From a virus, in the IMG/VR virus record IMGVR_UViG_3300021963_007569, positions 1-49,044 of that record: a stretch of DNA of 49,044 nt, one strand, 5' to 3'. The notes beneath the pieces were generated by a model. It saw nothing but the letters and a program-made list of their open reading frames with translations, was not told where the DNA came from and made no database searches. Below, piece after piece: positions 1 through 49,044 of the stretch. A program made the translations under genes and the position numbers. The first letter of the stretch is position 1; each line of letters begins with the position of its first letter.

Positions 1-2
1 CA

Positions 3-338
3 ACAATATTAAATGAAACTAAAATTGACGAGATTTTAGTTTTTACAGATAACACAGACACAAAAGAATTTATTGAAGGTAAGTTTGAAAAATATGGTGT
101 CAATGTTGTTTATTTTGACTATAGTGATGACTTTATTACTGATTTTATTTGTCAATCACTTTGTGACCATTTTATTATTGCAAATAGTACTTTTTCATGG
201 TGGTCATCATTTTTAGGTAAAAATGAAAATAAAATAGTTTGTTGTCCAAGAGAAGAAGATTGGTTTGGTCATTCATATCGTCACTTTGATAGAAGTACTC
301 TATTACCGATAAACTGGAAAAGAATACCTCAACAATAA
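3..338 (+). CDS. Glycosyltransferase family 11-like (alpha-1,2-fucosyltransferase-like), C-terminal part
   Basis: The reading frame is open from the window edge to a TAA at 336-338, so only the last 111 residues are seen and the start lies outside. The segment DFICQSLCDHFIIANSTFSWW is the C-terminal GT11 signature (acidic patch, Cys-x-His, IIANSTFSWW), followed by a Lys-Ile-Val and Pro stretch and a Trp-Phe near the end, as in alpha-1,2-fucosyltransferases. GT11 enzymes transfer L-fucose from GDP-L-fucose to a terminal galactose. The stop overlaps the next ATG (TAATG), so it heads or continues the glycan operon. The exact donor is inferred; GDP-L-galactose is possible given the epimerase downstream. 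Confidence 0.8.
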   Translation, partial: TILNETKIDEILVFTDNTDTKEFIEGKFEKYGVNVVYFDYSDDFITDFICQSLCDHFIIANSTFSWWSSFLGKNENKIVCCPREEDWFGHSYRHFDRSTLLPINWKRIPQQ

Positions 339-1075
339 TGGATAGTTTAAATAAAATAGAGTTTAATAATATTCAATTTAAATGTATTAGTCTCCCTTCA
401 AGAACTGATAGAAGAGATTGGGTTACTTCTCACCTTAATAGTTTTAATATACCTTTTGAATTTTTTAATGCCTTAAGTGAAAAAGATAATGTTGAAAATT
501 TACCTTTTTTACCAGGAACAAAACCAGGAAATGTTGGTTGTGCATTATCACATTATGAACTAATTAAAAACCATAATAGTGATAAACTATTAGGAATTTT
601 TGAAGATGATGTAATTTTGTGTGAAGATTTTTTTGAAAGATTTTCATACATTGAAAACAATTTTAATCTTGATTGGGATATCTTTTTTCTATCATCTTTT
701 TATCATTTGAATAATGATAAAAGTAGATGGCATGAAAGTGGTGATTTTGAATTTACAGATATAAAATACATTCATAGAGTATACGGTTCTTTTTGTACTC
801 ATTCATATTTGGTTAATCCAAAATCAAAAGATAAGATTATAAATTTAATAAAAGAAAATTCACACAACTCTTACGCGATAGACCATTTATATATTTTAAT
901 TCAACAGCAATTAAATTGTTTTTCATTTACACCGGGAATGGCAAATCAAATCGTTAGTGTTAGTGATATTGATAATAAAGTAAAAGACCAAAACGTATTT
1001 CAAGAAGTTGTTGGTAGACATTACTTTGTAAATAAATTATCAGATTTTGATTACGACAAATACTTTAATAAATAA
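338..1075 (+). CDS. Glycosyltransferase family 25 (LPS/LOS-type)
   Basis: A 245-residue protein with the three GT25 landmarks: ISLPSRTDRR near residue 17 (the usual start of the family, N-L-x-R-x-x-R), GNVGCALSHYELI around 64-76, and LGIFEDDVIL around 85-94, where the acidic EDD is the metal/nucleotide-sugar site. GT25 enzymes add hexoses, often galactose, to lipooligosaccharide or protein acceptors. The ATG overlaps the stop of the GT11 gene by one base, so the two are translationally coupled. The acceptor is unknown; in this cassette it may be the phage capsid or tail or a host glycan. Family call is firm, substrate is not. Confidence 0.85.
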   Translation: MDSLNKIEFNNIQFKCISLPSRTDRRDWVTSHLNSFNIPFEFFNALSEKDNVENLPFLPGTKPGNVGCALSHYELIKNHNSDKLLGIFEDDVILCEDFFERFSYIENNFNLDWDIFFLSSFYHLNNDKSRWHESGDFEFTDIKYIHRVYGSFCTHSYLVNPKSKDKIINLIKENSHNSYAIDHLYILIQQQLNCFSFTPGMANQIVSVSDIDNKVKDQNVFQEVVGRHYFVNKLSDFDYDKYFNK

Positions 1076-1079
1076 TATT

Positions 1080-1817
1080 ATGGAAACTACTATATCAACA
1101 AAAATTAAAAAATACCTTTTTAAAATTGAACAAATCAATTACACAATTAACAATTTTGATTATTTTACAACTCAATATGGGATACCTCATGATAAACCAA
1201 TTAACATAATGGATGAATACAGAGCTACTTTAAGTTTAGTGAACAAACTATCCAAAGAAAGAACCATTATTGATGTTGGTGGTAATTGTGGACTATTTTC
1301 GATACCTGTCGCAAAAGATGGTTTTAAAGTATTTTCTTTTGAACCGATTAAAATGAATGTGGATTTATTAGAATTAAATAAAAAAGAAAATGGTTGTGAA
1401 ACTTTAACTGTTGTACCAAAAGCTTTGTCCAACGTTAATGAAAATAGAACAATTTATATTCCGTTTTGCTCCGACAACACGTCATTTAACCAAAGTGTCG
1501 CGGTTAGTAATATGAAACGAAAGGATTATATTGAAGAAGTTGTTGTTTGTGAAACATTTGATAAATGGTTAAGTGAAAATAAAGGGTTAGATGTTGGCTT
1601 TATTAAAATTGACGTTCAAGGATTTGAAAAAGAGGTTTTAGAAGGTATGGAAAATTTCTTAAAAAATTGTAATGATGTTTATATTTTTATTGAATGGGAT
1701 TCAAATCACACCGAAAAAGCTGGTTCGTCATTAAACGAGCTTGAAACTTTATTAACTTCTAACGGATTTGAAGATGTTAAACAATTATATGGTGATAAAT
1801 TATTTTACAAAAATTAA
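1080..1817 (+). CDS. FkbM-family SAM-dependent methyltransferase
   Basis: SAM-binding motif I reads TIIDVGGNCGLFSIPVA, followed by the acidic motif II FSFEPIKMN. The FkbM C-terminal block is VGFIKIDVQGFEKEVLEGM, with the KIDVQGxE signature. FkbM enzymes O-methylate sugars or polyketides, consistent with a neighbour cluster of glycosyltransferases. I start it at ATG 1080, five bases after the previous stop; an in-frame ATG at 1047 would overlap the GT25 gene by 29 bases and adds 11 unremarkable residues. Two further FkbM-type genes follow, so the glycan is probably methylated at several positions or these act on different sugars. Confidence 0.85.
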   Translation: METTISTKIKKYLFKIEQINYTINNFDYFTTQYGIPHDKPINIMDEYRATLSLVNKLSKERTIIDVGGNCGLFSIPVAKDGFKVFSFEPIKMNVDLLELNKKENGCETLTVVPKALSNVNENRTIYIPFCSDNTSFNQSVAVSNMKRKDYIEEVVVCETFDKWLSENKGLDVGFIKIDVQGFEKEVLEGMENFLKNCNDVYIFIEWDSNHTEKAGSSLNELETLLTSNGFEDVKQLYGDKLFYKN

Positions 1818-1820
1818 CTT

Positions 1821-2561
1821 ATGATTGAAAATTTTGACGTTTTAATTGTATGTCATGAAAAAGATTTTCCAAAATTACCAAGGGTAATTCAAAGTATTAA
1901 AACCTATGTCGAGGGATTTGATAAAATACATGTTATTACCAATATTGATTACAATTTAGACGATGAAATAGTCATTTTTCACAATGAAAAAGATATTTTA
2001 AATATTCAATTAGATAAATTAAAATATAGACCAAATTGGATTTACCAACAATTGTTAAAGTTATTACAAGGAGTTACCAGAGATTGGTATTTTGTAATTG
2101 ATGCAGATACCGTAATCACAAGAAAGTTCACTCCTATTGCAAATGGTAATGCCAAATTTTACATAAACAAAAATGAACAAAATTATAAACCTTATTTTAA
2201 TTTTGCAAAAAAATTGAATGTGAAAAAAGTCTTTGATAAAACGTTCATTTCTGAAATTATGATGTTTAATCGTCACTATGTAAAAGAACTTTTTTCAATG
2301 AATAACTTGAATATTAAGGAAGATATTTTAGAATTCATGTATAAAAACATAAATGAAAACTCTCATTTGTCCGAATACGAATTATATGGAAACTTTATTC
2401 ATCAACATCATCCTGACGAGTATGAAATTAAAGAAATCAGTAGTTGGGGGTTCGGAAGAGGTAATTGGGACCCAAAATTTTGGAATGACGAAAGAATTAA
2501 AGTCATGATAGAAGTTTACGGTAGAGATAACGATTTGATGTCATTTCACACTTATAATTAA
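1821..2561 (+). CDS. DUF6492-like putative glycosyltransferase (GT-A fold)
   Basis: The N-terminus FDVLIVCHEKDFPKLPRVIQS is the nucleotide-sugar binding beta-strand of GT-A-like proteins, and DWYFVIDADTVITRKF around residues 87-102 holds the DAD metal-binding triad. The central FISEIMMFNRHYVKELF segment matches DUF6492 proteins, which are found in polysaccharide clusters and treated as glycosyltransferases. It lies three bases after the FkbM gene and 11 bases before another methyltransferase, in the same tight operon. No donor or acceptor can be read. The acidic triad and overall length (246 residues) suit an active enzyme. Confidence 0.65.
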   Translation: MIENFDVLIVCHEKDFPKLPRVIQSIKTYVEGFDKIHVITNIDYNLDDEIVIFHNEKDILNIQLDKLKYRPNWIYQQLLKLLQGVTRDWYFVIDADTVITRKFTPIANGNAKFYINKNEQNYKPYFNFAKKLNVKKVFDKTFISEIMMFNRHYVKELFSMNNLNIKEDILEFMYKNINENSHLSEYELYGNFIHQHHPDEYEIKEISSWGFGRGNWDPKFWNDERIKVMIEVYGRDNDLMSFHTYN

Positions 2562-2572
2562 AAATAATATAT

Positions 2573-3277
2573 ATGTCTTTAAAAAAATTTGAATTAAAAA
2601 AATACTCACAAAATGGTGAAGATGGTATTATTGAATATCTAATAAATTTAATTTATGACGACCCAAAAAATAAAATTTATTTAGAAATTGGTGTTGAGGA
2701 TGGTACTGAATGTAATACAAGAAACTTAAGAGAACATTTTGGTTGGAGTGGAATTTTAATTGACGGTAAAAACGAAAACAAAAGTATTAAATTATATAAT
2801 CATTTTGTTACTAAAGATAACGTTATAGATTTATTAAAATCATATTATATACCATCAAAATTAAATTTAATATCAATTGATATTGATTATAATGATTTTT
2901 ACGTTTTAAACGAAATTCTTAAACAATATAATTCTGATTTAATTATTGTTGAATATAATGCAACACATTCATATGATGAAGATAAAGTTATAATCTATGA
3001 TGAAAATGGTGGATGGGATGGGACAAATTATTTTGGAGCATCATTATTAAGTTATACAAAATTATTAAATAAATTTGGATATTCATTAGTTAGTACTGAA
3101 ACACAGGGAGTTAATGCGTTTTTTGTTTCAAATGATTTAATTACAGACAATTTAAAAAATATAAATGATATCAAAGAACTTTATACTTTACCAAAATATG
3201 GTAATGGACCAAACGGTGGTCACTTATCAGATTACAAAAATAGAGAGTATGTAAGTTTTAATAATTTAATCCTATAA
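2573..3277 (+). CDS. FkbM-like methyltransferase, SQNGEDGI subfamily
   Basis: The N-terminus contains KKYSQNGEDGIIEYLIN, a signature of a Rossmann-fold methyltransferase-like family often found beside FkbM genes in polysaccharide loci. A SAM-type motif I follows as IYLEIGVEDGTECNTRNL, and SIDIDYNDFYVLNEIL occupies the place of the FkbM IDVQG block, so the fold is retained with a divergent active site. Near the C-terminus YGNGPNGGHL is glycine-rich. It is 234 residues long and sits two bases before the next FkbM gene. Sugar O-methylation is the likely role, but the divergent second block leaves activity uncertain. Confidence 0.6.
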   Translation: MSLKKFELKKYSQNGEDGIIEYLINLIYDDPKNKIYLEIGVEDGTECNTRNLREHFGWSGILIDGKNENKSIKLYNHFVTKDNVIDLLKSYYIPSKLNLISIDIDYNDFYVLNEILKQYNSDLIIVEYNATHSYDEDKVIIYDENGGWDGTNYFGASLLSYTKLLNKFGYSLVSTETQGVNAFFVSNDLITDNLKNINDIKELYTLPKYGNGPNGGHLSDYKNREYVSFNNLIL

Positions 3278-3279
3278 AA

Positions 3280-3957
3280 ATGAATAATAATCCAGAACCA
3301 CACATTTTCAAATTATTGGAAATTACAAATCAATATCTTAAGTCTGACGTAAATGTCATATTAGATATTGGTGCCAGAGATTTAACTGAAAGTATTTTTC
3401 TTTCAGAAAACTATCCAAATTCAAAAGTAATCTCTTTTGAGTGTAATCCCCAAACATTACCAATATGTAGAGAAAAATCTAAAAATTACCCTAATATTGA
3501 GTTAATTGATAAAGCGGTTAATGAATACGATGGAACTTGTAAGTTCTATCCAATAAACCCATTAAAGACAAAAACTACTTGGGAAGATGGTAACCCAGGT
3601 GCATCTTCTTTGTTTATTGCAAATGATAACTATCCGTTTGAAAAATATGTTCAAGATGAGATTGAAGTTGATTGTGTAAGAATTGATACAATATTAAAAG
3701 AACGTAATATTGATAAAGTTGATATTATTTGGATGGACTTACAAGGCGCAGAACTAATCGCTTTGAAAAGTATTGGTGACATTTTAAAAAATGTATCTAT
3801 TATTTGTACAGAAACTGAAATGACTCCAATGTATAAAAACCAAGCATTGTTTAAAGACATTGATTTTTTCTTAAAAGAAAATTTTGATTTTGTCCATGGA
3901 AATTTAAATACAACTTGGGGTACTGATGTTTTCTACGTAAATAAAAAATTAAAATAA
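3280..3957 (+). CDS. FkbM-family SAM-dependent methyltransferase
   Basis: Motif I is VILDIGARDLTESIFLSE, motif II is VISFECNPQTLPIC, and the FkbM block reads DIIWMDLQGAELIALKSIG, including the DLQGAE signature. The product is 225 residues, normal for the family. It follows the preceding methyltransferase by two bases and precedes the DUF6165 gene by one base, so the three genes are almost certainly co-transcribed. The likely reaction is O-methylation of a sugar hydroxyl with SAM. It differs clearly from the gene at 1080, so this is not a recent duplication. Confidence 0.8.
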   Translation: MNNNPEPHIFKLLEITNQYLKSDVNVILDIGARDLTESIFLSENYPNSKVISFECNPQTLPICREKSKNYPNIELIDKAVNEYDGTCKFYPINPLKTKTTWEDGNPGASSLFIANDNYPFEKYVQDEIEVDCVRIDTILKERNIDKVDIIWMDLQGAELIALKSIGDILKNVSIICTETEMTPMYKNQALFKDIDFFLKENFDFVHGNLNTTWGTDVFYVNKKLK

Positions 3958-3958
3958 C

Positions 3959-4339
3959 ATGATTACAATCCCTATTAGTGTTGGAGAATTGATAGATAAA
4001 TTATCTATTCTTCACGTAAAACAAACTATGATTTTAGACCAAAATAAATTGGAATTTATCAATAAAGAATTTGAATTATTATATAATTTTTCATCGGCAT
4101 ATTTGGATAATGAACAGATATCTAACATCTACCATGAGTTAGTTGACACTAATACTACTTTATGGAAAATTGAAGATGAATTGAGAATTAAAGAAAAAAA
4201 TAAATCTTTTGATAGTGATTTTGTTGATTTAGCAAGAAAAGTATATATCACTAATGATATTAGATTTTCACACAAAAATAAAATAAACGAGTTAACCAAC
4301 TCAGAAATAAGAGAACAAAAAGATTACGTAAAATATTAA
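3959..4339 (+). CDS. DUF6165-family protein
   Basis: The N-terminus ITIPISVGELIDKLSILHVK is the hallmark of DUF6165, a small helical family of unknown function found in polysaccharide gene clusters of bacteria and in phages. The remaining 100 residues are charged and predicted helical, ending in LTNSEIREQKDYVKY. The start is one base after the methyltransferase stop and the stop is two bases before the epimerase gene. Its constant association with glycosyltransferase and methyltransferase genes suggests an accessory role in glycan synthesis; nothing in the sequence indicates catalysis. Confidence 0.7.
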   Translation: MITIPISVGELIDKLSILHVKQTMILDQNKLEFINKEFELLYNFSSAYLDNEQISNIYHELVDTNTTLWKIEDELRIKEKNKSFDSDFVDLARKVYITNDIRFSHKNKINELTNSEIREQKDYVKY

Positions 4340-4341
4340 AT

Positions 4342-5421
4342 ATGAAAAAAATATTAGTATTAGGTGGTGGCGGTTTTATTGGAGGTCACTTAGCAAAAAA
4401 ATTAAAAGATGAGGGAAATTGGGTAAGAGTCGTTGATATTAAAAATCACGAATATTTCACAAAACAAGAGATGTGTGATGAGTTTTTAACTTACGATTTA
4501 ACAGACCCAAAAAATGTAGAGGCGGTTATAAGGTTAGAACAATATAGTGATGATTTTAGGAAAAACGTAATATCACCATTTTCATACCTTAAACAACCTT
4601 ATTCTGAGTTGATACCGTTTGATGAAGTATACCAACTTGCCGCGGATATGGGTGGAGCTGGTTATATTTTCACAGGAGAACACGATGCGGATGTTATGCA
4701 CAACTCAGCAATGATTAACTTAAATGTTGCCAAAGAATGTGTTAAATATGGTGTTAAAAAAGTATTTTATTCGTCATCAGCATGTATGTATCCTGAACAC
4801 AATCAATTAGACCCTAATAACCCAAATTGTGAAGAATCTTCGGCATATCCCGCAAATCCTGATTCAGAATATGGTTGGGAAAAATTGTTCTCTGAAAGAC
4901 TATTTTTATCATTTCATAGAAACTATGGGTTGAATGTTAGAATTGCAAGATTCCATAACATATTTGGACCTATGGGTACATGGAAAGGTGGTAAAGAAAA
5001 ATCACCGGCAGCTATGTGTAGGAAAGCTGCAGAATCTAAAGATGGGGACGTAATTGAAGTTTGGGGTGATGGTAAACAAACACGTTCATTCTTATATATT
5101 GATGAATGTCTTGAGGCGGTTCAAAGGTTGATGGATTCTGATTTTATAGGTCCTGTTAATATTGGGTCTGAAGAGATGGTCACTATTAACCAATTAGCGT
5201 CCATGGCAATTGCAATCTCTGAAAAAGATTTAATTATAAAAAATATTGAAGGTCAAGAATTCATTGAAAAATACGGATTCAAATGTCCTTTAGGTGTTAA
5301 AGGTAGAAATTCTGATAACAAATTATTTAAACAAAAAATAGGTTGGGAAGTAAACCAACCTTTATCAATCGGTCTTAAAAAGACATATAGATGGATAAAA
5401 GCACAGGTTGAAAAACCATAA
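4342..5421 (+). CDS. GDP-mannose 3,5-epimerase-like NDP-sugar epimerase
   Basis: An extended short-chain dehydrogenase of 359 residues. The NAD-binding glycine motif is GGGGFIGGH (8-16), the catalytic triad Tyr-Lys is YGWEK (177-181), and LAADMGGAGYI (99-109) is typical of GDP-mannose 3,5-epimerase. The family cysteine lies in SSSACMYPE (144-152, Cys148) and the second epimerisation lysine in TWKGGKEKSPAA (Lys215). WGDGKQTRSFLYIDECLE and NIGSEEMVTIN also match that family. The enzyme would convert GDP-D-mannose to GDP-L-galactose, or to the 5-epimer GDP-L-gulose. It would supply an unusual L-sugar to the glycosyltransferases of the same operon. Other SDR epimerases are less likely because both special residues are present. 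Confidence 0.8.
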   Translation: MKKILVLGGGGFIGGHLAKKLKDEGNWVRVVDIKNHEYFTKQEMCDEFLTYDLTDPKNVEAVIRLEQYSDDFRKNVISPFSYLKQPYSELIPFDEVYQLAADMGGAGYIFTGEHDADVMHNSAMINLNVAKECVKYGVKKVFYSSSACMYPEHNQLDPNNPNCEESSAYPANPDSEYGWEKLFSERLFLSFHRNYGLNVRIARFHNIFGPMGTWKGGKEKSPAAMCRKAAESKDGDVIEVWGDGKQTRSFLYIDECLEAVQRLMDSDFIGPVNIGSEEMVTINQLASMAIAISEKDLIIKNIEGQEFIEKYGFKCPLGVKGRNSDNKLFKQKIGWEVNQPLSIGLKKTYRWIKAQVEKP

Positions 5422-5440
5422 AGATAAAAATAACAAATAA

Positions 5441-6190
5441 ATGGGTAGTACAAGACCAAAAAAATCACCAGTTCCAACCCCATCAATTGAAGAGGGAAAT
5501 CATAAAACAAGAAAAGAAGTTATTTGTTCTATTCTTAAAAAGAAAACAAAAGAAAAGTTTTTAACTCAAACTCAAAAAAAATATTACGACACTTTAATTT
5601 CAAGTGAGGTTACAATATGTTCAGGACCTGCAGGTGTGGGTAAAAGTTATATTACCATGAAAGCGGCGATTGATTTATTATCAGACCCAACAACACCATA
5701 CGAAAAAATAATAATTGTCAGACCTGCGGTTGAAGCTGAAGAAAAGTTAGGTAGTTTACCAGGTAACGTTGAAGAAAAATTAGACCCTTACATCTTTCCA
5801 TCATACTATCTTTTGAATAAAATTATTGGTAAAGAAAATAGAGAAAAGTTAAAAGAACTTGAAATTGTTGAGGTTTTCGCCTTGGCATTTATGAGAGGTA
5901 TGAATATTGATAATTCAATATTGATTTTTGAAGAAGGTCAAAACGCAACCCCAAGTCAAATGAAACTTCTATTGACAAGAATAGGGTTTAATAGTAAATT
6001 TTTTATATCAGGTGATGTCGAACAGTCTGATAGATATAAAAACAAAACTCATAGTGGATTATGGGATGCAATTGAAAAATTTAGAAATGATGGGTTTATC
6101 TCAACTTTTGAATTCAAAGACAAAAATGATATTGTTAGAAATCCACTGATAACTAAAATATTACAAAAATACGATACCGAAACAGAATGA
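5441..6190 (+). CDS. phoH: PhoH-like ATPase
   Basis: A 249-residue PhoH domain. LTQTQKKYYDTL around residue 41 is the Q-motif-like entry, Walker A is GPAGVGKS (62-69), and Walker B is ILIFEEGQNATPSQM (160-174), where the usual DEAQN reads EEGQN. FISGDVEQSD follows as sensor motif. PhoH proteins are P-loop ATPases related to RNA helicases and are very common in phages, with a poorly defined role in RNA or phosphate-stress metabolism. It starts 19 bases after the epimerase and overlaps the next gene by four bases. It separates the two halves of the glycosyltransferase cassette. Confidence 0.9.
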   Translation: MGSTRPKKSPVPTPSIEEGNHKTRKEVICSILKKKTKEKFLTQTQKKYYDTLISSEVTICSGPAGVGKSYITMKAAIDLLSDPTTPYEKIIIVRPAVEAEEKLGSLPGNVEEKLDPYIFPSYYLLNKIIGKENREKLKELEIVEVFALAFMRGMNIDNSILIFEEGQNATPSQMKLLLTRIGFNSKFFISGDVEQSDRYKNKTHSGLWDAIEKFRNDGFISTFEFKDKNDIVRNPLITKILQKYDTETE

Positions 6191-6783
6191 GAATTGGAAT
6201 AGAATTGAATGGTGTTTTAAGAGATACTTTGAAAAAAATACAACAAGAGTATGAAAAATGGTATTTAGAAAATCCATTCAAAGAAGATGAAGAAAAATCA
6301 GAGTATGAAGTTATATCTGATTTAACGTCTTTGGATATTTCAAAACATCTAAAATTTAAAGACGAAAATGAATTATATAATTTCCTTTATAAAGAACATA
6401 CTATGGAAATTTTTGGTCATGCAGGTTCGGTTGAAATGTCTAGTATGATGGATTTTAACGAGTTTTATTTAGATATGAGAGACAATCACGATATTTTGAT
6501 TGTTTCAGATGAGATTGGTAAATCAAAACCAGCATCTTTATTTTTCATTTCAAAGTTTGGGTGTTTAGTTGAAACTGTTAAATTTTACAGTGAAACAACA
6601 ATAAATTCAATGTGGAACTCAATAGATGTTTTACTTACAGCGAATCCTAACTTATTATTAAATCAACCTAAAGATAAAATTGTTATTAAATATGAAACTT
6701 CATACAATCAAGATATTGAAACAAAATATTCTATAACAAAATTTAAAGAATTACAAACTAAAATAAAAGAAACATATGATTAA
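6187..6783 (+). CDS. HAD-like protein with degenerate catalytic motif
   Basis: The N-terminus MRIGIELNGVLRDT has the shape of HAD motif I (DxDGVLxDT), but both catalytic aspartates are changed, to Glu6 and Asn8. A later hydrophobic strand HDILIVSDEIGKSKPASLFFIS resembles motif II-III of HAD 5-prime nucleotidase-type proteins. The protein is 198 residues. Its start overlaps phoH (ATGA) and its end overlaps the next gene by eight bases. It probably binds a nucleotide or phosphosugar without hydrolysing it, or acts as a structural pseudo-enzyme; this is inference. An unrelated Rossmann-like fold is the alternative. Confidence 0.45.
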   Translation: MRIGIELNGVLRDTLKKIQQEYEKWYLENPFKEDEEKSEYEVISDLTSLDISKHLKFKDENELYNFLYKEHTMEIFGHAGSVEMSSMMDFNEFYLDMRDNHDILIVSDEIGKSKPASLFFISKFGCLVETVKFYSETTINSMWNSIDVLLTANPNLLLNQPKDKIVIKYETSYNQDIETKYSITKFKELQTKIKETYD

Positions 6784-7057
6784 AGTATTAGGAGAACACT
6801 ACTACATTGATTTGGACAAAGTTGAAGAATATTTGGACATGTCAGAGCAATACCCTGAAGATGGGGTCTCAGGAAACACCGAAACAAGGATTAACATCAT
6901 AAAATTTGAAATGGTAAAAATGTTGATGGATACCGTTTTAACTGAACATGAAGAAATTGATGAACAGTTAGGAACAAAATCAAGCTCAAATACAAGTATA
7001 CCATTTAGATTAGCATTTAATAGCTTATTAAACAAAAAACTTATAAATCACTACTAA
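6776..7057 (+). CDS. Small acidic protein of unknown function
   Basis: A 93-residue protein I do not recognise. It begins MIKVLGEHYYIDLDKVEEYL, has a Gly-Asn-Thr-Glu-Thr-Arg stretch near residue 32, and an acidic helical centre (LTEHEEIDEQLG) followed by a Ser/Thr-rich turn and a hydrophobic C-terminal helix. There is no signal peptide or membrane segment. It overlaps the HAD-like gene by eight bases and is followed after one base by a glycosyltransferase, so it is translated as part of the operon. No function is inferred. Confidence 0.6.
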   Translation: MIKVLGEHYYIDLDKVEEYLDMSEQYPEDGVSGNTETRINIIKFEMVKMLMDTVLTEHEEIDEQLGTKSSSNTSIPFRLAFNSLLNKKLINHY

Positions 7058-7058
7058 T

Positions 7059-8111
7059 ATGGATACATCGATAAACGAAAAAGTAAAACAGTCAATTCAG
7101 AACTTAAAAGATAAGAAATCAAAAATTTATTTTCTTATTCAAGACACTAAAGGAAACGCTAAAGCATCAGTTAGGTTAATTTATCAAATGGCCAAAATTC
7201 TCTTAGATGAAGGATTTAACCCTATAATTTTACACGAGAAAAAAGATTATGCCGGTGTAGTTGCTTGGTTGGATGAAGAATACATGTCAATCCCACACAG
7301 AGCTATCGAAGGTCAAAATTTAGAAATTGCACCTGAAGATTTTATTGTGGTTCCTGAAGTATTTGGTTATGTTATGGAACAAATTAAAAATTTACCTTGT
7401 GGTAAGATTGTGTTGACACAAAACTACAACCATATTGTTGAGACATTACAACCTGGTCAAAGTTGGGGTCAATTTGGATTTTTTAAGTGTTTAACCACAA
7501 CAACAAAACAACAAGAATATATCGAATCAGTAATGAGACAGTCAAGTTTTGATATCATCAAACCTTTAATTACCGATAATTTCTACCCTAAAAATCTACC
7601 ATCACTTCCAATTATTGGTGTTCATACAAAAGACCAATCCGACACAATTAACATTGTTAAAACTTTCTACTTGAAGTTTCCACAATACAGATGGTTTACA
7701 TTTAGAGATTTAAGAGGTCTTTCAGAAAAAGAATTCGCAAACTCATTAAGAGATTGTTTTGTGAGTGTTTGGATTGATGATGAGAGTGGATTTGGAACTT
7801 TCCCATTAGAATCTATGGCGTCAGGTGTTCCTGTTATTGGTAAAGTACCGAACATGCAACCTGAATGGATGAATGAGGATAATGGTGTATGGGTAACCAA
7901 TAAAAACATGATGTGTGATTTTATTGCCGATTATATTCAAAATTGGTTAGAAGACAACATCAAAACCGAACTTTATGATAACATGAAAACAACGGTTGAA
8001 AAATACACAAATAAACAAGAATTCGATTCTACAGTTATTTCATTATTTGAAAATTACTTAAATGTAAGAGCGGAATCATTTGAACAACAAATATCTAAAA
8101 CAGAAGAATAA
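7059..8111 (+). CDS. GT-B fold glycosyltransferase (GT4-like)
   Basis: A 350-residue protein with the two-domain layout of GT-B enzymes. The N-terminal half contains IYFLIQDTKGNAKASVRLIYQMAKILLDEGF, a Rossmann-like acceptor domain. The C-terminal half contains VWIDDESGFGTFPLESMASGVPVIG (about 246-270), which is the donor-binding E-x7-E region of GT4 enzymes with acid residues spaced as expected. KIVLTQNYNHIVETLQPGQSW lies between. The last 40 residues are a charged helix. It probably extends a glycan; donor unknown. It sits one base after the small unknown gene and is followed by a second glycosyltransferase. Confidence 0.7.
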   Translation: MDTSINEKVKQSIQNLKDKKSKIYFLIQDTKGNAKASVRLIYQMAKILLDEGFNPIILHEKKDYAGVVAWLDEEYMSIPHRAIEGQNLEIAPEDFIVVPEVFGYVMEQIKNLPCGKIVLTQNYNHIVETLQPGQSWGQFGFFKCLTTTTKQQEYIESVMRQSSFDIIKPLITDNFYPKNLPSLPIIGVHTKDQSDTINIVKTFYLKFPQYRWFTFRDLRGLSEKEFANSLRDCFVSVWIDDESGFGTFPLESMASGVPVIGKVPNMQPEWMNEDNGVWVTNKNMMCDFIADYIQNWLEDNIKTELYDNMKTTVEKYTNKQEFDSTVISLFENYLNVRAESFEQQISKTEE

Positions 8112-8112
8112 T

Positions 8113-8919
8113 ATGAACGACAAATTATCACTATCCATCATACTTCCAATTAAATCATCTAAATCAAGAGATTTTAATGATTATTTTGAAAAAGCAATCA
8201 CTTCAATCAAATCACAAACAGTTGAGGTTGAAGAATTAGTAATTGTTCACACATCTGAACAATCTTTAATTGACCATCTTAATGGTTATGACTTTGGGGA
8301 CTTGAACGTAACTAAATTGTTATGGGATAAAGAACCAAGTTACTCAGAACAAGTAAACTACGGTATTAAAAATGCAAAAGGGATATGGATTTCTCTTTTT
8401 GAATTTGACGATGAGTATGCGTCAATTTGGTTTAAAAATGTGAAAAAATATATTAACGCATTTCCTGAAACACAAGCTTTCTTACCTGTTGTTGTAGAAA
8501 CAGATGAAAAGGGAATGTTTGCAGGGTTTACAAATGAGGCAGTATTCGCGGCAAATTTTAGTCAAGAAATGGGTACTCTAACTAATGAAACATTACAAGA
8601 TTATCAAAATTTCCAAACTGCAGGTGCGGTTATTAAAAAACAAATTTTTGAAGACTTTGGTGGTTTTAAATCATCAATCAAATTAACTTTTGTTTATGAG
8701 TTTTTATTAAGATTGACATATAATTCAGTATCAATTATGACAATACCTAAACTTGGGTATAAACATACTAATATGAGAGAAGGTTCTATATTTTGGAATT
8801 ACAAATTTGGTGAAGACAAAATGTTAGAAGATGAGGTTAAGTTTTGGGTTCAAACAGCAAAAAAAGAATTCTTTTTTGTTGACGATAGAGTCATAAAATA
8901 TCAATCAGAAAATGGATAA
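8113..8919 (+). CDS. Glycosyltransferase family 2-like
   Basis: LSLSIILPIKSSKSRDFNDYFEKAITSI is the nucleotide-binding start of a GT2 enzyme, EELVIVHTSEQ the second strand, and YGIKNAKGIWISLFEFDDEY (about 94-113) carries the DxD-like FDDE metal site. The later FQTAGAVIKKQIFEDFGGFK matches the acceptor-side G-G-F motif. I start at ATG 8113, two bases after the previous stop; an upstream in-frame ATG at 8080 lies inside the previous gene. The final codon overlaps the sigma-factor ATG (TAATGG), so glycan genes and late sigma factor are physically coupled. Confidence 0.75.
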   Translation: MNDKLSLSIILPIKSSKSRDFNDYFEKAITSIKSQTVEVEELVIVHTSEQSLIDHLNGYDFGDLNVTKLLWDKEPSYSEQVNYGIKNAKGIWISLFEFDDEYASIWFKNVKKYINAFPETQAFLPVVVETDEKGMFAGFTNEAVFAANFSQEMGTLTNETLQDYQNFQTAGAVIKKQIFEDFGGFKSSIKLTFVYEFLLRLTYNSVSIMTIPKLGYKHTNMREGSIFWNYKFGEDKMLEDEVKFWVQTAKKEFFFVDDRVIKYQSENG

Positions 8920-9668
8920 TGGGAGAAACTCTGTCTGCATTAACAGAAGATGTTTCATCGAAAAAAAGAGGTAGAAAAACAGTAAATGTTAATTATTTTG
9001 ATGTTAGGGAGGAAACCGCTGTAAGAAATTTTTTATTAGCAGAAACTTCGGAAGAAAAAAATAAAATATATAACGATTACTTAAGAGCTCCTTTAGATAA
9101 GATGATATCTTCTATTATTAGAAGGTATAAACTATATCGTAAGGATATGGATTTTAATGAAATTCATACGGATACTCATTCTTTTTTGATGACCAAAGTT
9201 GATAAATTCAAACCGTCAAAAGAGAAAAAGGCGTACTCATATTTTGGAACTATCTGTAAGAATTACTTAATGGGTCAAATTATTAAAGACCAAAAAGAAA
9301 CTAACAGAAAAGTTTCATATGAAGATATGTCTGAAAGTATTGAAGAAAGACCTGATATGATTTATAGAATTGATGAAGATAATATCGATACTAGTGTTAT
9401 TATATTAGAGTATTTGAAAGAATTACGTGATTTTATTGAAGGTGAAAATTTAAATGATAATGAAAAAAAGTTGGGATATGCCTTAGTTGATTTATTTGAA
9501 AACTATGAATCAATTTTTTCTGAAGCGGACAACAATAAGTTTAACAAGAATGTTATTCTTTTATCACTTCGTGAGATGACAAATCTAAGTACAAAAGAAA
9601 TAAGAAGTTCAATGAAAAGATTTAAAAAGTTATACATTTTACTTCAAAGTAAAATGAAAACCGATTAA
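8919..9668 (+). CDS. T4 gp55-like late RNA polymerase sigma factor
   Basis: A 249-residue protein with the pattern of phage late sigma factors. AYSYFGTICKNYLMGQIIKDQKETNRK (about 105-131) resembles the region 2 core-binding helix of T4 gp55 homologues, preceded by FLMTKVDKFKPSKEKK. The C-terminal third is helical, with LSLREMTNLSTKEIRSSMKRFKKL as a region-4-like or DNA-contact helix. gp55 directs host polymerase to TATAAATA-type late promoters with clamp help. Here it lies just before the structural genes it should turn on. No obvious clamp-binding C-terminus is visible. The call is by motif and context. Confidence 0.65.
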   Translation: MGETLSALTEDVSSKKRGRKTVNVNYFDVREETAVRNFLLAETSEEKNKIYNDYLRAPLDKMISSIIRRYKLYRKDMDFNEIHTDTHSFLMTKVDKFKPSKEKKAYSYFGTICKNYLMGQIIKDQKETNRKVSYEDMSESIEERPDMIYRIDEDNIDTSVIILEYLKELRDFIEGENLNDNEKKLGYALVDLFENYESIFSEADNNKFNKNVILLSLREMTNLSTKEIRSSMKRFKKLYILLQSKMKTD

Positions 9669-9672
9669 AAAG

Positions 9673-9680
9673 TATTTATA
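9673..9680 (+). promoter_or_regulatory. TATTTATA motif, candidate late promoter element
   Basis: An exact TATTTATA lies three bases before the ATG at 9684 and directly after the sigma-factor stop. It is on the coding strand, as at the other copies in this window. It marks the point where the glycan operon ends and the structural genes start. Confidence 0.45.
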
Positions 9681-9683
9681 GAT

Positions 9684-10052
9684 ATGCCAAGACCACAACG
9701 TAAAGAAATTAACTTTAGTAAAGATTCGATTTTAGCTTTGATGCAGGAAATCTACAATGAACTTGTAGAACAAAGACAAACTGCGATTAGAATCCAAAAT
9801 AAAATGCTTGCGATGTTAAAGGACCCAAAAGACATGATGACTATTGGTCCCGTAATCGAAAAACAACAAAAAATTGTTAATGATTGCGTTGAGAAAAAAA
9901 TTAGTTTATCAAAATTACAATCAAGTATTTGGGAAAAATCAAATTCAATTTCTGAGGAATCTTTTTCTTTGGCAGATTTAGATGATGACCTTATTCAAAA
10001 TTTAATTGAAAAGGATATATCTAATGATGAAGAAACTTATAAAATGAAGTAA
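9684..10052 (+). CDS. Unknown coiled-coil protein after the late sigma factor
   Basis: A 122-residue, mostly helical protein. It starts MPRPQRKEINFSKDSILALM, has a long amphipathic helix with EIYNELVEQRQTAIRIQNKM, and ends with an acidic-hydrophobic segment DLDDDLIQNLIEKD. I do not recognise the family. In T4-like phages a small late co-activator (gp33) acts with gp55 and the sliding clamp; size, position and the acidic-hydrophobic tail would be compatible, but there is no sequence match I can defend. A structural chaperone for the next gene, six bases downstream, is equally possible. Confidence 0.55.
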   Translation: MPRPQRKEINFSKDSILALMQEIYNELVEQRQTAIRIQNKMLAMLKDPKDMMTIGPVIEKQQKIVNDCVEKKISLSKLQSSIWEKSNSISEESFSLADLDDDLIQNLIEKDISNDEETYKMK

Positions 10053-10057
10053 AATAA

Positions 10058-12160
10058 ATGGCAGATTTACAACAAAGTTACAATAGCGCAAAAAGCCAAT
10101 TAAATTCTATAAAATCTTATAAGGACATTTCAGCCGCAACAAATAAATTAAAAAGTTCGGCAGGAAATTCTTTTGCTCAAGCAAGTTCACAAATAAATTC
10201 TTCATTAGATAATATCTCAAACCAACAAAAAAGATACCAACGAAATCAACCAACATCTTTTGACCAACTTTTAGATTTAATCAATATTACGAATGGTACT
10301 GGATTGAGTACTACTCAATATTTGAAATTAAAACTTTTAGAAGTTGCTGTAAAGATAGAACCGCAAGTCAGAAAAATACTTTCAGAAGAGGCTTTAAAAG
10401 CTCTTGGTTGTTCTCAAGAACAAACATATAAAGGATTTTCCAAAGCCGACTTACAACTAAATCCCTTAACTACTTTACCTGTAGGAGATGGAATTTATGT
10501 TCCCGTACAATCTGTAGATATTTCGTCTATGTTAAAAAGACCTGTTGATACACAGTTGGGTAAGATTTCATATGAAAAACCTGACCCATCGGTACAATCT
10601 GGTATTTTTAAACCTTATTCAGGAAAAGTTCCGTTTCCAATGAATAAAGCCATGAATTTGAGGATGGAAAATTCGAATTTGAATAAGTCTTTTTATCAAG
10701 AATACGGAAAATACTATCAAGGAAGTTCAGGTACTGATTTATTTGATTTTGTTTATTCACCAACCAATCAATTTGGTGTAAATCAAGATTGTTACAGAGT
10801 TGCCATGATTGATAGGCAAGTTAATACAAATTTAATTTCAGGTACTACACCAGGGCAAGTTGTTAATAAAGTAGGTGAATTTTTAAATGACTATTATTCA
10901 ACAATTAAACTAATTGATACTGCGAATATTGCTGAGCAATTAGTCAACGTTATATCGGGAGCGATTAGTATAAAATCAAATTTAAGTTCTGAAGAAGTTA
11001 CACAAGGAAGTACATTTTATTTGATTGTTCAAAGAATTTTAGGTCTTTGTTTTGACGATAGAAGAGAGATTGATGTTAGTGGAGTTGCAAAAGTTGCAGA
11101 ATTAGATGGTGTTGATGACACATTTTTTGAATTGACCGAGGTTGATTTAAGAAATATTGAAGTAAGAATTTCAAATATACAAAATGGTGTAATGGAGTTT
11201 GAAGATTGTAATGATGTAAAATTACCTGTCGATTTCGAAACCCTTGTAAACCAATTGGTTGAATTCAGAGATACTTTAGATACTCAAACTCCTGAGGAAC
11301 AAGTTAAGAGTGTTGATAGCATCTTACAAACAATATATCAAAATCCCGAGTGGAAACTTTTTTTACCCACAAACTTTAATTTAGAACTTGCGGTAAATAA
11401 AGATATTTTGAAACAAATACCGTTAGCGGTTGCAGCTTCGGTATTAAGTCCAAAAGTTTTATTCCCAATCTTTATTTTGTTGCAAGTTTTAGAAAGGGAT
11501 GCTAAAAATGTATATAATCAAAATGTTACCTCTGCTAATACTTATGTTCAGTCAGGTAATACAACATTGGGTGGCGTTAATAATATTGTCAACAATTCTA
11601 CAGATTTTCTAAAAACTTTTAAAGCTTTTAATATACAAGTCATTTCAAAAATTGGGTCAATTTTCTTAAAAACATTGTATGACGTTTTAAAGAAAGATAT
11701 TGTTAACTTAATTAACTCAATAATTGTGGACATATCTAAATCGGCGTTGTTAAAAAAGTATGCAATTATATTGAGATTGGTAAATATTCTCTTAATAGTT
11801 GCTCAGTTAGTAGATGATTATCGAAGGTGTAAATCACTTATTGCAAATATCTTATTACTTTTAAAAACAATATTTGGTACCTCAAATGGGTCTTTACCTT
11901 TACCTTTATTATTTCTAACTCAGGCATTACCAGGATATTCACCTGAAAGAGCAACGATAAACACAATCGAATTATTACAATCCGTTGGAGTTCCGACAGG
12001 AGCATTACCCGATGGTTCACCAAATTTAATGGCAATTTATAACATGATGACCCATATGGGTTCGGACAAAGAACAAGCTGAAAACGGTAAAGGTGAAGGA
12101 GCTGTTTTTGTACCTCCATTAACAGGAGGGCTTTTACCTGTATTTATAAAACCAAGATAA
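10058..12160 (+). CDS. Large structural protein of the baseplate/tail region, unknown
   Basis: A 700-residue protein. The first 70 residues are Ser/Gln/Asn-rich and helical, like a coiled coil. The middle is acidic and mixed. Two strongly hydrophobic stretches occur near residues 450-480 (PLAVAASVLSPKVLFPIFIL) and 560-605 (AIILRLVNILLIVAQLVDDY), unusual for a soluble virion protein. The tail ends GGLLPVFIKPR. It sits directly before the gp5-like gene with only a 70-residue gene between. A baseplate hub or tape-measure-related role is a guess from position. It may contact a membrane during injection. The family is not recognised. Confidence 0.5.
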   Translation: MADLQQSYNSAKSQLNSIKSYKDISAATNKLKSSAGNSFAQASSQINSSLDNISNQQKRYQRNQPTSFDQLLDLINITNGTGLSTTQYLKLKLLEVAVKIEPQVRKILSEEALKALGCSQEQTYKGFSKADLQLNPLTTLPVGDGIYVPVQSVDISSMLKRPVDTQLGKISYEKPDPSVQSGIFKPYSGKVPFPMNKAMNLRMENSNLNKSFYQEYGKYYQGSSGTDLFDFVYSPTNQFGVNQDCYRVAMIDRQVNTNLISGTTPGQVVNKVGEFLNDYYSTIKLIDTANIAEQLVNVISGAISIKSNLSSEEVTQGSTFYLIVQRILGLCFDDRREIDVSGVAKVAELDGVDDTFFELTEVDLRNIEVRISNIQNGVMEFEDCNDVKLPVDFETLVNQLVEFRDTLDTQTPEEQVKSVDSILQTIYQNPEWKLFLPTNFNLELAVNKDILKQIPLAVAASVLSPKVLFPIFILLQVLERDAKNVYNQNVTSANTYVQSGNTTLGGVNNIVNNSTDFLKTFKAFNIQVISKIGSIFLKTLYDVLKKDIVNLINSIIVDISKSALLKKYAIILRLVNILLIVAQLVDDYRRCKSLIANILLLLKTIFGTSNGSLPLPLLFLTQALPGYSPERATINTIELLQSVGVPTGALPDGSPNLMAIYNMMTHMGSDKEQAENGKGEGAVFVPPLTGGLLPVFIKPR

Positions 12161-12161
12161 A

Positions 12162-12374
12162 ATGACAAAAGAAGAATTTGAGGATATGGTCAAAGATTCG
12201 GCCGATTTAAAAAATCAACCGAATAATAAGTTAATCGAAATGATGGATAAATTATCCACTGATTTTGATTTAACTAAAAACAACATAATTTATCTAACAC
12301 ATTACTTAGATAAAGTTGAAGAATTATATAACAAAACCTTAGACGAATACCAATTAAGAAATAATGGAAAATAA
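12162..12374 (+). CDS. Small helical protein of unknown function
   Basis: A 70-residue acidic helical protein (MTKEEFEDMVKDSADLKNQP at the start, YLTHYLDKVEELYNKTLDEY near the end). It begins one base after the preceding structural gene and overlaps the start of the gp5-like gene by 11 bases, so its expression is tied to baseplate assembly genes. It has no signal peptide, membrane helix or cysteine. A small chaperone or baseplate component is possible but unproven. Confidence 0.55.
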   Translation: MTKEEFEDMVKDSADLKNQPNNKLIEMMDKLSTDFDLTKNNIIYLTHYLDKVEELYNKTLDEYQLRNNGK

Positions 12375-13917
12375 TACACTATTTTATCAAGCGGTTGTTA
12401 TTGACAACGAAGACCCTATGATGTTAGGTAGAGTTAGGGCTAGATTTGTCAACCCACCTTCTGACATGGGTAGTTATGAAGATATTATAAAATCAATCAA
12501 TAATCCACCATGGAATGAGGAAAAAGATAAATGGACAAAAAGAGACCCATTTGTTTTTGTACCTTTAATGCCTTATTTTATTTACCAAGTACCAAAAGTA
12601 GAAGAACTAATTCAATTGGTCTATCTAAACAAGGACTTTAAGTTTCAGAACCAATATTATATACAAAGTAATTTTTCGTCACCTACCGCAACTTATTTTG
12701 AATACAATCAAGGTGCTAATAAATTTACGGGATTAGGTACACAATTCGTAGAGCCAAAACCGTTAAAAAACCAAAATGGTACATACACTGATTCGGCAAT
12801 TCATAAAGGAGTTTTCCCTGAACCTGGTGATAATGGTATACTTGGTCGTGGTAGTGCCGATGTAATAGTAAAAGAAAATGAAGTTTTAGTAAGAGCAGGT
12901 AAATTTAGAGGATTGGGACTTCAACCTAACGTACCACCTGTGGCCAACAATCAAAGAGGGTTTTTACAACTATCTAGATTTGGATTAAGAAAACAACCTC
13001 AAGCCCCCAAAGTCGTTTCGCAACTTAATGAACAAGTAGTTTTGGTTAATTATTTAATAGAATGGGTGATTACCAATCCTGAAAACACGCAAGAAAAATT
13101 TGCAGGTACTGTTTATCTTTATAGATTAAAAAATGACTTATCAACCAATTCTAAAAATTTGACTGTTGGTAGTGTCGTTAAAGAAAGTTTGAAATCTTTA
13201 GTGGCTTCAGAAAATTTTAATTTATTGTCAAAAGTTGAGGTCGCAGCGTTTATAAATAATTTCATTAAGACTTGTAATTCATCAAATGTTACAAAATCAG
13301 GTATTCAATTATTTTCTAGTGAAGATAAAAAATTCCCAATTTTTTATAGACCAAATAATTTGATGTACAACACATTAAAATCTTCTACTCCAACCACAGG
13401 TTCAACAATAGATTCTCAAACATCAGTAAAAAATATTACAGACATATTCAATAAAATCAAGTTGCAACCGGCTTTAAGGGTTCCGGGATATGGTTTAATT
13501 TATGCTAAAGATAAAGTTGGAGTTCCAACCAATGTAAAAACGTCAACGGTTCCGCAGTCAAGTTATTATTCCGACCCAACAACATACGGAGCACTTGCAA
13601 GTGATTATTTGTATCTTTTATCCCATAATTCTGCAATACCTGGTAAAGGAAAAATAAATTTTGATGATACTTTATATGGTATAAGTTTAGACCAATTTGT
13701 TGATGAAATATTACCCAAGACATCAAGTTTAGTTAGGGGTGAAGAACTTTTAGAACTTATCAATATGATTGTTAGGTTTCTTACAACTCATACACACGCA
13801 TTTCCTGGTTTACCACCAGTACCTGTAACACAAGACGGTTCAAACATACCTGACCTGTTAACAGAAATACAAAACGCTTACACAAAAATTCTTAATAGCA
13901 ATATCCGACTTAATTGA
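12364..13917 (+). CDS. gp5-like baseplate spike protein, OB-fold, no lysozyme domain seen
   Basis: The N-terminus VVIDNEDPMMLGRVRARFVNPP is the OB-fold start shared by T4 gp5 and VgrG-like spike proteins (DPxxLGRVxVR). Later, PEPGDNGILGRGSADVIVKE and VLVRAGKFRGLG fit spike OB/beta domains, and the C-terminal segment contains VRFLTTHTHAFPGLPPVP. At 517 residues it is close to T4 gp5 in length, but I see no lysozyme catalytic pattern, so the wall-degrading activity may lie elsewhere (compare the hydrolase at 43872). It would form the centre of the baseplate that pierces the outer membrane. The first 11 bases overlap the preceding gene. Confidence 0.65.
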   Translation: MENNTLFYQAVVIDNEDPMMLGRVRARFVNPPSDMGSYEDIIKSINNPPWNEEKDKWTKRDPFVFVPLMPYFIYQVPKVEELIQLVYLNKDFKFQNQYYIQSNFSSPTATYFEYNQGANKFTGLGTQFVEPKPLKNQNGTYTDSAIHKGVFPEPGDNGILGRGSADVIVKENEVLVRAGKFRGLGLQPNVPPVANNQRGFLQLSRFGLRKQPQAPKVVSQLNEQVVLVNYLIEWVITNPENTQEKFAGTVYLYRLKNDLSTNSKNLTVGSVVKESLKSLVASENFNLLSKVEVAAFINNFIKTCNSSNVTKSGIQLFSSEDKKFPIFYRPNNLMYNTLKSSTPTTGSTIDSQTSVKNITDIFNKIKLQPALRVPGYGLIYAKDKVGVPTNVKTSTVPQSSYYSDPTTYGALASDYLYLLSHNSAIPGKGKINFDDTLYGISLDQFVDEILPKTSSLVRGEELLELINMIVRFLTTHTHAFPGLPPVPVTQDGSNIPDLLTEIQNAYTKILNSNIRLN

Positions 13918-13925
13918 TATTTATA
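13918..13925 (+). promoter_or_regulatory. TATTTATA motif, candidate late promoter element
   Basis: TATTTATA starts one base after the gp5-like stop and ends 11 bases before the ATG at 13937. It overlaps a TATAAATA on the same strand (13922-13929), so this copy reads both ways and cannot by itself settle orientation. Confidence 0.45.
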
Positions 13926-13936
13926 AATAAAAAATA

Positions 13937-15457
13937 ATGTCAATTTTAAGGTCATACGTAGATAAGAACAATACGATTCAATCAAATTCATATGTAAATA
14001 CAGGACGAAATCCTATTATTGAGTTGAATTTTGGTGCTTCAGATTTCATTGTTCCAAATTATGGTTACAGTAGATTATTGTTCGATTTAGATTTAAGTTT
14101 ATTGAGAGAAAACATTGCAACAGGTGTAATCTCAACAGGATGTACAACAGGGATGACTCACGTTCTTAACATGACAAATACGTCAACATTTGACAATGAG
14201 TTATTAAATACTTACATGTCAAATGAAAGAAGAAGAGCAACTTCATTTGATTTAATCTTATTCAGAATTCCAAAAACATCAGGAAGTACGGGAAACCCAC
14301 AAAACTGGGATGAAGGTGTCGGTTTCGATTATAGTGACTCAAATATAAATCAGAATAGCCCATATGGAGGTTCTACTCCAATAACTTATGTTGATAGTAG
14401 AGCATTTTCAACAAGACCATCAAATTGGTATCAAACAACCACAATAAGTGGGTGGTCTCAATCAGGAGTTTATAATAATAGAAATCAAGGTAGTGTGAAC
14501 TTTTCGGATTTAACAATTGTTGCAAGACAACATTTCCAACTTGGTAATGAAAACCTTAATATGGATATGACCAATGAAATAAACGGTATATTAAATGGAA
14601 CAATAACTGGTGTTACAGGTTGGGGAATTGCATATCTACCACAAATTGAAAACATAACAGGTTTAACTGATAGTTATAGTGTCGCATTCTTTTCAAGACA
14701 CACTCAAACGTTTTACCAACCATTCCTTCAAACAACTTATAATGATTTAATTAGTGATGATAGAAACGTATTTTTAAAGAATCAGACTAACAAACTTTAT
14801 TTGTATATCTATCAAAACGGTGATTTTGTTAATTTAGATTCAGACCCTGTTGTTAGAATAGAAGATAGAAATGGGGATGCGGTTTCAGGTATGACAAATT
14901 TATCTACTTGTTTAAAAGCAAAAGGTGTTTATGAAGTTACGATACCAAACGGATTTTTAAATTATCCAACACCATGTTTATTTTATGATGTGTGGTCAGG
15001 TTTAACTATTAACGGTCAAGCACTTCCAAACGTTACAAATCAATTTACTTTACAACAATATACTGCAGGAATACAAATTGGTTCTACATCTAAAGACCCA
15101 TCTAAATTTGGATTTGATTTTTATGGTATATTACAAAATGAACAAATCCTTAATAGTGACATAAGAAAAGTTGGTGTTACAATTAAAAAGGCCTACACAG
15201 GTCAAGTTCCGTTAGAAAATATTTCAGCATTTTATAGAGTATATGTTAAAGAAGGAACAACTGAAGTGTTAGTTCAGGATTGGACACCAATCAATAGAAC
15301 ACCAAATGAATACTATTTCATATTTGATATGAGAGACAAAATTCCTAATCAATATTATGTTGATATCCAAGTGAACACTTCGGGAGAGAAAGATACTTAT
15401 AAGAAACAATTAACTTTTAATATAGTCAATAAAAAACAAAATTATCCAACAGTATAA
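13937..15457 (+). CDS. Putative tail/baseplate structural protein with Ig-like C-terminal domain
   Basis: A 506-residue, Asn/Thr/Ser/Gly-rich, low-lysine protein with the beta-rich composition of virion surface proteins. It begins SILRSYVDKNNTIQSNSYVN. The final 130 residues (VGVTIKKAYTGQVPLENISA through YVDIQVNTSGEKDTYKKQ) alternate hydrophobic and polar residues like an immunoglobulin-like sandwich. No enzyme motif is seen. It lies 19 bases after the gp5-like gene and its last base overlaps the next ATG. A baseplate wedge, tail-tip or receptor-adaptor role is inferred only from composition and position. Confidence 0.5.
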   Translation: MSILRSYVDKNNTIQSNSYVNTGRNPIIELNFGASDFIVPNYGYSRLLFDLDLSLLRENIATGVISTGCTTGMTHVLNMTNTSTFDNELLNTYMSNERRRATSFDLILFRIPKTSGSTGNPQNWDEGVGFDYSDSNINQNSPYGGSTPITYVDSRAFSTRPSNWYQTTTISGWSQSGVYNNRNQGSVNFSDLTIVARQHFQLGNENLNMDMTNEINGILNGTITGVTGWGIAYLPQIENITGLTDSYSVAFFSRHTQTFYQPFLQTTYNDLISDDRNVFLKNQTNKLYLYIYQNGDFVNLDSDPVVRIEDRNGDAVSGMTNLSTCLKAKGVYEVTIPNGFLNYPTPCLFYDVWSGLTINGQALPNVTNQFTLQQYTAGIQIGSTSKDPSKFGFDFYGILQNEQILNSDIRKVGVTIKKAYTGQVPLENISAFYRVYVKEGTTEVLVQDWTPINRTPNEYYFIFDMRDKIPNQYYVDIQVNTSGEKDTYKKQLTFNIVNKKQNYPTV

Positions 15458-15924
15458 TGAAAACAATTAAATTAACAGAATCAGACATCCAAAGATTGGT
15501 AAAAAAAGTTCTTAATGAACAAGAAATAGAAAATGCTAACTATATGTTTTTTTCCAATTTAAAACAGATGAGAAGACAAATCGATATGATGTTAGAAATG
15601 GACCCTAACATGATTGATGATATTATTCAAAATGGTCATGATTGGGCTGACGACCACATATCAGAAGCTAAAACCAATATGGACCAAGTATTTGATTTCT
15701 TTAAAAATGAGATGGAAAAAGAATCACAGTATGTTGATTACGAAGATATCAATGAGGGAAGAAAAAAAACAGGAACAAAACTTTGTGCTAGGGGTAAAGC
15801 CGCCGCTAAAGCAAAGTTTAAGGTCTATCCTAGTGCTTATGCAAACGGTTTTGCAGTTCAAGTCTGTAAAGGGAAAATGCCAGGTTTAGACGGTAAAAAA
15901 CATTGTTCAGGAGCATATTGTTAA
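15457..15924 (+). CDS. Small basic Cys-containing protein with N-terminal helix ending VLNE
   Basis: The 155-residue product has three parts. Residues 1-22 (KTIKLTESDIQRLVKKVLNE) form a basic amphipathic helix ending in L-N-E, like a T4 capsid-targeting sequence with a gp21 cleavage site. An acidic middle follows. The C-terminal 45 residues (ARGKAAAKAKFKVYPSAYAN, then VCKGKMPGLDGKKHC) are very basic with three cysteines after residue 100. That C-terminal pattern is widespread in viral proteins of unknown function and may bind nucleic acid. Its start overlaps the previous stop by one base. Confidence 0.6.
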   Translation: MKTIKLTESDIQRLVKKVLNEQEIENANYMFFSNLKQMRRQIDMMLEMDPNMIDDIIQNGHDWADDHISEAKTNMDQVFDFFKNEMEKESQYVDYEDINEGRKKTGTKLCARGKAAAKAKFKVYPSAYANGFAVQVCKGKMPGLDGKKHCSGAYC

Positions 15925-15963
15925 TTTTTCAAAAAAAATATTTTTTATCTACCTTTATTTTAC

Positions 15964-15971
15964 TATCTTTG
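15964..15971 (+). promoter_or_regulatory. Bacteroidota-type -7 element upstream of gene 15993
   Basis: TATCTTTG matches the Bacteroidota housekeeping -7 consensus TAnnTTTG exactly. It lies in a 68-base intergenic gap, 21 bases before the ATG at 15993. No clear -33 TTTG is found 19-21 bases upstream, where the sequence is A/T tracts. Confidence 0.5.
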
Positions 15972-15992
15972 TGGGTATATTAAAACCTAACA

Positions 15993-16394
15993 ATGAATAT
16001 TTACACACACAAGTTCAGACGAATAATTCAGAAATGGTATATTTCGTTAGCAAGAATGGCAACTCCTCCTGTTGAAAAATCAGAATATGAAAGCGATTGT
16101 ATTGCAATTTGTAAAAAATTGATATCAAAAGAAGATACAGTTTTACTGTTAACTCCAATTTCAAACAAACGTTATATTAGAAATGAAGAATTACAAATCT
16201 TTGTAATTTTAGAAAATCACCACGTAAAAGTAATCAACCACGTTTACGCATATACTGTATTTTTAGAGCAAAAACCTTGGGACAATGTTATTTTAAGTTT
16301 TGACTTAGAGGTTGAAAAAAGAAGAGAGGAATTTGAAAAAGAAATTACTTCAAATATTAAACATTCACTTCAAAATATTTTACATAAATTGTGA
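15993..16394 (+). CDS. Unknown 133-residue protein
   Basis: A mixed alpha/beta protein beginning NIYTHKFRRIIQKWYISLAR and ending in a charged helix (EVEKRREEFEKEITSNIKHS). A central beta region includes VLLLTPISNKRYIRNEELQIFVILENH. Two cysteines occur in ESDCIAICKKL. There is no signal peptide or membrane segment. It has its own host-like -7 element and overlaps the next gene by one base (TGATG), so it is probably expressed early or constitutively. I do not recognise the family. Confidence 0.6.
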   Translation: MNIYTHKFRRIIQKWYISLARMATPPVEKSEYESDCIAICKKLISKEDTVLLLTPISNKRYIRNEELQIFVILENHHVKVINHVYAYTVFLEQKPWDNVILSFDLEVEKRREEFEKEITSNIKHSLQNILHKL

Positions 16395-16714
16395 TGAAAA
16401 AAAATAATTCTTTCAAATTAACATTTTATTTGGGATTGTGTATTATGTTCATAATTGTTTCATTTTCGACTCTAATCATTGTAAATGTATGGAGAGCACT
16501 AGAACCAAATATTAAAAGTAAAAAAGTAGAAGTTGTTACATCAGAATCTTTTCAATTAGAAAGTGAAAAGATTTATGACACCGTTTACATTGAAAAAATA
16601 ACAACTAAGACTATAGATTCTCCAAAAATTATTGTACAACCAAAAATTAACAAAAAACAGGTGAGTCTTTCAGAAACAAAAGACACCAGTTCTATTGTTG
16701 ATACTGTTAGATAG
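16394..16714 (+). CDS. Small single-pass membrane protein
   Basis: The 106-residue product begins MKKNNSFKLTFYLGLCIMFI and has one long hydrophobic segment to about residue 32, with a short basic N-terminus, so an N-in membrane anchor is likely. The rest is polar and Lys/Thr/Ser-rich, probably periplasmic. The ATG at 16394 overlaps the previous stop; a GTG one codon upstream is unlikely. The 3-prime end overlaps the convergent gene by eight bases. A lysis accessory such as a spanin is possible from topology, but there is no lysis cassette next to it. Confidence 0.55.
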   Translation: MKKNNSFKLTFYLGLCIMFIIVSFSTLIIVNVWRALEPNIKSKKVEVVTSESFQLESEKIYDTVYIEKITTKTIDSPKIIVQPKINKKQVSLSETKDTSSIVDTVR

Positions 16715-17399
16715 ATTTTTTAAATTCATTAAGAACTGTAATAATACTTTCTCTTAACGATTCATTTTTAGGTTTGTATGATACCATAGTTGGTTTATTA
16801 CCTTTACCAACCTTAGGGTCTTTTTTCTCTTCTCTTCTTTTTTGAGAACATGCTGATTTTTTTTGAGCATCTGTCATTTTAGATGCAACGCCTGCCGCTC
16901 TACATTTAGGATAACCTTTAGAATCAGCTTCAGACCTACCACAAGGTGGATGACCGCCACCTTCTTTTTTTCTACAAATATTAACCCAAGGGCCTTTAGG
17001 TTGTTTTGAACCTTTTGGTTTCTTTTTTGTTCCAAACCAAACCGCTAAATCCTCTTTCAAAGGACCTACCGCCTGTTTTATTATTTCTTCAGGTACTTCT
17101 AAATCTCCAATATTACTACCTTCTTCATCATTTTGACCGGTATAAAAACTTTTTAAATATGAATTAACTTTGGACATTACATCTGTTTTCTTTTCAATTC
17201 TTGCTCTTTGTTCTGGATTTTCTTTAAAATCCCCGTCAGCTTCTTCATACGCCAATTCGGCATTATTGTAACTATAAACAGGTTTAGTAAAAGGCGCAAC
17301 TTGATTTTCTTTCCAAGGTTGTGGTGCAAGTATGATAGGGACCTTATAATGTCCTGAACTTCCTACTCCAGTAGCTTCACTAATTCTATTTTTTTTCAT
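16707..17399 (-). CDS. DUF5872-like basic protein with Cys-rich patch
   Basis: A 230-residue protein. The N-terminal part (SEATGVGSSGHYKVPIILAP) is followed by an acidic helical middle. The conserved block is PWVNICRKKEGGGHPPCGRS, then GYPKCRAAGVASKMTDAQKK and SACSQKRREEKK, with four cysteines and many lysines, as in DUF5872-type viral proteins. The C-terminus has a helix LRESIITVLNEFKKSI that resembles the N-terminal VLNE helices of other proteins here. It is likely a small nucleic-acid- or DNA-condensing virion protein; this is inference. A TATTTATA lies 10 bases upstream. Confidence 0.55.
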   Translation of the reverse strand: MKKNRISEATGVGSSGHYKVPIILAPQPWKENQVAPFTKPVYSYNNAELAYEEADGDFKENPEQRARIEKKTDVMSKVNSYLKSFYTGQNDEEGSNIGDLEVPEEIIKQAVGPLKEDLAVWFGTKKKPKGSKQPKGPWVNICRKKEGGGHPPCGRSEADSKGYPKCRAAGVASKMTDAQKKSACSQKRREEKKDPKVGKGNKPTMVSYKPKNESLRESIITVLNEFKKSI

Positions 17400-17409
17400 A
17401 TACTTATAC

Positions 17410-17417
17410 TATAAATA
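17410..17417 (-). promoter_or_regulatory. TATTTATA motif, candidate late promoter element
   Basis: On the minus strand this is TATTTATA, 10 bases upstream of the ATG at 17399. On the plus strand it reads TATAAATA, 15 bases before the gene at 17433, so it could serve either direction. Confidence 0.4.
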
Positions 17418-17432
17418 TATCAATAACACATT

Positions 17433-17639
17433 ATGGAACAACCAAAACAACCAATTGCACATCTTTTTGAGGACGTTGCAATATATAAACCTGAAGATAT
17501 TGAAAATTTGATTGATAATTTAACTGAAGAACAAGCGAAATTTATGTTAATACGTGCGGTTCAGATGGCATACAAAAATGGTTTATACTCTTTAACAGAA
17601 GCCGAAATAGTTTCAAAATCACTTAGAACATTAAAATAA
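17433..17639 (+). CDS. Small helical protein of unknown function
   Basis: A 68-residue acidic protein (KPEDIENLIDNLTEEQAKFM in the middle) with a Tyr-rich helix and the C-terminus SKSLRTLK. It is transcribed toward a bidirectional hairpin terminator immediately after its stop and faces the minus-strand head operon. It has no cysteine or membrane segment. Family not recognised. Small DNA-binding or regulatory proteins have this size, but no helix-turn-helix is evident. Confidence 0.5.
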   Translation: MEQPKQPIAHLFEDVAIYKPEDIENLIDNLTEEQAKFMLIRAVQMAYKNGLYSLTEAEIVSKSLRTLK

Positions 17640-17640
17640 A

Positions 17641-17664
17641 AAAAGGGTCTCACGGGACCCTTTT
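17641..17664. terminator. Bidirectional intrinsic terminator
   Basis: A hairpin with arms AAAAGGGTC and GACCCTTTT and a six-base loop, flanked by A and T runs on either side. It separates the convergent genes 17433 and 17668 and can stop transcription from both. Confidence 0.8.
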
Positions 17665-17667
17665 ATT

Positions 17668-18396
17668 TTATAATTTATTTCCGCAAGACGGACAAAATTT
17701 ATATTTTGATTTTGTTTTGGTACCACACTCAGTACAATAATGTTTAATCTCATCTGTTGTTTTATTTTTAGTACCTAATGGTAATATCTTTAAACTAATT
17801 TGATGGGATACAAAATATTCAAAATTTTGATATGAGTTGGTAAATTGTTGTTTTGATTTTTCACCCTTTTCAACCCTACCAGTTTCAATAGTGTTACTAA
17901 CGCATGAAGTGTTAGAATAATATGCCATTGGAGTAGAATTTGATGTTGTAAAAGTAATATCACCATAATAAGGTATACCTCTACTAATAGTAGTATTTAA
18001 ATTACCTCCTAAATTTAATGTTGTACCATAATTTGGTATATAAGATTGTTCGTTATAGAACTCAATTCTCACATCCCCGTTTAAATCAATTGCCGTCCTG
18101 TTTGCCGACGTATCTTTTACTTCGTAGGTACTGAACTCAAACTTATTGTTAGTGTCAAGGAAACGTTCTAAAAACACTCTCTGACCTGGTCTAATAACAA
18201 CACCACTTGTTGAGATATACTCACCATTTAGTTTGATTTTACAGAGAACAGATTTTTGTGTTGGATTATGAATTTCAAATTCAAAATTGTCTTTGTCGTT
18301 AAGAAATACGACATGACCATTGTAGACTTTAAGACGCGACTTTTTCTTTGTGATGTGAGCAGTCGGTTTACCCACCTTTGTTGTTGTGTAATACAT
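17668..18396 (-). CDS. Beta-rich protein with C-terminal zinc ribbon
   Basis: A 242-residue protein. The first 200 residues are beta-rich (for example AHITKKKSRLKVYNGHVVFL and VVIRPGQRVFLERFLDTNNK), typical of a virion or capsid-surface fold. The last 25 residues are a compact zinc ribbon, HYCTECGTKTKSKYKFCPSCG, with two Cys-x2-Cys knuckles. It is the last gene of the minus head cluster, downstream of the HNH gene. A role as a head decoration or DNA-contacting structural protein is possible; the sequence shows only the fold classes. It is unusual to find a metal ribbon on a beta-sandwich virion-type protein. Confidence 0.55.
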   Translation of the reverse strand: MYYTTTKVGKPTAHITKKKSRLKVYNGHVVFLNDKDNFEFEIHNPTQKSVLCKIKLNGEYISTSGVVIRPGQRVFLERFLDTNNKFEFSTYEVKDTSANRTAIDLNGDVRIEFYNEQSYIPNYGTTLNLGGNLNTTISRGIPYYGDITFTTSNSTPMAYYSNTSCVSNTIETGRVEKGEKSKQQFTNSYQNFEYFVSHQISLKILPLGTKNKTTDEIKHYCTECGTKTKSKYKFCPSCGNKL

Positions 18397-18444
18397 TTTC
18401 TTTAATTTTATAATAGTTAATGACTATGTTACCAATACCTTCGT

Positions 18445-18481
18445 GTCCGTGAATACTCAACAGCTTGTTATGGCTGGGGAC
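18445..18481 (-). other. Nested stem-loop in the gap between HNH and zinc-ribbon genes
   Basis: GTCC (18445-18448) pairs with GGAC (18478-18481), enclosing a second stem CAGC/GCTG. The surrounding 128-base gap (18397-18524) has no gene. The fold may be a remnant of the HNH insertion or an RNA processing or regulatory site. Confidence 0.3.
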
Positions 18482-18524
18482 TGATAAACTAAAATCTAAA
18501 AATAAATATATTGTAATTTAAAAC

Positions 18525-19214
18525 TTAGTAAATAATTTTAGACCCCTTAACTATATTTTCTTTACCCCACATAGGTTGAAGGTTTTCTAACGACCAACAT
18601 TCCATAAAACTATCGTCATCAATAGATTCAAAATTAAAAGAGGATATTGGAGTTTTATGGTCAACATGCCACTCACCATAATTCTCCCATGTCATACTAT
18701 CCGTAAATTGTTTCTCTAAGTGTAAAATCAATTCTTCAGGGGTATATTGTAGAATATCAAAGTAATGTTTATTCTTTTCTACATTATTCTCCTTTAATAC
18801 CTGATATATTGCAGTTCTGAAATTGGAGATAAGCTTATAGGCGGGGTCATTAGCTTTACGATTTCTTTCGTAATCACGCTTAGTTTTTTTAATTTTTTCT
18901 GTATTTTTTTCACGGTATTCTTTAATATATTTACCCCATTTGTCTTTGTTTTCCAAATACCATTTTTTATGATTTTTTTTCAGACGTTCTTTAGTTTCTG
19001 GTTTAGAAAAATATTTTTTCATGGCAACTTCTCTACCACCAATATTTCTTCTACCAGATTGACCCATAATAATACCATTTTCTTTTAATATTCTTAAAAT
19101 AGTTGGTTTACTAATTCCCATCTTTTCTGCAATAGTATGAGAACCTAAAAGTTCTTCATTGTACATTTTAAGTATTTTATCTAATTCTTCTATGGTTGGT
19201 ACAAATTTTTTCAT
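18525..19214 (-). CDS. HNH homing-type endonuclease
   Basis: The N-terminal 50 residues contain a helix-turn-helix (IAEKMGISKPTILRILKENG). A lysine- and tyrosine-rich linker follows. The C-terminal HNH core is GEWHVDHKTPISSFNF, then CWSLENLQPMWGKENIVKGS, with the His-Asp-His metal site and the Leu-Gln-Pro-x-x-x-x-x-Asn tail typical of phage HNH enzymes. I start at ATG 19214; an ATG at 19232 would run through the upstream TATTTATA motif. It lies between a terminator after the capsid gene and the zinc-ribbon gene, as free-standing phage homing endonucleases often do beside major structural genes. Confidence 0.85.
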   Translation of the reverse strand: MKKFVPTIEELDKILKMYNEELLGSHTIAEKMGISKPTILRILKENGIIMGQSGRRNIGGREVAMKKYFSKPETKERLKKNHKKWYLENKDKWGKYIKEYREKNTEKIKKTKRDYERNRKANDPAYKLISNFRTAIYQVLKENNVEKNKHYFDILQYTPEELILHLEKQFTDSMTWENYGEWHVDHKTPISSFNFESIDDDSFMECWSLENLQPMWGKENIVKGSKIIY

Positions 19215-19218
19215 ATAA

Positions 19219-19226
19219 TATAAATA
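19219..19226 (-). promoter_or_regulatory. TATTTATA motif, candidate late promoter element
   Basis: Minus-strand TATTTATA four bases before the ATG at 19214 of the HNH gene. It follows the capsid terminator, so the HNH gene appears to have its own start signal. Confidence 0.4.
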
Positions 19227-19269
19227 TATCATAATTTTACCAAAAAATCAAGTATTACAAATTAAACAT

Positions 19270-19294
19270 AAAAAAAGGGACAATTTCTTGTCCC
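19270..19294 (-). terminator. Intrinsic terminator after the major capsid gene
   Basis: On the minus strand GGGACAA and TTGTCCC form a 7-bp stem with a GAAA loop, followed by seven T residues. It ends the capsid transcript 27 bases after the stop codon. Confidence 0.85.
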
Positions 19295-19321
19295 TCTTTA
19301 GTGTATTTGTTAAAGAATAGA

Positions 19322-21133
19322 TTATCTCAATTCTCTTAAATCAAATGTTCTAACACCATCTACAGTAATTCGTCCGTAAAATCTGTTGTTGACCATCTTC
19401 TTAGCGTATCTAGTCATGATACCTTTGATTGGTGTAAAGTTGAACGGATTGTACATAGTTGGAGTTAATTGTAGAGGTACGTACGGTGCGTAGATGTAAC
19501 CTGTGTCTAACAATGATGTTCCTTTGTGTCCCATTAACACTTGGTTTGGTGGGAAGTAAGGGTCACGGTAAACTTGGTAACGACCTGCTAATGTACCAAC
19601 TCTTTCAATACCCATGTTGTATTGGTCTTGCTCAGGAGCTGCGTTTGATACGTGGAAATATTCCAAGTCATCAAAAATAGCACTGATTTCAGAAGAAACA
19701 ACTATCCAGTTTGCTCCACCTCTTAATGTAGATTTGTGGATTTGTGCTGAAATTTGGTTGATTGCTGTAATCAATGTTTGATTCCAGTCTTTTTGAGTGT
19801 AAGGTTGTGCACTACCACCTAAACGTTTCCAACCATTGTAGTCCCATCTTAAGTTCCAAGCTGCACCTTTACGTAAATCTCTTAAGATTTCACGGTCGAT
19901 TTCAGCCGCAACTTGCTCAGATAATAAAGCTGTTAATTCAGCCTCAGCATCAATGTTGTGGAACGCTGCAACGTCTTGTGCCATTTCTGGAGACCATTGA
20001 GCTCTTAATTTTCTTTCAGTTACAGAAACTGTTACTGACATAAGGTCAAACGATACCTCACCAATTCTATCTTCAAACTCTAAGTTTTTGTAGATTCTAT
20101 AAGTAGCTGTGAAAGCGTTATTTGAAGCTGTAGATGAAGAGAATGTAGAACCTGTGTAACCGTCCATTGAACCACCACAAGTAATACATACAGGAACCTG
20201 TAAGTCAACCTCTAAGTAGATTTTACCTTCAGCATCACATAAGTTGTCATATTGACCACCACCTGTTTTATCGTTAGGGAAAACTGAAGTTGCATTGTTA
20301 TTACCGTATTGAACGATACCTTTACCGTATCTTTGAGTAACTACTCTAAATAAGTAAGGGTTAGATGTGTTAGCTGAAGTATAAATATTACCACTAACAC
20401 CATAAACTGTTAAATCAGATAAGAATGATTCGTTATCCATAGGTTGACCGTCAGGACCGATTAACTTACCTGCTCCATCAGATGCAAACCCTGACATAAC
20501 GATTAACACTTTTCTGTAATCAGTTGTATCGTATGCAGAAGGTACTAAAACACTACCATCCCAAGCAACAGTAACAACTGGTGCTGTGATAGCAGAATAT
20601 TGTCCTTTAGAATAGTCGAATAAACCTGGTGGGTCTAACGCTGGTTCGTTACCTTCGTAGAATCTATCATAAAGGTCTTTTTGTAAGTTATAATCATAAC
20701 CACTGTTTGGTGTTTGGTCTGCAGCTGCGTTTGGTGAACCATACGGTGCGTAGTGAATACCAGTACCAGGGTAACTTCCCAAAGCTTCATTTGCATAAGC
20801 TTGGATGTTAGGTACGAAGTAGAATAATTTACCAATAGGTAAGTTCATAGCTTGAACAGACACGATGTCGTTCGCTAATAATTTAGAGAATACACGTCTA
20901 ACAATTGGGAAAACCACTGTTTCAAATGCACCTGTATCAGATGTAGTTGATGCCTCATTGATTAAATATGATGCTTGGTTTTCGTATAATTGTGCTACGT
21001 TTTCTCTCATGTGACCTTTAAGACCTTCTAAAAAGCCTAATTTGTCCCATTTGTTGATTGTGTCTTCTTTGATAACTTTAAGGTGCTTAAGACCGATGTT
21101 ACCTACAAGACCTGATTCTAATAATGCTCCCAT
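19322..21133 (-). CDS. Major capsid protein, T4 gp23-like
   Basis: A 603-residue protein, longer than T4 gp23 (about 520). Residues 1-60 look like the gp23 propeptide, ending ENQASYLINE followed by ASTTSD; cleavage after Glu60 would fit the gp21 L/I-x-E rule. The mature part has VFPIVRRVFSKLLANDIVSVQAM (the gp23 P-x-x-x-R-R block), PIGKLFYFVP and, in the second half, MSVTVSVTERKLRAQWSPEM plus AELTALLSEQVAAEIDREIL, both characteristic of gp23. A Gly/Ser/Thr-rich insertion near residues 220-340 explains the extra length and may be an exposed domain. It follows the scaffold gene as in T4. Confidence 0.9.
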   Translation of the reverse strand: MGALLESGLVGNIGLKHLKVIKEDTINKWDKLGFLEGLKGHMRENVAQLYENQASYLINEASTTSDTGAFETVVFPIVRRVFSKLLANDIVSVQAMNLPIGKLFYFVPNIQAYANEALGSYPGTGIHYAPYGSPNAAADQTPNSGYDYNLQKDLYDRFYEGNEPALDPPGLFDYSKGQYSAITAPVVTVAWDGSVLVPSAYDTTDYRKVLIVMSGFASDGAGKLIGPDGQPMDNESFLSDLTVYGVSGNIYTSANTSNPYLFRVVTQRYGKGIVQYGNNNATSVFPNDKTGGGQYDNLCDAEGKIYLEVDLQVPVCITCGGSMDGYTGSTFSSSTASNNAFTATYRIYKNLEFEDRIGEVSFDLMSVTVSVTERKLRAQWSPEMAQDVAAFHNIDAEAELTALLSEQVAAEIDREILRDLRKGAAWNLRWDYNGWKRLGGSAQPYTQKDWNQTLITAINQISAQIHKSTLRGGANWIVVSSEISAIFDDLEYFHVSNAAPEQDQYNMGIERVGTLAGRYQVYRDPYFPPNQVLMGHKGTSLLDTGYIYAPYVPLQLTPTMYNPFNFTPIKGIMTRYAKKMVNNRFYGRITVDGVRTFDLRELR

Positions 21134-21176
21134 TTTAGTATTTGTTTTGTTTTTAGTTTATTTTAATTTATTTCTT

Positions 21177-22703
21177 TTACCCTAATTTACCCATTAAATC
21201 TTTCATTCTTAAGAATTGAGGATTTTCATAAGTTTTTGATTCAATTAGAGTTGTCGATGAACCTGTAGAAACTGTTTTATTTAATTTTGTTGCTACTGAT
21301 TCGTTTATTGATTTACTTTCAACCTTATTTAATTCTTCTTTGATTGACTTGTAAAGATTTTTAGATTCTTTCAAGCTTTCAACATCGTCAAATCTTCTAA
21401 GGATGTTTATTTTTTCTTTTTTAGTCGTTGAGTGTTCAGTGAACAATCTTGTAGCGTAAGCTAAGTTTGAGTTGAAGATTGCAACTTCATTAAGTTTTTC
21501 TCTGAAAACATTTAATGCTTTTCTGTACTCTTCATTTTTTTCTCTCAACATTCTAACTTCTTCTTGAGTAGATTCAACTTTAACACCATTGTTACCATAA
21601 ACATAGTTTCTGTTATTAGTGATGCCCTTTCTTAATCCTCTACCTTCTTTAGAACCATTACCATAAGTTCTTGCTGCTTCTTTAGTTTCTTCTTTTTCAA
21701 AAGCTTTTCTTTTTAAAGTGTCACCTTTTTTAGTAGTGTAATCTTCTTTACCTTTCATAGTTTTAGATTTATCACCCTTATTCATTCCGTAATCACCTTC
21801 TTTAGTTTCAGCTTTAACAACTTTTGATTTACCTTCCATGTTAGCACCTTTTTTGTAATCAAATTTAGCTTTACCAGTACCAACAGATTTAGGACCTTGT
21901 TTCATGTCTTCTTTAAATCCACCTGTTGTTTTCTTGTAATCAAATTTAGGTTTACCCATACCAACACCTTTAGGTTTGTAGGTTTCATTAGTCAAATCAT
22001 CTTCCATCATGTCATCATCTTCCATCATGTCATCATCTTCCATCATGTCATCATCTTCCATCATGTCATCATCTTCCATCATGTGGTCGTCTTCATCAAG
22101 GTCAGATTCATCATCTAATGTGATTTCGTAAACAACATCTTCAGAATCAACATCTGACATATCACCACTAAAAATAGCGTCGATAACATCATCAACCGAT
22201 TCATCAGTTTCTTCGTCCATGTCTTCGTACATTTCTTCATCCATGTTTTCTTCCATTTCTTCAGATTCACCAAGTTTAACAAGATATTCTACATCAGCAT
22301 CATCGTCAGTTAAATGAACATTTTCACCGTCTTTTTTAACAATGATTCCGTCATCTTCACCCATCGCTTTGAATACTTTCAAAATTTCTTCGTCAGAAGC
22401 GTCAGTTAAATCAATTGGAGTTTCGTCTGAATCCATATCGAAGTCCATTTCCATATCATCAGAATCATCTGAATCAATATCCATGTCCACGTCTACTTCA
22501 TCATTATCAGCGGACATATTCATGTCAGCATCTAAGTCAACCTCATCTTCATCATCAGTTTGTTCTGAAAGAGATTCTTTTACTAATTGGTTGATTTCTT
22601 CCTTCATGGTAGAAGCAAGTATTCCTTTTGCATTTTCGGCAATTGCTTCTTCAACTTGTTTCATTTGAATTAGCGCCTCTTGAACTAATTTGTTTTCTTT
22701 CAT
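21177..22703 (-). CDS. Prohead core scaffold, T4 gp22-like
   Basis: A 508-residue protein with an extremely acidic N-terminal half: long Asp/Glu/Met runs such as EVDLDADMNMSADNDEVD, and a tandem MMEDDD repeat. A Lys/Gly-rich linker follows (GVGMGKPKFDYKK, repeated as SVGTGKAKFDYKK) and then a helical C-terminal third (EEVRMLREKNEEYRKALNVF). Position between protease and capsid genes and the acidic, helical make-up match gp22, the major core protein degraded by gp21 during maturation. It is nearly twice the length of T4 gp22 (269 residues). The N-terminus KLVQEALIQ could be its core-targeting end. A 130-nt leader precedes it. Confidence 0.75.
   Translation of the reverse strand: MKENKLVQEALIQMKQVEEAIAENAKGILASTMKEEINQLVKESLSEQTDDEDEVDLDADMNMSADNDEVDVDMDIDSDDSDDMEMDFDMDSDETPIDLTDASDEEILKVFKAMGEDDGIIVKKDGENVHLTDDDADVEYLVKLGESEEMEENMDEEMYEDMDEETDESVDDVIDAIFSGDMSDVDSEDVVYEITLDDESDLDEDDHMMEDDDMMEDDDMMEDDDMMEDDDMMEDDLTNETYKPKGVGMGKPKFDYKKTTGGFKEDMKQGPKSVGTGKAKFDYKKGANMEGKSKVVKAETKEGDYGMNKGDKSKTMKGKEDYTTKKGDTLKRKAFEKEETKEAARTYGNGSKEGRGLRKGITNNRNYVYGNNGVKVESTQEEVRMLREKNEEYRKALNVFREKLNEVAIFNSNLAYATRLFTEHSTTKKEKINILRRFDDVESLKESKNLYKSIKEELNKVESKSINESVATKLNKTVSTGSSTTLIESKTYENPQFLRMKDLMGKLG
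21997..22083. repeat. 18-bp tandem repeat inside the scaffold gene
   Basis: About five near-perfect copies of an 18-bp unit (plus strand ATCATCTTCCATCATGTC) encode five MMEDDD hexads, the last one incomplete, on the minus strand. In-frame copy-number change by slippage would alter only the acidic run. Confidence 0.9.
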
Positions 22704-22844
22704 ATAGAAAATCTATTTATTTTACTTAATAAATATTACCAAAAAACAAAAAATACCTTACCATAGGTTTGATATCTTTTATTTTTTAATGTTTTATGAT
22801 TATAAGTACCTAAAAGTAGGTATCGCAATATCAACATATAAATA
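22704..22844 (-). promoter_or_regulatory. Leader of the scaffold gene with TATTTATA motif and hairpin
   Basis: Minus-strand TATTTATA lies at 22837-22844, about 130 bases upstream of the scaffold ATG. A perfect hairpin TACCTA-AAAG-TAGGTA (plus-strand letters, 22807-22822) follows just downstream in the transcript. The rest is A/T-rich with no gene. If transcription starts at the motif, the scaffold has an unusually long 5-prime leader for this genome. Confidence 0.35.
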
Positions 22845-22853
22845 TGTACGTGC

Positions 22854-22884
22854 AAAAAAAAAGTGGTCAATTATGACCACTTTT
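22854..22884 (-). terminator. Intrinsic terminator after the DUF4494-like gene
   Basis: Stem AAGTGGTCA/TGACCACTT with a four-base loop, followed on the minus strand by nine T residues. It lies 24 bases after the stop at 22908 and separates the portal-protease block from the scaffold-capsid block. Confidence 0.85.
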
Positions 22885-22907
22885 AATAATTTTTTTGAAA
22901 AAATCAA

Positions 22908-23117
22908 TTATTCAATAACCTCATCAATTTTACTTTCAGATACTGAAGTTATTCTCCAATCATGAGTAAACGCCTCATATTTTTTCGTAACCTTAGCTTC
23001 TACGTCTGTAACAGAATAACCTTTTACAAGTTTTTCTTCTCTAATTTTTTTAATTTTACCACTGTTTTCATCAGGTAAATCATACTGAATTTTTGCAACA
23101 AAGAATTTTTCTTCCAT
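22908..23117 (-). CDS. DUF4494-like small protein
   Basis: A 69-residue protein. FFVAKIQYDLPDENSGKIKK, then EEKLVKGYSVTDVEAKVTKK, matches the layout of DUF4494, a small Bacteroidota family with a two-stranded sheet and a helix that carries Asp/Glu-Ala-Glu-Ala. It is located between the protease and the terminator before the scaffold gene, nine bases after the protease stop. DUF4494 has no known role. Its presence in a head operon suggests a small head-assembly factor, or a host gene captured there. Confidence 0.6.
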   Translation of the reverse strand: MEEKFFVAKIQYDLPDENSGKIKKIREEKLVKGYSVTDVEAKVTKKYEAFTHDWRITSVSESKIDEVIE

Positions 23118-23126
23118 AATTAAATT

Positions 23127-23849
23127 TTATTTTCCCAAATAATCGGTTAATTTTCTCATTAAGTCAACTCCTTTGGATTGGAATTCTGAATTTTCTGGTG
23201 ATTTATGTCGTTTTTCTTCTTCTAAGTTCTCATCATACTTTTGTCTATCATCAGGATTACTAAACAAATAAGCACCTGGTGTAGATGGAGATGATACCAA
23301 GTCAAAACAAATTAACTCAAAATCATCTTGTACTTCATTTCTTTCACCAACCTTCTTTAAGGAACCAACTCCTCTTGAAGAAACTCCCATTGTAACACCT
23401 TGTCTCATCAAGTTTGCTGCTTGGTCACCCTTAGTAGACACAATACCTCTTTCATGAAATCCTGGTGATGTTAATAACTTAAGTTTTCCCATTAAGATAT
23501 TCTTATCCCACCATATATCTGTGATAATGTGTGATACCCTATCTAAGTCAATAAGAGATGACTCAGGATGATTAAGTTCTGAAGTTGATAATCCTTTAGC
23601 AATTGCTTTCTTATAGTTGTCAGCTTCTCTTTTTAATATTCTTTCGGGATAAAATCTTCCGTTCCTATTTGGTGTGTCGTATTTTTGTAATACAGCATAA
23701 AACTCAAATGGGTTTCTATAATCTAAAGTTGCAGCTTCCTTTAACATTTCTGAATTACGAATGTCTTTTGGGGAAACCCAACCCGCATCCATCTCAATCA
23801 ATATACCATGACCTACTTCGTTTGCTTCTAAAATTCTTAATTGTTTCAT
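23127..23849 (-). CDS. Prohead protease, T4 gp21-like
   Basis: A 240-residue serine protease. The catalytic histidine is in LSTSELNHPESSLIDLDRVS and the serine in MRQGVTMGVSSRGVGSL, the spacing seen in gp21-type phage prohead proteases. QKYDTPNRNGRFYPERIL is the usual N-terminal strand and ELICFDLVSSPSTPGAYLF the C-terminal one. The N-terminus MKQLRILEANEVGHG holds L-E and could be self-processed. ATG 23849 is preferred over a TTG one codon upstream. The enzyme cleaves core and capsid proteins after L/I-x-E during head maturation. It lies in T4 order between portal and scaffold. Confidence 0.9.
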   Translation of the reverse strand: MKQLRILEANEVGHGILIEMDAGWVSPKDIRNSEMLKEAATLDYRNPFEFYAVLQKYDTPNRNGRFYPERILKREADNYKKAIAKGLSTSELNHPESSLIDLDRVSHIITDIWWDKNILMGKLKLLTSPGFHERGIVSTKGDQAANLMRQGVTMGVSSRGVGSLKKVGERNEVQDDFELICFDLVSSPSTPGAYLFSNPDDRQKYDENLEEEKRHKSPENSEFQSKGVDLMRKLTDYLGK

Positions 23850-23886
23850 CAATAGTTTTTAAGATAAATATATCAATTGTTTGACT

Positions 23887-24318
23887 TTATTTACTTTTAG
23901 AAATTGAAAAGTCAAAGTATTTGTTTTCGATTACATTATCTCTTACAATATTTCTTATTATTTTTTTCACGGATTCTTTTAGTTCGAGACATTTAAAGTC
24001 AAATTCTTTTGTGGTATACAAATTAACTTCTAAGTTAAAGAATGATTTTTTTCCGTGTGATATACCACTTGTTCTTAAATCCAAATCAACAATACTTTGT
24101 TCTTTGAATAATTCAGTATCGATAGAATTAAATACTGAATGTTTTATTTCTCTGTTGAGATTACATACTACACGATTCCAATTGTCGTGGTCAAACTTTG
24201 GGGAAACCCATGATTGAATATTTATGTATAACGATTTTAAATTTTTAGAATCTACAGTACCATACACAGATTTGATTGGACTATATACATTCAGCTTTAC
24301 GCTCTTTCCTTTTTTCAT
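23887..24318 (-). CDS. Unknown protein between protease and portal (position of T4 gp67/68)
   Basis: A 143-residue basic, beta-then-alpha protein (SVKLNVYSPIKSVYGTVDSK at the start, LKESVKKIIRNIVRDNVIEN near the end). WVSPKFDHDNWNRVVCNLNR is a notable Trp-rich patch. I do not recognise the family. In T4, small core proteins gp67 and gp68 lie between portal and protease, so a prohead role is possible from position. It is separated from the protease by 37 bases and from the next minus gene by the oppositely oriented bS21 gene. Confidence 0.5.
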   Translation of the reverse strand: MKKGKSVKLNVYSPIKSVYGTVDSKNLKSLYINIQSWVSPKFDHDNWNRVVCNLNREIKHSVFNSIDTELFKEQSIVDLDLRTSGISHGKKSFFNLEVNLYTTKEFDFKCLELKESVKKIIRNIVRDNVIENKYFDFSISKSK

Positions 24319-24418
24319 TAAATTTCATTGTTGTCACGGTTTATTTGTTTGTAAAAAAATAACACAAAAAAACCCCATAGTCAAAAAATTTTTAATAAAT
24401 TGCGATATTTGTAATAAT

Positions 24419-24607
24419 ATGCTAGTAGTAGACGTAAAAAAAGACGGAGTAGAAAAGGCTCTGAAAACTTTAAAATCTAAAGTTATTAAAACCAAACAGA
24501 ATCAAATTTTATTTGAAAAAAAAGAATTTGTTAAAAAATCTGTAAAACGTAGAACGGAAATTTTAAAAGCATCTCATGTTCAAAAACTGAGAAGTTATTT
24601 AAATTGA
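24419..24607 (+). CDS. rpsU: Ribosomal protein bS21 homologue
   Basis: A 62-residue, strongly basic protein. MLVVDVKKDGVEKALKTLKS is the N-terminal strand and helix of Bacteroidota bS21, and FEKKEFVKKSVKRRTEILKA with HVQKLRSYLN is its C-terminal part. The upstream in-frame extension from 24224 is not S21-like, and ATG 24419 gives the family length. In Bacteroidota ribosomes bS21 helps cover the anti-Shine-Dalgarno end of 16S rRNA. A phage copy could replace the host protein and bias initiation. It is the only plus-strand gene inside the head operon and overlaps the end of the convergent gene by nine bases. Upstream GATATTTG is one base off the host -7 consensus. Confidence 0.8.
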   Translation: MLVVDVKKDGVEKALKTLKSKVIKTKQNQILFEKKEFVKKSVKRRTEILKASHVQKLRSYLN

Positions 24608-25297
24608 TTCTTCCAAACTTTTAATCTTCAAAAAATTCAATTGGTCAAACTTTTCAACTTTCAATCTATCAATTGTTTCAGACAATTTTGTTTTCAATTC
24701 AAACTCTTTTTCATTTTCCAAAATAACATTAAGTTTGTTTATCGCGCTTTCACGGATTGTTTCAAACTTATCTTCTAAAATTTTTGTATCTTCGGAAATC
24801 AATTGAAGAAATTCTTTTTTATCTGACTCATCAAGACCTTCAACAACTTTATTTAAATTAGAATTCGCAATACTAACCATAGTCTTCAAAGGGATACGAA
24901 TAGATTCTTTCATAGTTTCTTTAGTTGAAGTTAACACACTTGTTATATTCTTTTTAGACGTTACTCTTTCTGATAAATTCAATTTGTTTGTATATACTAA
25001 CGCATCAATATCAGAATATTTGTTCACAACATTTTCCGATAATGTTTTTGGTAATTTAATGGTTGGTAATAATTTTTGAATTAAATGGATACCTTCTTCT
25101 AAAAAATCTTTAGCGTCAGATTCATTTAATCCTTGCGGCATGCTTAATTGGTCGTATAAGGAATAAAGTTTTGACATAGTTTTATTATTCAAAACATTAT
25201 GTTTGAATTCCTTTAACGATTTTTTGAATTCCTTTTCATCTTTGTAGGATTCAATAAGATTGTTTTCAATTATGGATTTAATTTTTCCGAAAGTCAT
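24599..25297 (-). CDS. All-helical prohead core candidate after the portal
   Basis: A 232-residue, almost wholly helical, Lys/Glu/Ser-rich protein without cysteine. The N-terminus TFGKIKSIIENNLIESYKDE looks like a capsid-targeting helix with L-I-E as a possible gp21 site. Later helices repeat Leu-Ser-Glu and Ile-x-Glu triplets (for example LSETIDRL and LQLISEDT), which would give several protease sites, as in T4 core proteins gp67 and gp68 that occupy this position. A TATTTATA lies 16 bases upstream. Core-protein function is inferred from order, composition and cleavage-like sites. Confidence 0.55.
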   Translation of the reverse strand: MTFGKIKSIIENNLIESYKDEKEFKKSLKEFKHNVLNNKTMSKLYSLYDQLSMPQGLNESDAKDFLEEGIHLIQKLLPTIKLPKTLSENVVNKYSDIDALVYTNKLNLSERVTSKKNITSVLTSTKETMKESIRIPLKTMVSIANSNLNKVVEGLDESDKKEFLQLISEDTKILEDKFETIRESAINKLNVILENEKEFELKTKLSETIDRLKVEKFDQLNFLKIKSLEESI

Positions 25298-25313
25298 TTG
25301 AGTGTGTTTTCAA

Positions 25314-25321
25314 TATAAATA
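25314..25321 (-). promoter_or_regulatory. TATTTATA motif, candidate late promoter element
   Basis: Minus-strand TATTTATA in the 24-base gap between portal stop and the ATG at 25297, 16 bases upstream of it. Confidence 0.45.
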
Positions 25322-27172
25322 TTAGGAATTTAATAACTTATCCAATTCTTTTGAAATTTCTCCTAAAGATTCTTGAGCTTGACCTAAATCTAAAAATGTT
25401 GAACCTTCTAATAGATTATTTTCTACCAATAAATTCATGTTTTTAATCTTTGATTCTGGTGTAACCGCAGCTTCGCCACCTTCAGGTGCCGGTGGTAATG
25501 GAGGTTCTCCTCCTCCCGCTGGTTCTCCTCCCGCTGGTGGAGCTTCAAATCCTCCTCCACCTCCAAATGATTCTTCACCACCCGTAGGTGTTGTTGATGC
25601 TGTTGCAGTTCCACCTGAAGTGTTACCGTATAATTTGTCAATGTTATCAAACAATCCTGACTTAGTAATAACTGTAGGTGTTGCTTTAAGTTCTTCACCA
25701 ACAGCTCTTTCAATTCTTTGTTGTTGTAAATCCAATCTAATCTCTTCATCAGACCATCCAAAAATATGTTTTTTAGCCCATGTTGAAGATGTAGGTTGAA
25801 TACCATTTCCTGGGTCTGCAACCAAATCCTTGTATAATAAAACTTTTTCTTTCCAAACATCAATTTTCAACAAATCCGCTTGTGTTGAAGGATTGGATAA
25901 TCCTAATGTAAAGTTTTGTAATTCATCTTCAAACCCTAACAAGAATAAGTGAATGATTGCGATTTTATTTAATTCAGCAATCATACTTTTTTGAATTCTG
26001 TTGATTGTACGAGCAAAACGGATATCTTGTAATGATAAGTTTTTACCATCACCTACAACCTCTTCAAATCCTAAAAATGCCTTAGGAACACGAAGAGCTG
26101 TTAATAATTTCTTTTGAATATATTCGATATCGGCAATCTCTGATAAGTTTGTTGCACCAGGTAATGTTGTAATTGGGTCTGGCGCCGCAGGGTCACGAAC
26201 AGGAATAAAGTAATCTTGGTCAACCGCCATTTGGTTAAATCTCATGTCCACATTTCCTGTTTTGGAATCCACAACTTGTTCTCTTTTGAACTTATTGGCA
26301 ACACGGTTTACGTATGCTTCAACGTCATCATCGTTCATGTTTCCAACAAATACTTTAAACATTCTTCTTTCAGGTGCACGTGACGTACGATAAATTAACA
26401 TCGCATCTTCAGATAACAATAATTGTTTCCAAATACGTCTTGCTTTTTCTAACATAGACGTACCATAAGGAAGTTTTCTATCATCACCTAATAATCTAAA
26501 GTGAGCAATCTCCCATGATTGGAATTCCATGTTTCTATTTTTCCAAGTAAAATGAAGAGCCTTTTTATTTTCTTCTTTTTCTTGTGTAATATCTACAGTA
26601 ATTTTTGCACTAACCCCTACCTCATGACGTTCAATTTCAATTGTCGGTAATTGTTGACAACCAATAATACCTTTTTCAGGGTCTAATTTAAGGTAAACAA
26701 AGTTATCACCATACTTACAAGTATTTCTTGTCCACATTGGTAAGTTGGTGTTAATATCTAAATTGTTATTAAATAAATCGGCTAATACTGATTTAATACG
26801 TTTTGATTCTGAGTAAATTTGAAGAATAAAACCATCTTCGTTTGTTGTTGTAGATTCTTCAGAATAAATGTCTAACGCCGCTGAAATCTCAGGAGTATAC
26901 TCCATTGATTCATAGTCATACTGAGCAGATAATCTTGATGGTTCATAATAAATCGCCTGAGAATATAAATTATTTTCAACTTTAGCCCATTGATTTGTTA
27001 AATAATAAGTTTGTTGAGCTTGAAGTTTTTCTCTCTCGTAATCATCACGATTGGGAGTGCGCAAAAGTTCCTTTTTATCAAACTTGAAGGTTGGATAATC
27101 TTGTTTTAATAAAGAGTTTGGTCCAAAAGTTTTGGAAAGCCTCTGCCAAACTGTTAAATTGTTCTCACTCAT
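25322..27172 (-). CDS. Portal protein, T4 gp20-like
   Basis: A 616-residue protein. YESMEYTPEISAALDIYSEE is the conserved N-terminal helix of gp20-type portals. CKYGDNFVYLKLDPEKGIIG is the wing sheet, LLSEDAMLIYRTSRAPERRM the stem-adjacent helix, and LTALRVPKAFLGFEEVVGDG a core gp20 block. The last 110 residues add a Gly/Pro/Glu low-complexity linker (GGGGGFEAPPAGGEPAGGGE) and a short helical tail, longer than in T4 (524 residues). The portal forms the dodecameric ring at the head vertex. It follows terminase directly; the tail sheath and tube genes that separate them in T4 are absent here. Confidence 0.88.
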   Translation of the reverse strand: MSENNLTVWQRLSKTFGPNSLLKQDYPTFKFDKKELLRTPNRDDYEREKLQAQQTYYLTNQWAKVENNLYSQAIYYEPSRLSAQYDYESMEYTPEISAALDIYSEESTTTNEDGFILQIYSESKRIKSVLADLFNNNLDINTNLPMWTRNTCKYGDNFVYLKLDPEKGIIGCQQLPTIEIERHEVGVSAKITVDITQEKEENKKALHFTWKNRNMEFQSWEIAHFRLLGDDRKLPYGTSMLEKARRIWKQLLLSEDAMLIYRTSRAPERRMFKVFVGNMNDDDVEAYVNRVANKFKREQVVDSKTGNVDMRFNQMAVDQDYFIPVRDPAAPDPITTLPGATNLSEIADIEYIQKKLLTALRVPKAFLGFEEVVGDGKNLSLQDIRFARTINRIQKSMIAELNKIAIIHLFLLGFEDELQNFTLGLSNPSTQADLLKIDVWKEKVLLYKDLVADPGNGIQPTSSTWAKKHIFGWSDEEIRLDLQQQRIERAVGEELKATPTVITKSGLFDNIDKLYGNTSGGTATASTTPTGGEESFGGGGGFEAPPAGGEPAGGGEPPLPPAPEGGEAAVTPESKIKNMNLLVENNLLEGSTFLDLGQAQESLGEISKELDKLLNS

Positions 27173-27200
27173 ATTTCAAATTTACTAATTACCTTGATAA

Positions 27201-27208
27201 TATAAATA
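27201..27208 (-). promoter_or_regulatory. TATTTATA motif, candidate late promoter element
   Basis: Minus-strand TATTTATA ends 28 bases upstream of the portal ATG at 27172, immediately after the terminase stop. This is the longest gap to the start codon among the short-leader copies. Confidence 0.4.
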
Positions 27209-27209
27209 G

Positions 27210-28973
27210 TTAACGTGCGCCAAATAACCACCCGTATTTTTGATAATCGGCCTTAGTTGCTTCACCAAGATTACCCATATTGGAACCTTTACCCATTTGT
27301 GGTACCATAGGATTAAAAAATTCAGAAGAATTTTTATTTTCACTTACTGCAGTTGACCATGAGTTCAACATAGCCTTGGTATGATTGGTAACTTTTTCTA
27401 ATGATTGAAACGATTTTTCTGCAACATACAATGCCATGGAAATACTCATGATGCAATCATCATGATGACCTTTTTGGTGGTCAGGTCTTCCGTTTATATA
27501 AACAAATGTATTCATTTCATTATATGTCCTATTTGAATAAATTCTAAACCCGTGTCTTACACCTTCTTCAAATGCGGCAATAATCTGAACTCTTTTTGAG
27601 TTAAAATTTATACCAGGAATTCTTTCGTTTATTTTTGGGTCATATTTCCATTTGTTACTTGTATCAACGTTGTCGACATATAAACCTCCTTGATAACCTA
27701 ACTCTTGAAGTTTTCTTGCTGTTGAAATACCCATACCACCTGTGATATCAATCACACAATAGGCACTATACATACTACCCCACTTATATGCGATTTCTGC
27801 TAACACATCGGGGGGAACTTTAGCAACATATTCCAATACTTGTTCTCTTTCGTCAAAATCAACGATTTGAATACATGAAAAGTCCTCGGAATCACCTCGA
27901 GATACATCAACACCCATAACATACTTATGACCGTTTACAGGTTCTTTAAATATCCATAACGCACCTCCCATCAATTTTGCTTGTGGGTCGCGCAACATAT
28001 TTTTGGATATATTTTGCATAAGTTCAGATTCAAACACATTATCACCCGAACCTAAAAAATTACATTCTAACTCCTGAGCTACTTTCCTTCTGTCGAATTT
28101 AAGTTTTTTAACCATACCCTCAAACCACGCAGAACATGGTTTGTATCCTTGTGATATGTAATCCGTAACAACCGAATGGTCTCTGTCATATGGATTTTCG
28201 ATTGATAAATCAATAATATCTTTATCAGAATATTCTTCACGATTCAAAAGAAAATGAACTAAATCATTTGTTTTGACCATATATAAATCTTTAGTGTAAC
28301 GAGGGTCACGATACCAAAACATTTCAGAAACTTTGAAATCGTTCATGTTTCTCAATGATTGGTCATAAATTTCGTAATATATTGGGTCATATCCGTTTGG
28401 AGTGGATACAACAATAACTTTACCTCCTGTAGATAGGGACGCCATACAGGCAGACCAAAAATCTGAGTCCGCTTCAATAAACGCCGCCTCGTCAAATACA
28501 AGGATGGTAGGTGTATAACCCCTCAAAGCATCCTTTGATGTAGCAACTGCCTTTACTTCACAGTCGTTACTTAACTTAAAATGTCTTTGGGAATTCTTTT
28601 CTTTTGAAAACGTAACACCGACCCATGCTGGCCATTGTTCGGTAAATCCTCTTACCTTGTTAGCCATCTCCATTGATGTATCTAACTTGTTGGCAATGAT
28701 AAGGATTTTTTCAGGTTTGTTCTTTTTAGCAAATACTAATCTTTTTGATATCCAAGCCGCGGTTACGGTAGATACACCCGCCTGACGATACTTTAATGCA
28801 ATGTTTTCATTGTATTTGTCGTAATCTTCTATTAAACTAACTTGGTCGGGGAATAAGTCCAATGGGACATATTTGGATACGGTATTATCGTATGTTTGTA
28901 AGTAAGTACGAAGTGCGTAAGGAGTATTCCTCATACACTTCGTAACCTCAATAATCAGTTGTTCTTTATTCAC
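27210..28973 (-). CDS. Terminase large subunit, T4 gp17-like
   Basis: A 587-residue packaging motor. The ATPase domain has Walker A KYRQAGVSTVTAAW (about 61-74, an R-Q-A-G-V-S-T variant), Walker B TILVFDEAAFIE (156-167) and the coupling motif VIVVSTPNG. The RNase H-like nuclease domain has GVDVSRGDSED (Asp356), YCVIDITGG (Asp409) and KGHHDDCIMS (Asp505/506). Translation starts at GTG 28971-28973, four bases after the previous stop; no ATG is usefully placed. It cuts concatemers and pumps DNA through the portal. No small terminase subunit is recognisable next to it. Confidence 0.93.
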   Translation of the reverse strand: MNKEQLIIEVTKCMRNTPYALRTYLQTYDNTVSKYVPLDLFPDQVSLIEDYDKYNENIALKYRQAGVSTVTAAWISKRLVFAKKNKPEKILIIANKLDTSMEMANKVRGFTEQWPAWVGVTFSKEKNSQRHFKLSNDCEVKAVATSKDALRGYTPTILVFDEAAFIEADSDFWSACMASLSTGGKVIVVSTPNGYDPIYYEIYDQSLRNMNDFKVSEMFWYRDPRYTKDLYMVKTNDLVHFLLNREEYSDKDIIDLSIENPYDRDHSVVTDYISQGYKPCSAWFEGMVKKLKFDRRKVAQELECNFLGSGDNVFESELMQNISKNMLRDPQAKLMGGALWIFKEPVNGHKYVMGVDVSRGDSEDFSCIQIVDFDEREQVLEYVAKVPPDVLAEIAYKWGSMYSAYCVIDITGGMGISTARKLQELGYQGGLYVDNVDTSNKWKYDPKINERIPGINFNSKRVQIIAAFEEGVRHGFRIYSNRTYNEMNTFVYINGRPDHQKGHHDDCIMSISMALYVAEKSFQSLEKVTNHTKAMLNSWSTAVSENKNSSEFFNPMVPQMGKGSNMGNLGEATKADYQKYGWLFGAR

Positions 28974-28976
28974 ACA

Positions 28977-30275
28977 TTAGTTTCTTGGTGCTCTAGGTAT
29001 TCCTAGGTCGCTTAAAAAGTCATCTAACATATCATCATTGTCGTCATCACTATCTAAATCAACACCTTGTTCTTCCTTATAATCTTCAAACTCTTGTTTC
29101 ATTACCATAGCTTCTTTAACGATTTCTTGAAATCTGTTAGTTGCTAGTTTGACTTTTGATTTATCATCAGAAATTGCATTACCAATTACTTCTAAAAATT
29201 CCTGAGCTTCTATTTGATATAATAAGATGTGAAACCAATTTATCAACCCTTTATTACTTGGGTCAAATATCTCATCCGGTAACGCAAATCTAATTCTCTC
29301 AACTATTTCAGGTCCAATCCTTAATTGCATTGGTTCGTTACTTAAAGTGTCCGTTTGACTTAAAACTTTATTAGCTAATTTTGGGTCTTTAGGATATCCG
29401 TGTCGTCCTTTGGCTTCTTCTAAACCTTTTATAATTTCATGACAAAGTATTGGAAAAATAAGTCCGGTTGCCATGATTTTAGTATCAGGTTGGTCCTCAC
29501 CCCCTTCACCATCTTCATCAGCATTACCTAATTCAACTTTACCTGCAACACCTTGACCTGTTTGACTCATCATTTCAATCATTTGTTCCATACTGAAATA
29601 CATGAAATCATTGATTGCCATTATACCCAAATAATCTCGATATAAAGATGGGTCAATCGCATCTAATCTTGATTTAATTTCCGGTTTTTGAAAAATGTAG
29701 TGTCCTTTTTTTGCTGCACCCTGAATAATAGCGTTAATTATATTTCTTTTGTGTTTTTCTAATTCTAAAATTTCTTCATCTGTTAAGTCTTCAATATCAA
29801 ATGAAGGTATACTAGGTTGTTCATTATCCTCTTCTTCCTCATCATCTTCTTCCTCATCTTCAGGATTAAATCTAAAATTATCTGCATTCGGCATTCCTAA
29901 ACTTGCCTCAATTTGATACCAATTTTCAGGTGTCTCAGTTTCGTCTAATGATGCATCTATCGCCAATTGGATTAACTCGTCTCTATGTGATGATTCAATC
30001 CTCATAATATTAGGAAGTTTTCTCATCATTTCTGAATAAATCATTTGTTGGACCTGTTTAGAACTAAGGTCTTCAATACCAGTAACTTGACTTAATTTTT
30101 GTGCAACTTTTTGAAATCTACTACTAACCAATTTTTGAACATCTTCTGTTCCTCTTTTCAATGCTGGATTTTTAGCATAAAGGTTTTCAGGACTACCTAA
30201 TTTTCGCACCAGGTTTGGGTCCATTCTTTCAGGTCTATCTCCATAATCTATTTGTTCGTTGAATTTCTTTCTCAT
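28977..30275 (-). CDS. Unknown 432-residue protein upstream of terminase
   Basis: The N-terminal 130 residues are basic and helical (MDPNLVRKLGSPENLYAKNP). An acidic run of Glu/Asp follows near 140-152. A conserved-looking helical core includes LIFPILCHEIIKGLEEAKGR and IRFALPDEIFDPSNKG. The tail is Asp-rich (DLDSDDDNDDMLDDFL). I do not recognise the family. It abuts terminase within four bases and belongs to the same transcript, so a head-filling, terminase-partner or virion role is likely. The mixed charged tails resemble scaffolding or DNA-mimicking proteins, but that is only an impression. Confidence 0.5.
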   Translation of the reverse strand: MRKKFNEQIDYGDRPERMDPNLVRKLGSPENLYAKNPALKRGTEDVQKLVSSRFQKVAQKLSQVTGIEDLSSKQVQQMIYSEMMRKLPNIMRIESSHRDELIQLAIDASLDETETPENWYQIEASLGMPNADNFRFNPEDEEEDDEEEEDNEQPSIPSFDIEDLTDEEILELEKHKRNIINAIIQGAAKKGHYIFQKPEIKSRLDAIDPSLYRDYLGIMAINDFMYFSMEQMIEMMSQTGQGVAGKVELGNADEDGEGGEDQPDTKIMATGLIFPILCHEIIKGLEEAKGRHGYPKDPKLANKVLSQTDTLSNEPMQLRIGPEIVERIRFALPDEIFDPSNKGLINWFHILLYQIEAQEFLEVIGNAISDDKSKVKLATNRFQEIVKEAMVMKQEFEDYKEEQGVDLDSDDDNDDMLDDFLSDLGIPRAPRN

Positions 30276-30278
30276 ATA

Positions 30279-31130
30279 TTACTTTTCTAAAATTTTCATT
30301 ATTACATCAATCACCTTTTCTTTTGCCGTTTCAGGACTAATTTTACCTGCCTTTGGTGCTGGTTTAACTGCTGGTGCAGGATTTTTTCCCGGACTAAATG
30401 GTTTTTCCTTTGGAGTAGTATTTGGTCTAGTACTTGGTTTAGTTGTAGGTTTTGCAGGTGCTGGTGCCGTTGCCTGTTCTTTAGTTTCAAAACGTTTAGA
30501 AGGCCCGGGTTTTTTACTGACATCTGATTTTGTTTTAGGTGATGATGGTTCACTACCTTTAGTTGATTCTTTAATAACTTTTAACAAATCACTTTTTGTA
30601 ATTCTTGGGGGTATATGTTTTTCCACAATTTTTTCTATTTGAGTTTCTAAAAACAAAGATACAGGATTTTTTCCTTCTTTCAATTGTTTTTTTACTTCCC
30701 TGACACATCTCTCCCATTTCCTTGATTTTTTTGGACCGACTTGTGAATGACAGATAGCCCAAGGGTTTGGACCTTCTTTTTCTTCTGACATCCCAATCAT
30801 TTTACTGTCATGATTTTGAGGTGAAGTGTCATCATCCATACCATCATCTGCCGGTTGGTCTGCATCATGTGAACCCAATTGTCCCGTATAAGCTTGGTCA
30901 GCATCTAAATCAAAATCATCATCCTCTTCAAGCTCTTTTTCATAAACTTGAAACGTTTGTTTCTTATTTTTTAAATCTTGAATTTTAGAGGTGTCTGTTT
31001 TTGAAACCATAATTTGTTCTGCAACTAATTTTTTATGCAAAACATCTATTTGTGATTCAGTTAATTTACTAACTGTTTTAGACGATAAACCTTTATCAAT
31101 CAATTGAAGGGCTTTTTTATTAACTTTCAT
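30279..31130 (-). CDS. Unknown acidic/Pro-rich protein with Cys motif
   Basis: A 283-residue modular protein. Residues 1-60 are basic and helical, residues 65-105 acidic and Asp-rich. A short conserved block, PWAICHSQVGPKKSRKWERC, is rich in Trp, Cys and Lys and resembles the Cys patch of the DUF5872-like gene at 16707. After a helical region (EKIVEKHIPPRITKSDLLKV) comes a Lys/Pro/Thr-rich disordered stretch and the helix AKEKVIDVIMKILEK. It ends three bases before the 432-residue gene. Modular disordered composition suggests an internal virion or DNA-associated protein; no function is known. Confidence 0.5.
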   Translation of the reverse strand: MKVNKKALQLIDKGLSSKTVSKLTESQIDVLHKKLVAEQIMVSKTDTSKIQDLKNKKQTFQVYEKELEEDDDFDLDADQAYTGQLGSHDADQPADDGMDDDTSPQNHDSKMIGMSEEKEGPNPWAICHSQVGPKKSRKWERCVREVKKQLKEGKNPVSLFLETQIEKIVEKHIPPRITKSDLLKVIKESTKGSEPSSPKTKSDVSKKPGPSKRFETKEQATAPAPAKPTTKPSTRPNTTPKEKPFSPGKNPAPAVKPAPKAGKISPETAKEKVIDVIMKILEK

Positions 31131-31515
31131 ACACTAATTTTTTTTCAAATTCTAAAATCAAATCTCTTTCGTAGAGTTTATCTTTAATATCTTGTTCTGT
31201 ACTCCCAAATCTAAATACTAATCTTTTTTGTCCTTCAGATTCTTCGGGTTCCCAGGCTAATGCAACAACATCATCTATTGCGTCTATCATACAAAAAAAA
31301 TCGGAGTTTTGAATCAATTCTAATTTTAAATCAGTATTCCTCAAAACTCCTACTTTCTTAATATATTGTAATTCAGGTGGAGTCGGATAACCGTTAGAGG
31401 GTTTACTTTCCCAAGATTCTCCCCAAACGTCCAAACTATCTGAAAAAATGAATTCATATAAATTATCTCCCTTATAGTTAGGACCTAGTCCGTTAACATA
31501 AGTTAAATAGCTCAT
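31120..31515 (-). CDS. Unknown 131-residue head-operon protein
   Basis: The product begins MSYLTYVNGLGPNYKGDNLY and contains EFIFSDSLDVWGESWESKPS with four aromatic residues close together. The second half (LVFRFGSTEQDIKDKLYERD) is alpha/beta. It overlaps its neighbours on both sides by 4-11 bases, so it is translated within the head operon. Small conserved proteins of this kind occur beside terminase and portal genes in T4-like phages of marine and freshwater hosts. No function is assigned and there is no membrane segment or signal peptide. Confidence 0.5.
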   Translation of the reverse strand: MSYLTYVNGLGPNYKGDNLYEFIFSDSLDVWGESWESKPSNGYPTPPELQYIKKVGVLRNTDLKLELIQNSDFFCMIDAIDDVVALAWEPEESEGQKRLVFRFGSTEQDIKDKLYERDLILEFEKKLVYES

Positions 31516-32735
31516 ATTAAATCTCCGTTTGGTGTTATTCTAACTTGTCCTGTTTTAGTTTCAAAAACTAAATTCTTTTTATTTGTAATTCCAACAAATT
31601 TAGAATTTAAATTTTCTTTTACAAATTTCTTAGCAGCCAATTCTTGTTCAATAGTTTCAGTCATTTTAACTACTGATTCCATGATTTGGTTAACTATTGT
31701 TTTTTTCTTAGCCGTTTCTTGGATTTGTTTTTCTTTACTTTCTCTAATTTCTTTTTTTGAAACCTCAAAATATTTTGAAATTACCTTGTCAACTTTTGAC
31801 TCTCCAAAAATACTATCAAAGATTGCTCCGTTACCGTAGTCTTCTTCTTCCATTTCAGATTCAATCGCAACATCCATATCCGCTTGAATATCTTCAACTT
31901 CAGTATCGTCAGTCATATCTTCACCATCCATATCATCACCACCCAAATCTTCAGAATCTTCTTCAAATTTTGACATAATGTCTTCTTTGTCTTCTTCAGA
32001 TAATGATTTTAAATCAAGTGATGAAATAACCATATTGATAACATATTTGATATCTTCAGAAGTCATTCCTTCTTGACTATCAAGAGTTCTAATTTTTTGA
32101 GTTAATTTACCTGTAAGTTTTTGAATTGTTTTGAAAGTAACAGTACCTTCAACATCTTCATTTCCACCATCCTCAACGTCAGCATCAATATCAATATCAA
32201 CGTCATCAACTTCAGGTGTGTCTTCAATATCCATATCTTCTACTCCCATATCTTCCCCACCTTCAATTGGTGATGGAGGTAATTCAGGACTTGGAACCGC
32301 TGGTGGTGCTGCTGGCGGTACCATGGGTACTTCAGCTTCAGGTGCCGGTGCTGGTTTCGGAGTTTTTAAAGTGAATTTTTTTTGTTCACCGTATAATGAA
32401 AGACCTTCTTCATTTTCATTGATTCTATTTAATTCTCCTGCCAAAAGATTTAATCTTTTGAATGCTTGAGAATATGAAGAATAGTATTTTCTATTTTTCA
32501 TTGGTTCAATATAATCAGTTTCCGATTCTGAAATTGTTTTTTTAATAATATAACCTTGTCTTTCTTTTACAATTTCATATTTGTTTCCATCGGCGAGGGA
32601 TACTGAATATTCTGACTTAGCGCTTTCATTTATAGTTTGAGGAATTACTTCATTGAAACGAGCAATTTCCATAATTCTGTTTATCTTATTTTGACCTGTT
32701 AGTTTTTCACTACCAATTGGTTTTAAGTCTGCCAT
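31512..32735 (-). CDS. Acidic Pro-rich protein, second scaffold-like core candidate
   Basis: A 407-residue protein built like the gp22-type scaffold: a basic N-terminal helix (LTGQNKINRIMEIARFNEVI), a Pro/Ala linker (APAPEAEVPMVPPAAPPAVP), a strongly acidic stretch (DVDIDIDADVEDGGNEDVEG) and a helical C-terminal part (VSKKEIRESKEKQIQETAKK). Several L/I-x-E triplets would be cleavable by the prohead protease. It is the largest gene upstream in the head operon after terminase and portal. I infer an internal head or core protein. It is not a clear homologue of the gene at 21177, so this is similar design rather than proven duplication. Confidence 0.45.
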   Translation of the reverse strand: MADLKPIGSEKLTGQNKINRIMEIARFNEVIPQTINESAKSEYSVSLADGNKYEIVKERQGYIIKKTISESETDYIEPMKNRKYYSSYSQAFKRLNLLAGELNRINENEEGLSLYGEQKKFTLKTPKPAPAPEAEVPMVPPAAPPAVPSPELPPSPIEGGEDMGVEDMDIEDTPEVDDVDIDIDADVEDGGNEDVEGTVTFKTIQKLTGKLTQKIRTLDSQEGMTSEDIKYVINMVISSLDLKSLSEEDKEDIMSKFEEDSEDLGGDDMDGEDMTDDTEVEDIQADMDVAIESEMEEEDYGNGAIFDSIFGESKVDKVISKYFEVSKKEIRESKEKQIQETAKKKTIVNQIMESVVKMTETIEQELAAKKFVKENLNSKFVGITNKKNLVFETKTGQVRITPNGDLI

Positions 32736-32753
32736 ATTTTTATTTTCTATGTT

Positions 32754-32945
32754 TTAATTGTTTAGTCCATTAAATCCACCTAATGTAATTGCGTTTAATT
32801 GAATATATTCTACAGTACCATCACTATTGGTATAGATTGGGTGTGGAACTACAGTTCCCGCTGGTAATGTTCCACCACTAAAGGAACCTAACATTTCTGC
32901 AGTATATTCGTATTGTGTATTAGCTGAAATTATTGGTGTTGACAT
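32754..32945 (-). CDS. Small beta-rich protein, possible capsid decoration
   Basis: A 63-residue protein, STPIISANTQYEYTAEMLGS through LNAITLGGFNGLNN, with Gly/Thr/Ser-rich turns, no lysine and a hydrophobic beta pattern. Such compact beta-rich proteins without charge clusters can be head decoration or stabiliser proteins. A TATTTATT variant of the promoter-like motif lies about 18 bases upstream. Its position in the head operon fits, but no family is recognised and the function is a guess. Confidence 0.45.
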   Translation of the reverse strand: MSTPIISANTQYEYTAEMLGSFSGGTLPAGTVVPHPIYTNSDGTVEYIQLNAITLGGFNGLNN

Positions 32946-32989
32946 GTTGATTTTTCTTAATAAATATATGAATAGAACAAATAATTTAA

Positions 32990-33715
32990 TTATTCTTGAA
33001 TAGTTCTTTCAATAGATAATTCTTTATCAGTTTCTTTGTTGGCGATATCAAACATTTTTTGGATATGTCCTGACCTTCTCAGGAACTTGAATACCAAATT
33101 TTCGTATGATAACTCCCCATCTTTTTCCAATCCTGATTTTCTATATTCTTTGAGTTTATTTTTAATCGTTGATAAATCTTTACCCTCTTTAATTGCAGTA
33201 TCAATTTTTTCTGTCCAAGATTTTATTTTCTTTTCAAGAACCCCTTTATCAATTTCGGCTTTTAATTTTTTTGGGTTGTTAACCCATTCATCATTCATTA
33301 CAGAGTAAACACCTGAACTATAATGTGGTTCTTCTTCATCTTGAGCATACAACTCAACATCATAACCAAAAATTTTGATATTATGTTTGTCGTTAAAAAC
33401 TTGTTTTTTTAAATTGAACAATTCTTTATATAATTCAGATTGACCTTCAAATTGTTTGAAGTCAATAATAATATGTAAATCAAAATCTGAAAATTCTGAC
33501 CAATTAAAGTTTGCAAGAGAACCTGTAAGATGAATATCATCCACAAAAATGTCTTCCCCTAAATAATCAATGAATTCTTCCGCAATACGCATAAGACCTT
33601 TTCTAACCTTTGGTATCATTACCGCTTTGTTAGGTTCTTTGGGGTTTTCCCAAATTTTTGGATTTAAAGTGTCCTTAATAGAAAAACTATCAAGTATTTT
33701 TTGGAAATTACTCAT
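32990..33715 (-). CDS. Nucleotidyltransferase-fold protein
   Basis: IHLTGSLANFNWSEFSDFDLHIII (about 61-84) is the Pol-beta superfamily signature: Gly65-Ser66 followed, after a loop, by Asp77-x-Asp79. A third acidic strand may be VELYAQDEE. The family transfers NMP to proteins, RNA or small molecules, and includes minimal NTases of toxin-antitoxin systems. There is no HEPN partner adjacent. The C-terminal half is lysine-rich and helical. The gene starts the upstream end of the head operon with a TATTTATA four bases before its ATG. Substrate is unknown; active-site residues look intact. Confidence 0.7.
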   Translation of the reverse strand: MSNFQKILDSFSIKDTLNPKIWENPKEPNKAVMIPKVRKGLMRIAEEFIDYLGEDIFVDDIHLTGSLANFNWSEFSDFDLHIIIDFKQFEGQSELYKELFNLKKQVFNDKHNIKIFGYDVELYAQDEEEPHYSSGVYSVMNDEWVNNPKKLKAEIDKGVLEKKIKSWTEKIDTAIKEGKDLSTIKNKLKEYRKSGLEKDGELSYENLVFKFLRRSGHIQKMFDIANKETDKELSIERTIQE

Positions 33716-33719
33716 CCTT

Positions 33720-33727
33720 TATAAATA
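33720..33727 (-). promoter_or_regulatory. TATTTATA motif, candidate late promoter element
   Basis: Minus-strand TATTTATA four bases before the ATG at 33715 of the nucleotidyltransferase-fold gene, in the 21-base gap after the KTSC gene. Confidence 0.45.
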
Positions 33728-33736
33728 GTAGGATGT

Positions 33737-33979
33737 TTATAGTTTTTTATATGGATATTTTTTTGCGATATCTGTTGTAAAAAATTTACCCTGAGATTCG
33801 GCCAATCTAAGTTTTGTGTAGACCTGATGAGGAACCCCATCATATTTGTATTTTGCTCCGTTATTAAATTCAACAACTAAATCTTTTGTTTCTGTGTCGT
33901 ATTCGGTTGCTTTAATATTTGACGATTTGATTTCATTTTTAATCTTCGTCCCGACGATTTCTTCTTTTATTATTGCCAT
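33737..33979 (-). CDS. KTSC-domain protein
   Basis: An 80-residue protein. SSNIKATEYDTETKDLVVEF, then NGAKYKYDGVPHQVYTKLRL and AESQGKFFTTDIAKKYPYKK, matches the KTSC domain, a small family found alone or fused to lysyl-tRNA synthetases and in many phages. The function of KTSC is not established. It overlaps the next upstream gene by 41 bases, so translation is coupled. There is no additional domain; the first 15 residues are a short acidic-basic extension. Confidence 0.75.
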   Translation of the reverse strand: MAIIKEEIVGTKIKNEIKSSNIKATEYDTETKDLVVEFNNGAKYKYDGVPHQVYTKLRLAESQGKFFTTDIAKKYPYKKL

Positions 33980-34271
33980 CTGGTTTAAGTGGTGTTAATT
34001 CGTTTATTTTATACATTAGTGGTTTCATATAATCCATAAACTCAGTAAATGTAATATCAAAACCATAATCTTTAACTTGATTAAATAAAGCCTTTTGAGT
34101 GTCTCCAAATTTATGAAATAATCTCATCATTATTGGAGAATATGTTGTCGGTTTTTCCAAATCATTTTCACTAAACCCCAACCTTTGAAATTCCTGTCTT
34201 AATTCAAGATAAATCTCAAGTAATTCTTTAGTTCCCAATGTTTCATTTAAAAATTTTTCAAATGGCTTCAT
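33939..34271 (-). CDS. Unknown helical protein with T4 CTS-like N-terminus
   Basis: The N-terminus MKPFEKFLNETLG closely resembles the capsid-targeting sequence of T4 internal proteins (MKTYQEFIAEA), with F-L-N-E as the possible prohead-protease site. The remaining 97 residues are helical (LLEIYLELRQEFQRLGFSEN) and end in a very basic tail GNNKRRNRRDED that could bind DNA. It may be packaged with the genome. It overlaps the KTSC gene by 41 bases and has a TATTTATA three bases before its ATG. No family is recognised. Confidence 0.5.
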   Translation of the reverse strand: MKPFEKFLNETLGTKELLEIYLELRQEFQRLGFSENDLEKPTTYSPIMMRLFHKFGDTQKALFNQVKDYGFDITFTEFMDYMKPLMYKINELTPLKPDGNNKRRNRRDED

Positions 34272-34274
34272 GTA

Positions 34275-34282
34275 TATAAATA
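34275..34282 (-). promoter_or_regulatory. TATTTATA motif, candidate late promoter element
   Basis: Minus-strand TATTTATA three bases before the ATG at 34271, directly after the terminator of the UVR gene. It would restart transcription of the operon after that terminator. Confidence 0.45.
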
Positions 34283-34309
34283 CAAAACCCCCACATTTCT
34301 GTGAGGGTT
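34283..34309 (-). terminator. Intrinsic terminator after the UVR-domain gene
   Basis: On the minus strand AACCC-T-CACA pairs with TGTG-G-GGGTT (one mismatch) around a short loop, followed by TTTTG. It starts six bases after the UVR gene stop. Confidence 0.7.
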
Positions 34310-34314
34310 CCGAT

Positions 34315-34749
34315 TTAAGATTTTAATTTCTTAAGTTGGTCTCGTAATTCAATTGATTTTTCAAAGTCTTGCTCTTCAATTGATTTTTTGAGTTCCATTT
34401 CAAGTTTATTGATTGAATCTTGATTTGATTCATAATTTTTAATCTCATCTCTGAGTTTAACTGCCTCTTCAAAGTTCTCTTCCTCGATTGCAATCTGAAG
34501 TTTTCTTTTTAAAGAGTTTATACCCGAACTTTGGTTAGTTCCATGAGAACCATTAGTTCTAACAAAGTTGGTAATAAAAATTTTACCGTTAGGTGATTTA
34601 TAAGTTTCTTTTTTCCAATCACCTAATTCATCGGTTCCTGATTCTGACTCACTATCACTTGGCATCCCACCAAGAATAGATTCAAATTGACTAAACATTG
34701 CGTCAAAGTCTCCAAAGATGTCATTAAAGTTTTTTCTTCTTCTAAACAT
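34315..34749 (-). CDS. UVR-domain protein, McsA-like ClpC partner candidate
   Basis: A 144-residue protein. The first 75 residues are Phe/Ser/Gly-rich (FNDIFGDFDAMFSQFESILG). The rest is two tandem UVR motifs: LQIAIEEENFEEAVKLRDEI and LKKSIEEQDFEKSIELRDQL. UVR motifs mediate contacts between UvrB and UvrC and between McsA and ClpC. The gene is divergent from a ClpC-like ATPase that also carries a UVR motif, 191 bases away, so it is a good candidate adaptor or regulator of that unfoldase. It lacks the Cys zinc fingers of bacterial McsA, so substrate recognition must differ. Confidence 0.6.
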   Translation of the reverse strand: MFRRRKNFNDIFGDFDAMFSQFESILGGMPSDSESESGTDELGDWKKETYKSPNGKIFITNFVRTNGSHGTNQSSGINSLKRKLQIAIEEENFEEAVKLRDEIKNYESNQDSINKLEMELKKSIEEQDFEKSIELRDQLKKLKS

Positions 34750-34756
34750 AATTTTT

Positions 34757-34787
34757 TTTGTTTTTGTAATTTTATTTTATATCTTTG
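34757..34787 (+). promoter_or_regulatory. Bacteroidota-type promoter P1 of the clp-like gene
   Basis: TTTG (34757-34760), a 19-base spacer, and an exact -7 element TATCTTTG (34780-34787). It would give a leader of about 145 bases running through the two palindromes before the ATPase gene. Confidence 0.65.
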
Positions 34788-34841
34788 TATTATCAAATTT
34801 TATTCCTTTGATAAAAATAAGTCAAAATTTCAACTAATCAA

Positions 34842-34884
34842 TGACATAATGTCATGTAGAAAAAATATTTATGACAATTTGTCA
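34842..34884. promoter_or_regulatory. Two operator-like palindromes TGACA-N3-TGTCA
   Basis: TGACATAATGTCA (34842-34854) and TGACAATTTGTCA (34872-34884) share perfect five-base arms, and their centres are 30 bp apart, about three helical turns. The second ends six bases before a candidate -33 element. This is the geometry of a two-site operator for a dimeric regulator. Confidence 0.6.
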
Positions 34885-34889
34885 AACTA

Positions 34890-34921
34890 TTTGGAAACGA
34901 ACAAAATTTGTTGTTACTTTG
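34890..34921 (+). promoter_or_regulatory. Bacteroidota-type promoter P2 of the clp-like gene
   Basis: TTTG (34890-34893), a 20-base spacer, and TTACTTTG (34914-34921), one base off the -7 consensus TAnnTTTG. Its start would lie about 12 bases before the ATG at 34941. It adjoins the palindromes, so a bound regulator could block or recruit polymerase. Confidence 0.5.
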
Positions 34922-34940
34922 TAAACTAAATTTATAATAT

Positions 34941-36956
34941 ATGAACGATTTAATGGATGACGACGACAAAATGATGAGTAAAAAATCAAAATCAACTGCA
35001 GATTCAAACACACCCGTGTTAGACAATTTCAGTAGAGATTTGAATAAACTTGCAGAAGCAGGTAAACTTGACCCAGTTGTTGGTCGTGACCGTGAGATTT
35101 TGAGGGTTGCTCAAATCCTTTCTCGTAGAAAGAAAAACAACCCAATTATCATTGGTGAACCTGGTTGTGGTAAAACTGCACTTGTGGAAGGTTTGGCCAT
35201 CAAAATTGTAAATGGGGAATGTCCTCGTAACTTGATTGACAAACGTATTGTTAACCTTGACTTAACTTCAGTTGTTGCGGGTACAAAATACCGTGGACAA
35301 TTTGAAGAAAGAATGAAGGTGATTATTGAAGAACTTCAAGCTAACCCTAACATCATTGTATTCATTGATGAAATTCACACATTGGTTGGTTCAGGTAATT
35401 CTTCAGGTTCCATGGATGGTTCAAACATCTTCAAACCAGCACTTTCTCGTGGTGAACTTCAATGTATTGGAGCAACCACATTGGATGAGTTCCGTAAGAA
35501 CATTGAAAAAGACGGAGCATTGGAACGTAGATTCCAAAAAGTAATTGTTGAACCATCATCAGTTGCTGAAACAATCCAAATACTTAAGAATGTTCGTGAC
35601 AAATACGAAAACTTTCATAAAGTAAATTATAGTGATGAGGTTATTGAAACATGTGTTAAGTTGGCAGACCGATACATTACTGACCGAGAATTTCCTGATA
35701 AGGCATTCGATATCTTAGATGAAGTTGGTGCAAGAATGCAAACTGAATTAAAAGTCCCTGAAATTATTGAAGAACTCAAAAAGAAAGCGGCGGAAATCAA
35801 ACAACAAAAAATTGATGTTGTCAAAAAACAAAACTATGAACAGGCGGCAGAACTTCGTGATAAAGAGAAGAAATTACTTATCAAACTTGATGAAGAAAAA
35901 TTAAGGTTTGAATTACAAATGGCAAAAGAGAAACAAATCATCTTGTTGGAACATGTTTACGATGTGGTTTCAAACATGACCAAAATTCCTGTAAACAAAA
36001 TGAGTGTGGATGATACCAAAGCATTGTTGGATTTGGATAAAAACTTGATTGACAAAGTTATTGGTCAAAACGATGCGGTTATCAAGATTGCAAAATCTAT
36101 CAAAAGAAATCGTTTGGGTATTAAAGACCCTAACCGTCCAATTGGTTCATTCGTATTCTTGGGTTCAACAGGTGTCGGTAAAACTTATTTGGCAAAACAA
36201 ATGGCTAAAGAAATGTTTGGTTCTGAAGATTCACTTATCCGTGTGGATATGTCTGAATATCAAGAAAAACATACCGTATCTAAATTGGTTGGGGCTCCTC
36301 CAGGTTATGTTGGATACGAAGAGGGTGGATTGTTGACCGAGAAAGTTAAAAACAAACCGTATTCTGTAATCTTGTTCGACGAGGTTGAGAAGGCTCATAA
36401 AGATGTATTCACCATTTTACTTCAAATCTTGGATGATGGTCACGTTACGGATAGTTTGGGTCGAAAAATCAATTTCAAAAATACTTTGATTATTTTGACT
36501 TCAAACTTGGGTGTTAAAAAACTACAGGACTTTGGAACAGGTATTGGTTTCTCTTCTAACTCGTATAGTAACGAAGAAGCTAAGAAACAAATGTTAATGA
36601 AAGAAATGAAGAATTTCTTCTCTCCTGAGTTCTTAAACCGTATTGATGACACAATTGTATTCAATTCATTGTCTCAAGAAGACATTAAGAAGATTACAGG
36701 AATCGAATTGAATAAATTGGTGACTCGTCTTGTGGACATGAAATACAATATCAGCTACGATGAATCATTGGTTGAGTATCTATCAAAAATTGGTTTTGAT
36801 GAATTGTATGGGGCTCGTCCATTGAAAAGGGCCATTCAAGACAAAGTTGAAGACCTATTATCTGAAGAAGTTCTAACAGGTAAATTGGTTGAAGGTAAAA
36901 CTTATCTTATCAAAGTGATAGATGAACAAGTGGTTATCCAAAAGAAAGGTAGATAA
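34941..36956 (+). CDS. clpC: ClpC-like AAA+ unfoldase without N-domain
   Basis: A 671-residue double-ring Clp ATPase. The usual 140-residue Clp-N domain is missing; a 28-residue acidic/Lys leader is followed by LDNFSRDLNKLAEAGKLDPV. D1 has Walker A GEPGCGKT (72-79) and Walker B IVFIDEIH (139-146). A UVR motif lies at about 282-312 (VVKKQNYEQAAELRDKEKKL). D2 has GSTGVGKT (408-415), VILFDEVE (476-483) and an IGF tripeptide (535-537), the ClpP-docking loop. So it is ClpC-type and probably feeds host ClpP. It uses CGT arginine codons often, unlike its AGA-rich neighbours, which suggests host origin or selection for high expression. Confidence 0.88.
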   Translation: MNDLMDDDDKMMSKKSKSTADSNTPVLDNFSRDLNKLAEAGKLDPVVGRDREILRVAQILSRRKKNNPIIIGEPGCGKTALVEGLAIKIVNGECPRNLIDKRIVNLDLTSVVAGTKYRGQFEERMKVIIEELQANPNIIVFIDEIHTLVGSGNSSGSMDGSNIFKPALSRGELQCIGATTLDEFRKNIEKDGALERRFQKVIVEPSSVAETIQILKNVRDKYENFHKVNYSDEVIETCVKLADRYITDREFPDKAFDILDEVGARMQTELKVPEIIEELKKKAAEIKQQKIDVVKKQNYEQAAELRDKEKKLLIKLDEEKLRFELQMAKEKQIILLEHVYDVVSNMTKIPVNKMSVDDTKALLDLDKNLIDKVIGQNDAVIKIAKSIKRNRLGIKDPNRPIGSFVFLGSTGVGKTYLAKQMAKEMFGSEDSLIRVDMSEYQEKHTVSKLVGAPPGYVGYEEGGLLTEKVKNKPYSVILFDEVEKAHKDVFTILLQILDDGHVTDSLGRKINFKNTLIILTSNLGVKKLQDFGTGIGFSSNSYSNEEAKKQMLMKEMKNFFSPEFLNRIDDTIVFNSLSQEDIKKITGIELNKLVTRLVDMKYNISYDESLVEYLSKIGFDELYGARPLKRAIQDKVEDLLSEEVLTGKLVEGKTYLIKVIDEQVVIQKKGR

Positions 36957-36964
36957 TCAAGTAA

Positions 36965-36991
36965 GGGGAGATTTATTCTCCCCTTTTTTTA
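36965..36991 (+). terminator. Intrinsic terminator after the clp-like gene
   Basis: A 7-bp stem GGGGAGA/TCTCCCC with a five-base loop, followed by eight T residues, nine bases after the stop codon. Confidence 0.9.
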
Positions 36992-36999
36992 TATTTATA
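36992..36999 (+). promoter_or_regulatory. TATTTATA motif, candidate late promoter element
   Basis: TATTTATA on the coding strand right after the clp terminator and four bases before the ATG at 37004. A TATATTTG also touches the ATG but is too close to act as a normal -7 element. Confidence 0.45.
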
Positions 37000-37003
37000 T
37001 TTG

Positions 37004-37669
37004 ATGAAGAATTTAATCAAACAAATTTTAAAGGAAATTTTTGAAGAAAAACCTCAATCTAATCTCAATAGATTATTAGAAAAATTTAAAAATAATTTTC
37101 CTGAAGAATTAAAACCAAAGGTTGATTTAATTGAAAAGTTTGTTGTAAACTACATTCAAGACCATAATTTTACCGTTAAGTTTCTTAACTCATGTTCTAT
37201 AGGGTTTGCTGGTGTTAGGACCAAAGACCAAATTATTATTTGTTCTCCTAATAGTATGAGTACTCTTGGTGATTTTATTTATACCATATTTCATGAAATA
37301 AGACATGAAGAACAGATGGATAAAAATAGATTAGGATTAGACAATCCGTTAACTGATTATGATTTAGAAGATTTTGAAGAATTGTTTAAAAAATATTGGG
37401 AATTAGAAATGGATGCCGATAGATTTGGTAAAGAAATGGTTGCGAAACTTGTTATCAAACTTGGAATACCCATAGAAATTGCCAAAAAAGAATTAAAATT
37501 ATCCCCATATATTCAAAACTACCCACTAGTGTCAAATATGATTATGTCATCTTTAAAACAAATTGTTAATAGTATTAAAGACATAAAAAAATCGGGTGGA
37601 GAATTTACTGATATTCAAGACCACCCGATGGTAAAAAGACATTTAGATAAGTTAGAAAACTTTATTTAA
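37004..37669 (+). CDS. HExxH zinc metallopeptidase-like protein with CTS-like N-terminus
   Basis: A 221-residue protein. FIYTIFHEIRHEEQM carries His97-Glu98-x2-His101, and WELEMDADRFG (132-142) supplies the third ligand Glu135 with the ADRF pattern of gluzincin-type peptidases. The N-terminus MKNLIKQILKEIFEEK is a basic helix with L-K-E and F-E-E sites, like a packaged internal protein. I use ATG 37004 instead of the TTG one codon before. Its target is unknown; it may be injected with the genome to cut a host protein. It converges with the M20 peptidase gene, overlapping by four bases. Confidence 0.65.
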   Translation: MKNLIKQILKEIFEEKPQSNLNRLLEKFKNNFPEELKPKVDLIEKFVVNYIQDHNFTVKFLNSCSIGFAGVRTKDQIIICSPNSMSTLGDFIYTIFHEIRHEEQMDKNRLGLDNPLTDYDLEDFEELFKKYWELEMDADRFGKEMVAKLVIKLGIPIEIAKKELKLSPYIQNYPLVSNMIMSSLKQIVNSIKDIKKSGGEFTDIQDHPMVKRHLDKLENFI

Positions 37670-38505
37670 AATACGTTTCTTGTTCTCCAATCATATTTAA
37701 CTGATTTCTTGTGATGTAACTTGTTTCCAAGAGACTCAATCATTTTCTTACCCATATCAATTCCGTTAAAAACATCCTCAACAACAACATACTCATGTTT
37801 TGTGTGATAGTCGTAATATCCAATTGAAATGTTAATACAAGAGAAGTCAAACTTACCTCTTAAAGCATATACGTCAGTGTAAGGGTGAACCATATATTCC
37901 ATATAGTTATTATCCATTCCTTCAGTTAGTACTTTATCACAAGACTCAAAAAATTCTGAATCTCTATCAAATAAAACTTGACCAAAACATCTTTCTGTAA
38001 TCATCCAGTTTTCAGGTGCGTCAAATTGAATACCGTACCCAACGTTTTCAAAAAACTCTTCACTTGCTTTAAGAGAACCATGACAACCTGTTTCTTCAGA
38101 TACAAAAAACGCAGCTTTAACATTTGGTAATTCTTGTAATAATGTCAGACAAGCAAAAACACCACATTTGTCATCACCACCAATACCTGTTGGATTTCCT
38201 TCATCATTGTATGCTTTGTAAGATAATTTTTTTTCACCTTGAGCGTTTGGTAATATTTCCTCAACAACATTGATTGTGTCAATGTTGTGAACGGTGTCTG
38301 TATGGGAAATAACACACGGGAAATAAAAATCCTCAGGTAATTCTAATGATTCTTGTTTTGTAGCATATACATTATTAAATTCATCAACAAAGTGTGGAAT
38401 TTTATTTTCAGTTAACCAGTTAACCAAAAATGTAACCATTCTTTCCTCTTGATATGTTTTTGTTGGAACGCTTAATACGTCCTTTAGTAGTTCTAAATTA
38501 TTCAT
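37666..38505 (-). CDS. M20-family metallopeptidase, PepT-like
   Basis: A 279-residue protein with the two-zinc M20 layout: CVISHTDTVHN (His68, Asp70), GIGGDDKCGVFACLTLL (Asp111 bridging zinc), and FFVSEETGCHGS (Glu137-Glu138, catalytic base and ligand). Later HPYTDVYALR and YYDYHTKHEYVVVED provide further ligands, as in tripeptidase T and related exopeptidases. It is short for the family (about 400 residues) and may lack part of the dimerisation lid. M20 enzymes split small peptides, so it could recycle peptides from Clp-type proteolysis. A host-type promoter sits five bases before its ATG, predicting a leaderless message. Confidence 0.8.
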   Translation of the reverse strand: MNNLELLKDVLSVPTKTYQEERMVTFLVNWLTENKIPHFVDEFNNVYATKQESLELPEDFYFPCVISHTDTVHNIDTINVVEEILPNAQGEKKLSYKAYNDEGNPTGIGGDDKCGVFACLTLLQELPNVKAAFFVSEETGCHGSLKASEEFFENVGYGIQFDAPENWMITERCFGQVLFDRDSEFFESCDKVLTEGMDNNYMEYMVHPYTDVYALRGKFDFSCINISIGYYDYHTKHEYVVVEDVFNGIDMGKKMIESLGNKLHHKKSVKYDWRTRNVF

Positions 38506-38509
38506 GAAG

Positions 38510-38541
38510 CAAATATAAGAAATTTATTCTTAAACTTCAAA
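38510..38541 (-). promoter_or_regulatory. Bacteroidota-type promoter of the M20 peptidase gene
   Basis: On the minus strand TTTG (38538-38541), a 20-base spacer and TATATTTG (38510-38517). Only four bases separate the -7 element from the ATG at 38505, so the transcript would start at or next to the start codon. The -33 box lies inside the 3-prime end of the neighbouring gene. Confidence 0.65.
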
Positions 38542-40341
38542 TAAATCAAATAATTGTGGTGAATATAGTAAGTTATTAAAATTTTCTTCAGATAACTTTA
38601 GTCGGCGCATCCCTTTATATTGTTTTTCAATCATTATAATGACTCTCATATTTTCTCTGTCAAAACTTTCAACTTTAAATCCAACATTCTTATCAATAGG
38701 TAATTTATTCCATTTATTTAATCCAAATTTTTTAACAATTCTATTTCTAAATCCTAAAAACTCTTTAATTTTTTCTCCGCCAGAATCTTCATCCTCATAA
38801 AGTTTTTCCAAAATTTTATCAAATTGTCTTTCAACGGACCTATTAAACCCTTCACTATCAAAATTTTCCGAATCTTGGAATTCATATTGATTTTCCGACC
38901 AACCTCCAAAACTTATACCACTTTCACTAACAATCCTATTGAATAGTGATATTGCATCAACTTTTCTTAATCCTAATCTTACCGACCACATTAACATATT
39001 TGCAGCAGTCGTTTTTATTTCATCAAAACTTCTAACAAGTGAATATCCAATACTTTCAAGAAACGTCTCTATTTCTTTACTAATCTCATTTTTTGCCGTT
39101 GTCATCATTTCACTATCTTTTTCAGATTGATAGTCACCAAGAATATAATCAATTTGGTCTTCAAATAATACCTTTAAAATATTGGATAATTTAATTCTAT
39201 AATCTTCATTTTCCAAATCAAAATTTTCCTCAGGAATTATAATCTCGGCAATTTGTTTTAATTTTTCAAGATTATCATTATTTAATTCACCATAAACTAT
39301 ATATCCATTTTTGAAATCCTCATCAACGGTATATGAATCCATAAAGTCATAAGAACCATAAGAAGAAAACATACTATTAACAAACCAAATATCATCCTCA
39401 GATAAATCTAACACTTTAAAAAACTCCTCGTCATTTTTGAATTCAATATAAATTTCACTTTGACCTGCCGGATTGTAGGGTTGAACTTTCCTTATTGAAT
39501 CGTCTGAAAGTTCCAATTCACGATAATTAAGTTTACCTTTGGTAAATTCCCTAAGAGTTTTAATAAAATCACCAGTGCCTGACAATTCATCAATTAAATC
39601 AGTTTGGTTTGGAAAAGTGTCGATTAAAACGCTTAACGATACTTCATTATCTTGAGCATTATATACTTCAACTCTTCTTTGTTCATCATTTTTAAAAAGG
39701 GCATATTTTACGTTTTCTTTTTTCTTAATAAAATAATACAATTGACCCATGTTTCTGTATTTGTCAAAGTATCCTGAACCACCAGTACTACTTGTACACC
39801 ATTTTGTATTGGCACCATAATAACAAGACGCAGCATGTGTTTTTGGTTTTATAACCAAAACATCATCATCTTCATATAACTTATCGGCTTGAGACTTTAA
39901 TTCCCTTTCTCGGTCCCTAGAGCTTTTTTTACTATCAACAATCTCCATCAATGTTCTGATGAATTCAGGGTTTTCATATTGTATTATATCTTTGAATGCT
40001 TTTGCAATTCCCTCTATATTTGGAACCATTCCGTTTCGTTCTCTAAAAATTGTTTCCGCCTTCCAAATATCATCTTCAGTTATCCTATTTACATTATTAT
40101 GGAACCACGGAATAACCATCCCCAAAATACCCATAATGGCATCCTGTTGGTTAACAGTTAATCCACCTTTTGCGCCGGCTAATTGAGGTATAATCTTTTC
40201 AAGTTGTTTGGCAATATAATCAACGTATTTGTACCCTGTTGGGTCAACAGATAACATACGGTCAATAAATGAACCATCATATTCAAACCTCTGTTTTAGA
40301 CGTTTTGAAACATCTTCTTTTCTACCTTCTATTATAATCAC
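38530..40341 (-). CDS. Unknown protein with ASC-YGA-WCT motif (paralogue 1)
   Basis: A 603-residue protein. The block LYEDDDVLVIKPKTHAASC, then YYGANTKWCTSS (about 155-185), is shared with the 501-residue gene at 40944 (LFEDKNILIVKPLTYEASC, KYGAGTRWCTTM), as is the N-terminal GRKED segment. The two genes flank the tmRNA gene on opposite strands. The paired cysteines and the invariant Tyr, Trp and Thr suggest a catalytic or metal-binding core, but I know no function. The C-terminal half differs between the two and may bind targets. The start is GTG 40339-40341, preceded by a TATTTATA. The N-terminus MIIIEGRKED could be a short packaging signal. Confidence 0.6.
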   Translation of the reverse strand: MIIIEGRKEDVSKRLKQRFEYDGSFIDRMLSVDPTGYKYVDYIAKQLEKIIPQLAGAKGGLTVNQQDAIMGILGMVIPWFHNNVNRITEDDIWKAETIFRERNGMVPNIEGIAKAFKDIIQYENPEFIRTLMEIVDSKKSSRDRERELKSQADKLYEDDDVLVIKPKTHAASCYYGANTKWCTSSTGGSGYFDKYRNMGQLYYFIKKKENVKYALFKNDEQRRVEVYNAQDNEVSLSVLIDTFPNQTDLIDELSGTGDFIKTLREFTKGKLNYRELELSDDSIRKVQPYNPAGQSEIYIEFKNDEEFFKVLDLSEDDIWFVNSMFSSYGSYDFMDSYTVDEDFKNGYIVYGELNNDNLEKLKQIAEIIIPEENFDLENEDYRIKLSNILKVLFEDQIDYILGDYQSEKDSEMMTTAKNEISKEIETFLESIGYSLVRSFDEIKTTAANMLMWSVRLGLRKVDAISLFNRIVSESGISFGGWSENQYEFQDSENFDSEGFNRSVERQFDKILEKLYEDEDSGGEKIKEFLGFRNRIVKKFGLNKWNKLPIDKNVGFKVESFDRENMRVIIMIEKQYKGMRRLKLSEENFNNLLYSPQLFDLFEV

Positions 40342-40354
40342 CGTTGATTTTTAT

Positions 40355-40362
40355 TATAAATA
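40355..40362 (-). promoter_or_regulatory. TATTTATA motif, candidate late promoter element
   Basis: Minus-strand TATTTATA 13 bases before the GTG at 40341. It lies just ahead of the divergent tmRNA promoter, so the 60-base gap holds start signals for both strands. Confidence 0.4.
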
Positions 40363-40371
40363 CCAAATTTG

Positions 40372-40402
40372 TTTGGAATTTCAATATTTATTGTTACCTT
40401 TG
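40372..40402 (+). promoter_or_regulatory. Bacteroidota-type promoter of the tmRNA transcript
   Basis: TTTG (40372-40375), a 19-base spacer and an exact -7 TACCTTTG (40395-40402). Transcription should start near 40407-40410, about 100 bases before the mature tmRNA. It is the best host-type promoter in the window and predicts expression by unmodified host polymerase. Confidence 0.75.
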
Positions 40403-40408
40403 TACAAC

Positions 40409-40488
40409 AAATCACGGGTGGCTCCCTTAATAGTTAAGGCTGACCTTAAGCATCTGACGTAAGTCTATACAGGGGGCGAAAGTGATTT
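40409..40488 (+). ncRNA. Structured 5-prime leader of the tmRNA transcript
   Basis: AAATCAC (40409-40415) can pair with GTGATTT (40482-40488), closing an 80-nt domain that begins at the predicted transcription start. Inside, GCTCCC can pair with GGGGGC, and CTTAA/TTAAG and GAC-GTAA-GTC hairpins are possible. It is too long and lacks a T-arm, so it is not a tRNA. The likely outcome is removal by RNase P at 40508. It could be a separate small RNA or a riboswitch-like leader; neither is recognised. Confidence 0.4.
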
Positions 40489-40507
40489 AATGTTCTTTGA
40501 AAAATAT

Positions 40508-40890
40508 GGGGGTGCACGGTATTGATTGGCATAGTTGGGGATACGTGGCATGTCGAAGCTGAATTAACTTCGTTATCAACTGATTTAAAACAACAGACGG
40601 CAACGTTCTAAACAAAATGGCTCTATTAGGTCTTGTAAAACAAGATGAGCTTGTAGAAGTAGCTTAGTATACACTACATTCGGGTCGGGAAGATATGTAC
40701 CCAGGAACAGAAATCTTTATAAGGTAGAAAAACGACTGAACCTTAACTCGAGTCGTCCATTGGTTGTTAGGTTTACGATGGTGAAGAACAAACCGACTAT
40801 TTCGGAACATTAGAAAATGTTGACCTAAACATGTAGTCATTTATTGTCAAAATGAACAAGACGAGGGTTCGAATCCCTCCACCTCCACCA
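40508..40890 (+). ncRNA. ssrA: tmRNA (SsrA) with atypical long tag
   Basis: The 383-nt gene has a tRNA-like 5-prime end GGGGGTG pairing with CACCTCC (40880-40886), a D-like GCACGGTATTGATTGGCAT, a T-arm GAGGGTTCGAATCCCTC (40863-40879) and an encoded ACCA end. The tag frame follows AACAGAC, the sequence expected before the resume codon in Bacteroidota tmRNAs: GGC at 40599 to TAG at 40665-40667. It encodes 22 residues, starting GNVLNKMALL and ending KQDELVEVA. Bacteroidota tags are usually about nine residues and end in ALAA. tmRNA with SmpB rescues stalled ribosomes and tags the nascent chain; this one would add a longer tag with a changed C-terminus. Confidence 0.9.
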
Positions 40891-40894
40891 AATT

Positions 40895-40919
40895 AAGGTT
40901 CCCTTGGGAACCTTTTTTT
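40895..40919 (+). terminator. Intrinsic terminator of the tmRNA gene
   Basis: Stem AAGGTTCC/GGAACCTT with a four-base loop and seven T residues, beginning five bases after the encoded CCA. Confidence 0.9.
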
Positions 40920-40943
40920 ATTTACACTCATATATTTATTTAC

Positions 40944-42449
40944 ATGAGATTAACGCCAATCCTTATACAAGAGGGTCGTAAAGAAGATTTACGAAAAAAA
41001 TACACTGAAAAATTTAAGGAATATCCTGAAACTTTGGAGTTTATTTTGGGTATTTCTGACTTAGCCGATACCAACTTCAAATATGCAGATTTTGTGTTAA
41101 AGAACACACATCCAAACTCATCTCCTGAAGAAGTTGAACATATTATAGACCTTGTTAAAGATTTTGACCGATTTCAACAATCATTAGAAATCAAAGATAT
41201 TAACAAGTATGACATCTATAAATTAGTTTCTGCAATAGACAAACACAGGGAAATGTCTAAATCCCAACAAAAGAAATCATTTGATACTTCAGGTGCTAAA
41301 AAATTATTTGAGGACAAAAATATTTTAATTGTTAAACCTTTAACTTACGAAGCGTCTTGTAAATACGGAGCGGGAACCAGATGGTGTACAACCATGGCTG
41401 GTCAACCATCTTATTTTGAAAGTCACACTAAAGAAGACCAAGGGTTATATTACATCATTCTTAAAAATTTTAATAAAGATAATAAATTTTATAAGATAGC
41501 CATTCACATGACACCAAATGTAGAAACTTGGTATGACTCAACTGATGAAAGAATGTCAGATAGAGAAAAAGAAGTTTTTAATTTAGGGGCTCCAAAAGTT
41601 ATTGAGACTATTAGAGAAGATTTCAAAGAATCTCAAAAAGAACGAGGTAAATTATTTTTCAAAAAGTTATTTGATTTTTACAATTATAAATTTGAAGATG
41701 TATCATCGGCGTTTAAAGGAACAAAAAATAAAATAGGACTTGAATTTCAAAAACCAGACCTTATTCCTGATATGCCAGGGCATGCAACAATGGAATTGAA
41801 CATCTCTGTTGATGAGGAAAATATAGACCAATATTTAGTTATGATTACCTTTGACATTAAAGATAAAATCTTTTTTAATATTGGTTATTCTGGAGATAAT
41901 TTTGAAATTGAACCTGAATTTGATTTTGGTATTGAAAATGTTTCAACACACTTTCAGATACCTGTAGGGTTTCTTAACAACCCGTCTGATAAAAATATTA
42001 AATCTTTTTTTAATGAGCTTTGTTGGACAATTTCAAAACAAGTTGTTTATAGAATGAAAATGAATAATGAATTCATATCATCAATTCATGGTGGACAAGC
42101 TGTTTGGACGCCAAATAGAAGTAGTTACGGATTTACATTTAAAGAAAACAAAGGTATGGTAAAAAAATTGGTTGATTATTTGGATTCAGATAAGTCAGGA
42201 ACCAAATTAGATTTCTTAACCGACATTGGAGTATTAGAGAAAAAAGATGTCAACGGAAAACCATATTTCTCAAGAGTTGGTCAAAACGATTGGCATATTG
42301 CATCCAAATGGAGAGGTCAACACAGCGGATTCTTTAACTCGGCAAAAATTTCAGGAATATTAGATTACGACAAAAAAGGAAATCAATTTTATCTTAAGAA
42401 AGGTCCGAACTTTGAAAAATTCAAATTGGGTCAATTAAAGGCTCTTTAA
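40944..42449 (+). CDS. Unknown protein with ASC-YGA-WCT motif (paralogue 2)
   Basis: A 501-residue paralogue of the gene at 38530. It shares the N-terminal EGRKEDLRKKY and the block ILIVKPLTYEASCKYGAGTRW followed by CTT (about 128-150). The region after the block (QGLYYIILKNFNKDNKFYKI) aligns with GQLYYFIKKKENVKYALFKN of the partner. The N-terminus MRLTPILIQE contains I-Q-E, compatible with prohead-protease cleavage. The C-terminal 350 residues are unlike the partner and end in LKKGPNFEKFKLGQLKAL. Function unknown. It follows the tmRNA terminator and has a TATTTATT variant four bases before the ATG, so it probably has its own late promoter. Confidence 0.6.
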   Translation: MRLTPILIQEGRKEDLRKKYTEKFKEYPETLEFILGISDLADTNFKYADFVLKNTHPNSSPEEVEHIIDLVKDFDRFQQSLEIKDINKYDIYKLVSAIDKHREMSKSQQKKSFDTSGAKKLFEDKNILIVKPLTYEASCKYGAGTRWCTTMAGQPSYFESHTKEDQGLYYIILKNFNKDNKFYKIAIHMTPNVETWYDSTDERMSDREKEVFNLGAPKVIETIREDFKESQKERGKLFFKKLFDFYNYKFEDVSSAFKGTKNKIGLEFQKPDLIPDMPGHATMELNISVDEENIDQYLVMITFDIKDKIFFNIGYSGDNFEIEPEFDFGIENVSTHFQIPVGFLNNPSDKNIKSFFNELCWTISKQVVYRMKMNNEFISSIHGGQAVWTPNRSSYGFTFKENKGMVKKLVDYLDSDKSGTKLDFLTDIGVLEKKDVNGKPYFSRVGQNDWHIASKWRGQHSGFFNSAKISGILDYDKKGNQFYLKKGPNFEKFKLGQLKAL

Positions 42450-42670
42450 GGTTTTTTAGCTAATCTGCGAAAGTAGATATATAATCCAAAAAATACTGCC
42501 GCAATACAATACAAAACGAAGTTGGCTTTCCATAAACTTCCTGTCCATAATATTAGACCATATTGAACTGCGTCGAACCCGAACGGATTGAAAAACAGGG
42601 CTATCATTAAAAATAGTTGTGATAAATTGTCTTGGAATATTCTTCTCCAAGTTCTGTTTTCTACTGTCAT
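42446..42670 (-). CDS. Small two-helix membrane protein
   Basis: A 74-residue protein with two hydrophobic segments: LSQLFLMIALFFNPFGFDAV and ANFVLYCIAAVFFGLYIYF, joined by a short Trp/Gly loop and ending in a basic RRLAKKP. The N-terminus is charged (TVENRTWRRIFQDN). Small hydrophobic proteins of this kind can be holins or membrane accessory proteins, and the two-helix hairpin topology suits a class II holin, but no hydrolase lies next to it. It converges with the paralogue at 40944 with a four-base overlap. A competing frame at 42456 is a shadow. Confidence 0.55.
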   Translation of the reverse strand: MTVENRTWRRIFQDNLSQLFLMIALFFNPFGFDAVQYGLILWTGSLWKANFVLYCIAAVFFGLYIYFRRLAKKP

Positions 42671-42710
42671 CTTCCATATATTACCGTTAAAATTTTATGT
42701 CTATGTTGAC

Positions 42711-42741
42711 TTGGTAATCTTTAATAAATATACTATATTTG
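42711..42741 (+). promoter_or_regulatory. Bacteroidota-type promoter of the HAD gene at 42746
   Basis: CTTG (TTG at 42711-42713), a 20-base spacer and an exact -7 TATATTTG (42734-42741). Only four bases separate it from the ATG at 42746, predicting a leaderless message like that of the M20 peptidase. Confidence 0.6.
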
Positions 42742-42745
42742 TATT

Positions 42746-43318
42746 ATGAAAGTTATATTTTTGGACCATGACGGAGTAATCTGTCTATCCTCAGAGTGGG
42801 GTGGTCGTTTTAAGAAACAAAATAAATGGGGAGGTCGTAAATTGTCTATGACAACTTTAGAAATGCCGTTAGAATACCGTTTTGATAACTTTAATAAAAA
42901 GGCGGTAAAAATTTTAAATGAAATTTTAGAAGAAACCAATGCTGAAATTGTGGTATCATCAGATTGGAAACGTTGGGCCTCTGTTGAAGAAATGGGTGAA
43001 TACTACGAATCACAGGGAATCGTAAAAAAACCAATTGGATTTACGGATTCAATACTTTACGACAATTATGAGGACTTTCCTTGGCATAGAAGTATTGAAT
43101 TGGAACAAACTCGTAGTTTGGAAATCGCAGAATATTTAACATCATACAAATCAATCTTAAAATGGGTTGCAATTGATGATTTGGATATGTCTTTACGAAG
43201 AACTGAGGATGGTCAATATAGTTGGGGGTTAAATAATTTTGTACTAACTCCAAATAGTCGAGAAGGGATTAAACAATCAGGAATAAAAGAAAAAGTAATT
43301 AAATTTTTAAATGGTTAA
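42746..43318 (+). CDS. HAD-superfamily phosphatase/hydrolase-like protein
   Basis: A 190-residue protein. FLDHDGVICL (5-14) is HAD motif I with nucleophile Asp7 and acid Asp9, IVVSSDWKRWASVEEM is motif II, and WVAIDDLDMSL is motif IV with the metal-binding aspartates. The pattern resembles HAD domains seen in RNA repair and in small phage phosphatases. Unlike the HAD-like gene at 6187, its catalytic residues are intact. It heads a five-gene plus-strand group with its own host-type promoter, so expression may be early. The substrate, nucleotide or RNA end, is not readable. Confidence 0.75.
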   Translation: MKVIFLDHDGVICLSSEWGGRFKKQNKWGGRKLSMTTLEMPLEYRFDNFNKKAVKILNEILEETNAEIVVSSDWKRWASVEEMGEYYESQGIVKKPIGFTDSILYDNYEDFPWHRSIELEQTRSLEIAEYLTSYKSILKWVAIDDLDMSLRRTEDGQYSWGLNNFVLTPNSREGIKQSGIKEKVIKFLNG

Positions 43319-43496
43319 TATTAAAAAAATTTTAGAAGAAGAAGGACCAATGTCTAAATTATCAAATGTTGCACCTGAAGGGTTTGTATTAGTACATGAA
43401 AAAACCATAGAGGATTTAAAAGATTTTGATACTTGGAAAGCTTGGAAAAATAATGATGTATCCATTAAAGAACTAAACAACAAAAACTTTGAATAA
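43311..43496 (+). CDS. Small protein with CTS-like N-terminus, unknown
   Basis: A 61-residue protein, MVNIKKILEEEGPMSKLSNV then charged residues to the end. The first 12 residues form a short basic-to-acidic helix with I-L-E-E, resembling the packaging-type N-termini seen in other genes here. The second half (DLKDFDTWKAWKNNDVSIKE) has two Trp residues. It overlaps the HAD gene by eight bases. An internal ATG at residue 14 would remove the helix. No family is recognised. Confidence 0.5.
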   Translation: MVNIKKILEEEGPMSKLSNVAPEGFVLVHEKTIEDLKDFDTWKAWKNNDVSIKELNNKNFE

Positions 43497-43499
43497 AGT

Positions 43500-43682
43500 A
43501 TGAAAAAACTATATAGAGCTAAATCATCAAAAATTGCTGGTGTATGTAAAGGATTAGGAGATTATTTTAATATTGATGATTCACTAATTAGGGTTTTATT
43601 TGTTATATTAGTATTCACACCGTTTCCCATAATTTTAACATATTTATTACTATGGGTATCATTCCCAAAAGAAACATTATGA
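43500..43682 (+). CDS. PspC-domain membrane protein
   Basis: A 60-residue protein consisting of one PspC domain: KLYRAKSSKIAGVCKGLGDY (with the invariant GVC-x-GL-x-x-Y), FNIDDSLIRVLFVILVFTPF and a hydrophobic LLLWVSFPKE end. PspC is an inner-membrane protein of the phage-shock stress response. Stand-alone PspC domains are abundant in Bacteroidota and rare in phages, so this could be a host-derived gene that tunes envelope stress during infection. It begins after a three-base gap and its stop overlaps the next ATG. Confidence 0.85.
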   Translation: MKKLYRAKSSKIAGVCKGLGDYFNIDDSLIRVLFVILVFTPFPIILTYLLLWVSFPKETL

Positions 43683-43834
43683 AAAAATTATTTAACTGGA
43701 TTATTAAGACATTAAAATTAAATAAATTTAAAAAAGATTCGACAAAAGAAGTTTTAGAGGAAATAGTCAATGAGTTGAATTTAGATGAACCTAAAATTAA
43801 GAGATTAAGTTATACAAAGAGAACCGACACATAG
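43679..43834 (+). CDS. Small basic protein of unknown function
   Basis: A 51-residue protein, MKKLFNWIIKTLKLNKFKKD then VLEEIVNELNLDEPKIKRLS. The first 20 residues are an amphipathic basic helix that could associate with membrane; the rest is a charged helix. I start at ATG 43679, which overlaps the PspC stop (ATGA), rather than at 43652, which would add residues from another frame of PspC. It lies directly before a strong terminator. Coupling to PspC suggests joint action at the membrane. Confidence 0.5.
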   Translation: MKKLFNWIIKTLKLNKFKKDSTKEVLEEIVNELNLDEPKIKRLSYTKRTDT

Positions 43835-43847
43835 TCGGTTTTTTTTA
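43822..43847 (+). terminator. Intrinsic terminator after the PspC group
   Basis: Stem AACCGAC/GTCGGTT with a five-base loop and a T run; its left arm overlaps the last codons of the small gene. Confidence 0.85.
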
Positions 43848-43867
43848 TTTATACTAAACTATTTATA
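43846..43867 (+). promoter_or_regulatory. Two TATTTATA motifs upstream of the hydrolase gene
   Basis: TATTTATA occurs at 43846-43853 and again at 43860-43867, 14 bases apart, the second four bases before the ATG at 43872. Two copies on the same strand directly after a terminator make this the densest example of the motif. Confidence 0.5.
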
Positions 43868-43871
43868 TATC

Positions 43872-45020
43872 ATGAGTAGTCAAACAAAAATAATTAAAGA
43901 TATATTATCAATTTACAATACAATCCTTGAAAGTAATAAAATTGAGGAGGCTCAAGATGTTTATGATAATGTTGATTTTAAAGATGGAATCGTAAAGGGA
44001 AGTTACCCATCGAGAGATAATATCAATGTTGCGTTATTACAAGATATTGAAAAAGCCGCAAAAATAGCTGGTGTTCAAGTTGATATTACAACTGCAATAT
44101 CAGGACATGAAAGTCTTCCATCTAGACACCCAAGTGGAAATGCTGTTGATATTAGTATGATAAATGGTAAAGCAGTCAGTCCTTCCAATAGTGGAGATGC
44201 TAATAAATTGGTACAAGCATTGGTGTCTATGGGTTATACAAAAAATCAAGAAGGTTCTGCAAACCCAAAGGCTGTCTTAACATTTGGAGTTAAAGGTCAT
44301 GATAACCATGTTCACATATCTAACACAACAAGTTCTCCTTCAACTGAACAACCAAGTGGGACTACTACATCAAACACAGGAACTCAATCATCAACAACAC
44401 CAAGTACAACAACACCAAGTACAACAACTCAAAGTTCTGATGGTGCGAGAGAATTTGCTAAAAGTTTAGGAAAATCAATATTGAATGCGGTAGGAGTAAA
44501 CGAATCAAGATTTTACTCTTCATTCGGTAATAATTTTAATTTAAGGTCTGGTGAAATTATTTTACCAAAAGAATCAAATTTAAGAATCAAAACTCCTGTA
44601 GATGGAGTTGTTACAGTTGGTTCAACAACACCAAATTGTTTAAATAAGTTAATTATAAAATTTGATGATGGTGACAGAAAATCTCATTTACAATATTGTG
44701 GTTTAGAAAAAACAAAATTGAAAACGGGACAGAGTGTTAGTAAAGGTGATATACTTGGTAAATCAGAAGATGACGTTAGGATAACATTATATACAGGCGG
44801 TTATCAAAAAACAATTGACCCATACAAAGAAGATAAAACCCCAAAAAAATCAAAAACAAGTTCTAATAATGATTATAATGATTATCGTAGTACTGGTGAT
44901 AATGAATATTCAAGATTATTAGTAAAAACTTATAGAGACCTAAAAAATAATCTTTTTAAGACAGAACCGAATAAAAAAATACAAGAAAATATTGATAGGA
45001 TTAAAGGTCTTATAAAATAA
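43872..45020 (+). CDS. Two-domain peptidoglycan hydrolase (M15-like plus M23-like)
   Basis: A 382-residue protein. The N-terminal helix TKIIKDILSIYNTILES resembles a packaging signal. Residues 45-150 form an M15-like metallopeptidase with SRHPSGNAVDIS (His86, Asp93) and GHDNHVHIS (His146, His148). A Ser/Thr/Gln linker (152-190) leads to an M23-like beta domain with LRIKTPVDGVVTVGS, RKSHLQYCGL and GQSVSKGDILGKSED. The final His-x-His of active M23 enzymes reads VRITLY, so the second domain may only bind wall. A charged tail follows. The protein could be a virion-associated or lysis hydrolase; no holin is adjacent. Confidence 0.7.
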   Translation: MSSQTKIIKDILSIYNTILESNKIEEAQDVYDNVDFKDGIVKGSYPSRDNINVALLQDIEKAAKIAGVQVDITTAISGHESLPSRHPSGNAVDISMINGKAVSPSNSGDANKLVQALVSMGYTKNQEGSANPKAVLTFGVKGHDNHVHISNTTSSPSTEQPSGTTTSNTGTQSSTTPSTTTPSTTTQSSDGAREFAKSLGKSILNAVGVNESRFYSSFGNNFNLRSGEIILPKESNLRIKTPVDGVVTVGSTTPNCLNKLIIKFDDGDRKSHLQYCGLEKTKLKTGQSVSKGDILGKSEDDVRITLYTGGYQKTIDPYKEDKTPKKSKTSSNNDYNDYRSTGDNEYSRLLVKTYRDLKNNLFKTEPNKKIQENIDRIKGLIK

Positions 45021-45047
45021 AAAAACCCACCATATGGTGGGTTTTTT
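45021..45047. terminator. Bidirectional intrinsic terminator
   Basis: Stem CCCACC/GGTGGG with an ATAT loop, A run before and T run after. It lies directly after the hydrolase gene and 21 bases beyond the end of the minus-strand lipoprotein gene. Confidence 0.9.
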
Positions 45048-45068
45048 GTTTTTCATAGTAGTTTTAAA

Positions 45069-45239
45069 TTACTTAGTCTCTACTTCTACAGTATCAACTA
45101 AAACTGCTGTTGAGTCAGCACAAACTGATGTTGAATCAGTACATACTGTTGAGTCACATGACTCAACTTCAGTTGTTGATGTTCCGTTTCCACAAGATGT
45201 CAATGCTACGATTGCTAATAAAGCTGCGATTTTTCTCAT
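45069..45239 (-). CDS. Small lipoprotein with Cys-Asp-Ser-Thr repeats
   Basis: A 56-residue protein missed by the usual length cut-off. It starts MRKIAALLAIVALTSCGNGT: a basic N-terminus, hydrophobic h-region and the lipobox L-T-S-C, so signal peptidase II would cleave before Cys16 and anchor it by lipid. The mature part is Thr/Ser/Glu/Val-rich with CDST, CTDST and CADST repeats and no lysine until the last residue. Bacteroidota phage lipoproteins can sit on the outer membrane, for example for superinfection exclusion; here that is only a possibility. The plus-strand frame across the same region is a shadow. Confidence 0.65.
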   Translation of the reverse strand: MRKIAALLAIVALTSCGNGTSTTEVESCDSTVCTDSTSVCADSTAVLVDTVEVETK

Positions 45240-45333
45240 AATTGTTTGTTTTTATTTGTTTTTAATCTTTCTATTTTGAAAACATAAATATAATCAAAAG
45301 TAAGGTTATTGTAAATTCTATTTAAATAATTTT

Positions 45334-46599
45334 TTAGATTATCCAAGAATTTACTTCATCTAATGATTTTAATGTCAATGTTTCTAACGCCATTAAAATT
45401 TCATCCACGTTACTTGGGTCAACTCCCCCAATCGACATTCTGAACCATCCTTTGTTTTCTTTCGAACCAAAGTACTCAAAAGGTACCAATCCAATACCAC
45501 ATCTATCAATTAAGAATTTGGTGTAAATTTCTATATTTGGAAATGATAAAGATTCACCCAAGTAAATTGAAATATAAATTCCGCCTTCAGGTCGTTGACA
45601 ATCAATACGGAATCCTTTTTCTTTTAACTCATCAATCTTATCACAGATTTTAGTTGAGATTTCAGAATATTGTTTTGTTTTCATTGTGACAAAACCGGTC
45701 ATGTCTTCATAATCATTTAGGTACCTTGCAACAGCGTTTTGTTCAGGTTTGGGAGCCCAAGCTCCAATGTGAGAGAAAACCTCTGTCATCTTACCCATAA
45801 TGTCTTGAGGACCAAATACCCAACCAACTCTAATACCTGTGGCACATAATGATTTAGAAATACCATCAACACAAATCAAATAGTTACGAATTTCAGGACA
45901 TAATGTTAAAGGATGGACAAATGAACCATCAACACTCAAGTCAGAATAAATTTGGTCAAAGAACAAATACAAAGGTCTTGAACCTACTTGATTCGCTCTA
46001 ACATTATTCTCATTAACAATCAAATCACAAATACCTTTTAATACTTCAGGGTCAATAACACGACCTGTTGGATTTTGTGGTGAACAAATACAAATTAGAG
46101 ATGTATTGTCATTGATTGCCATGTCAATATCTTTAACCGTTGGGAAAAATGAGTTTTCAGGGGTACATTCAATTTCTTGTTTAACCGCTCCGTGTAAGAA
46201 ACTATAGTGGTTATTGTTCCAAGATGGTACAGGATAGATTGCCCCTTCACCGTCATTAACCAATGCTTTGTAAACTGTATAAATTAACGGACGAACTCCA
46301 CCACCAACTAATATCTCATTTTCGTTATAATCAACACCTTGTCTTTTTTTAAGGTACTCACTAACTGATTGTCTTAAGTTTAATTGACCCGCAGATAAAG
46401 GATAGTTTGTTAGATTTTCATTATAAGATTCAATAATGTAATCTTTAAGTTTTTTAGGTATTGGATTTATGTTTGAATCAAAATCACCAATGGTTAAATT
46501 TAATACTTTTTTTGTTTTTGAAATCTCTTTGATTTGTTGAGATATTTTAATGATTTCAGAGCCTACAATGTTGTTTCCTACGTGTGACAGTTTTTCCAT
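45334..46599 (-). CDS. PLP-dependent aminotransferase class I/II
   Basis: A 421-residue fold-type I enzyme. VLNLTIGDFDSN is the N-terminal substrate loop, SPQNPTGRVIDPE the PLP-ring contact (NPTG), FFDQIYSDL holds the conserved Asp-x-x-Tyr, and CVDGISKSLCATGIRVGW carries the Schiff-base lysine. PEGGIYISIYLGES and WFRMSIGG supply the carboxylate-binding arginine. The start is ATG 46599; longer frames would read through tRNA-Ser. It is full-length and apparently active, which is unusual for a phage; candidate roles are amino acid supply or making an amino-sugar or modified-base precursor. Its host-type promoter predicts a leaderless message. Confidence 0.85.
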   Translation of the reverse strand: MEKLSHVGNNIVGSEIIKISQQIKEISKTKKVLNLTIGDFDSNINPIPKKLKDYIIESYNENLTNYPLSAGQLNLRQSVSEYLKKRQGVDYNENEILVGGGVRPLIYTVYKALVNDGEGAIYPVPSWNNNHYSFLHGAVKQEIECTPENSFFPTVKDIDMAINDNTSLICICSPQNPTGRVIDPEVLKGICDLIVNENNVRANQVGSRPLYLFFDQIYSDLSVDGSFVHPLTLCPEIRNYLICVDGISKSLCATGIRVGWVFGPQDIMGKMTEVFSHIGAWAPKPEQNAVARYLNDYEDMTGFVTMKTKQYSEISTKICDKIDELKEKGFRIDCQRPEGGIYISIYLGESLSFPNIEIYTKFLIDRCGIGLVPFEYFGSKENKGWFRMSIGGVDPSNVDEILMALETLTLKSLDEVNSWII

Positions 46600-46603
46600 G
46601 TTG

Positions 46604-46633
46604 CAAATATAATTGTTTATTTTTTTTTTCAAA
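46604..46633 (-). promoter_or_regulatory. Bacteroidota-type promoter of the aminotransferase gene
   Basis: On the minus strand TTTG (46630-46633), an 18-base spacer and TATATTTG (46604-46611), with four bases to the ATG at 46599. The spacer is a little short, but the arrangement is the same as for the genes at 38505 and 42746. Confidence 0.55.
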
Positions 46634-46637
46634 ATTT

Positions 46638-46726
46638 TGGCGGAAGATGAGGGGCTCGAACCCTCGCGACTTTTACATCCTACTTGTTTAGCAAACAAGC
46701 CCCTTCACCAACTTGGGTAACCTTCC
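46638..46726 (-). tRNA. tRNA-Ser(GCU)
   Basis: Acceptor GGAAGGT/ATCTTCC, anticodon loop with GCT, a long variable arm as required for serine, T-arm GAGGGTTCGAGCCCCTC, discriminator G and an encoded CCA end. It reads AGC/AGT codons. It is the only tRNA here with an encoded CCA and stands apart from the main cluster. Confidence 0.93.
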
Positions 46727-46727
46727 G

Positions 46728-47048
46728 TTATTTAATCATCTCCAATAAAATATATGTTAATTTGTATCCTGTAAACGCTCCAAGGGCTGACGGTATTGGA
46801 AAAACAATCAATTTACCTAAATCGGTAACATATTTTGGTCTATTAACAATCTTACCCATGAAAAAATAATATGTTAGATACCCTAACAATACCGCCAAAT
46901 CTGTTTTGGTTGCAATGAATACAACCAAAGTTGCACCAATGAATCCAAATACAAAATTATCTCTAACTCCTTCCCATATTTCGTATGGGGTGGCATCTTT
47001 ATATTCTTTAACAATTTTTCTAAATGATTTTCTATTTCTCTGTAACAT
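46728..47048 (-). CDS. Small multi-pass membrane protein
   Basis: A 106-residue protein with a basic N-terminal 25 residues (LQRNRKSFRKIVKEYKDATP) and three hydrophobic segments: FVFGFIGATLVVFIAT, LAVLLGYLTYYFFMG and IVFPIPSALGAFTGYKLTYI. An Arg/Lys-rich loop separates the last two. It ends one base before tRNA-Ser, so tRNA and message probably share a transcript. A host-type promoter precedes it. Small phage membrane proteins of this type may act in lysis or exclusion; no family is recognised. Confidence 0.6.
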   Translation of the reverse strand: MLQRNRKSFRKIVKEYKDATPYEIWEGVRDNFVFGFIGATLVVFIATKTDLAVLLGYLTYYFFMGKIVNRPKYVTDLGKLIVFPIPSALGAFTGYKLTYILLEMIK

Positions 47049-47067
47049 TATATAATTTTCTGAAATG

Positions 47068-47099
47068 CAAATATAAAAAAAATCCCCCTGAATTTCAAA
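47068..47099 (-). promoter_or_regulatory. Bacteroidota-type promoter upstream of the membrane protein and tRNA-Ser
   Basis: On the minus strand TTTG (47096-47099), a 20-base spacer and an exact TATATTTG (47068-47075). The -33 box is inside the terminator hairpin of the ferritin-like gene, so terminator and promoter are nested. Confidence 0.6.
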
Positions 47100-47113
47100 C
47101 TCAGAGGGATTTT
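47080..47113 (-). terminator. Intrinsic terminator after the ferritin-like gene
   Basis: Minus-strand stem AATCCCTCTGA/TCAGGGGGATT around a nine-base loop, followed by T residues, 22 bases after the stop at 47136. Confidence 0.85.
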
Positions 47114-47135
47114 ATTTTTTATTATTTAAAATAAG

Positions 47136-47720
47136 TTAAAAATAAGTCTGCTCAAAGTATAGAACTTGGAATTTATCAGTTTTACTTATAAGATTTGATG
47201 CATTTATTAAGTCGTTATATTCAACAACAGAATTTTTTTGAATCTCTCTTAATTCTTGTAAAAAGTCAAAAGTTGTAATGTCATCTGCAAAAACAGTGTG
47301 AGAATCTTTGTTGTATGCATTCATCAAATTTAATTCCATTGTATAAGCTTCATGAACAATTTCAATCAAATTTGAAAAAGTATGTTTTGGATTTGCCGAT
47401 GGAATTTGGGGAATTACATTGAAACCTGTCATATAATCTTCAATTTTTTTAGCATGAACCAATTCATCTAAAGCTTCATTTTCAAAGTATGCTGCGGCTT
47501 TTTTGTAATTAACATCATTACACCAATTTGCTGCCGCTCTGTAAAAATAATGTGCAGTATACTCGTCTTTGATTCTCTCTGTTAATAATTTAACAACTTT
47601 ATCTGATAAGGTATATAACTTTGGTTCTTTATCTGAACTAAGTTTGTTTTCACCAGATTTTTGTTCAGCTAAGTTAATAGCTTTAAATAACTGGTCTTTT
47701 GTCATTGTAATTTTTTCCAT
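47136..47720 (-). CDS. Ferritin-like diiron protein
   Basis: A 194-residue four-helix-bundle protein. Helix A holds LLTERIKDEYTAHYFYRAAA (Glu53), helix B FENEALDELVHAKKIEDYM with Glu86-x2-His89, helix C EIVHEAYTMELNLMNAY, and helix D LQELREIQKNSVVEYNDLI, giving the diiron-site pattern of ferritins and bacterioferritins. The first 40 residues are an extra polar extension. It would store iron or detoxify peroxide, possibly protecting the infected cell. It lies at the end of a tRNA cluster, between tRNA-Met and tRNA-Ser, and may be co-transcribed with the tRNAs. A TATTTATT variant lies upstream of the ATG. Confidence 0.8.
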   Translation of the reverse strand: MEKITMTKDQLFKAINLAEQKSGENKLSSDKEPKLYTLSDKVVKLLTERIKDEYTAHYFYRAAANWCNDVNYKKAAAYFENEALDELVHAKKIEDYMTGFNVIPQIPSANPKHTFSNLIEIVHEAYTMELNLMNAYNKDSHTVFADDITTFDFLQELREIQKNSVVEYNDLINASNLISKTDKFQVLYFEQTYF

Positions 47721-47751
47721 AATAATAAATACCTTGACGATTGGAAAAGAG

Positions 47752-47823
47752 TGGCGATGGGTGGAATTGAACCACCGACTTCTTGGATATGAATCAAGTG
47801 TTCTCCCACTGAACTACATCGCC
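47752..47823 (-). tRNA. tRNA-Met(CAU), or tRNA-Ile with modified CAU
   Basis: Acceptor GGCGATG/CATCGCC, anticodon loop TTCATAT with CAT, T-arm GGTGGTTCAATTCCACC. The first acceptor pair is G-C, so it is not a typical initiator. The same anticodon could serve isoleucine ATA codons if lysidine-modified, which would suit an AT-rich genome. No encoded CCA. Confidence 0.85.
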
Positions 47824-47828
47824 AATTG

Positions 47829-47903
47829 TGGTTTCATAGGGATTCGAACCCCAATGTCTTTTCGTCCGTAGCGAAATATTTTATCCAATTAAACTATGAA
47901 ACC
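47829..47903 (-). tRNA. tRNA-Arg(ACG)
   Basis: Acceptor GGTTTCA/TGAAACC, anticodon stem TTTCG/CGAAA with loop CTACGGA, T-arm TGGGGTTCGAATCCCTA. It would read CGT/CGC/CGA after A34 deamination. CGN codons are rare in most genes here but frequent in the clp-like gene. Confidence 0.9.
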
Positions 47904-47907
47904 ATTG

Positions 47908-47978
47908 TTGTCCCTCAAGGATTCGAACCTCAAATTTCTGGACCAAAACCAGACGTGCTGCCGTTACACCAAAGGACA
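47908..47978 (-). tRNA. tRNA-Gln(UUG)
   Basis: Acceptor TGTCCTT/AGGGACA with a U1-A72 pair as usual for glutamine tRNA, anticodon stem TCTGG/CCAGA with loop TTTTGGT. No encoded CCA. Confidence 0.9.
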
Positions 47979-47986
47979 ATTTATTG

Positions 47987-48068
47987 TGGGAGCGATAGGA
48001 CTCGAACCTATGAACTCTAAAGAGGGCGGATTTACAGTCCGCAGCAATTGCCGCTATGCGACGCTCCC
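47987..48068 (-). tRNA. tRNA-Tyr(GUA)
   Basis: Acceptor GGGAGCG/CGCTCCC, anticodon stem GCGGA/TCCGC with loop CTGTAAA, long variable arm as in bacterial tyrosine tRNA, T-arm ATAGGTTCGAGTCCTAT. Confidence 0.93.
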
Positions 48069-48073
48069 AATTG

Positions 48074-48146
48074 CACGCCTGGATGGGCTCGAACCACCGA
48101 CAACTGGTTTTGGAGACCAGTGCTCTACCAACTGAACTACAGACGC
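48074..48146 (-). tRNA. tRNA-Trp(CCA)
   Basis: Anticodon stem CTGGT/ACCAG with loop CTCCAAA, T-arm GGTGGTTCGAGCCCATC, discriminator G as in bacterial tryptophan tRNA. The first acceptor pair is a G-U wobble. Confidence 0.9.
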
Positions 48147-48153
48147 GTATTTG

Positions 48154-48224
48154 AGGTCGGTACAGGATTTGAACCTGTGTAAGCGGTTTTGCAGACCGAC
48201 GCCTAACCTCTCGGCCAACCGACC
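48154..48224 (-). tRNA. tRNA-Cys(GCA)
   Basis: Acceptor GGTCGGT/ACCGACC with discriminator T (U73), the cysteine identity base. Anticodon loop CTGCAAA. T-arm ACAGGTTCAAATCCTGT. Confidence 0.93.
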
Positions 48225-48230
48225 TTATTG

Positions 48231-48305
48231 TGTCCCCGATGGGACTTGAACCCATGACCCCTAAATTAAAAGTTTAGTGCTCTAAACCAACTGAGCTACG
48301 AAGAC
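48231..48305 (-). tRNA. tRNA-Lys(UUU)
   Basis: Acceptor GTCTTCG/CGGGGAC, anticodon stem CTAAA/TTTAG with loop CTTTTAA, T-arm ATGGGTTCAAGTCCCAT. AAA is a very common codon in this genome. Confidence 0.93.
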
Positions 48306-48311
48306 ATTAAG

Positions 48312-48383
48312 TTGTCACGATAGGATTTGAACCTATGACCGCTTCCGTATCAGAGAAGAACTCTACCGCTGAGTTACGTGACA
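48312..48383 (-). tRNA. tRNA-Ile(GAU)
   Basis: Acceptor TGTCACG/CGTGACA, anticodon stem CTTCT/GGAAG with loop CTGATAC, T-arm ATAGGTTCAAATCCTAT. It is the first tRNA of the minus-strand cluster. Confidence 0.92.
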
Positions 48384-48391
48384 ATGAAATT

Positions 48392-48724
48392 TTATTGAGG
48401 TAAAAAGAACATGTTAACAATTACATCCCAAAACCAATTTCTTGGAATTTCCTCACATTCAATTCTACCATTTTGAAAATATGTTGTTTTATAATACATT
48501 GTCGGTGACTTTTGAATTAAAACCCTGTGTTTTGGAGTAAACAACATTGTTTCGGTTAATGATTCATATTCTTTGTCCCATTTTGCATATACATCATACT
48601 CCGAACCTTTAATTATTATTTTTCCCATCTTACCTGTTTTCCATTCAACAATTTCAGTTTTCAATTCAAATCTCTGTGAATATGATAATATTGGTAATAA
48701 AAGGAACAAAACAATTATTTTCAT
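48392..48724 (-). CDS. Small secreted protein, unknown
   Basis: A 110-residue protein with a clear Sec signal peptide: MKIIVLFLLLPILSYSQ, with a likely signal peptidase I cut after YS or SQ, a form very common in Bacteroidota exported proteins. The mature part is beta-rich (FELKTEIVEWKTGKMGKIII and VLIQKSPTMYYKTTYFQNGR) with a Trp-rich C-terminus NWFWDVIVNMFFLPQ. It lies between the structured RNA region and the tRNA cluster, eight bases from tRNA-Ile. A periplasmic role in exclusion or lysis is possible; the family is not recognised. Confidence 0.6.
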   Translation of the reverse strand: MKIIVLFLLLPILSYSQRFELKTEIVEWKTGKMGKIIIKGSEYDVYAKWDKEYESLTETMLFTPKHRVLIQKSPTMYYKTTYFQNGRIECEEIPRNWFWDVIVNMFFLPQ

Positions 48725-48731
48725 TTTTATT

Positions 48732-48785
48732 TTTTTTTTAAAAAAGGTTCTGAATCATCCCCACGCCATTTTGGGAGAACCTTTT
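48732..48785 (-). terminator. Intrinsic terminator of the minus-strand structured RNA
   Basis: A 10-bp perfect stem AAAAGGTTCT/AGAACCTTTT (48742-48751 with 48776-48785) around a 24-base loop, followed on the minus strand by more T residues. It lies just before the secreted-protein gene and implies a transcript arriving from the right. Confidence 0.65.
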
Positions 48786-49044
48786 AAGTTTTAGTATTTG
48801 GCGACATAGTATCCACACCGATATGCCTAAGATTCGTTAGACAATAGTAACCATCCACGGTGAGTCTATACTTTCACCCATATTTCAGGGTTATCCTCAG
48901 GACATCTTCACCCTACCCCCAAAGTTACGTGGAGGTCTCACTCGGAAGCTGAGTGTGTATTGTAGAATTGTCCAGTATTCCTACAACTTGTGGATTGTAT
49001 TACGACTAATTAAAGCCCCTTACCCCCTCCATCCATAATGGGGA
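48786..49044 (-). ncRNA. Putative large structured non-coding RNA, 3-prime part
   Basis: There is no credible reading frame here on either strand, and GC content is higher than in the surrounding genes. The minus strand can form several nested hairpins: CACTC/GAGTG around AGCTTCC, TTGTAG/CTACAA with an internal stem, TCC-TGA-GGA, ACCC/GGGT, and a longer-range CACCG/CGGTG. It ends in a terminator and adjoins the tRNA cluster, the usual location of the phage ornate RNAs GOLLD and ROOL. I cannot match it to a known family, and the 5-prime part is outside the window. Confidence 0.45.

Follow-up and report, generated by a model that had tools for sequence, protein, structure and literature searches.

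The virus represented by the IMG/VR fragment IMGVR_UViG_3300021963_007569 carries a tmRNA gene whose 22-residue tag lacks the terminal LAA or MAA of host tags, and its relatives encode tags of similar length together with a ClpC-type unfoldase and, in records that extend far enough, ClpP. These sequence features suggest that these large viruses run a protein disposal line apart from that of the host. The reading we favour, with moderate confidence, is that a private degron, appended by the phage tmRNA, would feed phage ClpC-ClpP. Throughout the text, the window denotes the whole stretch of DNA that was analysed (49,044 bases), which also carries genes of T4-like type for the head and for packaging, namely those of the major head protein, the portal and the terminase, and a tRNA gene cluster at 46.6-48.4 kb.

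Identification of the tmRNA gene

The tmRNA (ssrA) gene is of the one-piece type, lies on the plus strand at 40508..40890 and has its CCA encoded. A search of the window with RF00023 returns this region with a score of 95.7 bits (gathering score 47) and an E-value of 3.8e-36, and the match covers the full model from 1 to 374. This full-length match, together with a reading frame that is kept in 91 viral tmRNAs, establishes that the tmRNA proposed for this region in an earlier note made from the letters of the DNA is real. ARAGORN run on the window does not detect the tmRNA at 40508-40890, and a blastn search with the window tmRNA against known phages returns no match.

The same note described the tRNA-like end and the encoded CCA as intact, and the alignment agrees. 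The 5' strand of the acceptor stem, GGGGGTG (40508..40514, plus strand), pairs with CACCTCC at 40880-40886 to give a GGGGGUG/CACCUCC stem with 7/7 positions paired and the G3.U70 pair present. A whole T arm, the 3' strand of the acceptor stem and the encoded ACCA occupy 40863..40890 of the same strand in the RF00023 alignment. Among 80 distinct viral tmRNA sequences the acceptor stem is 7/7 paired in all 80, and G3.U70 is invariant. Acceptor pairs 1-3 are G-C, G-C and G.U without exception, and pairs 4-7 are each represented by two to six pair types with many two-sided swaps. As read from these sequences, the alanine identity element is held while the remaining acceptor pairs covary. The T stem is 5/5 paired in 72 of the 80 distinct relatives, and CCA is encoded in most relatives as it is in the window. 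The acceptor and T stems also form in a single-sequence fold of the window tmRNA, which is no more stable than shuffled sequences (z -0.70), so that support for the tmRNA rests on the covariance model and on covariation. The RF00023 alignment runs through the mRNA-like part, where pseudoknots would lie, with low posterior values in places. The tmRNA would be charged with alanine and would tag with the help of SmpB.

Upstream of the tmRNA on the plus strand is a Bacteroidota-type -7 box, TAnnTTTG (approximately 40393..40405), and a motif similar to it, TATTTATnnTTAnnTTTG, is located upstream of the tmRNAs of many relatives. In the window, the TAnnTTTG motif is separated from the 5' end of the tmRNA by about 90 bases (40408-40507). 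A similar leader, TCTATACAGGGGGCGAAAGTGATTT, is present in L003, L006, L011, L012 and L023, and is absent elsewhere, with the promoter abutting the tmRNA. The boxA-like element ATGTTCTTTGAAAA (40484..40500, plus strand) adjoins the tmRNA 5' end. GTTCTTT is found at most 60 bases upstream of the tmRNA in 43/87 relatives, and a stretch similar to the boxA-like element precedes the tmRNA of a Bacteroidota host (L388). The occurrence of such elements at both phage and host tmRNAs hints at a shared role in antitermination.

Collection of related tmRNAs

Relatives are gathered with three independent handles: the ClpC-like protein, which yields 80 loci, the gene downstream of the tmRNA, which yields 18 loci, and a DNA pattern of the tmRNA 3' end, which yields 49 stretches. 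The Rfam model finds a tmRNA above its cut-off in 40/50 and 26/33 related viral records. Rfam matches and DNA-pattern matches together provide the 91 tmRNAs from which clade tags are decoded. Several relatives' tmRNAs that the Rfam model misses are recovered with a phage-specific profile, including those of four long ClpC records (G038, G040, G092 and G094) that had appeared to lack the gene. Phage tmRNAs can thus go undetected, given that ARAGORN misses that of the window and the Rfam model those of several relatives.

Some matches fall outside the clade. L126 and L133, which match the tmRNA pattern, come from another phage lineage, whose tag has 25 residues (GDILNVEENFFATASRSFAGEVAVA), and their records also have ClpP without a close ClpC. 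The tmRNA of a 484-kb huge phage (L338; LR756508.1, 92434-92880) has an apparent 36-residue tag ending in KPAAV, and the tmRNA of LR756511.1 instead encodes the short, host-like tag ANPEFAMAA. A tmRNA is also detected in Bacillus phage G.

Tag reading frame and peptide

By the covariance alignment, GGC 40599 is the resume codon. The resulting tag frame (40599..40667, plus strand) consists of 22 codons followed by TAG (40665-40667) and encodes GNVLNKMALLGLVKQDELVEVA, which matches the coordinates and the peptide that the earlier note had given. An A stands at position -4 relative to the resume codon in 80/80 distinct relatives, and the GGC resume codon of host tmRNAs sits in the same context.

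Every clade tag decoded from the 91 viral tmRNAs is 21 or 22 residues long. These tags comprise 43 distinct peptides. None of them (0/43) has LAA or MAA at its C-terminus, and the earlier proposal that the 22-residue tag of the window is not ALAA-like is right. At 21-22 residues and with no LAA or MAA end, the tags are not of the canonical short ClpXP type. VAA is the end of 8/43 distinct tags, and some clade tags terminate in TI or VS. For the 87 tmRNAs located in the fetched loci with the phage-specific profile, the tag has 21 residues in 69 and 22 residues in 18. The most conserved tag segment is internal, K-[ML]-x-x-[LIVF]-G-L. Within the 39 distinct 21-residue tags, G11 is present in 39/39, K6 and L12 in 38/39 each, G1 in 37/39 and a terminal A in 35/39, and the residues between L12 and V18 vary.

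Substitution ratios are computed between nearest-neighbour tag sequences. Nonsynonymous relative to synonymous change amounts to ~0.44 in the tag frame of the 21-codon set and 0.24 in that of the 22-codon set, and the two alternative frames give 0.82/1.65 and 0.66/3.9. By this comparison purifying selection is present in the tag frame, with an in-frame dN/dS that is only moderately low. Since synonymous change is favoured solely in the tag frame, the tag is in all likelihood made as a peptide and is under selection as such, and it is most likely the tag length and the internal core, not a terminal LAA, that are under constraint. A search for the tag motif in the other proteins of the clade loci recovers solely the tmRNA tag itself. 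The candidate idea of a shared C-terminal degron on other clade proteins is rejected on this result, which also means that no second substrate backs a ClpC recognition motif.

Comparison with host tmRNAs

The bacterial ClpC proteins nearest to that of the phage are from Flavobacteriia and other Bacteroidota, at 57-61% identity. On the basis of these proteins and the TAnnTTTG promoter motif, the virus family probably infects Bacteroidota bacteria. For the host comparison, 30 tmRNA loci are fetched from Flavobacteriia/Bacteroidota genomes. The host tags that can be read are 9-10 residues long, with LAA or MAA at the end, as in GENNYALAA, DNTSYRLAA and GNTEYAMAA, and one further Bacteroidota genome has the tag ANDYAFAMTA, which is short and without an LAA or MAA end. 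The earlier statement that Bacteroidota tags are short is thus borne out in the sampled genomes, nearly all of whose tags have these ends. Bacteroidota ssrA (GENNYALAA and kin) shares its resume-codon context and one-piece architecture with the phage tmRNA, but the phage tag is twice as long and has a different end.

A degenerate tag pattern, which covers part of the tag variants, matches 96 of 396 Bacteroidota genomes, a chance-like rate. In the four matched genomes whose tmRNA was examined the tags are short, and a phage-type tag is rejected for them. One match of the degenerate pattern is a boxA-like stretch just upstream of a host tmRNA.

Linked ClpC, ClpP and SmpB genes

The ClpC-like unfoldase that had been noted nearby is encoded at 34941..36956 on the plus strand and ends 3.55 kb upstream of the tmRNA. 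Pfam, PHROG and structure alignment identify it as an N-domain-less ClpC-type AAA+ unfoldase. Its Pfam domains are AAA, AAA_lid_9, UVR, AAA_2 and ClpB_D2-small, and it matches phrog_4871 with an E-value of 9.9e-240. The protein has two AAA+ modules with both ATPase sites, a short UVR-type middle domain, a GYVG pore loop and a ClpP-docking IGF loop (TGIGFSS). It aligns to residues 146-793 of ClpC 6em8, and the N-terminal adaptor-binding domain is missing. Because the alignment starts only at residue 146, the protein is named ClpC-like without N domain.

In 69/80 ClpC loci, ClpC is followed by the tmRNA on its own strand at a distance of 2.1-5.6 kb, and the other 11 end at the contig edge before the tmRNA position. 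Among 30 decoded records fetched by the tmRNA DNA pattern alone, ClpC is present in 23/23 with the clade tag, at 64-82% identity, and in 0/7 with other tags, a co-occurrence that constitutes an association and not a count of independent events because the records are mutually related. In 13 large records, made up of 11 from the clade (three of them >300 kb) and two from huge phages, this ClpC is the sole ClpA/B/C/X-type ATPase (ClpB_D2-small) detected, and a search for Lon in the same 13 records finds none.

ClpP is found in 22/22 records that reach at least 29 kb past ClpC, on the same strand and 14-30 kb after it, and in 0/14 records that extend less than 29 kb. The window reaches 12 kb past ClpC, and neither ClpP nor SmpB is found within it. 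Pfam matches to ClpP occur in 27 related viral records with E-values of 1.9e-51 to 7.0e-59. Alignment to 1y7o shows that the relatives' ClpP keeps the Ser-His-Asp residues in GMAASMG, MLHQ and RD motifs, and the best NCBIfam match is PRK14514, below the cut-off of that model. Identification of these proteins as prohead (head-maturation) proteases is rejected, since they score far better as ClpP.

SmpB is present in 2/45 related viral records, and most members would therefore need to rely on host SmpB. In L342 (G046), smpB is directly 3' of the tmRNA on the same strand (tmRNA 21596-21995, SmpB 22136-22543), and its product aligns nearly full length to solved SmpB proteins. SmpB is also found in two huge phages of 0.63-0.64 Mb that have ClpC and ClpP.

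Peptidase genes next to ClpC

The gene directly after ClpC (37001..37669, plus strand) encodes a metalloprotease-like protein with an HExxH motif (HEIRHE). This motif is invariant in 18 relatives, which rules out the gene as an SspB-like adaptor, and a fold search returns weak matches with zincins among the top ones. On the minus strand, 37666..38505 encodes a protein assigned from PF01546 (E 3.9e-6) and structure as a PepT-like aminopeptidase of the M20/M42 fold without the lid domain. It also matches phrog_4191, annotated as 'peptidase', and its predicted structure (pLDDT 86) matches PepT 3gb0 with a TMq of 0.70 and an E-value of 5.8e-10. The PepT-like aminopeptidase is present in 78/80 loci, and the two proteins would fit a local peptide-recycling cluster.

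Proposed pathway and alternatives

From these genes and their features we infer that the phage tmRNA is expressed, charged and used with SmpB, that its tag is recognised by ClpC and escapes host ClpXP, and that amino acids are recycled. The phage would put its own tmRNA in place of the mRNA part of the host trans-translation system. Host AlaRS would charge this tmRNA via G3.U70, and it would work with host SmpB in most members. During infection this tmRNA would enter ribosomes stalled on damaged or cleaved mRNAs and append the 21-22-residue tag. The private degron would have an internal core (K[ML]xx[LIVF]GL, then V/T near the end), unlike the terminal LAA of the host, and would send tagged fragments to a phage protease composed of the N-domain-less ClpC, which would need no N-domain adaptors, and phage ClpP. 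The PepT-like aminopeptidase and the HExxH protease may then finish the peptides to amino acids. The earlier note had suggested that the tag may either avoid host degradation or redirect tagged proteins to the phage ClpC. The ClpC linkage, the phage ClpP, the IGF loop and the lack of a detected Lon or second ATPase all favour redirection, with reading of the tag by ClpC, and not by host proteases, as predictions. Related phages may keep the same gene neighbourhood even where the genes do not work together, no adaptor was identified, and the phage ClpC could act as a disaggregase or on other substrates. For the most complete version, an orthogonal quality-control line with its own tmRNA and degron, adaptor-independent ClpC-ClpP and recycling peptidases that would run beside host ssrA-ClpXP and override it during infection, we consider the chances evenly balanced.

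ClpXP and Lon are generally present in Bacteroidota. The tag may be read by one of them, by ClpXP through a terminal small residue and Ala or by Lon through internal hydrophobics, with phage ClpC-ClpP serving other tasks; we regard this as unlikely, and as the alternative that survives best. The terminal Ala of 35/39 distinct 21-residue tags and the VAA end of 8/43 distinct tags would suit it, as VAA-ended tags might still be accepted by host ClpX, and there is a precedent in the long tag of Mesoplasma florum, which Lon reads (PMC9382460, PMC10873288). The absence of LAA or MAA, the TI or VS ends of some tags and the internal position of the conserved core argue against it, as does the fact that every record in which it could be checked couples the tag with ClpC and ClpP of the phage.

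Compared with a private degron for ClpC-ClpP, a non-degradative or slow tag is a distinctly improbable explanation. Rescue would then leave fragments stable, or the phage tmRNA would outcompete that of the host so that fragments escape ClpXP, in keeping with the loss of the host LAA end and with a presumed sparing of energy late in infection. A stabilising tag need not keep an internal motif or a length of 21-22 residues, however, and the linkage to ClpC and ClpP would be left unexplained. The explanation that the tag region is kept for RNA structure or through recent descent, and not for its peptide, is already disfavoured and has very little probability. tmRNAs do have pseudoknots and hairpins around the tag, and a single-strand fold puts a hairpin inside the tag frame, but the substitutions are codon-periodic with synonymous change favoured in frame 0 alone, and the tag length is held as a number of codons across 43 distinct peptides. 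Finally, although tmRNA genes are phage integration sites (PMC3029335), acquisition of a non-functional host tmRNA fragment as a passenger has a negligible probability and is already refuted by sequence conservation, the gene being full length and intact in 80/80 distinct sequences with compensatory changes, having a non-host-like tag and its own promoter motif, and being present in every adequately long locus.

Relation to known systems

tmRNAs of phages, their Clp proteins and the switching of a tag to another protease (in Mollicutes, with Lon) are each already known separately. The long ssrA tag of Mesoplasma florum is read by Lon (Gur and Sauer 2008, cited in PMC10873288 and PMC9382460). 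The Mollicutes system is alike in that a long tag of a tmRNA no longer has an end of the ClpXP type and is now paired with another protease. It differs in that the genome is cellular, without ClpXP, and uses Lon, whereas here a virus has the long tag, its presumed host keeps an ordinary one, ClpC-ClpP is the protease linked to it, and Lon is not detected.

Complete tmRNA genes are known from mycobacteriophages and Bacillus phage G, for which no linked phage ClpC and ClpP are reported and the tags are not compared with a phage protease (PMC4131195). Huge phages have tmRNA and SmpB (PMC7162821), and tag-and-degrade recycling has been proposed for the tmRNAs of Melnitz-type phages (PMC9004378). 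These phages share trans-translation parts with the present clade, but the accessible portions of the two reports describe no private tag or matched phage protease. The huge-phage survey relied on ARAGORN, which misses the window tmRNA (PMC7162821). Agrobacterium phage Atu_ph07 shares phage Clp proteins in the form of ClpA/B/X/P homologues, but no tmRNA is reported (PMC6102473), and our tmRNA search of its record returns tRNA-sized matches alone. A search confined to the open literature found no paper describing a phage-specific tag that is conserved and linked to ClpC and ClpP of the phage.

If true, the private-degron reading would describe a virus-encoded tag-and-destroy pathway orthogonal to that of the host. 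It would also make testable why some phages carry tmRNAs, whether for rescue alone or for control over the fate of the products of stalled ribosomes, as could matter where mRNA or tRNA is cleaved by host defences, to name one case. The tag and protease would then form a natural case of co-specialisation beside that of Mollicutes and possibly a new orthogonal degron-protease pair.

Other genes near the tmRNA

The tmRNA is flanked by two large uncharacterised proteins encoded on opposite strands at 38530-40341 and 40944-42449. Both match PHROG 17056 and 28193 and therefore look like paralogs. Farther along, near the tmRNA and the tRNA cluster, 42746-43318 encodes a protein matching HAD_SAK_2 (RNA-repair-type HAD) with an E-value of 4.4e-20, which possibly repairs cleaved RNA.
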